Assembly: GCA_004296925.1 (NCBI GenBank)
Contig: SCVI01000039.1
Coordinates: 1 to 43,300, forward strand
Length of the DNA: 43,300 nt
Reading direction: 5' to 3'
DNA from: Patescibacteria group bacterium
GTDB lineage: Bacteria; Patescibacteriota; Minisyncoccia; Phycocordibacterales; Phycocordibacteraceae
This document shows, one piece after another, positions 1-43,300 of the stretch. Position numbers and translations under genes: made by a program. The notes beneath the pieces are model-generated. The model saw only the letters and a list, made by a program, of their open reading frames with translations. It had not been told where the DNA came from and ran no database searches. Position 1 is the first letter of the stretch. Every line of letters starts with the position of its first letter.

Positions 1-600
1 TTTGAAACGAACATCGTTATGGAAGGTGGCTCTATTGAGCTAAATGGTGCGGGGACATTAATGACTACCGAGCAATGCCTTCTAAACAAAAATAGAAACC
101 CCGAACTCTCACGTGAACAGATTGAGAAGTATTTAAGTGACTATCTGAACGTGCGTCATTTTATATGGCTTAAGGAAGGCATTGAGGGCGATGATACTGA
201 CGGACACATCGACGACATTGCGCGGTTTGTAAATGAAACAACAGTGCTTTGTGCATATGAAGATGATGAGTCGAGCAAGAATCACGCAATCCTCAAAGAA
301 AACTTTGAAATACTACAAAACGCCACTGATCAGGATGGCAACAAACTTAACGTAGTAAAACTCCCTATGCCAGGGGTTGTGCCAGCGCACGACCGCGTAC
401 TCCCTGCCAGCTACGCAAACTTCTATATTGGAAATACTAAAGTAGTTGTTCCAACATTTGGAACCGAGAACGATGCAAAAGCATTAGAAATTATCCAATC
501 AGTATTTCAGAAAAGAAAAGTGGTTGGCGTAGATGCAACATATCTTGTATATGGACTTGGTACTTTCCACTGCATGAGTCAACAACAGCCAGCGATCTAG
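1..600 (+). CDS. aguA: Agmatine deiminase family protein, C-terminal part (runs off the 5' edge)
   Basis: Frame is open from base 1 (FETNIVMEGGSIELNG...). Contains MEGGSIE, DGHIDDIARFV and a GxGTFHCMSQQQP C-terminus, typical of agmatine deiminase / peptidylarginine deiminase-type enzymes with the catalytic Cys near the C-terminus. Confidence 0.9.
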   Translation, partial: FETNIVMEGGSIELNGAGTLMTTEQCLLNKNRNPELSREQIEKYLSDYLNVRHFIWLKEGIEGDDTDGHIDDIARFVNETTVLCAYEDDESSKNHAILKENFEILQNATDQDGNKLNVVKLPMPGVVPAHDRVLPASYANFYIGNTKVVVPTFGTENDAKALEIIQSVFQKRKVVGVDATYLVYGLGTFHCMSQQQPAI

Positions 601-899
601 CGCAAGAACACGAGGATAGAAACAAGATAGAGAATAACAAGAACGGCAAAAGTGCCGAGGGTTTTAAAGAAAAACGTAACAGCTTCTTTTTTCTTGTTAT
701 CAAAATAGAGACGAAGTGGTTCAAAGATAAAAAGAAAACCCATAGTTAGAGCTGAAAGAACGAAGAGTCCGAGTACCCCTATAGGTATGAGGAGAGTATT
801 CTCGAGAGACTTAACTGACGTGAAAGCTCCCATAGTAAAGGCAATACCAACAATATAGAGAGCCGCGAGCGAAGCGTTTACAAATGGACTTAAGCGCAT
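597..899 (-). CDS. Small multi-TM membrane protein, function unknown
   Basis: 100-aa ORF with several hydrophobic segments; convergent with aguA. Confidence 0.6.
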   Translation of the reverse strand: MRLSPFVNASLAALYIVGIAFTMGAFTSVKSLENTLLIPIGVLGLFVLSALTMGFLFIFEPLRLYFDNKKKEAVTFFFKTLGTFAVLVILYLVSILVFLR

Positions 900-1000
900 G
901 TGTTCACTATACTCTTCTCTTTAAGATATAAGTTACGGCGACCTTAAAGAACTTCATTGACACTCGGTGTCGGTGAGCTACCATTCACTATAAGATTTAT

Positions 1001-2116
1001 ATGAATACAAACAATTCAGAAGATAAAAAGATAGACAATCTTTCGCCTGAACTCAAAAAGTTCATCGAGCCAGATAACAATCAAGTTGTTTCAGGAACTG
1101 TTTCTGACTACGTAAAAGCAAGCTCTTCCCCAGTAAGTGCCTATGCTGAACGCACCTTAAACCACACCAACGGTGGTGCGACGCTTCAAGCGGCACTCTG
1201 GCTAAAGGAGCATATCAAAAATGGCGGTAAGGTAGTGGTAACGCTCGCTGGTGCGCTCTCCTCTTTCCAGATTGGAATAATGCTCGCAGAATTAATTCGT
1301 CAAAACAAAGTGCATTTGGTTTCTGCAACGGGAGCAAACCACGAAGAATCGTACTACCGCTACGTTGCTCACTCCCATTACGCATACATCCCTCGCTACA
1401 CCGAACTAACTCCTGAACAAGAAGCAGAACTAAGAGACGCAGGACTACGCAGAATTACCGACACATTCCTTCCAGAAGATGAAAGTGTTCGAATTATGGA
1501 ACCGCACCTTTTGAAGATGTGGCATGAAGCGGAAGAAAAAGGAGAAAGTCACTACCCACACGAATATTTCCGTAGACTCTTCGCGGAAAAACTTATTACA
1601 CCTGACTCAAAAGCTAACCCGGACGATTGCTGGACATACGCGGCATATGAAAAAAATATTCCTATCGTGATCCCTGGATTTGAAGACTCAACGATGGGCA
1701 ATATTTTTGCAAGCTACACCTACAAAGGTCCTCACAAAAAAGCAGGCGACCCTTCTGTTGATCCAAAGGTTATGAAGTCAGGCTTAGAGTACTTCCACCT
1801 TATGTACGACTGGTATATGAAGGAATCTAAAGACGCTCCCATTGCCTTCTTGCAGCTCGGTGGCGGTATTGCGGCTGACTTCCCTATTTGCGTCGTTCCT
1901 TCCATTAAGCACGACCTTGGCAACCACAACGTACGCGACTGGGCAGGCTTTATTGAAATAGGCTCATCCCCAATGTCTTACGGCTCATACTCAGGTGCCG
2001 GCGGAAAAGAAAAAATTACGTGGGACAAACTTTCAACCGACTCCTACTACAACATTATCCAAAGCGACGTGAACGTCGCCTTCCCTTGGATCGCTGCCAT
2101 CCTTTTGGATCTTTAA
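1001..2116 (+). CDS. Deoxyhypusine synthase-like / homospermidine synthase-like protein
   Basis: GGATLQAALWL, VVTLAGALSSFQIGIM, VSATGANHEESYYR, PIVIPGFEDSTMGN, FLQLGGGIAADFP. C-terminal EKITWDKL aligns with the lysine-bearing EAVSWGK motif of DHS. Confidence 0.85.
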   Translation: MNTNNSEDKKIDNLSPELKKFIEPDNNQVVSGTVSDYVKASSSPVSAYAERTLNHTNGGATLQAALWLKEHIKNGGKVVVTLAGALSSFQIGIMLAELIRQNKVHLVSATGANHEESYYRYVAHSHYAYIPRYTELTPEQEAELRDAGLRRITDTFLPEDESVRIMEPHLLKMWHEAEEKGESHYPHEYFRRLFAEKLITPDSKANPDDCWTYAAYEKNIPIVIPGFEDSTMGNIFASYTYKGPHKKAGDPSVDPKVMKSGLEYFHLMYDWYMKESKDAPIAFLQLGGGIAADFPICVVPSIKHDLGNHNVRDWAGFIEIGSSPMSYGSYSGAGGKEKITWDKLSTDSYYNIIQSDVNVAFPWIAAILLDL

Positions 2117-2610
2117 TCTGAAATAGCTTCCAGAATCGCCAGATCTCTTGGAACAATGTATATCTTGCCTTCAATGCTCGTTGCCTGATTTTCAGCTAGT
2201 ATTTGTTTGGCTTTCTCGAGCGACATCCACACCAATACAAAACCTCTGTCTTTCTCATGTTGAGTAAAGTCAGGAATACCCTTCACGCCTTTTACCTTTG
2301 CGAGATAACAGTATGAAATTTGTCGGATAGTGAAAATCTTTCTGTACTCAAGAACCGAACCTATTTCCCTCTCTACTTCAATCTCGCATCCTATTTCCTC
2401 TACGCTCTCTCTCTGTAAAGCAGATAATTTATCTTCAGAACCTTCAAGACCACCGCCCGGTAACTTGTAGTAGTTTTCCTTGGAAACATGAAGTAACGCA
2501 ATCATTCCATCTTCGTCAAAAACAACCGCCCTCGCAGCTTCTCGCAAAGGGTAACCTTGAGCCTCGTCTTCAGAAACGTTTTCAGGATTGAGAAATAAAA
2601 TTTGCTTCAT
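2113..2610 (-). CDS. NUDIX hydrolase
   Basis: Nudix box GGLEGSEDKLSALQRESVEEIGCEI. Start likely at MKQILFL rather than the upstream M of the ORF track. Confidence 0.85.
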   Translation of the reverse strand: MKQILFLNPENVSEDEAQGYPLREAARAVVFDEDGMIALLHVSKENYYKLPGGGLEGSEDKLSALQRESVEEIGCEIEVEREIGSVLEYRKIFTIRQISYCYLAKVKGVKGIPDFTQHEKDRGFVLVWMSLEKAKQILAENQATSIEGKIYIVPRDLAILEAISD

Positions 2611-2732
2611 TGTGTCATTATAATCACCTTCCCCCAATTCGCGACCTCGAGTTAGAACCGCATTCGGTTAAGCCCTGCAAAGCGGATTAACTACATTTAA
2701 CATCCTCAGAACAACGCGTCTCGAGCATATGA

Positions 2733-4328
2733 CTACTTTCCTCCAGTTATAAATTTCAGGAATTTATAACTGCTTTTATACCTCCATCTTGAATAAAGCT
2801 CTTTTAAAAATGACCTCTTTTCAGGATTCGGTTCATGGACGATTTGTAAACTTAGGTTTGGATATTGCGACTCTATGAGCTGCAAGACTAAGTTAGTTAT
2901 TTTTACAATATCCTCTAAGACGCCTGGCAAGGTGTATACGCTTACCGACGGAATCGGATGAAGTCTGTGTAGTGGGTTCGCGCAAATTGCAAAACTTGAT
3001 TCACGGATGGCACCCCAGCTTCCGTGCGAAAAAGTAGATGTCCAATCGTAATACGCGTCGTATATATCTTTGCACCCAGCTTCTTCGCTCAACTTTCTTA
3101 AAGTAGAGCTGGTCCAATGACCCAGTTCTATGTCCGAAAATTCTTCCCAACGGTCTTCGTTCGCGATTTGCTTTAAAAACTTCTCGTCTATGAATGCTGG
3201 CTTATCATTCGAATCTCTCGCTTTTAAATAGCTGAGTTTCATTTGACCAATCCCATAATTTCTAAATTCATTCCAGATATTTGAATCATCCTTCTTTATT
3301 AAGTATGCGAGCGTTATAAAAGATTCAACACATGACCGGAGAGTCAATCTGCCGACAGCACCTCGAGAAAGGTTTGTCACAACCATCTCATCTAAAAGTC
3401 GTAAAACGTAGAATCCAGTACCAAAAATGGTGTCGTGTTTAGCATCAATAGCACTCGAATTATCTGTTTTTAGAAAGTGCAGTAAAAGAAGATGTCTTGC
3501 CCGATTCACTTGAGTGTTGGTTATCTTAATCTTATCTCTCCTTTGTTCTTCTCTAGGCATAGGAGCACATAGCGTTGTTTGCAGACATGCTTTCCAAAAA
3601 TCTTCCGGCCATTCGCTTGCTTCAGCGGGGAAAGATATTTCGCTTGCTCGTATCGAAGGACGCACTTCGCGCATATCGCCCTCGTTAGGGTAGTTCACTA
3701 TCGGAGAACCCATTGATCGGGGCATAGAGAATTTTCCGGTAAGGATTAAACAAAAAACCTTTACCCAGCGACAATCCGTAGCTTCTTGAGATTGGTGGTC
3801 AAGAGTAACCAGAACACCCTTCGTTAGAAAGTCAGCTACTTGTGCCTCAGTCCCAGCCATAACATTCCCAAATACTTCTTCCCAATCCTTGTATGCGGGA
3901 AGTCGAGGAAAGAGAACCAACGTCTGGAGGATTGATTTGGCATGAGGGTGTGAATCATGAAGTAAATTTAAGAGTGCAACTCTATCTGCTTTTGGCCAAG
4001 AGGCGATGCCTGATATCGTAACGTCCGAAAGTGCTTCGTGACCCATGACGAAGGCGCCAACTTTACGGAAAATATCTAAAGCCTCCTCTCTTGTTAAGTT
4101 TGCGATGAGAAGCACCGCCCAAAGCATTTGAGGCATTCTGTCATCCTTCCACGAAGAAGGAGTCATGGGCATTTGACGGATAGGCGGTTTTAAAACAGAA
4201 CCCTCTCTTTTATGCTTTGATATATTACTCGATCTGTTTTCTTCTTTATCTTTTTTAGATTCTGACATCAACTGAATTATAAACCTCTCAGAGTAAAAAT
4301 ACGTGTCTCGAGCACGATAACCTATCAC
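2733..4328 (-). CDS. Large accessory protein, resembles the DUF5677 type in its C-terminal half
   Basis: 531-aa ORF. The segment LRSCVESFITLAYLIKKDDSNIWNEFRNYGIGQMKLSYLKA and a later YDWTSTFSHGSWG resemble DUF5677 proteins; assigned by eye only. Confidence 0.5.
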   Translation of the reverse strand: MIGYRARDTYFYSERFIIQLMSESKKDKEENRSSNISKHKREGSVLKPPIRQMPMTPSSWKDDRMPQMLWAVLLIANLTREEALDIFRKVGAFVMGHEALSDVTISGIASWPKADRVALLNLLHDSHPHAKSILQTLVLFPRLPAYKDWEEVFGNVMAGTEAQVADFLTKGVLVTLDHQSQEATDCRWVKVFCLILTGKFSMPRSMGSPIVNYPNEGDMREVRPSIRASEISFPAEASEWPEDFWKACLQTTLCAPMPREEQRRDKIKITNTQVNRARHLLLLHFLKTDNSSAIDAKHDTIFGTGFYVLRLLDEMVVTNLSRGAVGRLTLRSCVESFITLAYLIKKDDSNIWNEFRNYGIGQMKLSYLKARDSNDKPAFIDEKFLKQIANEDRWEEFSDIELGHWTSSTLRKLSEEAGCKDIYDAYYDWTSTFSHGSWGAIRESSFAICANPLHRLHPIPSVSVYTLPGVLEDIVKITNLVLQLIESQYPNLSLQIVHEPNPEKRSFLKELYSRWRYKSSYKFLKFITGGK

Positions 4329-4332
4329 GACT

Positions 4333-4434
4333 TGGCTGCAGGGGAAGGAATCGAACCCTCATTGGCCCTTTTCAGAAGACTCTTAAATTAAAGTCCTCTG
4401 AGAAGGGGCTGTTCTGCCATTAAACTAACCCGCA
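4333..4434 (-). tRNA. tRNA or tRNA-like gene with an abnormally long central (anticodon-region) hairpin; isotype unassigned
   Basis: Minus strand TGCGGGT-TA-GTTTAATGGCAGAAC-A-[45 nt hairpin]-CAAT-GAGGGTTCGATTCCTTC-CCCTGCA-G-CCA. D-arm, T-arm, encoded CCA, U1:A72 and G73 are recognisable. The anticodon arm is a ~17-bp hairpin. Confidence 0.7.
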
Positions 4435-4634
4435 ATAGCATACATTATAGCATACTTTGAATCAAAAATCAATCACTTTATGCACAATAAGCACAGAGGT
4501 CACAACATTTGCCACTAAATCTATACTGTCACCATCTTAAGAGCGAGTACTTACTTTCTGGAACATTGGTATAACAAAATTAAACCATCCATGCTAGTCG
4601 CGCAAATTAGAGAAGAAACCACCACATATATCGA

Positions 4635-5396
4635 CTATTCTTTATTCAATAGAGTTTCAGCGACCCGAACCGAGTGTCCAAAAATAACAGCACCGATAAC
4701 GCGATCATCAATTTCAGTTGACGTTGAGGACTGAATTGAGAATCCGCCTTTTATTAATAAGTTTGATAAGTCAGCAACTATTGTTGAAAATCTCTCTTCC
4801 ACTTTCCCTTTTGGTAAAAGCAAGAACTTATCGAGATCGCCCTCTGCAATCCCTGTGGTGAGATAGAGAATATTTTCCGCATAAACCTTTAGATGTTTAG
4901 GATCTTTTAATGGATACAGATCCCAAGCCGAAGTAAATAAGTTTTTGTTTTTACTCTCTATTGACTCCTTACCTTTTTTCTTCAAAGGCATGACCTCTTT
5001 CTTTAAGGCTGGGTCGAGCGCCTTTTTTGTCGACTTTTCTTCTGTTATACGAAAGACGTAACCCGCTCGGACAAAAGATTTATAAAACACCAGTAGCGTG
5101 TCTAACTTTTCCGTATCTCTGCGCATCATCCTCCCTATATTTGTGATACCCCATCGCCAATTACAATAACGATTGATTGAATATTGCGTCTCGTTAGAAA
5201 ACAACTCTGGGTAATTGTAGAACGAATTGTACGCAGCAATCCAGTTCGCGTCATTTACACTCCCAGTAACATCAAGTTCAATTATTGGAACAAAAAGAGC
5301 CGTGCCACATTTTCTGCAGTAACGATCTATGTCACCCACTTTAAGGGTCACCTCCACTCCGCAGTTTTTACATTGAACAGTTCCCTCCACAAACAT
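4635..5396 (-). CDS. Zinc-ribbon protein of unknown function
   Basis: N-terminal CKNCGVEVTLKVGDIDRYCRKCG zinc ribbon; remainder unrecognised. Confidence 0.6.
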   Translation of the reverse strand: MFVEGTVQCKNCGVEVTLKVGDIDRYCRKCGTALFVPIIELDVTGSVNDANWIAAYNSFYNYPELFSNETQYSINRYCNWRWGITNIGRMMRRDTEKLDTLLVFYKSFVRAGYVFRITEEKSTKKALDPALKKEVMPLKKKGKESIESKNKNLFTSAWDLYPLKDPKHLKVYAENILYLTTGIAEGDLDKFLLLPKGKVEERFSTIVADLSNLLIKGGFSIQSSTSTEIDDRVIGAVIFGHSVRVAETLLNKE

Positions 5397-5525
5397 ATCT
5401 TAACTCGGAACAAAATAGATACAGAACTTAATAACAAAGAGCGTCTCAGTACATCTCCGATGCTAAGAGCTTTGGATGAAGGCGGAAAAATTGAACCATG
5501 CCCTACCATACCCCCACCTAAACGA

Positions 5526-5596
5526 ATAAAACGCGCAAAAAAGAGAGTAAGGCTTGGCCTAGCGGCCTTGAGCGCTCTCTTTTTTGTGCGTTTTAT
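5526..5596. terminator. Long bidirectional hairpin between convergent/adjacent genes
   Basis: 22-nt arms ATAAAACGCGCAAAAAAGAGAG / CTCTCTTTTTTGTGCGTTTTAT (one G-U) with an inner AAGGC/GCCTT stem; lies just downstream of the arginine decarboxylase stop. Confidence 0.75.
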
Positions 5597-5607
5597 GAAG
5601 TGACCTT

Positions 5608-6978
5608 TTACCACCCAAACTGCTTCCCAACATCTTCACTCGTCTCACGTCGTCGTATCAATTTTATCTCACCGTTTTGGCAGATTATCTTTGCAGGAGA
5701 TGAGAGGAGGCAGTGGTGTGAGGCAAGGGCGTCTTGGTATGCTCCTGTGTCATAGAAGGCAACGTACTGGCTCTCACTGTCATCCAAATCCTCAAGGCGA
5801 GGCATACTAATATTTCCACCTCCTGCGGTGTATTTATCGTCTGAGTCGCACGAAGAGCCAGCAAACCACACACGCTGGAGTTTGCGGTTCTTCATGTTGT
5901 TTACTGGTGTCACGTGCCACTTTTGCTTCAATGCCCACGTGTCCAAAAGGTCGTTCATAAAACTTCCGTCAATGACGTACCACTTGCGAGTTCCCTCTTC
6001 ACTCACCGACTTCTCGGTCAAAATTTTGTAGATAGTAAGTTGCGCTGGTGCGGCAACGTAGCGTCCCCACTCAACAATTAAGTTTGGGTGTTTCACTCCT
6101 GTTTTGTCGCAGTAGTTTTTTGCAGTCTTAACGATTCGGTTAATAGCAGACTTTCCGTTATAAAACTTCCCTTTCTTTTCATAAGGAACTCCAGCACCTC
6201 CTCCCATATCAATAGTGTCGAGTCCTGGGTTTTTCTCACGAAGTTTTTCGTATATCTCAAGCGCACGCTTTAGTGGCTCAATGAGTCCATCTACTTTCTC
6301 AATTTGCGATGAGATGTGGTAGTGAAGCACACTTAAGTTTCTTATTTTGCCGAGCTTTAATATTTCATCTTCACGAAAACCATAACGGTTGAAGCGCTTA
6401 TCCCAGTGCGACTGCACACGGACGCTCATGTTAAGGCGAATGCCTGTCTCGCCCTTGAACTTCTTAAAGCGTTCTAACTCGTTGTAGTCTTCGATGATTG
6501 GAATAACGGTAAGACCTTTTTCTTTGAGCTCCTCAATGAGTGCAATGTACTTTTCAGTTTTGGGACCATTACAAATAACCCGAATCTTCGGGTTGAATCT
6601 CTGCTCCATTAACATTTTCTTCACGAGCCATAGCTCGTTTACGCTCGCAACATCAAAGTGTCCTCCTTCTGACACAACCGGCAACACAAACTCTTTGTTC
6701 TGATTTACCTTCATTGCGTAGTGATAGTAGAACTTTCCTTTGTAGTTGTTGAGCTTTATGTACGCATCAAAAATATCAATCAAGCTTCGTACCCGATTTT
6801 CAAGAATAAACGGAAATACAATTTCGAGAGGTGTTCCGTATTTTTTTATTAAGTCAGCAACGTTGTACTGATAGTTCCCTTCCTTTACCAAAAGACTCCC
6901 ATCGGGAGTGATGTCGAAAAACTGCGTGTTGTACTCCTCGTGACCGAGTTTCCAAAATTGTTTGTAGTTCTTTTTCAA
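5608..6978 (-). CDS. speA: Arginine decarboxylase-type PLP (fold III) decarboxylase
   Basis: YHYAMKVNQNKEFV (PLP lysine), GGHFDVASVNELWLV, LHYHISSQIEKVDG, DMGGGAGVPYE, GSSCDSDD, DTGAYQDALASHHC: biosynthetic ADC-like motifs. Confidence 0.85.
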   Translation of the reverse strand: MKKNYKQFWKLGHEEYNTQFFDITPDGSLLVKEGNYQYNVADLIKKYGTPLEIVFPFILENRVRSLIDIFDAYIKLNNYKGKFYYHYAMKVNQNKEFVLPVVSEGGHFDVASVNELWLVKKMLMEQRFNPKIRVICNGPKTEKYIALIEELKEKGLTVIPIIEDYNELERFKKFKGETGIRLNMSVRVQSHWDKRFNRYGFREDEILKLGKIRNLSVLHYHISSQIEKVDGLIEPLKRALEIYEKLREKNPGLDTIDMGGGAGVPYEKKGKFYNGKSAINRIVKTAKNYCDKTGVKHPNLIVEWGRYVAAPAQLTIYKILTEKSVSEEGTRKWYVIDGSFMNDLLDTWALKQKWHVTPVNNMKNRKLQRVWFAGSSCDSDDKYTAGGGNISMPRLEDLDDSESQYVAFYDTGAYQDALASHHCLLSSPAKIICQNGEIKLIRRRETSEDVGKQFGW

Positions 6979-7073
6979 TTCAACGTTATTAGGAAATATA
7001 GGTTACGCACGTAATCGTAAGAAAAATGACAGATATGTCAAGGTTTTTCAGAAATTACCAGTGCGCGGAGTTT

Positions 7074-7238
7074 TCAAGATCGCTCTGCCAAGAAAGCGCT
7101 GAAATAGTAGTATGCCCCTGAGTCAACTTGAATATTCTCACGAATGGGACCGGTGCCACCACCTCTTCGTACCTCATCACGAAGCTTTTGACGTTCTGGA
7201 TCGCGTTTTGAGCTAGGTTTTAATCTTTCTCGTGCCAT
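7074..7238 (-). CDS. Small ORF (54 aa) of unknown function, not in the supplied ORF track
   Basis: MARERLKPSSKRDPERQKLRDEVRRGGGTGPIRENIQVDSGAYYYFSAFLAERS*; codes through an otherwise empty interval. Confidence 0.4.
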   Translation of the reverse strand: MARERLKPSSKRDPERQKLRDEVRRGGGTGPIRENIQVDSGAYYYFSAFLAERS

Positions 7239-7476
7239 GTAATTTCATACTACACTTCTCAACTCGCATGTCAAAAAACCTCTTTTTTGAAGAGTATTTT
7301 CACAAAAACCAAAGTCATTAAGTAGCTCCTTTTCTTCTGTCCCGTTTACCCCGTTTACGACTTCGCTTTTGTAGCGAACGGCTGCCGTGCGTTATTTTGG
7401 GACTATACGCAATGGTCCGTTCTCACTTGAACATCGACCGGATAAGTTTCGATACGAGATCGAAACGGTTTCCGCA

Positions 7477-8936
7477 TGGAATTGTTCCACGACCAGCTTC
7501 CGCTAGCCGTGCCTTGTTACAACTTACTCCCTGTCACCGAACTTGCCGTGGGTCGCGATAAACGCGAACGTCGGGCATTCCCGGCTCCCTTGAGTTGATG
7601 GGCGGTGAGTACAAAACTCGAGAACGTATTCACCGTAGTATGGCTGACCTACGATTACTAGCGATTCCAGCTTCAAGAGGTCGAGTTGCAGACCTCTATC
7701 CGTACTGAGGACGCGTTTTGGGATTTGCTCCACCTTACGGTATTGCTTCCTTTTGTCGCGCCCATTGTATCACGTGTGCAGCCCAAGACATCAGAGGGAC
7801 ATGCTGATCTGGCGTCATCCCCACCTTCCTCTCCCGTGAGGGAGCAGTCTCGCCTGACATTTAAAACAGACAACGGGGGTTGCGTTCGTTTACCCACTTA
7901 AGGGAACAGCTCAAGCCACGAACTGACGACGACCATGCATCACCTGCTATACACCCTCGAAGGCTGACTTCCTTTCGGAAGCCGTGCAGTATAGTTTCTA
8001 GTCTTGGTAAGGTTCTTCGCTTACCTACGAATTAAGCCACATGATCCACCGCTTGTGCGAGTTCCCGTCTATTCCTTTGAGTTTTAGTCTTGCGACCGTA
8101 CTACCCAGGCGGTTCCCTTAACGCGTTAGCTTCGCCACGAAGAGGGTCGATACTCCTCATAGCCAGGGAACATAGTTTAGGGCGTGGACTACAAGGGTAT
8201 CTAATCCTTTTCGCTACCCACGCTTTCGTGCCTCAGTGTCAGGAATGTCCCAGTACGCTGCCTTCGCATTCGGTGTTCCCCATGATATCAACGGATTTCA
8301 CCCCTACACCATGAGTTCCACGTACCTCTTACATCCTCTAGCGTTACCGTTTCCCCTCGAGCCTTCGGGTTGAGCCCGAAGGATTTAAAAGAGGACTAAT
8401 AACACCACCTACGCACCCTTTACGCCCAGTAATTCCGGATAATGCTTGGGGCCTCTGTATTACCGCTCCTGCTGGCACAGAGTTAGGAGCCCCTTATTCA
8501 TGAGGTACTGTCAAAACTTCATCCCTCATAAAAGATGTTTACGCCCCGAAGGACTTCATCCACCACGCGGCGTCGCTCCGTCAGACTTTCGTCCATTGCG
8601 GAAGATTCTCGACTGCGGCCTCCCGTAGGAGTAAGGACCGTATCTCAGTTCCATCGGTGGGGGTCAGCCTCTCAGCTCCCCTAAACGTCATAGCCTTGGT
8701 GAGCCATTACCTCACCAACTAGCTGATATTACGCAGGCTCCTCCTAGAGCGGATTGCTCCTTTACACCTTAGTGACCATCGGGAATTGCGCCATCTTTCG
8801 ATGGAATATGCCCGACTCTAGGGTAGATTCCTACGCGTTACTACCTCGTCTGCCGTGGGTCTAAACCCACTCGACTTGCATGCCTTATCCACGCCGCCAG
8901 CATTCATCCTGAGCTAGGATCAAACTCTAAGTAAGA
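7477..8936 (-). rRNA. rrs: 16S ribosomal RNA
   Basis: 5' end AGAGTTTGATCCTAGCTCAGGATGAATGCTGGCGGCG, 806-region ATTAGATACCCTTGTAGTCC, 3' region CACCGCCCATCAACTC...AAGTTGTAACAAGG, h45 with GGAA tetraloop. Ends approximate. Confidence 0.97.
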
Positions 8937-9089
8937 ACCTCATGCCTCCAATTGAAGGGCACGAGATTCGATAAACGGAACAGAAGAAAAGGAAGAAATT
9001 CCTATTTCCTCTTTGTGCTCTTAATAACTTTCTTTACTGGTTTTTTGTGATTGCACTTACTATTGAATTTTCAAAGATCGTTTGGGGCA

Positions 9090-9119
9090 AAAAAAAGCCG
9101 AAGCTTTCCCCGCTTCGGC
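9090..9119 (-). terminator. Intrinsic-terminator-like hairpin upstream of 16S
   Basis: Minus strand GCCGAAGCGGGGAAAGCTTCGGC followed by TTTTTTTT. Confidence 0.7.
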
Positions 9120-9313
9120 ACTACACATAATGGTTACTAATCGCTAGATTCTAGTGAGTAGATTCCATAGTGAGTGACAAAGGTACGCTCATCGCTTATG
9201 ACGAGCGTGACAGTTATACTACCTCGCGGTTTATAACGAGTCAACCCTGCTGTGCATAGAGCTGTTTTCACTGTATAGTGTCCAAAAAGTCCTTTATATA
9301 CAGCATTATTTGT

Positions 9314-10039
9314 ATGCCATCACAATCAAAAAAACCAACGAAATCCGCATCTAAAAAAGCTCCAGTTACCGTCATCTCCCTTGGGGGTTCGATGATAGTC
9401 CCCAATCTCCCTGACCCAAAATTTGTGAAGGAATTCGTAGAGGTCATCAAAGCAAGAGTAAAGAAAGGACGTCGTTTCATCATTGTGGCAGGAGGTGGGA
9501 AAGTATGCCGAAACTATCAGGACGCACTCACTGAAATTCGAAAAATCTCAAGCGACGAGAATGATTGGATGGGTATTTATTCAACCCATTTCAACGCACA
9601 GTTTATGCGCCTCGCTTTTGGCACACTAGCGGAGAAAGAAATCGCTATCCGATTTGGAAAGAAAATTAATTTTAAGAAATCGGTCCTCGTTGCAGCGGGC
9701 GAACTCCCTGGACACTCAACTGACTTTGATGCCGTACTTCTTGCGAAGATGTTTGGAGGCAATCACGTCGTAAACATTTCAAATATTGATTTTGTGTACA
9801 CTGCAGACCCAAGAAAAGATAAAAACGCAAAAGCAATTCCAAAACTTAACTGGAAAGAGTATCTAGCGCTCCTTCCTAAAAAGTGGACCCCTGGATTCTC
9901 ATCCCCTTTTGACATGAAGGCGGCGGAGATTGCGAGAAAAGCAGGACTTACTGTTTCAATCGTGAACGGTCGCTCCTTTGACGATATCAAAAATGCACTC
10001 GACCAAAAGGAGTTCCGTGGAAGCACTATTGCTGGCTAG
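9314..10039 (+). CDS. pyrH: UMP kinase-like amino acid kinase family protein
   Basis: VISLGGSMIVPNLPD, FIIVAGGGKVCRNYQ, ELPGHSTDFDAVLLAKMFGGNHVVNISNIDFVYTADPRK; probable start MPSQSKK. Confidence 0.75.
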   Translation: MPSQSKKPTKSASKKAPVTVISLGGSMIVPNLPDPKFVKEFVEVIKARVKKGRRFIIVAGGGKVCRNYQDALTEIRKISSDENDWMGIYSTHFNAQFMRLAFGTLAEKEIAIRFGKKINFKKSVLVAAGELPGHSTDFDAVLLAKMFGGNHVVNISNIDFVYTADPRKDKNAKAIPKLNWKEYLALLPKKWTPGFSSPFDMKAAEIARKAGLTVSIVNGRSFDDIKNALDQKEFRGSTIAG

Positions 10040-10229
10040 TTAAATTACCGTTATCCGAAGCAAGAAACAATCTACGCAAAATACTTTTGCGTATCACTCG
10101 ACCACTGACACTGATTCCGACTTCAGCAAAAATTCCTGAGCTGGTTTTTATTACACTTCTGACCTCGCCTGGAGGTTTCTTCCTTAATACGGGAGTTGGA
10201 TTCGATATGATTTCAGGATTCCAAAACAT
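10026..10229 (-). CDS. Possible small protein (67 aa)
   Basis: Open frame in an operon-like position downstream of the next minus-strand gene; no recognisable motif. Confidence 0.3.
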   Translation of the reverse strand: MFWNPEIISNPTPVLRKKPPGEVRSVIKTSSGIFAEVGISVSGRVIRKSILRRLFLASDNGNLTSQQ

Positions 10230-10252
10230 GAGGATTGAAAAAAGTAATATCT

Positions 10253-10693
10253 CTACGACTTTTTAGGAATCACAGGTACTGCGGGTGCGAGCGTATTTTG
10301 TATCTCTTTAAGGGTTGTGTCATTAACGATTCTCGCCAGTTCCTCAGGGGGCATAACTATCATGGCCATCCCTCCGAAGTTAAAAAGGTCGTTGCATTCC
10401 TTTACGTTTTTTAATGTATTGATTGCAAACGAACCTTCAACCATAAACTCGTCCACGTTACGCCCCGCGTTACCCATTCCGCGAATTGCGCCACTCTCTA
10501 TAGAGCCCCAAAGTGCGGTAAATTTTCTCTGGTACTCCTCTGCATCTTCTGGTCTCGTTAAACGGAGCGCATTTCGAAAATGTCCAATTGCCATTCCATA
10601 CTCGCCCATTTGGACTGCCTTCTCTGCCTTTAGAAGCAATGCATCGGGAGATTCCTTACTCTCTTTCCCTTTTCCAAAAAAATTGAACTTCAT
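10253..10693 (-). CDS. TPR-like repeat protein of unknown function
   Basis: DALLLKAEKAVQMGEYGMAIGHFRNALRL repeat-like helical pair; probable start MKFNFFGKG. Confidence 0.6.
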   Translation of the reverse strand: MKFNFFGKGKESKESPDALLLKAEKAVQMGEYGMAIGHFRNALRLTRPEDAEEYQRKFTALWGSIESGAIRGMGNAGRNVDEFMVEGSFAINTLKNVKECNDLFNFGGMAMIVMPPEELARIVNDTTLKEIQNTLAPAVPVIPKKS

Positions 10694-10700
10694 GCAGAAA

Positions 10701-11627
10701 CTAACGTTTCTTCTTCGGCTCCACTTGTGGTTTTTGCATTTTTTCAATCGTAACAAGGAGTGGTGATCCAATGAATACTGACGAGTATGTTCCGACTATA
10801 ACTCCAATAAGAAGTGCAGTCACAAAGAAGTGCGTCACAGCAGGACCCAAGATAAGCAATGTTGCGAGGACAAAAACAACGGTGAGAGATGTATTAATTG
10901 AGCGATTCAAAGTTTGTGAAATAGATTTACCGACCGTCTCCTCAAACGGCTCAGCAATCTTTTTATCATGATTCATTTTAAGATTTTCTCTCACGCGGTC
11001 AAACACCACGATAGTATCGTGCACCGAGAAACCTAAGACCACCAAGACGGCGGTAACAAAGAGCGTATCCACTTCCGCACCCATGAAATGTCCGAGAATG
11101 GAGAATGCGCCAACAGGGATGATGACGTCGTGCGCAAGAGATACCAGTGCTATAAGTCCATATTTCCATGATGAGACTGGTTTAGAAACGTGCCTGAACG
11201 CGAGCATGATGAAGAGGGCAATCGCGACTAACACGAGAACAATCGCCCATACTGACTTCGTCTGAAGTTCCGTACCGATAGTGGGACCAATGGAGTCATA
11301 GCGCTTTTGTTCAAAAGTATGAGTACCCGAAGTAAGCGCAAGATTCATGGCAGAAAATTGTTCAGGCGAAAGAAATGGTGTACGGATAATGTATCCCGTC
11401 TCCCCTGTTGGTCGCACCGATGAACCTTCAATGCCGACACTCTTGAGCGCCTCCGAGACCTCCTCGTTCGTTGGTGCCGGTGACTCGTTGTATGCAATTT
11501 CCAGAAGCGAACCACCATTAAAGTCGATACCAACCTTTAGTCCCCACGTAAGAAGCGCGACAACTGAAATCGCAACCAAAACTGCCGAGACTCCGTAAAA
11601 AATATTTCTGTGTTTAACAATCCACAT
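10701..11627 (-). CDS. secF: Protein translocase subunit SecF
   Basis: GVDFNGGSLLEI, YDSIGPTIGTEL, ALVSLAHDVIIPVGAFS, VLGFSVHDTIVVFDRVREN. Confidence 0.95.
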   Translation of the reverse strand: MWIVKHRNIFYGVSAVLVAISVVALLTWGLKVGIDFNGGSLLEIAYNESPAPTNEEVSEALKSVGIEGSSVRPTGETGYIIRTPFLSPEQFSAMNLALTSGTHTFEQKRYDSIGPTIGTELQTKSVWAIVLVLVAIALFIMLAFRHVSKPVSSWKYGLIALVSLAHDVIIPVGAFSILGHFMGAEVDTLFVTAVLVVLGFSVHDTIVVFDRVRENLKMNHDKKIAEPFEETVGKSISQTLNRSINTSLTVVFVLATLLILGPAVTHFFVTALLIGVIVGTYSSVFIGSPLLVTIEKMQKPQVEPKKKR

Positions 11628-11630
11628 ACG

Positions 11631-12935
11631 CTATTTATTTAATTCATTACCGAATAGAAAATGAGATGCCTTCGAAGTTAATGAACCGAACCCAAGCGCT
11701 AGAAGAAGTGTTCTCGTTAGCGTGATTGCGGTAAACATAGAGACGATGACACCGATTACGAATATAAGCGCAAATCCTTTAATAACAGCTGTCCCTCCAA
11801 GCCAAAACAAAATCACTCCCGTAATAATTGATGAGAGGTTGGAATCGCGAATTGAGCTCCACGCACGTTTGAATCCTTCGCGGATTGCTTCACCTAGCAC
11901 TTTACCTTTCGCTAACTCTTCTTTTGTTCTTTCAAAAATAAGAATGTTCGCATCAACCGCCATACCTATAGAGAGGATGAACGCAGCCAAACCAGCTGTG
12001 GTGAGCGTGACAGGAATTAATTTGAATATTGCGAGGTTAAGCGCAACGTAGAACGTAAGTGCGAAAACAGAGATCAGGCCTGGCAAGCGATACCAAACAA
12101 TGAGAAACAATGCGACGAGCACAAAGCCCCAAATGCCTGCATCAACGCTTTGTGTAAGCGCCTTTTCACCAAGCGATGCTCCAACTGTTTGAGAAGATAC
12201 GAGTTCAATAGGAACAGGAAGTGCGCCAAAGTTAAGATTACGTACTAATTCGCGGGCTTCGTCCGGTGTAAATGTTCCTGTAATAGTAGCCTCACCATTT
12301 GGTATAACTTCTTGAATAACTGGAGTTGAAATTGGTGTTCCGTCTAGGAAAATCCCTAATACTTTGCCAGTATTTTTCTCTGTAATATTTTTAAATCGCG
12401 TAGCACCCTCAGTATTAAACTTAATAGCAATTATAGGTTGATTCGAAAGCGTGCCTCCGCGGCCAGATGAAAATTCAAGCGTTGCGTGATCTAAGTACTG
12501 TCCTGTGAGCCCTGTTTCTGTATACACTAATGCTCCCGTACTATCGGTACTTTGCAAAAGAAATTCTAACGTAGGGGTTTTCCCAATGGCTGATACTGCT
12601 TGTGATAAATCAGTAACCCCAGGAAGTTCAACAATAAGACGGTCTTCTCCTCCACCAACGACACCGCCTCGTTCAATTTGTACTAACGGTTCTGAAACAC
12701 CAAACGCGTTTACTCGTCGCTCCACCACATCACGAAGTGATGCCATGGCGGATGGTATATCTCCCGAAGAAACTTTTGATGTGTCCGCACGATACAAAAG
12801 ATGTGAACCGCCTGCCAAATCTAATCCGAAATGAAAAGGAAATTTAGAGGTTGGCTTTTCTGAGTCGAAAACAAACCATCCGATTCCTACACCTACCAAA
12901 AGGAGTATTACCGCAAAAATCCGTACTTTCCACAT
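11631..12935 (-). CDS. secD: Protein translocase subunit SecD
   Basis: FGLDLAGGSHLLY, VVERRVNAFGVSEPLVQ, SIGMAVDANILIFERTKEEL; adjacent to secF. Confidence 0.95.
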   Translation of the reverse strand: MWKVRIFAVILLLVGVGIGWFVFDSEKPTSKFPFHFGLDLAGGSHLLYRADTSKVSSGDIPSAMASLRDVVERRVNAFGVSEPLVQIERGGVVGGGEDRLIVELPGVTDLSQAVSAIGKTPTLEFLLQSTDSTGALVYTETGLTGQYLDHATLEFSSGRGGTLSNQPIIAIKFNTEGATRFKNITEKNTGKVLGIFLDGTPISTPVIQEVIPNGEATITGTFTPDEARELVRNLNFGALPVPIELVSSQTVGASLGEKALTQSVDAGIWGFVLVALFLIVWYRLPGLISVFALTFYVALNLAIFKLIPVTLTTAGLAAFILSIGMAVDANILIFERTKEELAKGKVLGEAIREGFKRAWSSIRDSNLSSIITGVILFWLGGTAVIKGFALIFVIGVIVSMFTAITLTRTLLLALGFGSLTSKASHFLFGNELNK

Positions 12936-12975
12936 ATTGCTTTAGAGTATGCCATAGCTCACCCTTCGGGGCTAG

Positions 12976-13947
12976 CTATAGGTATTTTGCTTTAAGTGCC
13001 ACTAAGTTTGCAAAAATTTCAGTAACCGCGATAGGTCCAACCCCTCCTGGAACCGGAGTGAAAACGCTGGCTTTCTCAGCACACAGCGGATCCGCATCCC
13101 CAACCACTATCCCACCAGACTCGCTCGTACCACCATCAATGATAACTACTCCCTCTTTGACCATATCGGGCTTAATAAGCGCAGGAGCCCCTGCTCCAGA
13201 AATAATAATGTCGGCATTTTTTGTGGCCTCAGCTACATTGTCTCCCTTTACTAATACGGTAACGTTCGCGCCGAGTCTTTTAAACAAAATATTTGCAGGC
13301 CTCCCTACTAACCTACCTCCTCCAATAAGAACTACGTTTGCGCCTTCTACAGTTACATTATTTCGTTTAAGTATGTACCACATTGCGGCAGGTACTGGAG
13401 GGATTGCGGGAAATTCATTAGAGCTCGTCTGAAAATCCCGTCCTGTCTGTGATGCTAATTCCTGGGCTACGGGACGCTCGTCTCGTCCTCGCTGTACTTC
13501 CAGTACACCTCGAACTCCGACTCGATCCCTCGCCTCAGGAGATTCGCCTCTCGGCTCGGACACCCCGTTTTTCAGACGAGCTCCCACAAAAAGTTTGAAC
13601 GCCTCGTCGCTCAATACATCAACATCAAGGTGTGCGGGAATGGCGTTCTTTGCAACATCAACATCAATACCCGGAGGGAGCGGTAACTGCAAAATCACTC
13701 CATCATGAACAGATGCTTTTTTTACTGCATCAACAACATCGTCAAGAGTTGCATCGTCTGATACGTGGTATTCAACAACATCAATATCGAGAGCTCGTGC
13801 AGCGCGCTTCTTTATACCAACGTATGATTGCGTCACAGGACTCGTGGTTGCAATAACTACACCAAGCGAAAGTGCGCCGAAGCGCACACGACTCTCCCGA
13901 ATTTCTTCTGTTCGCTCAGAAGCGAGTCTCCTTCCATCTACTATCAT
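12976..13947 (-). CDS. folD: Bifunctional methylenetetrahydrofolate dehydrogenase/cyclohydrolase FolD, with an internal in-frame insertion
   Basis: SYVGIKKRAA, GVILQLPLP, LDVDVLSDEAF, GGGRLVGRPANILF, TPVPGGVGPIAVTEIFANLV. About 55 extra residues (GARLKNGVSEPRGE...FQTSS) interrupt the family core. Confidence 0.92.
   Translation of the reverse strand: MIVDGRRLASERTEEIRESRVRFGALSLGVVIATTSPVTQSYVGIKKRAARALDIDVVEYHVSDDATLDDVVDAVKKASVHDGVILQLPLPPGIDVDVAKNAIPAHLDVDVLSDEAFKLFVGARLKNGVSEPRGESPEARDRVGVRGVLEVQRGRDERPVAQELASQTGRDFQTSSNEFPAIPPVPAAMWYILKRNNVTVEGANVVLIGGGRLVGRPANILFKRLGANVTVLVKGDNVAEATKNADIIISGAGAPALIKPDMVKEGVVIIDGGTSESGGIVVGDADPLCAEKASVFTPVPGGVGPIAVTEIFANLVALKAKYL
13421..13583. repeat. 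Palindrome-bounded GC-rich insertion element inside folD
   Basis: 15-bp perfect terminal inverted repeats GAGCTCGTCTGAAAA (13421-13435) / TTTTCAGACGAGCTC (13569-13583); internal palindrome TGTACT-TCC-AGTACA. Confidence 0.8.
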
Positions 13948-14004
13948 GTCTAGAACATATCATAGACTTGAAGCAATCGCATAGTCACTCACCCTCTGGA
14001 TCTG

Positions 14005-14961
14005 TCACTTATTTTTATTGTGGTACATTCGGTACCAATCCACAAACTTTTGTACTCCTTCTTCAATAGATATATTCGCTTTAAAGCCTAACTCCTCTTC
14101 CGCTTTTTTTGTACTTGCGTATGTCTCTCTCATATCGCCCGGTTGCATAGGTTTATTTACAATGTTTGCCTTTACGCCGAGCGCTTGTTCAAGCACCGAA
14201 ACGAAACTCATCAACGCTACAGGGGCTCCACGACCAAGATTGTAAATATTGAACCCTGACTTAAGTTTAAGTGCAACCAATCTAAGTCCGTCAACGATAT
14301 CGTCGATATAGGTAAAATCGCGCTTCATGTCGCCATTATTGTAAATTTCTATTGTTTCGCCATTCAATATTTTCTCTGTAAAAGAAAAGAGTGCCATGTC
14401 TGGTCTACCCCATGGCCCATACACAGTAAAAAATCGTACCGCGGTAATATTCATATCAAACGAGTCTGCATACTCTCGACACAGATTCTCCCCAACTTGT
14501 TTTGTTTTTGCATACACCGATAACGCTTTACCCAAGTCTTGATTCTCTAGAAATGGAGTGTCCGTGAGGTCGCCATACACAGAGGACGATGACGCAAATA
14601 TAACAGGAGGTGCACCGTGCACGCGCGCTAATTCCAAAACATTCTTTGTGCCGATTTCGTTAGAGCGAATGTAGACCTCTGGATGCGAGATTGAGTATCG
14701 AACGCCAGCTTGAGCAGCAATGTGATAAATCAAATCAAACGAGTGAGTATCAAAAACCTTTGAGAGTTCATCGAGATTCGCAATATCAATTTCATACAAT
14801 GCGACTGATTCTGAAAAATGCTGAATCCTGTCACGCTTCAATTGCGGGTCATAGTACTCATTAATATTATCGACGCTGACCACTTCGTGTCCTTCTGAAA
14901 GAAGTCTGCCAATAAGATGACTTCCTATAAAACCAGCCCCGCCTGTTACGAGCACTTTCAT
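14005..14961 (-). CDS. NAD-dependent epimerase (UDP-glucuronate 4-epimerase-like)
   Basis: MKVLVTGGAGFIGSHL, VDNINEYYDPQLKRDR, ASSSSVYGD...YAKTK, VRFFTVYGPWGRPDMA. Confidence 0.85.
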   Translation of the reverse strand: MKVLVTGGAGFIGSHLIGRLLSEGHEVVSVDNINEYYDPQLKRDRIQHFSESVALYEIDIANLDELSKVFDTHSFDLIYHIAAQAGVRYSISHPEVYIRSNEIGTKNVLELARVHGAPPVIFASSSSVYGDLTDTPFLENQDLGKALSVYAKTKQVGENLCREYADSFDMNITAVRFFTVYGPWGRPDMALFSFTEKILNGETIEIYNNGDMKRDFTYIDDIVDGLRLVALKLKSGFNIYNLGRGAPVALMSFVSVLEQALGVKANIVNKPMQPGDMRETYASTKKAEEELGFKANISIEEGVQKFVDWYRMYHNKNK

Positions 14962-16025
14962 TTTCTCAATTCTTCAGGAACAAATGATTCGTAGCGACCC
15001 TTCGTTGAAACAAATGCATCAAGGGAATCCATAACGTATGTGTGACCGAGTTGGTTCGTAATTTTCGTACCATCCATAAGAATTGGGTACGAATAAAATC
15101 TCCACGAACCAGGGGCGGTTGGAATTTTCCCACGTGTAAGATGCCAGAAAAAGAAATAAACAAAACGAATGAATATAGGTGGCACAGGGATGGTTTTCTT
15201 CCCTACCGCACGCGCCATATCCTTAACAAATACTGGTTTACCGGGAGGAGTGAGATTATAAATTTCGTGCGCTCCACCTTTTACAGCGTCAAACGAAAGC
15301 TTCTCCACAATGTCGTTTACATCATCCTCGTGGACAAACTGTCGTACCCATCCTTTAGTAGCAGGTACCCATGCAACAAGAGCCGATACTAGCCCATACA
15401 CTCCCCCCTTTAATTGCCCTGATAGTGCAGATTGCAATCCGAAACGGATACGCATAAACCTTCCTCGTGGCCCCGTAATAGCTGCGGGACGAACAACTGA
15501 AACAATTGGAGAGCGGACGGATTCTGCAATCATTTTATTGAGGATTTCTTCAGCTCGTCTTTTTTCAACGCCGTAAATATACTCACTCTCGAGCATCTCT
15601 TCGCTCTCTTTGAAATAATGCTCGAACGTATTCGTGTGATACGCACCATAAATAGATGCGGTAGAAAAGTGAACTAGGCGCTTCACAAAATCATTTTGAA
15701 ATGCAAAATCAAAAACAGCGCGCGATCCTTCTACGTTCCATTTCCAAGTTGTTTCGGGATGTCCGTAGAGTGCTCTAATTTGCCATGCAGTATGTATGAC
15801 TATGTCTGGCGATAGACGAGCAACTTCCTCCTCCCATGTACCATCAGAAGTATTTGCTGTAATCCAATGAATTTTATTGTTACCAGAAAGCGATTCAGGC
15901 ATCGGCTCTTTATCAAGCGCAATGATTCTTTCAACGTCATCGCGTTTTGCAAACTGCTCGCACAACATAGTGCCAACGTAACCTGCTCCTCCTGTGATAA
16001 ATAATGTGTGCTTCATACAATCCAA
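14958..16025 (-). CDS. NAD-dependent epimerase/dehydratase family protein
   Basis: LFITGGAGYVGTMLCEQF, FSTASIYGAYHTN...YGVEKRRAE, VVRPAAITGPRGR; stop TGA overlaps the ATG of the downstream epimerase. Confidence 0.85.
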   Translation of the reverse strand: MDCMKHTLFITGGAGYVGTMLCEQFAKRDDVERIIALDKEPMPESLSGNNKIHWITANTSDGTWEEEVARLSPDIVIHTAWQIRALYGHPETTWKWNVEGSRAVFDFAFQNDFVKRLVHFSTASIYGAYHTNTFEHYFKESEEMLESEYIYGVEKRRAEEILNKMIAESVRSPIVSVVRPAAITGPRGRFMRIRFGLQSALSGQLKGGVYGLVSALVAWVPATKGWVRQFVHEDDVNDIVEKLSFDAVKGGAHEIYNLTPPGKPVFVKDMARAVGKKTIPVPPIFIRFVYFFFWHLTRGKIPTAPGSWRFYSYPILMDGTKITNQLGHTYVMDSLDAFVSTKGRYESFVPEELRK

Positions 16026-17353
16026 CGAGAAATCAATGTTTTAAGTGTTCGGAGCGTTATGGATAAATCGAGTAACGGTGATCGATGACGGACGTAATAT
16101 AAATCATACGCTAGTCGGAGGCGTGATTCTTCAATAGATTGCGGACTAATATTTCCTGGACTATATCGTTGATTAACCTGTGCCCACCCAGTAATACCAG
16201 GCGTAACCGTGTAACGTGACGTATAAAACGGTATTGAATCGGCAAGTCTCTCAGCAAGAGCCACAATATCGCTTCGTGGACCTATGAGCGATAAGTCACC
16301 TCGTAAGACAGTGAGCACCTGCGGTAACTCATCGAGAGATGTTTTTCTAAGAAACGAACCAACTTTGGTTACCTTATTCTCACTCTCACCAAGCCAGACT
16401 CCCTGCTCGTCATTTGTCATCGTTCTGAATTTAAGTACTGAAATTTTCTTACCACCCTTCCCCATACGCTCCTGCGTAATAAAAAGCTTCCCAGAACCTT
16501 CTATAAATAGAGCTGCCCATACGAAAGGAAGAATAACTAGAAAAACGACGAACAATATAACCCCGCACAGTAAATCAAAAAACCGTTTCGCGATTGCGTA
16601 AAAAAATTGCTCGGGTTTACCATTTGAAATCAACCACCTATAGGACAGTGCGCGCGGAGTAATTCTACGAAAAAGATCTTCATACACTTTGGCAAAATTC
16701 AAAAAACGACCTTCGAAGTGCACTCTGTTCGATAGTCTTGCGAACATAGACTGAGTCTCTTCACTACCAATATCCATAATTATAAAATCTGGTTGTGTAG
16801 CGAGAGCTTCTTCTACCTCGTCCGTAATAGTGTCTATATTTTTCCCAGACACCGATATAGTCCTTTCAATAAAAAATGAACACGTCCCATTTTTTGCTTC
16901 GTGCGCCACCTCATCAAAATCGGTTCCATCTCCAATAAGCATAGCGCGTGCTTTACTCCTTCCAAATATCAAAGGCGCCCAAAAATGCCACGCCGACACA
17001 AAAGCTACTGACACAAGAAGATAAATAAAGAGTGTCGTTTTTGGAGTGATGCCAAACAATGGCACAAAAAAGAAGAACACCGTCGCGAGGAGCATATTAA
17101 CGATTTGTGCAACGAAAATCGTTCCCGGCACTTCACGTCTTGAAATCGCCGTTTCAGAGTCATAGAGACCTGCGCTAAAGAAGACGAGTATGAAAAGAAT
17201 GGTGAGTATAGAAAACGGCACAAGGTGGAGGACAACGTCAGCTGAACTCGGTACACCCAAAATGCGGATTGAGAGTGCTATAGGCACTGCTAAAAGAAGG
17301 AGTATGATGTCTCCCCCAACAAGTAGGAATCTCATTAAAACGCGTGCTGGCAT
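16013..17353 (-). CDS. Polyprenyl-phosphate sugar phosphotransferase (undecaprenyl-phosphate glycosyl-1-P transferase)
   Basis: N-terminal TM helices; RFFDLLCGVILFVVF, FITQERMGKGGKKISVLKFRTM, LRKTSLDELPQVLTVLRGDLSLIGPRS, VTPGITGWAQVN. Confidence 0.92.
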   Translation of the reverse strand: MPARVLMRFLLVGGDIILLLLAVPIALSIRILGVPSSADVVLHLVPFSILTILFILVFFSAGLYDSETAISRREVPGTIFVAQIVNMLLATVFFFFVPLFGITPKTTLFIYLLVSVAFVSAWHFWAPLIFGRSKARAMLIGDGTDFDEVAHEAKNGTCSFFIERTISVSGKNIDTITDEVEEALATQPDFIIMDIGSEETQSMFARLSNRVHFEGRFLNFAKVYEDLFRRITPRALSYRWLISNGKPEQFFYAIAKRFFDLLCGVILFVVFLVILPFVWAALFIEGSGKLFITQERMGKGGKKISVLKFRTMTNDEQGVWLGESENKVTKVGSFLRKTSLDELPQVLTVLRGDLSLIGPRSDIVALAERLADSIPFYTSRYTVTPGITGWAQVNQRYSPGNISPQSIEESRLRLAYDLYYVRHRSPLLDLSITLRTLKTLISRWIV

Positions 17354-17389
17354 GAACGTCTACAGGTACAATACGGAATAAAGAGATAT

Positions 17390-18523
17390 ATGGCAACTCA
17401 TACGAAAGTACTTTTCGCTATCACTAAGTCCAATTTCGGAGGAGCACAACGATATGTCTATGACATTGCTCGATCTCTCCCAGAACAATTTGACCCAGTT
17501 GTTATGTTGGGTGGAGATGGGTGGCTCCTTTCTACCCTTACTCAGAAAGGTATTAAGGTGGTTACTGTTCCCGCACTTCAAAGAAACGTAAGACTGTTTT
17601 CTGATCTACGTGCTTTTTTTGAGATTGTAAAAATAATTAAACTAGAAAAACCAGATATTGTGCATCTCAATAGCTCAAAAATGGGCATATTGGGTGGTGC
17701 GGCGGCGCGCCTTATTGGGGTAAAAAGGATAATTTTTACATCTCACGGTTGGAGCTTCAATGAAAAAAGACCCGGATACCAAAAAAAGATTCTCTGGATA
17801 CTTCAGGCAATTACTATTCTTCTCGCACATTCCACCATTGCGGTCTCAAAAGATATTCGTAACCATGCTCCAATCAAAAAAAATGTTGTGCTTATTTATA
17901 ACGGTATAGAGACTCCACGCTTTATCAATAAAGATGCGGCGCGCGCCACGCTCACGCACCTCAGCAGAATTACATCATCAACCAAAATCATTGGCACTAT
18001 TGGCGAGCTCCATAAAAATAAAGGCCACGACATACTCTTACACGCTATTTCAATTTTAAAAAAACGAGATGTCGACACGTTCTTAGTAATTATTGGTGAA
18101 GGCGAAGAAAGGCGACGTTTGCAAACAGTAATAGAAAGAGAGAACCTCTCAGATTCAGCAATACTTTTAGGACACATAGATGACGCCGCAACACTGCTGA
18201 AAGGTATGGATATATTTGTATTTCCATCGAGAACCGAAGCTCTTGGATATGCGCTCCTCGAAGCGGGTTTAGCGGGGGCCTCTGTTATCGCATCTAATGT
18301 TGGAGGTATTCCTGAAATTGTAGAAAACCAAGTCTCAGGCATCTTAGTGCAGAGCGAAGATCCTGAATCGCTTGCTGACGCAATAGAACTACTTCTGAAA
18401 AACGAATCACATCGTGCGAGTTTGGGTGCTTCATTATTTAAAAACACACTCGAGCAATTTTCTCAAAAGTCCATGATTCGAAATACTGTCGCACTCTACG
18501 AACCAACGCCAACCATTTCGTAG
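17390..18523 (+). CDS. Glycosyltransferase family 4 protein
   Basis: ITKSNFGGAQRYVYDIA, IVHLNSSKMGILGGAAARL, TSHGWSFNEKRP, IGTIGELHKNKGHDILLHA, FPSRTEALGYALLEAGLAGASVIASNVGGIPEIV. Confidence 0.9.
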   Translation: MATHTKVLFAITKSNFGGAQRYVYDIARSLPEQFDPVVMLGGDGWLLSTLTQKGIKVVTVPALQRNVRLFSDLRAFFEIVKIIKLEKPDIVHLNSSKMGILGGAAARLIGVKRIIFTSHGWSFNEKRPGYQKKILWILQAITILLAHSTIAVSKDIRNHAPIKKNVVLIYNGIETPRFINKDAARATLTHLSRITSSTKIIGTIGELHKNKGHDILLHAISILKKRDVDTFLVIIGEGEERRRLQTVIERENLSDSAILLGHIDDAATLLKGMDIFVFPSRTEALGYALLEAGLAGASVIASNVGGIPEIVENQVSGILVQSEDPESLADAIELLLKNESHRASLGASLFKNTLEQFSQKSMIRNTVALYEPTPTIS

Positions 18524-19614
18524 CGGGTATCTTCGTGCACTACACGACCATACATACGCATAGCATTTACTATCCCGAGAAGCGCATATCCTGTAACAAC
18601 ATGCGAACCGCCGTAGCTCATAAACGGAAGCGGAACACCGGTTACCGGTAATAGCCCTATATTCATTCCTATATGAATAATTGAGTGGATTCCGAAAAGT
18701 GCTACAACTCCCAGCACAAAAAAGGTTTCAAAGTTGGTAGCGCCTGACTTTGCATTTTCAATCAATCTAAAAAATAAAAGACCGAAGAGCCCGAGTAGTA
18801 TAAGTGTACCTATTAGCCCCCACTCTTCCGCAAACGCCGCAAAAATAAAATCGGTTTGATTTTCTGGAAGAAATTGCAGACGAGATTGTGTGCCGTACCC
18901 AATACCCTTTCCTAAAATTCCACCTGAACCCACCGCAACGGTGGATTGAAATGCGTTGTATCCAGCACCTGAAATGTCAGCGAGCGGGTGAACGAAAGTT
19001 ATGATTCGAGCTTTTTGGTACGGCGCAAATGCAAATACCCAAAGCAACGAAACAGCAACAACGCCGGTGAGAGCAATAAGTAGTAAATGTCTAAATGGGA
19101 TTCCTGCAAGCAAAACCATCGCCATCCAAAGCGCTCCAACAATAACTGCCGACCCAAAATCCGGTTGTAGAAACAGCAAAATGAACATAAGAAACATGTA
19201 CGCTCCAGAAACAAGGATGTGACGAATACGTGCAATTTCGATATGTCGGCGAGAAAAATACTTTGCCAAAAGCACAATGAGGGCAAACTTGGCTGGGTCC
19301 ACTGGTTGCACCGCGAATGCTCCGAGATTAAACCAACTTTGTGCTCCTTGAAAGACAGAGCCCACAGCAAAAAGAAGTGCGAGGAAAAAAAGTGCAAGGA
19401 TATATAAAATGGTGACTACGCTCGTTCTGCGAAGAAAATGAAAATCGATGGAGCTCATAATAAAAAAAACAGAGAGCCCAACAACTATCCAAATTATTTG
19501 ATGCGAAGCGTATTGGTTGTCGCCGCTAAAACCGAACATACTCGCAAGCCCTGCAAAAGAAATGAGAAGCGCGCTCCCCACCATGAACCAATCAGTACTC
19601 TTTAATACATTCAT
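18496..19614 (-). CDS. rodA: RodA/FtsW family peptidoglycan polymerase
   Basis: GAQSWFNLGAFAVQPVDPAKFALIVLLAKY, LQPDFGSAVIV, FLPENQTDFIFAAFAEEWGLIG, LPFMSYGGSHVV. Confidence 0.92.
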   Translation of the reverse strand: MNVLKSTDWFMVGSALLISFAGLASMFGFSGDNQYASHQIIWIVVGLSVFFIMSSIDFHFLRRTSVVTILYILALFFLALLFAVGSVFQGAQSWFNLGAFAVQPVDPAKFALIVLLAKYFSRRHIEIARIRHILVSGAYMFLMFILLFLQPDFGSAVIVGALWMAMVLLAGIPFRHLLLIALTGVVAVSLLWVFAFAPYQKARIITFVHPLADISGAGYNAFQSTVAVGSGGILGKGIGYGTQSRLQFLPENQTDFIFAAFAEEWGLIGTLILLGLFGLLFFRLIENAKSGATNFETFFVLGVVALFGIHSIIHIGMNIGLLPVTGVPLPFMSYGGSHVVTGYALLGIVNAMRMYGRVVHEDTRYEMVGVGS

Positions 19615-19629
19615 ATCGTACGCGTATCG

Positions 19630-20370
19630 CTACTCTTGTATGCGTGCAACAATTTCCGTGCGTACCACTGGACGACTAAAAACATCTTGCCAAGTAAATA
19701 CCACCGTTTCTTTTACGCGCCCCTGCATCCTCTCTATCTTTGTCTGCGACGCAGTAATTAAAATATCGTTCACATCATAAAGAAGCGATGTTAAAACCAC
19801 TGGACCCACAGGTGACGCGAGCGTATTTTCAATATCAGCTTTAAGTATTAATGCCTGCTGATCTAACTCCCTCGATACGATAGCTACAGGAGTTGAAACT
19901 CTATCCATCGTCGTCCACGTTGCTTGACCAAACACTATGAATGTCCGAGTAGGATTACGCTCCCCAGTAACAATATTTGGTTCAAACACAGGCACTGTTT
20001 CCCCTGGCTTTAAAAATGTAACTCCACGCCTTTCTGCGATTAAAATATTCTTTTCATCGAACAATTGGAATGTGTACGGAAGAGCTTGTGTACCTGCTCC
20101 ACTTTCTGGATTTCTTATCATCGCAACCGCGTGATACACACCTGGTGCAACTTGCACGGAGCGTGCCCATTGTGCCGAGATTCGCGGTGCCTCGCACACA
20201 AGGTTACACGACCCATCGCAATCAATACCTTGCTCATCTTGGTTTTTAATACCGTCAAAACATGTTGGTGGATGATAAAAAAAGAAATACCATACTCCTC
20301 CTAACACCAAAAGGACTATCAATAAAAAAGAGAGCGCAAAGAAAAGTTGGCGTTTGAATGACCACTGCAT
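19630..20370 (-). CDS. Single-pass membrane protein with Cys-rich extracytoplasmic motif
   Basis: N-terminal TM, then PTCFDGIKNQDEQGIDCDGSCNLVC. Confidence 0.7.
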   Translation of the reverse strand: MQWSFKRQLFFALSFLLIVLLVLGGVWYFFFYHPPTCFDGIKNQDEQGIDCDGSCNLVCEAPRISAQWARSVQVAPGVYHAVAMIRNPESGAGTQALPYTFQLFDEKNILIAERRGVTFLKPGETVPVFEPNIVTGERNPTRTFIVFGQATWTTMDRVSTPVAIVSRELDQQALILKADIENTLASPVGPVVLTSLLYDVNDILITASQTKIERMQGRVKETVVFTWQDVFSRPVVRTEIVARIQE

Positions 20371-20422
20371 ATGACAAGTATAACAAAATAATACCCTCGA
20401 CTGGCGTGGTTAATATTCTTTA

Positions 20423-20459
20423 TTTTTATATCAAATTCTCTGTTCTGGCGACTAGCTAC
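20423..20459 (-). repeat. Partial duplicate of the 5S 3' end plus downstream flank
   Basis: TTTTTATATCAAATTCTCTGTTCTGGCGACTAGCTAC nearly identical to 20621-20657. Confidence 0.75.
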
Positions 20460-20590
20460 CGGCAAGTGAGTGAGTGTAATGGAAAGCTTACTTACCAATT
20501 ACCGAACGAGCGACGCCGGAAAGAATTTCGGCTCTGAGAAATTCTTACTCTCCCAAACACATAGATGGTAGTCGCCGGTTGTCGGCATTA

Positions 20591-20628
20591 TATAAAAACA
20601 CCGACTGTTTAGAGTCGGTGTTTTTATA
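20591..20628 (-). terminator. Terminator of the 23S-5S transcript
   Basis: ATAAAAACACCGACTGTTTAGAGTCGGTGTTTTTAT hairpin directly after 5S. Confidence 0.8.
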
Positions 20629-20637
20629 TCAAATCCT

Positions 20638-20748
20638 CTGTTCTGGCGACTAGCTACTCTCCCCTTTCGAGTACCATCGCCACAATTGCGCTTAACTTCC
20701 GAGTTCGGAATGGGATCGGGTGTGACCACAACGTCAAGTCACCAGAAC
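20638..20748 (-). rRNA. rrf: 5S ribosomal RNA
   Basis: Minus strand TCTGGTGACTTGACGTTGTGGTCACACCCGATCCCATTCCGAACTCGGAAGTTAAGCGCAATTGTGGCGATGGTACTCGAAAGGGGAGAGTAGCTAGTCGCCAGA. Confidence 0.93.
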
Positions 20749-20961
20749 ACAAAATTCGATACACACTACACAATGTTGTGTAGTACTACCTATCATCATA
20801 AAGAGAACACCGAGCACAAATAGAGCTTGTTATGGATTTCCACGCTTCCCCGCAGAATGGACGAATTAGTACTTCTCAGCTCAATGCATTGCTGCATGTA
20901 CACTTAAAGCCTATCAACGTGATCATCTCTCACGAGTCTCAACGATACCTAATCTTGGAGG

Positions 20962-21000
<39 letters not shown>

Positions 21001-21290
21001 CGACATAGCTACTCTGCAATGCTCCTGGCGGAACAACAGATAGACCAGAGGTCAGTTCATCCCGGTCCTCTCGTACTAAGGACGACTCTCCTCAAGTATC
21101 AACGCTCATAGTAGATAGGAGACCAACCTGTCTCACGCACTTCGTTTCGTGTGTGTTAGAAACACACACGAGCGTTCCTTACGGAACCCCAAATTACTTT
21201 GGGAGTCGGACTGTAACTTCATCCTTCAATTTTTTTACAAAAATTGTGTTGGATGATCAACATTCAGTCTCTCGAGGCTAAGCAGCTCTG

Positions 21291-21356
21291 AGTACTGAGT
21301 TCCAAGTCTAGAGTTAAAAACTCTGGACTCAAAACTAGAAACTCTGAACTAACTCA
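21291..21356. repeat. Heptad-periodic palindromic element B (inside intron, P6 region)
   Basis: GAGTACT GAGTTCC AAGTCTA GAGTTAA AAACTCT GGACTCA AAACTAG AAACTCT GAACTAA. Confidence 0.75.
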
Positions 21357-21570
21357 TTCCTTCGATATTGTCCTACCAAAGTAGGATTTCATCGATATTA
21401 GTTGATTTCTTCACCCACATTCCTATAGGTGACCGCCGTGATTATGATTGACTCTTCTCACCCGACCAGTAATCGGGCTTCGATTTAAAAATCGAATATT
21501 ATATTTCTAAGACGAAAAAACTTTCAATAACTCTCTCTATGGGGTTCAGACTGTGAAATTGTCCAGAGTA

Positions 21571-21627
21571 TTGAGTTCAGAGTCTAGAGTTTTAAAACTC
21601 AGAACTAGGAACTCGCAACTATGAACT
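21571..21627. repeat. Heptad-periodic palindromic element C (inside intron, P1/P2 region)
   Basis: TGAGTTC AGAGTCT AGAGTTT TAAAACT CAGAACT AGGAACT CGCAACT ATGAACT. Confidence 0.75.
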
Positions 21628-21632
21628 GCTTC

Positions 21633-21664
<32 letters not shown>

Positions 21665-24006
21665 ATGGCGAACAGCCATACCCTTGGAACCTTCTCCAGC
21701 TCCGGGATGTGGTGAGCCGACATCGAGGTGCCGAACTGCGCCGTCGCTATGGACGCTTAGGCGCAACTAGCCTGTTATCCCCAGAGTAACTTTTATCCGT
21801 TGGGCTTCCCCTGCATCTAATGCATAAGGTCGGATCACTATGCTCCACTTTCGTGTCTGCTCGATATGTACATCTCACAGTTAAGCCAGCTTGTGCCATT
21901 ACACGACCGGCACGGTTTCCATTCGCGCCTAGCTGACCTTTGTAGGCTCCTCCGTTACTTTTTGGGAGGAGAGCGCCCCACTCAAACTGCCTGCCACGCA
22001 CTGTCTCCCAGGTGTTTATCCTGAGGTTAGAAATTGCAACACATAAGAACGGTATTTCACTGGCGAGTCCACAACAACCGAAACCGTTGCTTCAACCTCT
22101 CCCGTCTATGCTACGCATATGCGTCACAATCCCAATACGAAGCTACAGTAAAGCTTCTGGGGTCTTTTCGTCTAACTATGAGTAACCGGCATCTTCACCG
22201 GTACTGTATTTTCACCGAGCAAGTCCTCGAGACAGTTTCCAACTCGTTACACCATTCGTGCACGTCTGAACTTACCAGACAAGGAATTACGCTACCTTAG
22301 GACGATTATAGTTATCGCCGACATTGACCAGGGCTTATAAAGACCAGCACATAGTATTGCTACCATGCACCATCCTTAGTTGACCTTCTGGCATTGGTCA
22401 GGTGTCACCCCCTATACATCCTCTTGCGAGTTCGCAGGGAGCTGTGTTTTTGGTAAACAGTCGATTGGAAATCTTTCGCTGCGGCCCCCTAAATTAATAG
22501 GAGGCAGGCCTTATCCCGAAGTTACGGCCGCTGTTTTGCCGAGTTCCTTGAGGACCTCTCACTCGTTCGCCTTAGTCTACTCGACCAGACCACCTGTGTC
22601 GGTTTGCGGTACGGGCTCACACCAACTGAAGCTTAGAAGATTTTCTTGGAAGCGCGCTCCATGCCATTTACGCTGACGAATCAGCGCATTTCCGCTCCGC
22701 TTGGATAGCCTACATCAAAGTAGTTTCTTCCGGATTTTCCTAGAAGATATCCTCACGGCACGAACACACATCCAGTTGTGTGCGGCATGTACAGCCCTCC
22801 GTCTCTCCATCGCATTGGTGCGAGGCCAGGGAATATTAACCCTGTGTCCATCGCGTTCGGCTTTCGCCATTTGCTTAGGCCCGGCTAACCCTTGGTTGAT
22901 TATCAGTGCCAAGGAAACCTCGGTCTTTCGGCGTACGGGGTTCTCACCCGTATTGTGGTTACTTGTGCCGGCATTCTCACTTCCAAACGCTCCAGAATGG
23001 GTCACCCCTTATCCTTCATCGCGGTTTGGAACGCTCTCCTACCGATCATTTTTGTCGAAACAAAAATAATCCCTCAGTTTCGGTACCGTGCTTAGCCCCG
23101 ATTATCTTCGGCGCAGAAATTCTCGGTGAGTGAGCTGTTACGCTTTCTTTAAATGGTGGCTGCTTCTAAGCCAACATCCTCACTGTTTCAGAATTTCCAC
23201 TTCCTTATGATGCACTCAGCGCGGATTTAGGGACCTTAACTTGAGATCTAGGCTCTTCCCTTCTCGACGTATGGAGCTTAGCCCCCATCGTCTAACTGCC
23301 TGATTCTAGCTCTCTGGTATTCGGAGTTTGATAGGGTTAACGAGATTGCTCCCTGTTTAACCCTTCCAGTGCTCTACCCCCAGGAGGAACATCAGACGCC
23401 AGCCCAAAAGCTGTTTCGGAGAGAACCAGCTATTACCAGGTTCGATAAGCTTTTCACTCCTTACCACAAGTCATCCCAAGACGTTGTACGATCTACGGGT
23501 TCGGGCCTCCCCTTTTCTTTCGAAAAGGTTCACCCTGCTCATGGCAAGCTCACCTGGCTTCGGGTCTTACGTACGCGACTAAACGCGCTATTCACACTCG
23601 GTTTCCCTTCGGCTCCAACCTTACGGTCTTAGCCATGCCGTGTACGTAAACTCGCCGGCTCATTCTTCAATAGGCACGCCGTCGAGGTGCAAGCACCTCT
23701 TCGACTCCTTGTAGATGTGTGGTTTCAGAACTATTTCACTGTCCTTACCGGACTACTTTTCACCTTTCCCTCACGGTACTGGTTCACTATCGATCTCTGT
23801 AGATATTTAGCCTTGCCGGTTAGTGCCGGCAGATTCATCCAAGCTATTCATGTCTCGGATTACTCAAGAACGACAACAAGAAAGTGATTGGTCGTTTCGC
23901 ATACGGGACCGTTACCCTCTAGGGTTCTGCTTCCCAGCAGATTCTGCTACGACAATCATTGTTAACTTTCCTTCCATAAATGGAACGTCATCGCCTTACA
24001 ACCCCC

Positions 24007-24128
24007 ACGCATCACATGATGCACGATGCATCAGTTCTGAGTTCCTAGTTCTGAGTTGAGAGTTTTAAACTTCTCTGGACTCGGAACTCTGTACTCTGAA
24101 CTTCAGCATCACATTCCATGTGATGCGT
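24007..24128. repeat. 23S intervening sequence with heptad-periodic element A
   Basis: 12-bp perfect base stem ACGCATCACATG/CATGTGATGCGT enclosing AGTTCTG AGTTCCT AGTTCTG AGTTGAG AGTTTTA AACTTCT CTGGACT CGGAACT CTGTACT CTGAACT. Confidence 0.8.
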
Positions 24129-24177
24129 AGGTTTGGGCTTATCCCGTTTCGCTCGCCGCTACTCGGGGAATTCCAGA

Positions 24178-24219
24178 ATCCCGGTCTCTATGCAAATAAA
24201 TTCGCACAGAGACCGGGAT
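24178..24219. repeat. Second hairpin insertion in 23S domain I
   Basis: ATCCCGGTCTCTATGC-AAATAAATT-CGCACAGAGACCGGGAT between conserved CCAACAGGAT and ATTCCCCGAGTAGCGGCGAGCG blocks. Confidence 0.75.
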
Positions 24220-24847
24220 ATCCTGTTGGTCTCTTTTCCTCTAGGTACTGAGATGTTTCACTTCCCTAGGTGCACTTCTCGAACACGCGTTCGAGATATC
24301 TGTCGAAGACAGATAGGTTTCCCCATTCGGACATTTTCGGATCAAAGCTTGCTCGTCAGCTCCCCGAAACATTTCGTCGACTGCTACGTCCTTCATCGCT
24401 CTACAGAGTCAAGGCATCCACCACACACCCTTCAAACTTCCACGAGGAAGCTTGAAAACCACATAACGTTACGCTCATTTAATTTAACGAACGTCTCTAA
24501 ATTATGCTCGGTGTTCTCTTTATGATGTGTTGTCAACGAACAGGTTTCTAAGGGAATAAAAAAGGCCGCATTTCGCGGACCGCATACGGGAGCAGAAACT
24601 GCTACCTTTAGCGCCGCATTTCGCCTTTAGTATTAGTACTCATAAACCTTTGTGTAGAATACGCTCCGAGATGGATTATGTCAAGAAATATAAGGGTTCT
24701 GGGGCGATTGAGGGAGACCAAAAAGCGAAACGGCTTAAATAAAGGCGATTCTAGAAAGCATGTAAAATAACGCACCTTCTATCCCCAGCTTTTCCCCTCT
24801 TAGTCAGGGGTCAGATTTCAAATTTCAGGTACCGCATTTTGACACGT

Positions 24848-24878
24848 AAATACCCTAAGGTTTCGCCTTAGGGTATTT
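24848..24878. terminator. Intrinsic terminator hairpin
   Basis: AAATACCCTAAGGTTTCGCCTTAGGGTATTT. Confidence 0.65.
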
Positions 24879-24884
24879 GGAGAT

Positions 24885-25094
24885 TTAATCTCTCGATCTA
24901 TTTCTTGGTTTTTTTGAATTCCACCAACGCAAGGAATTCAAGAGACTGGACTCGGCTGGTGTTAAGCGTCTACTTCCAGCTCTAGTGCGATCTGTTTGCT
25001 TCACCACAATATTCATATCTCGTTCACGTAAATCCAAAAGCGACGGATGTTGTGGTCGCCACATTCCTTCAATCTTAATCGGTTGATGTTCCAT
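24885..25094 (-). CDS. Possible small protein (~69 aa)
   Basis: MEHQPIKIEGMWRPQHPSLLDLRERDMNIVVKQTDRTRAG...; bracketed by terminator hairpins. Confidence 0.4.
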   Translation of the reverse strand: MEHQPIKIEGMWRPQHPSLLDLRERDMNIVVKQTDRTRAGSRRLTPAESSLLNSLRWWNSKKPRNRSRD

Positions 25095-25134
25095 TTGCCG
25101 ATGGTATACCTGTGAATATAGTTTGTCAAAAAAC

Positions 25135-25168
25135 AAAAACACCCACGACGTACGTCGTGGGTGTTTTT
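25135..25168. terminator. Terminator downstream of the MscS-like gene
   Basis: AAAAACACCCACGACGTACGTCGTGGGTGTTTTT perfect hairpin. Confidence 0.8.
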
Positions 25169-25188
25169 AAAAACAACTAAAAAATTAT

Positions 25189-25899
25189 TTAGTGTTTGTG
25201 ATTTCCGATTTCAGAACGAACCTTCTCGATTGCGCGAGCGGCTGCGTCTTGACCTCCGAGACCAAACGCGAGTCCAACAGCAAGTGAGACTGCGATGACC
25301 ACACCCGTGACGAGTGTTTGTACAAAGACAGTTGCAACTTGGAGTTGTGCAAGTACGGCAAGGATTGTGAAAATCCAGATTGCCCACTTTGCAATTGATC
25401 CTGCGAGACCTGCTGACATAATGCCGGCAGCTTTTGCAGCACCACCAACCATAGTCTTAGCAAGTTCTGCCAAGAGCGCACCAACCAACACCATGATTAC
25501 CGCAACGATAACCTGTGGGAGGTATGACAACACCACCATTTGAAGGAACATGTTGACCTGTGTAAGGCCGAGCACTTCCAATGATGCCATTAAGAAGACG
25601 ATGATAAAGAACCACTTCACTAATGCGCCAAGGAAGGCACCTGAGTCAAGTGTGAAACCTGCGCGTTCAACAACATCGTTGAGGCCGGTTTGCTTCAAAG
25701 CAGCATCAAGTTTCACAGTCTTTAGAACTTGCGAAACGATACTACCAAGTGCAGCACCAACGAGCCATCCGAAGATGAAGATGATGATTGCAACAAGAAT
25801 GTTTGGCACAAATGCTATGAGACCAATCCAGAGATTCTGGAATGATTGCGTAAGCACATCTGCCCATGTTTGAATAATCATAGAGGTACGTCTATACAA
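25189..25899 (-). CDS. Mechanosensitive ion channel-like conserved TM helix protein
   Basis: Four or five TM segments; AIIIFIFGWLVGAALGSIVSQVLKTVKLDAALKQTGL, AVGLAFGLGGQDAAARAIEKVR. Confidence 0.8.
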   Translation of the reverse strand: MYRRTSMIIQTWADVLTQSFQNLWIGLIAFVPNILVAIIIFIFGWLVGAALGSIVSQVLKTVKLDAALKQTGLNDVVERAGFTLDSGAFLGALVKWFFIIVFLMASLEVLGLTQVNMFLQMVVLSYLPQVIVAVIMVLVGALLAELAKTMVGGAAKAAGIMSAGLAGSIAKWAIWIFTILAVLAQLQVATVFVQTLVTGVVIAVSLAVGLAFGLGGQDAAARAIEKVRSEIGNHKH

Positions 25900-26003
25900 T
25901 AAATAAAATAATAATGATGGGTTTATTCCCTACTAAAATGGTAGCACACCTGAACTCGCTAAAAGCGATGGTGTGGATAGCACAAAAAGGCTCTGCTAAG
26001 GAG

Positions 26004-26570
26004 TTACTTTCGCCCAATAATAATTCTATGTGAGAACTCAAGAATGTCTCGGAGTAACCGATCTCTTGCTTCGAGTCTTTCTCGAAAGGCCTTTGTTTCT
26101 AAGACCGCGTAGCGAAGCGGTATCGCTGAAACGTGTTCAGCTTTTCTAATTGCCTGCGCAATACGAGGGTCGTGAGGACGACGCGCAACGATTAATAAGT
26201 CCACACTGCTTTGCGACTCATTTGCTAAAATTCCTGTAGCAATTACAAGAGTAAGTGCGGGTACACCAGTGAATGCTCGCGCGAGTGTTCTATCGTCAGG
26301 GAGTGTTGCTTCTCCTAAAAACCTTTTCAAAGAATCAGCAAGTGGGTGAGATTTGTTAAATGCATACGTCGTTGTCTTCCCACTTTTTCGGGCGTTTAAA
26401 ATACCAAGTCTTGCGAGTGTTGATGTCTCACGAGAAATCGTTACTTTCGATCCTCCGATAGTACTCGCAACGGTGGATGCCGGGGCGCGTTCATCAGTAT
26501 TGAAAGCAAAAAATTTCAGAACCTTGAGACGTGTGGAAGAAGAACAAAATCGGACGACGTCTGGAAACAT
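26004..26570 (-). CDS. Winged-helix/ArsR-like HTH protein with possible nucleotidyltransferase-like C-terminal domain
   Basis: STRLKVLKFFAFN...VASTIGGSKVTISRETSTLARLGILNARKSGKTTTYAFN, then a VDLLIVARRPHDPRIAQAIRKAE segment. Confidence 0.65.
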   Translation of the reverse strand: MFPDVVRFCSSSTRLKVLKFFAFNTDERAPASTVASTIGGSKVTISRETSTLARLGILNARKSGKTTTYAFNKSHPLADSLKRFLGEATLPDDRTLARAFTGVPALTLVIATGILANESQSSVDLLIVARRPHDPRIAQAIRKAEHVSAIPLRYAVLETKAFRERLEARDRLLRDILEFSHRIIIGRK

Positions 26571-26698
26571 TGGAGTATTGTACCTAGCTAAATGTTAAAA
26601 GTAAAAAAACTGATTCTTTGTGCTTTTTCGATGACTTTTCACGTAACTTTGCTTTTGACTTTATTCGTGATTCTGTTCGTAATTCTGTGAAATGTCTG

Positions 26699-26738
26699 GT
26701 CTAGTATAATTATGCTATAGCATAATTATACTAGACCG
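26699..26738. repeat. 40-bp perfect palindrome
   Basis: GGTCTAGTATAATTATGCTATAGCATAATTATACTAGACC. Confidence 0.95.
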
Positions 26739-27120
26739 TTAGATATTTGTGTAATTGACAGAGTCGGTGGCAGCGGACACGATCGCTGTGAGATTTTTTG
26801 AATAATAAATAGATGTGGTGAAAATAGATACACCACGAGGTGTCTGTCTAATCAATTGATTGGTCCCGCGATAAAATACATATCGTGGAATGTGTGTGGC
26901 ATTAATACGTTTAGTGATGCCGAATACATAATAAAGATTTGGGATGTGAACTGAGAAATGTATTGATGCACGAATGAGTGAAGTACGTTTAAAAAATAAA
27001 TAAAAACGCAGAACAGGTACATGAATAATAAATGCTTGTAAAAAACTCTTCGTAGTTTTTTTGAAAATTAGTACCTGATCTTCAACTTCCCCACTTTCAG
27101 CGTTTGTAATTTTTTATCAT

Positions 27121-27153
27121 AAAAAATACCCAGACATATGTCTGGGTATTTTT
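27121..27153 (-). terminator. Terminator of the rplJ-rplL transcript
   Basis: AAAAAATACCCAGACATATGTCTGGGTATTTTT. Confidence 0.8.
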
Positions 27154-27330
27154 GATTTCGAGAATTACCGCCTTGGTCGACATGTTCTCGTTTCGAAACC
27201 TCCTCGGTCCGTGTTCCTAACACGGACACCTACGGAAAAGTTGAGTAATCGTCTTAGACGAGTTCAACTTTTCCTCCACTGGCCCGCATGTTCTCATGAC
27301 GGGCACGGCTGGCAATGTGGAGTGCTCGCG

Positions 27331-27732
27331 TTACGCGAGCTCCACCTTGCCACCCGCCTCCTCAATTTTCTTCTTGAGGGCTTCTGCGTCTTCTTTCTTC
27401 ACACCTTCTTTCAATACTGAAGGAGCTGCATCAACGAGATCTTTTGCTTCCTTAAGACCAAGCGCAAGAGCTTCCTTAACTACCTTGATGACTGCAATTT
27501 TTTGCGCACCAAAATCAGTAAGCTTCACGGTGAAAGTTGACTTCTCTTCTGCTGCCTCTCCTGCTATTGCGGGACCTGCAACTGCAACTGCTGCTGCAGA
27601 GACACCAAACTTTTCTTCAAATACTTTCACGAGCTCATGGAGTTCCATAACGCTCATTGTTTCAATTTTCTCAACGATGTCCTTGAACTTTGCAGGGACT
27701 TCACTTAGGGTTGCTTGTGTTTCGTCTGACAT
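27331..27732 (-). CDS. rplL: 50S ribosomal protein L7/L12
   Basis: [20 protein letters not shown]...[71 protein letters not shown]. Confidence 0.97.
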
Positions 27733-27757
27733 GATTATAATTTTATTTTTTAATTAA

Positions 27758-28264
27758 CTATGCTTTTTTCTCAGCAATTTGATTGAGCGCAATCACCATA
27801 CGCTGAATTGGCGAATTGATGATGTTTACAAACATACCTCGCAACATTGGTGTTGCGGGAATTTCTGCAACTTGCACCGCATCTTTCAGAGATAAGTAAC
27901 GTCCTTCTAATGCTCCTCCTAAAAAGCCAAGCTTGCCTTTAAACTTCTTTACGAAGCTTCCAAGGCTTCTTGCTGGAAGCGTTACATCGGTATCTTCAGA
28001 AGAAGTTGAGATGTAGGCCATAGCTACCTCACCTGGCATCTCAGGCATTTCGCCCTCATATCCTTTATCGGTAAGCGCTTTTTTAAGAAGTGTTTTTTTC
28101 ACGACAGTGTATTTCACACCATTCGTTCGAAGTGCGTCACGAAGCTCATTTGCTTCTTTCACATTCATCCCCTTAAACGCAACAAAAATAACCGACACCG
28201 CATTTGAAAGCGACTCAGTCACTTCTTTGAGTAGAGACTCCTTTTTTGCTCGAGTAATTGCCAT
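27758..28264 (-). CDS. rplJ: 50S ribosomal protein L10
   Basis: VIFVAFKGMNVKEANELRDALRTNGVKYTVVKKTLLKKAL; upstream of rplL. Confidence 0.95.
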   Translation of the reverse strand: MAITRAKKESLLKEVTESLSNAVSVIFVAFKGMNVKEANELRDALRTNGVKYTVVKKTLLKKALTDKGYEGEMPEMPGEVAMAYISTSSEDTDVTLPARSLGSFVKKFKGKLGFLGGALEGRYLSLKDAVQVAEIPATPMLRGMFVNIINSPIQRMVIALNQIAEKKA

Positions 28265-28500
28265 AATAACTAGGTATTAGGTTCTAGGTTTTAGGTTTTA
28301 GTCTCGGAAAATCCGGAAAAAAACTAAAAACAACAACCGGATTAATTACACACGTTCTATAGGAGTTCGAGGCGGATCGACCGCGCCCTCGACTTAGGCT
28401 GGCAAACTTTCGTTTATTATCCTCTTTGAGAGGGCCAAGCTGTCTCCAGTCGTGCTAAAAGAGAGAGTATCACGCTCATCCCTCTCATTCAAGCTGGGAG
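28265..28500 (-). promoter_or_regulatory. Structured rplJ leader (candidate L10 autoregulatory leader) with attenuator-like hairpin
   Basis: About 240-nt non-coding interval before rplJ with GAGGGCGCGGUCGAUCCGCCUC-type stems and AATCCGG...CCGGATTTT near the start codon. Confidence 0.45.
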
Positions 28501-28503
28501 GTG

Positions 28504-28611
28504 TTACGTTACCAGTGCGCCAAAAACAGATATAACAACAACACTAATCAGGATAATTACAGAAAATCCTAGTAGAAATCTAAAAAACGCCGGTGTAAAA
28601 AGTCCTTTCAT
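28504..28611 (-). CDS. 35-aa single-TM peptide, not in the supplied ORF track
   Basis: MKGLFTPAFFRFLLGFSVIILISVVVISVFGALVT*, starts 8 nt after the TPR gene's stop. Confidence 0.5.
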   Translation of the reverse strand: MKGLFTPAFFRFLLGFSVIILISVVVISVFGALVT

Positions 28612-28619
28612 GGTACTTG

Positions 28620-29429
28620 TTAGTTAGAGAGCTTCTCTATTTCAGCTCCGAAGCCGTCGATCTGAGTTACATTCCCTGCTTTTCGCGCTCTCTCTAATGC
28701 GGTTGTGTATACCTCGAGTGCTTTTACCTTGTCACCTCTGTCTCGGTAATACGCACCAAGGAGTCCATATGGGTCAGGATTCTCTGGGAACTTTGCACCT
28801 GCAGAAATAAGAGTGTCGACAGCAAGAGTTGATTCGGTCTTATAAAGATAACGATAAAGCTCGTGGAGTTCGAAGTATGGTGAAATCATTTTTGGATCTG
28901 CGGTCATTGCTTTCTTCAAATACATTTCTGACTTCGGAAAATCTTTGAGATTGTACTTATAGAGCTTCCCGAGATTCTCATACACAGTCGCTACCCCTGG
29001 CGCAGGCACTACTTCTGCCAAGAAATTCCACACATCTCTCGCTCCTTCATAGTCACTCGCTGAGTGATACAAAACGCCGAGCGTGAACCAATCATCAGCT
29101 CGATTCATGTCTTTCTTTAGCCTTATAGCCACATCTCCAATCTGCTTCTTCATTATTGCTTGTGCTTCCAGCGGAGTATTTGCTGGAAACTGCACCTCCC
29201 TATCCAAATTCGGAGCAAGTGATCTGAGATCTACTCCACCTACCTCCTCTATTGTGTAGTTGTCATTTCCTGAACCACTACTCTCTACAACCTCATTGTT
29301 CTTTAAAGAGTTTGACTGAAGAATGAAGACAAGTAATCCTCCTAATATAAGAGCCGACAGAGAAACGCCGATAACGAGCGGTAGCTTTGATTTTTTTTCT
29401 GGTGTAGTTGTTTCGTTCATATTGTTCAT
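28620..29429 (-). CDS. Membrane-anchored TPR protein
   Basis: N-terminal TM (LPLVIGVSLSALILGGLLVFIL) followed by TPR-like units (WFTLGVLYHSASDYEGARDVW, PYGLLGAYYRDRGDKVKALEVYTTAL). Confidence 0.8.
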   Translation of the reverse strand: MNNMNETTTPEKKSKLPLVIGVSLSALILGGLLVFILQSNSLKNNEVVESSGSGNDNYTIEEVGGVDLRSLAPNLDREVQFPANTPLEAQAIMKKQIGDVAIRLKKDMNRADDWFTLGVLYHSASDYEGARDVWNFLAEVVPAPGVATVYENLGKLYKYNLKDFPKSEMYLKKAMTADPKMISPYFELHELYRYLYKTESTLAVDTLISAGAKFPENPDPYGLLGAYYRDRGDKVKALEVYTTALERARKAGNVTQIDGFGAEIEKLSN

Positions 29430-29479
29430 ACATTGTAGGCTTAAACTCTTTCATCGGCAACGCACGCAACCGCAAACAT

Positions 29480-29525
29480 AACAGAGGTCCGACCTCTGTT
29501 TAAATTACAAAGGCCGGACCTCTGT
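29480..29525. repeat. REP-like palindrome doublet (inverted pair)
   Basis: AACAGAGGTCCGACCTCTGTT and ACAAAGGCCGGACCTCTGTT, 5-nt spacer. Confidence 0.8.
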
Positions 29526-29543
29526 TTTTGATTCTAGTGCAAT

Positions 29544-30221
29544 TCACTCATCCGTTGCATTTCGTAAAAAATTGAGGAGTTCCTCTAGGTCATTTTGTTC
29601 TTTCATAAAATCTGGGGCTTGATTATAGGCAATCAACTGACGCCATTGGCGCTCACCGACCGAATAATCATAAAAACTTGAATACGGGTAGGTCGCTAAA
29701 AATTTGCGCACCGCGTCGGGATCCTCAATCCCTTTTTCTTCCCAAAGTGGTTCAATAAGAGAGACAGGATTTAAATGTACATATGAAAATATGTATCGAA
29801 AATAAGGGTTCGTACCAACATGACGACTCTTAAAACGTCCCTGAAACAAAACACCGCTATGGGCGTGCTTGGCATTGAAATACATAGTATAGGCAGTTAC
29901 GACCTTTCTCATGAAGCGCGTAATCCCTTGATCTTCTTCTTGCCTCAACACAAAGTGAAAATGGTTAGGCATAAGAGTCCACGCCATAATACTGACGAGT
30001 GGTTTGCCGCGTACTTCTAAATCCATAATATCTGCAAAGGTCCGACCTTTGTATCTGCTAAGTAGTGCGCGAGTATCTACCGGAGCAATACTGTTTGCGA
30101 GAAAAAGGATAAGAAGTAATCGTTCGTAATCTTTATTTGAACGAAAGATTAAGTTCTTGTGAGCGCCTCGATTGTAAACATGGTATGTTTCCCCGATTTC
30201 GAGAGGTTTATCTCGTATCAT
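29544..30221 (-). CDS. REP-associated tyrosine transposase (RAYT / IS200-like Y1_Tnp)
   Basis: GETYHVYNRGAHKNLIF, MAWTLMPNHFHFVLRQ (HUH), TAYTMYFNAKHAHSGVLFQGRFKS. Confidence 0.92.
   Translation of the reverse strand: MIRDKPLEIGETYHVYNRGAHKNLIFRSNKDYERLLLILFLANSIAPVDTRALLSRYKGRTFADIMDLEVRGKPLVSIMAWTLMPNHFHFVLRQEEDQGITRFMRKVVTAYTMYFNAKHAHSGVLFQGRFKSRHVGTNPYFRYIFSYVHLNPVSLIEPLWEEKGIEDPDAVRKFLATYPYSSFYDYSVGERQWRQLIAYNQAPDFMKEQNDLEELLNFLRNATDE
30034..30052. repeat. REP-like palindrome inside the RAYT coding sequence
   Basis: GCAAAGGTCCGACCTTTGT, encoding KGRTFAD. Confidence 0.8.
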
Positions 30222-30237
30222 CCAATAAGAATATCAC

Positions 30238-30278
30238 CCACCTCCCCTACAAAGGTCGGACCTTTGTAGGGGAGGTGG
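30238..30278. repeat. REP-like long palindrome upstream of RAYT
   Basis: CCACCTCCCCTACAAAGGTC-G-GACCTTTGTAGGGGAGGTGG, 20-bp arms. Confidence 0.9.
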
Positions 30279-30292
30279 AGATTTTTGGACAC

Positions 30293-30327
30293 GCAAAAAC
30301 CCGCCCCTTGTGAGGGCGGGTTTTTGC
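30293..30327 (-). terminator. Terminator of the S-layer-like gene
   Basis: GCAAAAACCCGCCCCTTGTGAGGGCGGGTTTTTGC. Confidence 0.85.
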
Positions 30328-30380
30328 TGCTAACCCAAATTGTTAGCTGGAGTTTCCGTGAGGAAACTAAAGGTCAAGCC

Positions 30381-33300
30381 TTAGTGAGAGCGGGTTGCGT
30401 ACAAACCACCTGCAGAAAGACCTGGGACACCGTATCCGTTTGTCCAATCCTGATCTGCACGAGCTGCTGTAGTCGTGGAGTTAGGAGACCAAGCGAATGC
30501 AGTTGCTGAGATACTACCCGCTGCAAGCAATGGGTTAGCAGTAGCACCAGCTGCAGTTGATGGGAACGTTGAAGATCCGAGGATCTTAGTCGTTACCGCT
30601 GCGCCAGTTGCAGATCCAGAAATCGAGCCGCGAACCTCGAAGTATCGAGTTTGGCCAGCTGGAACTTGGATTGCAGTTGCTGTATTACCTGCTGTTGTGA
30701 CACCGATAGTGACGTTGCCGTCTGCTGGTACCGTTGCATCAACATTTGCCTGGAGGTCTCCGCTTGAGGAAACACCCGAGATAGCCTGTGAGTAACCAGA
30801 GTCAGTAAATCCGTAGATTGTTACGTTAGTGACCGAAGCAGTCGTAGTCGCAAGGTTAATTGCAAACTGCGTAATACCTACTGGCCCCTTAGCGTCAGCC
30901 GTTACCTTAAATCGCATCAAGCGACCATCGGTTAGACCCGTTGTTCCGTTGACTGTTGAGTCAAGCGCAAACGTTGGGAACGACTTAAATACACGAACTC
31001 CTGAAGTTGCAGATGATCCTGATGGGTAGATGGTCGTACCAGATGATACGCCCGAACCTTCCGCATTCAAGAAGTCAACAGCGACCAAGTGACCTGAGAA
31101 GGTTACTGGCTCACCTGTTCCTACATTCTGGAAGTTAGCTTTGATGGTAAGAGTCTTATCAGTGTTCTTTACGAGAGTCACAACACTTGAAAGTGTTGAT
31201 GTTGCTGTCGTGTTAGAACCTGTGAAGTACGCCTCACCTACCTGTGTTGCGCCATCCCAAATCGTAACCTTTACGAGGTCAGATGATGATGATGATGCAG
31301 TGTTGGTAAGAGTAAGTCCAACTTTTCTGAGGTTTAAGTCCTCATTAGCTGAACGGAACTTAAGCGCACCTACAGTGACGTCAGTAGCACCTGCAGCGGC
31401 AAGCGTGAAGCTTGGGCTTGAGGCATCAAGAGCAACCGTAGCAGAACCAGAAGCAACAGTCATAGTGATTGTTGCGCTTGTAGTATCTGTACCTGTGATT
31501 GTTGTTCCTGAAGTTGCACCTGTGAATGTGTAGGTAGAAGCTAGACCTGGTGCAAATGACCATGTACCTGCATTCGTTGCCGAACCAGAAACATTACATT
31601 TGATACCGATAGTCTTTACCGTACCCTTTGCAACCGTTACAGGATTATCAAGCGTGAATGTAACAGTTGCAATTGATGAACCTGAAGGATTTACAACGTT
31701 CGAACCAGTCGAAAGTTGTGTTGCTCCATCGAACGCTGCACATGAAGTGAGTTCTGTAACTACACCTGTTGCGTACGTCAATTTTGCTGGGATAGAAGCG
31801 AGGCGAACATCTTCACCTGATTGCGTTGCATCATACTGGAAGTTCGCGAAGAGAACTTGCGATCCACCAGGAGTGATGTTTTGCGAAGCAGGAGAGTTTG
31901 CTGTACCAACTGCGACAGCACCCGCTTTCACAGTCATGGTGTTCATAGAGAACACACCATTTGCTGAGAGAGAGATTGTGTTGCCAGTTGTTTCACCCTT
32001 AACGTTTGTCCATCCAGAAGATGGTGTTGAAGAGACGATGTACGTGGATCCGTTTGTTGAACTAGAATCTACTTTACCGCGAAGTGTATACACTTGGCGG
32101 CCGGTCTTGTAGGTAACTGAGTCAGTAAATGTAATCGTCGAAGCGTTTGCACTTACGTACACAGAGTCAACTGGACCTGCAACAACTGAACCGTTTGCAT
32201 CAACAAGAGTGACATTGGTCAATTTTTGAGCACCAGTTGTAGTTGCTACGTTAAATACGTGCGACTGGATTGTCATGCCTTCACCTCTCAAGTCAACTGC
32301 GTAACCACCGAGAGGCTGGTTAGAAAGGTTGATTGCGATGTTCTGAGCTGCAACTTCGTTTGCTTTACCAATTGAAGTTACTGAAGCACCAGAGATCGTT
32401 ACTTGAGTTGAGTAAACGAATGGAGTTCCGTTTGTGATTGTGAGAGTTCCACGAGATGAAGGAACTGCAGTTGAGCTAGCTGCTGGAGAGACACCATAGT
32501 TGTATGTCTGACCAACTCCGAAGATGTCAGTAGTTCGGTCGATATCGAAGACTACAGTGCGGTTTGCAGCACCTGATCCTACGATGTCGTATTGAACGTA
32601 TACATCTACTTGGTTACCCTTTGCAATTACTACACCTGAACCGAGATTCGTTTCGTAGTACTTACCATCTGAAGAAACAGTGGTTGGGTATGCAGTGCCA
32701 CCTACAACCGTTTGCACGTTTGCGATGTCAGTTGCTGATACTGAACCTGTCTGATTCCATCGGATGTTCTTAAGGCGAACGTCTTCAGAAGATCCTGCTG
32801 TAAGGCGAAGACCTGTTGTCTTGTATGCGGTTGTGCCGATTTCCTTCGTTTGGTTCGTATTTGCTGCGAACGCATTTGAAGTAGCAATCGTCATAGTACC
32901 GACAGTCAAGGAATTGTTGTTCACGTTGTGAGCACCAACGATAGGAAGTGATCCAGAAACGGTTGCTGAAGTGTTAACTGCAACAAGCGCGAGTCCTGGA
33001 GCTTCACCAGCGTACGAAGAAAGAGAAGATGCCATGTTTCCTGCGAGCAAGAAAGTCTTGGTTGTTCCCTTTGCAATCGTAAATGGTACGCCAACAGTTG
33101 CCTGGTGGTTTGAGTTGAAAGTCTTGGCAACACCAACTTGCATTCCTGTTGATTCGTCAACGAGGACGATACCAGCAAATGCAGCGTCTTGTCCGAGACC
33201 ATCTTTCTGTACCGTTACTGAGTTCACTGTTACGTCACCATCGTTACCGGCAGTGAGTGTGAATCGAGTAAACGGAACGCGCGTAGCACCTGCTGGTGAT

Positions 33301-33863
33301 AGCGAGTTTTGTGGTTGTGAACCAGCAGCAACGGTCAATCCTGTTCCCGTTGGAGTCGTTCCACCTCCTGTTGATCCACCTGTTGATGAACCACCGAGTT
33401 TGAACGCTGCTTGCGAGATAGGTCCGAAGTAGCCGACTGCAGGAGAAACTCCTGCTGCCTTCTGCCATGCGGATACCGCAGCTACAGTTTGTGAACCGAA
33501 GTAGCCGGTCGCACCTGCTGGGATCGAGTATCCAGCTGCGATAAGCGCAGTTTGAAGACAAGTTACCTCAGCACCTTTCGAGCCAGTCGTAAGACTGCCT
33601 GTGAAAGTACATGAGCCAGATACTGAGCCGCCTGAGCCGCCTGTTGGGGCTGTTCCGCGAAGCGATGCGTCAACGTTCGAGATTGTCGAAGCGTCAGCAC
33701 CGAACGACTGCAAGAGAGAGATGATTGCAGAAATTTGAGTATCCGTTAGCGCCGCTGCTTCTGCACGCGATGCTGTAAACGTAAACGCAAATCCTGCCAC
33801 CATTGAGACTGCAACGACGAGCGCTGCAACCTTTGTGAGTGAATTGTTTACAATTGAAGTCAT
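30381..33863 (-). CDS. Large secreted surface (S-layer-like) protein with N-terminal peptidoglycan-binding domain
   Basis: Signal peptide (VAALVVAVSMVAGFAFTFTASRAEAA); PG_binding_1-like LTTGSKGAEVTCLQTALIAAGYSIPAGATGYFGSQTVAAVSAWQKAAGVSPAVGYFGPISQAAF; then >900 aa of Ser/Thr/Gly/Val-rich beta-type sequence. Confidence 0.85.
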   Translation of the reverse strand: MTSIVNNSLTKVAALVVAVSMVAGFAFTFTASRAEAAALTDTQISAIISLLQSFGADASTISNVDASLRGTAPTGGSGGSVSGSCTFTGSLTTGSKGAEVTCLQTALIAAGYSIPAGATGYFGSQTVAAVSAWQKAAGVSPAVGYFGPISQAAFKLGGSSTGGSTGGGTTPTGTGLTVAAGSQPQNSLSPAGATRVPFTRFTLTAGNDGDVTVNSVTVQKDGLGQDAAFAGIVLVDESTGMQVGVAKTFNSNHQATVGVPFTIAKGTTKTFLLAGNMASSLSSYAGEAPGLALVAVNTSATVSGSLPIVGAHNVNNNSLTVGTMTIATSNAFAANTNQTKEIGTTAYKTTGLRLTAGSSEDVRLKNIRWNQTGSVSATDIANVQTVVGGTAYPTTVSSDGKYYETNLGSGVVIAKGNQVDVYVQYDIVGSGAANRTVVFDIDRTTDIFGVGQTYNYGVSPAASSTAVPSSRGTLTITNGTPFVYSTQVTISGASVTSIGKANEVAAQNIAINLSNQPLGGYAVDLRGEGMTIQSHVFNVATTTGAQKLTNVTLVDANGSVVAGPVDSVYVSANASTITFTDSVTYKTGRQVYTLRGKVDSSSTNGSTYIVSSTPSSGWTNVKGETTGNTISLSANGVFSMNTMTVKAGAVAVGTANSPASQNITPGGSQVLFANFQYDATQSGEDVRLASIPAKLTYATGVVTELTSCAAFDGATQLSTGSNVVNPSGSSIATVTFTLDNPVTVAKGTVKTIGIKCNVSGSATNAGTWSFAPGLASTYTFTGATSGTTITGTDTTSATITMTVASGSATVALDASSPSFTLAAAGATDVTVGALKFRSANEDLNLRKVGLTLTNTASSSSSDLVKVTIWDGATQVGEAYFTGSNTTATSTLSSVVTLVKNTDKTLTIKANFQNVGTGEPVTFSGHLVAVDFLNAEGSGVSSGTTIYPSGSSATSGVRVFKSFPTFALDSTVNGTTGLTDGRLMRFKVTADAKGPVGITQFAINLATTTASVTNVTIYGFTDSGYSQAISGVSSSGDLQANVDATVPADGNVTIGVTTAGNTATAIQVPAGQTRYFEVRGSISGSATGAAVTTKILGSSTFPSTAAGATANPLLAAGSISATAFAWSPNSTTTAARADQDWTNGYGVPGLSAGGLYATRSH

Positions 33864-34002
33864 GAGTAAGGAAGTAATTTCTAATGTTCTAACGCAGTTT
33901 GAGTTCGCGCGTAATTAAATAAATGCGCTCGCCTTCACTGCGGGTGCGAGGACACGAAACATTCCAAATAAATTTGAAACATTCGCGAGCCCGCCGCATA
34001 CC

Positions 34003-34178
34003 TGTTAATAAGCACAACTAAGGAGTTGAACTTTCCGTTATCGTTTGCTCGAAAGAAAAATGAATTTCTTCTTCGCTCGTAGAACGGTTAGCACAACTTG
34101 TAAGTCGAACCTTCTGTTATCACGAGCGCGTAAAAAAATAAATTTATTTACGCACCCGAACAACAGTTAGCACAACTT
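34003..34178. repeat. 79-bp-period tandem repeat in the leader of the S-layer-like gene
   Basis: GCACAACT at 34012, 34091 and 34170 (79-nt spacing), with related GTTNAAC/GTCGAAC + CTTTCCGTTATC/CTTCTGTTATC blocks and an internal hairpin in each unit. Confidence 0.8.
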
Positions 34179-34685
34179 CATTTCCATCACTCAACAACTT
34201 TTACATTGTTGAGAGAATGGCAAAAATAATTTTTCGTTCGGTCGTCCATCCATCTGCGGGAAAGTGCTTCCGTGTCAGTAAAAATTTGTGAAATAGATTT
34301 GAGATCTATTTCAATCCTGATGTATTCCGGATATTTAATTTTCAAAGTTCAGGATGGGCAGAACCGGGCGCGTCTAAAACATACACGCAACCGAACACCA
34401 AGTACGGGAGTTCACCTATTATACGTTCCAATATCAACTTCGAGAGATGACACCGAAGACGCATATGTGGACAACATAGACACGAAAAGTCCCCTGTTAA
34501 GAGCTCTTAACGCCTATGTAGGCTTATTGCATTCCACCCATTAATAATACCAGCGAAACCCTTATAAATCAATACATACCCCCTACTTTGCGACACCACA
34601 CAAAAACATATAAAAGGTGTGTTTAGAGTTAAAAATACTGAAGTCAAAACGGACACAAATACGCGAAAATAATGACCTTGAAAAC

Positions 34686-35429
34686 TTAGGCTTTCTTATA
34701 GGTACTCCATCGTCTCTCGCCTTCCTTTATAAGTAGCCCATCACGGACCATTGAGAGTAATTCTCTTTGAATTGTCTTTTCGCTGTACTCAGGCATAGCG
34801 ACAGAAACGTCTTTAATTGAAATAGGTCTTTCTGACATAAGGTTAAGGACAGATTGTTTCCTATCAGATTTGATTCCTGATGAGTCTGCACCAATTCTAA
34901 TTTTTCTTACAGATACATTATCTGTCCTTTTGAATGTCCTTGATGGTTGTCCTATAGAACTTCCCTCTTGATTTGGCTGCTCATCTCCTATGGTGTCTTT
35001 AATACTTGCACTCTTCGTGACAATACTTTCCTGTCTCTCTCCAACAAATGTTGCCAAGGATGCATACTCATCACAGATGAGTTTTGCATTCATAGGAGAT
35101 ATAAGTCCGCCCGATTGAGCCGTCTCAAGGATGCTGGAAATTTCAACGCACTTTGCACTAAAAAAATCGACGCCGGGTCCATTCAATTTATCTTTGTCGG
35201 TCGAACAATTTATAAGGTCAAGTGCGCACGCTCTAAGACGTGTCCTTATAGGTTCTTCGGGAGACAAAAAGCCAGTTATGACATAAAGGGCAGAAGCAAG
35301 TCTCTCGGACTTACGGACAACAAATTCTTGGTTTTCATTCTTAAGGAGAGATTTAATACCTGAACTGGAGTAGACTTGCGATGTCTTAGAAGTAAGTCCT
35401 TTTGAGTTGTCTTTAAAGCTATTGGACAT
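34686..35429 (-). CDS. Protein with C-terminal HTH (DeoR-like) domain
   Basis: SDRKQSVLNLMSERPISIKDVSVAMPEYSEKTIQRELLSMVRDGLLIKEGERRWSTYKKA. Confidence 0.7.
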   Translation of the reverse strand: MSNSFKDNSKGLTSKTSQVYSSSGIKSLLKNENQEFVVRKSERLASALYVITGFLSPEEPIRTRLRACALDLINCSTDKDKLNGPGVDFFSAKCVEISSILETAQSGGLISPMNAKLICDEYASLATFVGERQESIVTKSASIKDTIGDEQPNQEGSSIGQPSRTFKRTDNVSVRKIRIGADSSGIKSDRKQSVLNLMSERPISIKDVSVAMPEYSEKTIQRELLSMVRDGLLIKEGERRWSTYKKA

Positions 35430-35673
35430 ATTTTATGGACGCCATGTCTCTAATTAAAGGTCATTGTATCTCTAAGACAAGCCCTATTGCAAGGAACATT
35501 CTTTAGGGTCTCTTGTAGCAGTTCTCTCCCAATAACCTGCACCACAGTAAATATGTGATGTTTTGAAAAGATGGATATGGCGGAACTTACACAATCAGAG
35601 AGTCTTTATTTTTTGATTTCAATTTCGCCTTTTGCACCAACATAGTTTTCTGCAAGCGTGTTAAAATCCACGA

Positions 35674-37842
35674 ATGGCAAGGAAAAAATCATCGAAAAAA
35701 AAGTCGGAGAAATCTGGCTTTACACTTCCTTCTCTCTCACTCAATTTACGACCCGAAACAGCAAATAGTATCCGTGCAATTTTAACCCTTTTTATCGGTG
35801 TGATTTTCTTGTTTGCACCACTTGGAAAAGGCGGCGCTGTCGGTCGTTTTTTATATGATTCGCTCAGCACATTTTTAGGTGTTGGATATTTTCTCGTTCC
35901 TATATCTTTATTTTTTCTTGGCGCAGGACTCTTCCGTGATCGAGAACACAGAGGTTTCGTTGGAGTTCGAGTCTTTGGAACCAGCATTCTTTTTCTTGCA
36001 GGAATCGGACTTCTTTCTCTCGTAGGAAATCTTGGAGGCATTCTTGGTGGATGGGTGTCTGGTCCTTTTGTGTCACTCTTTGATTTTACGCTCGCTCTAA
36101 TTCTATTAAGCGGTATTGCGCTTGTTGGCGGACTCCTTACACTCGACACACCGCTTTCTGTACCAAAATTCGCAGCACCTTCATTCCTCTCTTTCATGCG
36201 AAAGAAAAAAGATGACACTGAAGACGACTTTGAAATCACAGGAGTTCCAGAAGAAGAACCAAGCCAGACTCCAGAGAAGATAGAAAGAAAACCTGAGAAA
36301 AAACAGAAACCAGAAAAGATCGAGGAGGTTGAAGCAGGATTTGTATTTTCACCTACGGGCGACACCTATAATCCCCCACCAGTTTCATTATTAGATAGAG
36401 ATAAAGGAAAGCCAGACAGTGGCGACATTAAAGCGAATGCTAACCTCATTAAACGAACATTACAAAACTTCGGCATTACCGTTGAGATGGACGAAGTATC
36501 TGTGGGGCCAACTGTTACTCGTTACGCCTTAAAACCTGCAGAAGGAGTGCGACTTCAGAAGATTCTTTCTCTCCAAAATAACTTGGAGCTTGCTCTCGGT
36601 GCCACCCACCCTATTCGTATTGAGGCACCTATCCCAGGTAAATCGCTTGTAGGTATTGAGGTGTCTAACATGAAAAAAGCGACCGTGGGATTAGGCTCGC
36701 TTATTTCGGAAGAGAAGTTCCAAAACAACCAGCGCCCTCTCACTATTGCACTTGGACGTGACATCGTAGGCACTTCTCACTTTGCGAACATTGCAAAAAT
36801 GCCACACCTTCTTATTGCAGGCGCAACCGGTGCTGGTAAGTCTGTATCCATCCACGCGCTTATTACTTCACTTCTCTATCGAAATGGCCCTGCAGCGCTT
36901 CGCTTCATCATGATTGACCCAAAGCGAGTAGAACTAACTGCATACAACCCTATTCCTCATTTGCTTACTCCAGTAATTACTGACCCAAAAAAGGCCATCC
37001 TCGCATTAAAGTGGGCAGGCAAAGAAATGGAGCGCCGATATAATTTGCTAGAGAAGCACGCTGTGCGAGACATTCAGTCGTACCACGAAAATATTGTTGC
37101 AAAATCTCAGAAATCAAAGAGTAAAGATGACGAGGAGCAGGTAGATCAAATGCCCTACATCGTTATTGTGCTCGACGAGCTCGCCGACATTATGCAGACA
37201 TACCCGCGCGAACTTGAATCAGCAGTTGTACGGCTTGCGCAAATGAGTAGAGCGGTTGGTATCCACCTCATACTTTCAACACAACGCCCTTCGGTGAATG
37301 TTATTACCGGACTCATTAAAGCGAACGTGCCCGCACGCATCGCGCTTCAAGTGGCATCTCAAATTGATTCACGAACCATTCTGGATTCTGCTGGTGCAGA
37401 AAAACTCCTTGGCGCTGGCGACATGCTCTACCAATCAGCTGATATGCCAAAACCACACCGTATCCAAACTGCATTCATTTCAGAAAATGAAGTAAAAGAG
37501 ATCGTAGAATACATCCGCAAGCACAACGAACCAACGCTCGACGGCATTGCCCTCTCAGGCCCTGCTACAGAAACTCCGAACGCAATATTCTCAGCATCCC
37601 TTGAAGAAGATGATAACGACGACGAACTCTTCCAAGAAGCAAAACAGATTGTTGAAGAAGCAGGCAAGGCATCAACCTCATACCTTCAAAGAAAACTCCG
37701 CATCGGATACGCGAGAGCCGCTCGCCTCATGGACGTCTTAGAAGAGAAAGGGGTCATAGGCCCAGCAGACGGTGCCCGCCCTCGCGATGTACTCACAAAC
37801 GCAGGTACGACCCCAGAAGAGGAAGATAATGACACCGTATAA
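35674..37842 (+). CDS. ftsK: DNA translocase FtsK/SpoIIIE
   Basis: N-terminal TM helices; PHLLIAGATGAGKSVSIHALI (Walker A), IVIVLDELADIMQ, HLILSTQRPSVNVITGLIKANVPARIAL, C-terminal gamma-like winged helix. Confidence 0.97.
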   Translation: MARKKSSKKKSEKSGFTLPSLSLNLRPETANSIRAILTLFIGVIFLFAPLGKGGAVGRFLYDSLSTFLGVGYFLVPISLFFLGAGLFRDREHRGFVGVRVFGTSILFLAGIGLLSLVGNLGGILGGWVSGPFVSLFDFTLALILLSGIALVGGLLTLDTPLSVPKFAAPSFLSFMRKKKDDTEDDFEITGVPEEEPSQTPEKIERKPEKKQKPEKIEEVEAGFVFSPTGDTYNPPPVSLLDRDKGKPDSGDIKANANLIKRTLQNFGITVEMDEVSVGPTVTRYALKPAEGVRLQKILSLQNNLELALGATHPIRIEAPIPGKSLVGIEVSNMKKATVGLGSLISEEKFQNNQRPLTIALGRDIVGTSHFANIAKMPHLLIAGATGAGKSVSIHALITSLLYRNGPAALRFIMIDPKRVELTAYNPIPHLLTPVITDPKKAILALKWAGKEMERRYNLLEKHAVRDIQSYHENIVAKSQKSKSKDDEEQVDQMPYIVIVLDELADIMQTYPRELESAVVRLAQMSRAVGIHLILSTQRPSVNVITGLIKANVPARIALQVASQIDSRTILDSAGAEKLLGAGDMLYQSADMPKPHRIQTAFISENEVKEIVEYIRKHNEPTLDGIALSGPATETPNAIFSASLEEDDNDDELFQEAKQIVEEAGKASTSYLQRKLRIGYARAARLMDVLEEKGVIGPADGARPRDVLTNAGTTPEEEDNDTV

Positions 37843-38230
37843 ACCAATTAGTGCTCGACCTCCAAAAGTAGTACTGATACTCATCAGCACCACACTCGCC
37901 ATCATTATTGGATACAGCGTCTATGCCGCATTCCCCTTTCTTGAGGGTCCTTCATTGAAAGTAAAGGCGGTGGCGTCAGACAATAACTCAACCCTCATTC
38001 AAGGTGTTACAAAAAGAGTCTCCTACCTCGATATCAACGGCAAGGCCATCTCTATTGGGGAAGACGGTTTATTCTCAGCTGAACGCACGTACCCCACAGG
38101 GTATAATGGGATAACCGTAACGGCACGAGACAGATTTGGAAGAAGTATCACCAAAGAACTCTCAATTTTAGTAACAAATAATCAGCACACCGAGGCGACA
38201 ACCACATATGCAAAAAAAGAAAACATCTAA
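37829..38230 (+). CDS. Membrane-anchored protein with Ig/carboxypeptidase-regulatory-like fold, unknown function
   Basis: [45 protein letters not shown]...; overlaps the ftsK stop and the recA start. Confidence 0.7.
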
Positions 38231-39230
38231 AACTGAAAAACCAAAAATCGATACATCGAATACAATTGATGAGACGATCAACAGCATCAAAACGAAGTTT
38301 GGTGATGAAGCAATCACCACGCTCGGCATGCGACCAAAAACAGGCATTGACGCAATTCCTACTGGCTCTATTGGACTCGACTGGGCGCTCGGCATTGGTG
38401 GAGTACCGCGAGGACGTATTATTGAAATTTTTGGCCCTGAATCGTCAGGTAAAACTACTCTCTCCTTACACATTGTCGCTGAAGCTCAAAAGAAAGGTGG
38501 TGTATGCGCATTCATCGACGCAGAGCATGCGCTCGACCCTGAATATGCGAAAAGACTCGGAGTAAAAATCGACGATTTGATAGTTTCACAACCAGACACT
38601 GGTGAACAAGCGCTCGATATTACCGAATCTCTCATTCGTTCTGGAAAAATTGATGTAATAGTAATCGACTCAGTCGCTGCGCTCACTCCAAAAGCAGAAA
38701 TTGAAGGCGACATGGAAACACAGCACGTGGGACGACAAGCGCGCCTTATGTCTCAAGCGCTTCGCAAAATGACAGCTATCGTCGCTCGTTCAAAAACTAT
38801 TGTTATCTTCATCAACCAAATCCGCATGCAGATAGGTGTGATGTTTGGTAATCCTGAAACTACTCCAGGAGGAAAAGCGTTGAAGTTCTACACTTCAGTT
38901 CGCCTAGATATTCGACGTATTGCTCAAATTAAAAAAGGCGAAGAGGTGGTGGGAGGAAGAGTGCGTGTAAAAGTAGTGAAGAACAAAGTGGCAGCGCCAT
39001 TCCGTGCCACAGAATTTGACCTCATGTACAACGAAGGTATTTCAAGAGAAGGAGAAATTATTGCACTTGGCGAAAAATACGGAATTCTTACAAAATCCGG
39101 CACTTCTTATAAGTACGGCGATGAGTCGCTTGGTCGCGGATATGACGCCACCCGTACCTTCCTAAAAGAAAATCCAAAAGTTTCAAATGACCTATTGAAA
39201 CAAATCCGCGTCAAATTTACAGAGCTCTAG
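38208..39230 (+). CDS. recA: Recombinase RecA
   Basis: [89 protein letters not shown]. Confidence 0.98.
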
Positions 39231-39259
39231 ACCGCAGAGACGCTACGTACTTCTAAGTA

Positions 39260-39583
39260 TTACTGTACTGAAAGTTGTGCGTTTTTGTGACGAAGTCCAT
39301 CCACCATACTCCAACCCACAATAAAGGTTGAGGCGATTGCGGTAAGTTGCACAGTCACTGTAGTGCTCAAAAATGCCACGACGCTGAAACGTACGAGCCC
39401 AAGAAGACCGTTTACTTGTAAAGCATTCTCGATAACGTTTGGGAGTGACACCGAGGAGATGAGTGCAAAAAGGAACACTAGAACAGCCGCAATACGTACA
39501 GGCATACTTGTGAGCTGTCTCGCTACATACATAACGTAGACCGAGCGCATGATTCTTTTTCGTAATTCTTGTTCTGATGCCAT
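39260..39583 (-). CDS. Small membrane protein downstream of the ECF sigma factor
   Basis: 107 aa, two or three TM segments; same strand and next to the sigma gene. Confidence 0.6.
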   Translation of the reverse strand: MASEQELRKRIMRSVYVMYVARQLTSMPVRIAAVLVFLFALISSVSLPNVIENALQVNGLLGLVRFSVVAFLSTTVTVQLTAIASTFIVGWSMVDGLRHKNAQLSVQ

Positions 39584-39600
39584 ATAAAAATACTATCCTA

Positions 39601-40227
39601 CTAATTATCTACTGAACCTATAATAGTGCGCAACACTGCCTTTGCTCGATGGACCCGTGTTTTTACAGCCGGCACACTGATATTAAGTCTTTCTGCAATC
39701 TCCGCGTATGGTAGATCTTCAATGAAAGCGAGCGTGAGTATTTCTGCTACATCCTTCGGTGCTTTCTCTAACCCTTTTTCTATTACTTCTCGAGCGTACG
39801 CTTGGTGACCCTCTTTGTGAGGTTCAGAAGTATCGGCGAGTGATTCATAGTGCTCTGTCGTAAGTTCAGCTACCCTACCGCGCGTTCGTGCCATTTTACT
39901 GTAGTGAGTACGCGCCACGTTCATAAGAATAGTGAGCGACCATGCGCGAAATGAACCATTTTCTCCTTTAAAACGTGGTGCGAAGCGGTAAATACGAATG
40001 AAAGTTTCCTGCACTACATCCTCGGCTTTATCAGTATCCCCCACCACAGCGCGAGCGCGATTAAGAAATTGTGATTGATACCGCGCCACCAACATCTCGA
40101 AGGAGCTTGGTCGTGACAGTGATGCCAAAAGTAATTCCTCATCCGAAAGCGTCAGTTCGTTCTGTACGTCCATATCGAAGTATTCCCTCGATAGTACCGC
40201 CGACTTAGTGATTTGAACAGCTTTCAT
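39601..40227 (-). CDS. RNA polymerase sigma factor, sigma-70/ECF family
   Basis: DTDKAEDVVQETFIRIYRFAPRFKGENGSFRAWSLTILMNVARTHYSK (region 2) and EILTLAFIEDLPYAEIAERLNISVPAVKTRVHRAKAVLR (region 4). Confidence 0.93.
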   Translation of the reverse strand: MKAVQITKSAVLSREYFDMDVQNELTLSDEELLLASLSRPSSFEMLVARYQSQFLNRARAVVGDTDKAEDVVQETFIRIYRFAPRFKGENGSFRAWSLTILMNVARTHYSKMARTRGRVAELTTEHYESLADTSEPHKEGHQAYAREVIEKGLEKAPKDVAEILTLAFIEDLPYAEIAERLNISVPAVKTRVHRAKAVLRTIIGSVDN

Positions 40228-40334
40228 GTATCAGTTATAGTTAGCTCTCGGCGCACCTTGCGCCTTTATATATACTAATTAAAGGAGTTCGTGGTTTCAT
40301 AACCCTCCTCCCTATCAGCTATAACCTAATTCCA

Positions 40335-40910
40335 ATGTCAGTACTTTCATACAACGAAATAGTTCCTAAAAAAGTAATTGTCTACGAAGGACAACCATGC
40401 GAAGTACTTTCTTCGCATGTGTTTCGTAAACAACAACGAAAGCCAGTCAACCAAACAAAACTCCGTGGTCTTAAAACAGGTAAAGTGCTTGAAATATCTT
40501 TTCACCAAAACGAAACGGTACTCGAAGCCGATACGGAAAAACGACCTGCCAAATTTATCTACAAAAATAAAGGGGAAATTTGGTTCACTGACCCTGATGA
40601 TCCAAAAAATCGATTCCAGGTTGCAGAGGCGCTATTGAACGAAAAGGCAAAATATCTGAAACCAGACCTAGTTATTGATCTCTTATTTTGGAACGAAGAA
40701 ATTATTGACGCAGACTTCCCCATCAAAATGGAGTTTAAGGTAACGGAAGCTCCCCCATCAGTGAAAGGGGCAACTGCACAAGGTGGTAACAAGGTAGTAA
40801 CGATAGAGGGTGGCGCGACAATAAACGTACCTATGTTTATTAATGAGGGAGATATTGTTCGTATCAATACTGATACTGGAGAGTATACTGAGCGCGTAAG
40901 TAAATCATAA
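40335..40910 (+). CDS. efp: Elongation factor P with non-canonical tip loop
   Basis: KTGKVLEISFHQNETVLEAD...FTDPDD...INVPMFINEGDIVRINTDTGEYTERV; KOW-OB-OB architecture. Confidence 0.95.
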   Translation: MSVLSYNEIVPKKVIVYEGQPCEVLSSHVFRKQQRKPVNQTKLRGLKTGKVLEISFHQNETVLEADTEKRPAKFIYKNKGEIWFTDPDDPKNRFQVAEALLNEKAKYLKPDLVIDLLFWNEEIIDADFPIKMEFKVTEAPPSVKGATAQGGNKVVTIEGGATINVPMFINEGDIVRINTDTGEYTERVSKS

Positions 40911-40925
40911 GGGGGCCTTTCTGCT

Positions 40926-41076
40926 CTGCTCAGTTCAGAAATGAAAGTGTGCTTTCATTTCGCTCGCTCTACGTCGGCAGTAATAACAACGCATGGGAAG
41001 GCGTTTTTGTTTCAGCCATCCTCGGCTCGGAAATGAAAACTAAGAAGCTTTCATTTCCCTCGCTCTACGTCGGCTG
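40926..41076. repeat. Two tandem related palindromic units between efp and rpsR
   Basis: Units at ~40926-40980 and ~41013-41076 share GAAATGAAA...TTTCATTTC and CTCGCTCTACGTCGGC. Confidence 0.8.
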
Positions 41077-41087
41077 TAAAAGCATAA

Positions 41088-41117
41088 TAAAAAATCCCCC
41101 AATGGGGGATTTTTTAA
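41088..41117. terminator. Bidirectional terminator between efp and rpsR
   Basis: TAAAAAATCCCCCAATGGGGGATTTTTTAA. Confidence 0.85.
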
Positions 41118-41309
41118 TTATCGAGCTATGTACGGGAGAAGTCCCATGAAGCGAGCTCTCTTGATAGCTTCTTCAATCTTGCGTTGATGGCTCGCAGGGA
41201 CGTTCGTGCGGCGCGATCCTTGGATACGTGCGTGAGGTGTCATAAAAGTACGCAAATACGCTACATTTTTGTAGTCTACGAACTTTGGAAGGCTTGGCAT
41301 TGTTGTCAT
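41118..41309 (-). CDS. rpsR: 30S ribosomal protein S18
   Basis: FVDYKNVAYLRTFMTPHARIQGSRRTNVPASHQRKIEEAIKRARFMGLLPY. Confidence 0.95.
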   Translation of the reverse strand: MTTMPSLPKFVDYKNVAYLRTFMTPHARIQGSRRTNVPASHQRKIEEAIKRARFMGLLPYIAR

Positions 41310-41329
41310 AAATGTATATTTGAAATTAA

Positions 41330-41782
41330 TTAAAACGGAATATCGTCTGGGCTAATTTCTTCGCTAGGATACTCGATATCTGCTCCTTTGGCTACCCCAC
41401 CAGAATTTGGTGAAACAGGAGCTCCTTGACCGCGTACTTCGTCAGAAGAACCTCCGCCGGTCTTTGAACCAAACTGTACGCGATCAGCAACAATCTCGGT
41501 GCGATATTGTTTCGTGCCGTCCTTCTCCCACGAACGTGTTTGAAGACGTCCCTCAACAAGAACCTGCTGACCTTTCTTAAGGTATTGCGCACATGTTTCT
41601 GCTTGGCGACCAAACACAACAATGTTGTGGAATTCTGTTGCCTCTTTCTTCTCACCGTTTTGGTCTTTCCAAACACGATTCGTTGCAACTCCAAAAGAAG
41701 TAACACTTGCTCCTGAAGGAAGCGCTTTCAGTTCAGGGTCTCGTGTGAGATTACCTGCAACGAAAACTTTGTTTAAATACAT
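41330..41782 (-). CDS. ssb: Single-stranded DNA-binding protein
   Basis: MYLNKVFVAGNLTRDPELKALPSGASVTSFGVATNRVW...; C-terminal acidic tip EEISPDDIPF. Confidence 0.97.
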   Translation of the reverse strand: MYLNKVFVAGNLTRDPELKALPSGASVTSFGVATNRVWKDQNGEKKEATEFHNIVVFGRQAETCAQYLKKGQQVLVEGRLQTRSWEKDGTKQYRTEIVADRVQFGSKTGGGSSDEVRGQGAPVSPNSGGVAKGADIEYPSEEISPDDIPF

Positions 41783-41800
41783 AGTTAAATGCTTGAAAAA

Positions 41801-42334
41801 TTACTCAGCAACCTTAGAGTCTTCAGTTTCAATGGTTTCAAGGGCTTCATCGAGAGCAACATCTGAAACCTCTCCTTCTCCGTCTGCTTCACGTTTTGGT
41901 TTATCAATAGAACCTGTTGGTCCAAGCGGAGTTTCAACAGCGCTCAAAGCTGAGGCAACTGCATCTTTATCAGTGATAACAATCAAAGAGCGTAATACTG
42001 AAGGATGTTCATCTAGCATTATTTTAAGCTTTGCAATTCCTTTACGTGGTGCCTCAAAAGCAACCCAACCAAAGTATGCTCGGTCAAAGTTCGTCAATTT
42101 TCCTGACACTCGTTTTGAGATAGAGTATGCAAGCTCAAGACTTGATGGAAATCTATCTCCAACAAATTCTCCGCCTTCTTTCTTAATAGCTTCCATTATT
42201 CCTGACACGGTACTTGTAACCTCCTCTTCTGAAAGAGTAGGGAGAAGATGGTAGCCAACTTCATATACGTTAGTTCTAACGTCGTTCACGTCGCTCTCCA
42301 TGCCGATTTCGAGTTCATTTACCTCTGTTTCCAT
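41801..42334 (-). CDS. rpsF: 30S ribosomal protein S6 with acidic C-terminal extension
   Basis: YEVGYHLLPTLSEEEV...LAYSISKRVSGKLTNFDRAYFGWVAFEA...; rpsF-ssb-rpsR order. Confidence 0.88.
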   Translation of the reverse strand: METEVNELEIGMESDVNDVRTNVYEVGYHLLPTLSEEEVTSTVSGIMEAIKKEGGEFVGDRFPSSLELAYSISKRVSGKLTNFDRAYFGWVAFEAPRKGIAKLKIMLDEHPSVLRSLIVITDKDAVASALSAVETPLGPTGSIDKPKREADGEGEVSDVALDEALETIETEDSKVAE

Positions 42335-42383
42335 TGTTTGAGGAGGTTACCATATCTGTTTTTAAGAAGCAATTGCTCGTCTT

Positions 42384-43193
42384 TCAGACATTTGATGGCG
42401 TAAAGACTCTGAGGGCATTTTGAAGCACTTTCTCTCTTGTTTCCTCAACATCAACTCCCTTAATACCCGCTATCGCTTCCACAACATATTTCACATAATG
42501 AGGCTCATTTCTACTCCCTCTAAAAGGTACCGGTGTTGCAAAAGGAGCGTCTGTCTCGGTAAGTAGCATAGAAAGAGGTGCAAATCGGACAACGTCATCA
42601 TAATCATGTGTAAACGTAAGCACTCCTGTAAACGACGTAGTGAAGCCGATTTCATAAAACCTCCGTGCTACTTCTACATTTCCTACAAAAAAATGCACGT
42701 TCCCTCGAAGCTTCTCCCCCACTTCCCGCACACGTGCTTCTAGTACGTTCAGAATGTCTTCATATGCATCAACAGTACCTTTTGTTGGTCTGCAGTGAAT
42801 CATGAGTGGTTTATTGTATGTAATGGCACACTCCATTTGTTTCTCAAACTCAGCCTGCTGTCGTTTTTTCTCAGTATCCAAGTCCCCTACTAATCGATAG
42901 TAGTCATACCCACATTCGCCTATACCAATAACTTTTGGGTTTACCAAAAGTTCCCGATACTCACTTTCCACAAACTGTTCTTTAGGTGCGTCCGTTGGAT
43001 GCAACCCTACAATCGAATAGAAATTATCTTTGCCTTCCCCAAAACGTACCGCTTCTTTAGAGGTCGCGAGATTTACTCCAACGGTTGCTGTTAAGACACC
43101 GTTCTCATACATGCGCATTAGTACGGCATCAATATCGCTTTCGTAATCTTTAAACGTTACGTGCGAATGAACATCAAAATACTTTGGAATCAT
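42384..43193 (-). CDS. tatD: TatD family hydrolase
   Basis: YFDVHSHVTFKDYESDID, IGECGYDYYR, PLMIHCRPTKGT, LLTETDAPFATP, RNEPHYVKYVVEAIAGIKG. Confidence 0.95.
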   Translation of the reverse strand: MIPKYFDVHSHVTFKDYESDIDAVLMRMYENGVLTATVGVNLATSKEAVRFGEGKDNFYSIVGLHPTDAPKEQFVESEYRELLVNPKVIGIGECGYDYYRLVGDLDTEKKRQQAEFEKQMECAITYNKPLMIHCRPTKGTVDAYEDILNVLEARVREVGEKLRGNVHFFVGNVEVARRFYEIGFTTSFTGVLTFTHDYDDVVRFAPLSMLLTETDAPFATPVPFRGSRNEPHYVKYVVEAIAGIKGVDVEETREKVLQNALRVFTPSNV

Positions 43194-43300
43194 ATGAGTC
43201 GCGGACTGCCTTCGCGAGACGCTTCGACAAGCCGAGGAAAGAGATTTTCTGGTTTTTTGTTTTCACGTACTGCCTTAAGAATATTTTCACTGGTCTCCGG
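43190..43300 (-). CDS. metG: C-terminus of methionyl-tRNA synthetase (runs off the 3' edge)
   Basis: PETSENILKAVRENKKPENLFPRLVEASREGSPRLI*, overlapping the tatD start; matches the typical MetRS C-terminal PFxPETSxKI...LFPRL pattern. Confidence 0.7.
   Translation of the reverse strand, partial: PETSENILKAVRENKKPENLFPRLVEASREGSPRLI

Follow-up and report, generated by a model that had tools for sequence, protein, structure and literature searches.

Introduction

The anti-Shine-Dalgarno (anti-SD) sequence is among the most conserved sequences of bacteria, and its loss is known mainly from scattered symbionts and from Flavobacteriia. Actinobacteria and Deinococcus-Thermus keep CCUCC and use SD-led genes too, and the 5'-terminal AUG of leaderless mRNAs described elsewhere is engaged by codon-anticodon pairing. 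Loss of the anti-SD in bacteria has been reported previously (Lim et al. 2012, PMC3522020; Amin et al. 2018, PMC6107228), and a study from 2024 (PMC10783764) lists in its class iv one Campbellbacteria, one Wolfebacteria, one Peribacter and two SR1 genomes that are SD-scarce and without CCUCC. For leaderless genes, a TANNNT lying about 12 bp ahead of the start codon has served as a criterion in other bacteria (PMC3160421), and Deinococcus-Thermus has been reported to show an expression pattern in which a -10 element adjoins ORFs (PMC12340547). No paper that ties leaderless genes or SD use to the Patescibacteria as a group was found in a search of the main texts of openly accessible papers.

Here we analyzed a stretch of 43,300 nucleotides, referred to as the window, from a Patescibacteria group bacterium of the order Phycocordibacterales, class Minisyncoccia (GCA_004296925.1, contig SCVI01000039.1). 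As in the bacteria known to have lost the anti-SD (PMC3522020, PMC6107228, PMC10783764), the 16S rRNA lacks CCUCC and the genes are not preceded by SD-like motifs. However, the bacteria described previously belong mainly to the Flavobacteriia, the insect symbionts and the haemotropic mycoplasmas, whereas the absence described here covers a whole order and a large share of its class, has arisen repeatedly and is accompanied by a leaderless promoter signature. The signature resembles that of leaderless genes in Actinobacteria and Deinococcus-Thermus (PMC3160421, PMC12340547, PMC3898074), in which a -10 TANNNT about 12 bp before the start codon places the transcription start on the start codon, but here it is combined with a ribosome without CCUCC. 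Bacteroidia such as F. johnsoniae (PMC6847099, PMC9976891) likewise have A-rich start regions and no SD pairing of the mRNA, although their anti-SD is kept and hidden by bS21, bS18 and bS6; here it is gone (AUUCC), and unlike in this sequestration system, bS21-like genes are weak or undetected in many of the relatives. Three elements appear to be new: the absence of the anti-SD throughout the order, its multiple losses within the class, and the leaderless register.

A variant 16S rRNA tail

The assembly that holds the window (G000; 787 kb in 129 contigs, 97.7% complete) contains only one match to 16S rRNA, which is full length (Table 1). The minus strand from 7520 to 7478, read directly as GTAACAAGGCACGGCTAGCGGAAGCTGGTCGTGGAACAATTCC, matches the tail sequence and the GGAA loop of helix 45 that were given in the original prediction. 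In E. coli numbering, helix 45 spans 1506-1529 (window 7511-7488) and retains the GGAA loop; it has 10 conserved pairs in a comparison of 20 relatives, and one pair varies between C-G, G-C and G-U. Helix 45 is followed by GGAACAAUUCC in place of the expected GGAUCACCUCC, with the substitutions C1535->A, C1536->U and U1532->A, and the anti-SD core at 1535-1539 is AUUCC, where CCUCC is canonical. Thus, the predicted lack of a canonical anti-SD in the 16S tail was confirmed in a single, complete gene. A mature 16S that includes a CCUCC elsewhere had been named as evidence that would speak against the prediction; neither CCTCC, ACCTC nor CTCCT is present within 400 bases downstream of the tail.

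Table 1. Coordinates of the 16S rRNA features and the -10 elements in the window.
Feature	Position	Strand	Remark
16S rRNA gene	7475-8935	minus	Rfam RF00177, 1357.1 bits, model 1-1533; full length
Helix 45 of 16S, CACGGCUAGC-GGAA-GCUGGUCGUG	7488-7511	minus	Intact; direct reading
16S tail GAACAAUUCC	7478-7487	minus	Expected GAUCACCUCC; E. coli 1530-1539
Possible precursor hairpin UUCC-AUGC-GGAA	7470-7481	minus	Overlaps the variant tail
Extended -10 TGTTAAAAT	35659-35667	plus	-15 to -7 of the ftsK start codon (35674); predicted leaderless transcript
-10-like TATGTT	13954-13959	minus	At -12 of folD (12976-13947)
-10-like TACAAT	26577-26582	minus	At -12 of ORF 26004-26570
-10-like TATACT	20377-20382	minus	At -12 of ORF 19630-20370
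-10-like TATAGT	906-911	minus	At -12 of ORF 597-899
-10-like TAGTAT	39590-39595	minus	At -12 of ORF 39260-39583; start-call margin 2.3, moderately sure
-10-like TATTCT	30228-30233	minus	At -12 of IS200-like transposase ORF 29544-30221

The 16S gene differs from the common pattern at two other sites. The pair 1405-1496 in the decoding site is A-U as compared to the near-universal G-C (window 7599 and 7521, minus strand); this swap shows perfect covariation and is confined to the genus members G000, G002, G005 and G009, with G-C in the 37 other rows. The 530-loop pseudoknot 505-507/524-526 (window ~8450-8490, minus strand), which lies beneath the common 515F primer, is UCC/GGA rather than GGC/GCC in most of the order; it is UGC/GCA, UAC/GUA or GCC/GGC in other members of the class, with pairing mostly preserved. 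The rRNA genes are unlinked, with about 12 kb between 16S (7475-8935) and 23S-5S (20641-24444), and the 23S rRNA is 3596 nt long with several insertions.

Distribution of the tail among relatives

CCTCC was present in none of the 40 same-order tails that were read, which instead follow a loose GGANYAWWTY pattern. Relatives carrying CACCUCC, which had also been put forward as potential counter-evidence, were thus not encountered within the order, and since CCUCC is missing from all 40 genomes, the variant tail is not an assembly error. In a survey of the class, the helix-45 pattern was found in 255 of 387 genomes, about 96 of which have ACCTCC at the right place. Approximately 60% of the helix-45-positive genomes of the class are without the canonical motif, a figure that includes near-variants such as CTTCC and ATCTCC. 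Helix 45 was identified in 37 of the 41 genomes of the order, none of which has a canonical tail except for a foreign-looking second 16S in G011. In a sample of the phylum outside the class, CACCTCC is nearly universal, with few variants.

A 16S tree of 54 rows placed the order together with families f95 and f66 on one anti-SD-less side. At least three state changes are needed to explain the distribution on this tree, including two isolated losses, in families f119 and f113; the deep branches are uncertain because some rows are short. The nearest public relatives of the FtsK encoded in the window are found in Patescibacteria/Parcubacteria genomes, including REEB441, which corresponds by its 16S coordinates to G002 from the same genus, and Athens0714_16, which corresponds in this way to G142 from the same order. 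The 16S gene is single copy in most relatives. Fragments of 16S with a canonical anti-SD and a foreign helix 45 were observed on contigs G084:C57 (L001) and G011:C6, and these copies probably represent bin contamination.

A small hairpin over the tail is possible. A stem of at least 3 bp can be formed in 36 of 38 tails from the order and a stem of at least 4 bp in 21 of 38, versus a mean of 6.4 in shuffled tails. The covariation is weak, the hairpin is not called by RNAalifold, and single-sequence folding of the window tail favors a different pairing. A GTCGAT/GGCGAT box located about 40-50 nt past the tail (window 7433-7438, minus strand) is conserved in nearly all aligned members of the order.

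No Shine-Dalgarno signal upstream of genes

Upstream regions were analyzed in G000 (about 206 kb), G006 from the same genus (400 kb) and G124 from the same order (400 kb), using gene starts called by codon usage alone, with no SD or promoter term; annotated starts were used for the E. coli K-12 control. SD tetramers were not enriched at positions -16 to -5 in any of the three genomes, and the first genes of operons in G000 displayed only 1 SD4 motif at -16 to -5 as compared to 8 at -40 to -29. Likewise, the duplex energy with ACCUCCUUUC showed no dip upstream of the starts in G000, G006 and G124. A duplex energy of -5 kcal/mol or lower was obtained for 76% of the starts in the E. coli control versus 2-11% in the three anti-SD-less genomes. 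In two relatives that carry the anti-SD, G411 and G260, the corresponding share was 9-17%, with a far-upstream background of 9-26%, and a clear SD signal was not found in either of them. The energies for the first genes in G411 are slightly below those of their own shuffles, and a small residual use of SD pairing is therefore possible in this genome.

Motifs that could pair with the variant tail were not enriched either: GGAAT, GAATT and AATTG at -16 to -5 numbered 2 for the first genes in G000 as compared to 1 farther upstream, and the duplex energies with the genome's own tail equaled the shuffled values in all three anti-SD-less genomes. The original prediction, based on start codons inspected by eye, was that SD motifs are lacking; this holds over the 206 kb of G000 and in G006 and G124, and the SD enrichment across a larger sequence that would have spoken against it was absent over the 206 kb. 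It had left the choice between SD-independent initiation and a changed SD code. The former agrees with the absence of SD enrichment and with the -10 elements in a leaderless register described below, whereas the latter finds no counterpart in GGAAT-type enrichment or own-tail energies.

Loss of bS1 was rejected as a cause, as bS1-like proteins were identified in 13 of the 13 genomes searched, including G000. Matches to bS21 were weak and obtained in 16 of 31 genomes. Genes for bS1-like proteins and IF3 are retained in relatives, so that leadered initiation is possible as well. IF3 (both domains) was undetected in G000 and in the near-complete G002, and is present in nearly all relatives searched.

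A -10 element in leaderless register

The composition upstream of the start codons revealed T(-15) G(-14), T(-12) A(-11), T(-7) and a pyrimidine at -1, corresponding to an extended -10 promoter, TGnTAnnnT, upstream of the first genes of operons. An element in this register would place the first transcribed base at the A of the AUG. TANNNT was observed exactly at -12 in 17 of 60 first genes in G000 (about 2 expected, p ~1e-10), 24 of 111 in G006 (p ~1e-13) and 15 of 111 in G124 (p ~2e-4). The TGNTANNNT motif at -15 was found in 9/60, 11/111 and 8/111 first genes, respectively, with 0.1-0.3 expected, and the extended form in none of the operon-internal genes (0/21, 0/44 and 0/22). In E. coli, TANNNT at -12 was seen in 0 of 46 genes, and the leaderless signal was weak in the two anti-SD-bearing relatives (4/109 and 3/63). 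Within the window, the start region of ftsK, identified by Pfam, reads TGTTAAAAT-CCACGA-ATG.

The exact match at -12 is limited to about 14-28% of the first genes. An EM mixture model yielded TGnTATAAT and assigned about 58% of the first genes to hexamer registers -12 to -16, a figure that depends on the seeding of the model with a -10 consensus. Start regions are A-rich in all genomes, and the same procedure applied to operon-internal genes and to G411 produced A-rich motifs at -6 and no -10. The -10 register is preserved in some orthologues despite divergent flanks; co-occurrence of the exact -12 register among orthologues was little above expectation (2 versus 1.5), and ftsK orthologues of more distant genomes lack the exact -12 match. 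Taken together, the upstream sequences suggest that first-of-operon genes are probably mostly leaderless or near-leaderless. The "AT-rich leaders" of the original prediction are AT-rich, but a large part of this sequence probably represents the -10 promoter and not a transcribed leader.

A model for initiation and its alternatives

We consider it likely that initiation in these bacteria is SD-independent and largely leaderless, and that an unused anti-SD was subsequently lost. Ribosomes without an anti-SD are a property of the whole order. The extended -10 would direct RNA polymerase to begin most first-gene transcripts at the A of the AUG or a few bases ahead of it, and the ribosome would engage the 5'-terminal AUG via codon-anticodon pairing. 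For operon-internal genes, initiation would probably be coupled to the preceding gene or occur at sites that are A-rich and unstructured. Once SD pairing had fallen out of use, 16S positions 1535-1539 may have come under weaker selection, allowing CCUCC to decay a first time no later than in an ancestor of the order, and again in other families of the class. The two relatives that keep the anti-SD without clear SD use, G411 and G260, suggest that SD use faded before the anti-SD was lost. Only tentatively do we extend this to a large clade, comprising the whole order and much of the class, that abandoned mRNA-rRNA pairing, with leaderless initiation as the default for first genes, fading of SD use before the anti-SD decayed, and a tail retained for some other function, for example in 16S 3'-end processing.

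An alternative is that initiation is mainly leadered but SD-independent, as in Bacteroidia, with A-rich, Kozak-like, unstructured starts, and that the near-start -10 elements serve a minority of genes. The A-rich start regions in all genomes, the A-rich -6 motifs at operon-internal genes and in G411, and the modest share of exact -12 matches are in line with this alternative. However, we find it rather unlikely given that the order shows a sharp -10 register specific to first genes, and that near registers raise the share to about 58%. About equally doubtful is a repurposing of the tail, in which the AU-rich pattern and a possible hairpin would act in 16S 3'-end processing or quality control, a role that is compatible with leaderless initiation. 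The conserved GGANYAWWTY pattern, stems that are more common than in shuffled tails, and the CTCC...GGAG often carried at the same place by canonical relatives point in this direction, but the difference between own and swapped stems is small (3.55 versus 3.32, sd 0.09), RNAalifold calls only helix 45, and the minimum-energy fold of the window tail is a different one.

A changed SD/anti-SD code, with mRNA motifs complementary to the new tail (GGAAUUG-like), is highly improbable. The tail does retain UCC and its pattern is conserved at the level of the order, unlike the outcome of random drift, yet the region from -16 to -5 shows no enrichment of the matching motifs, and own-tail duplex energies equal those of shuffles in three genomes. 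Still less credible is that the tail reflects an error in sequencing or assembly, or that the gene is a 16S pseudogene and a canonical copy lies at another site in the genome. With 129 contigs in the assembly, a copy could have been missed, but the 16S gene is full length (1357 bits), the same or similar tails occur in independent genomes, 16S is single copy in most relatives, and the few canonical copies in the family are located on contigs with a foreign helix 45; with no CCTCC in the 40 same-order tails, an error or hidden canonical copy was rejected. A diverse order without the anti-SD beside relatives that keep it without clear SD use provides a natural series for studying how SD initiation is lost and in which order the steps occur. 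Start codons in these genomes may be misplaced by gene finders whose scoring includes SD motifs.

Other features of the window

A tRNA-like gene at 4333-4434 on the minus strand (Rfam, 32.7 bits) has an anticodon arm enlarged by a self-complementary insertion of about 30 nt; it was missed by ARAGORN and has at most partial matches in close relatives. A gene of the deoxyhypusine synthase family is present alongside the gene for EF-P in the same genome (window 1001-2116 and 40335-40910).
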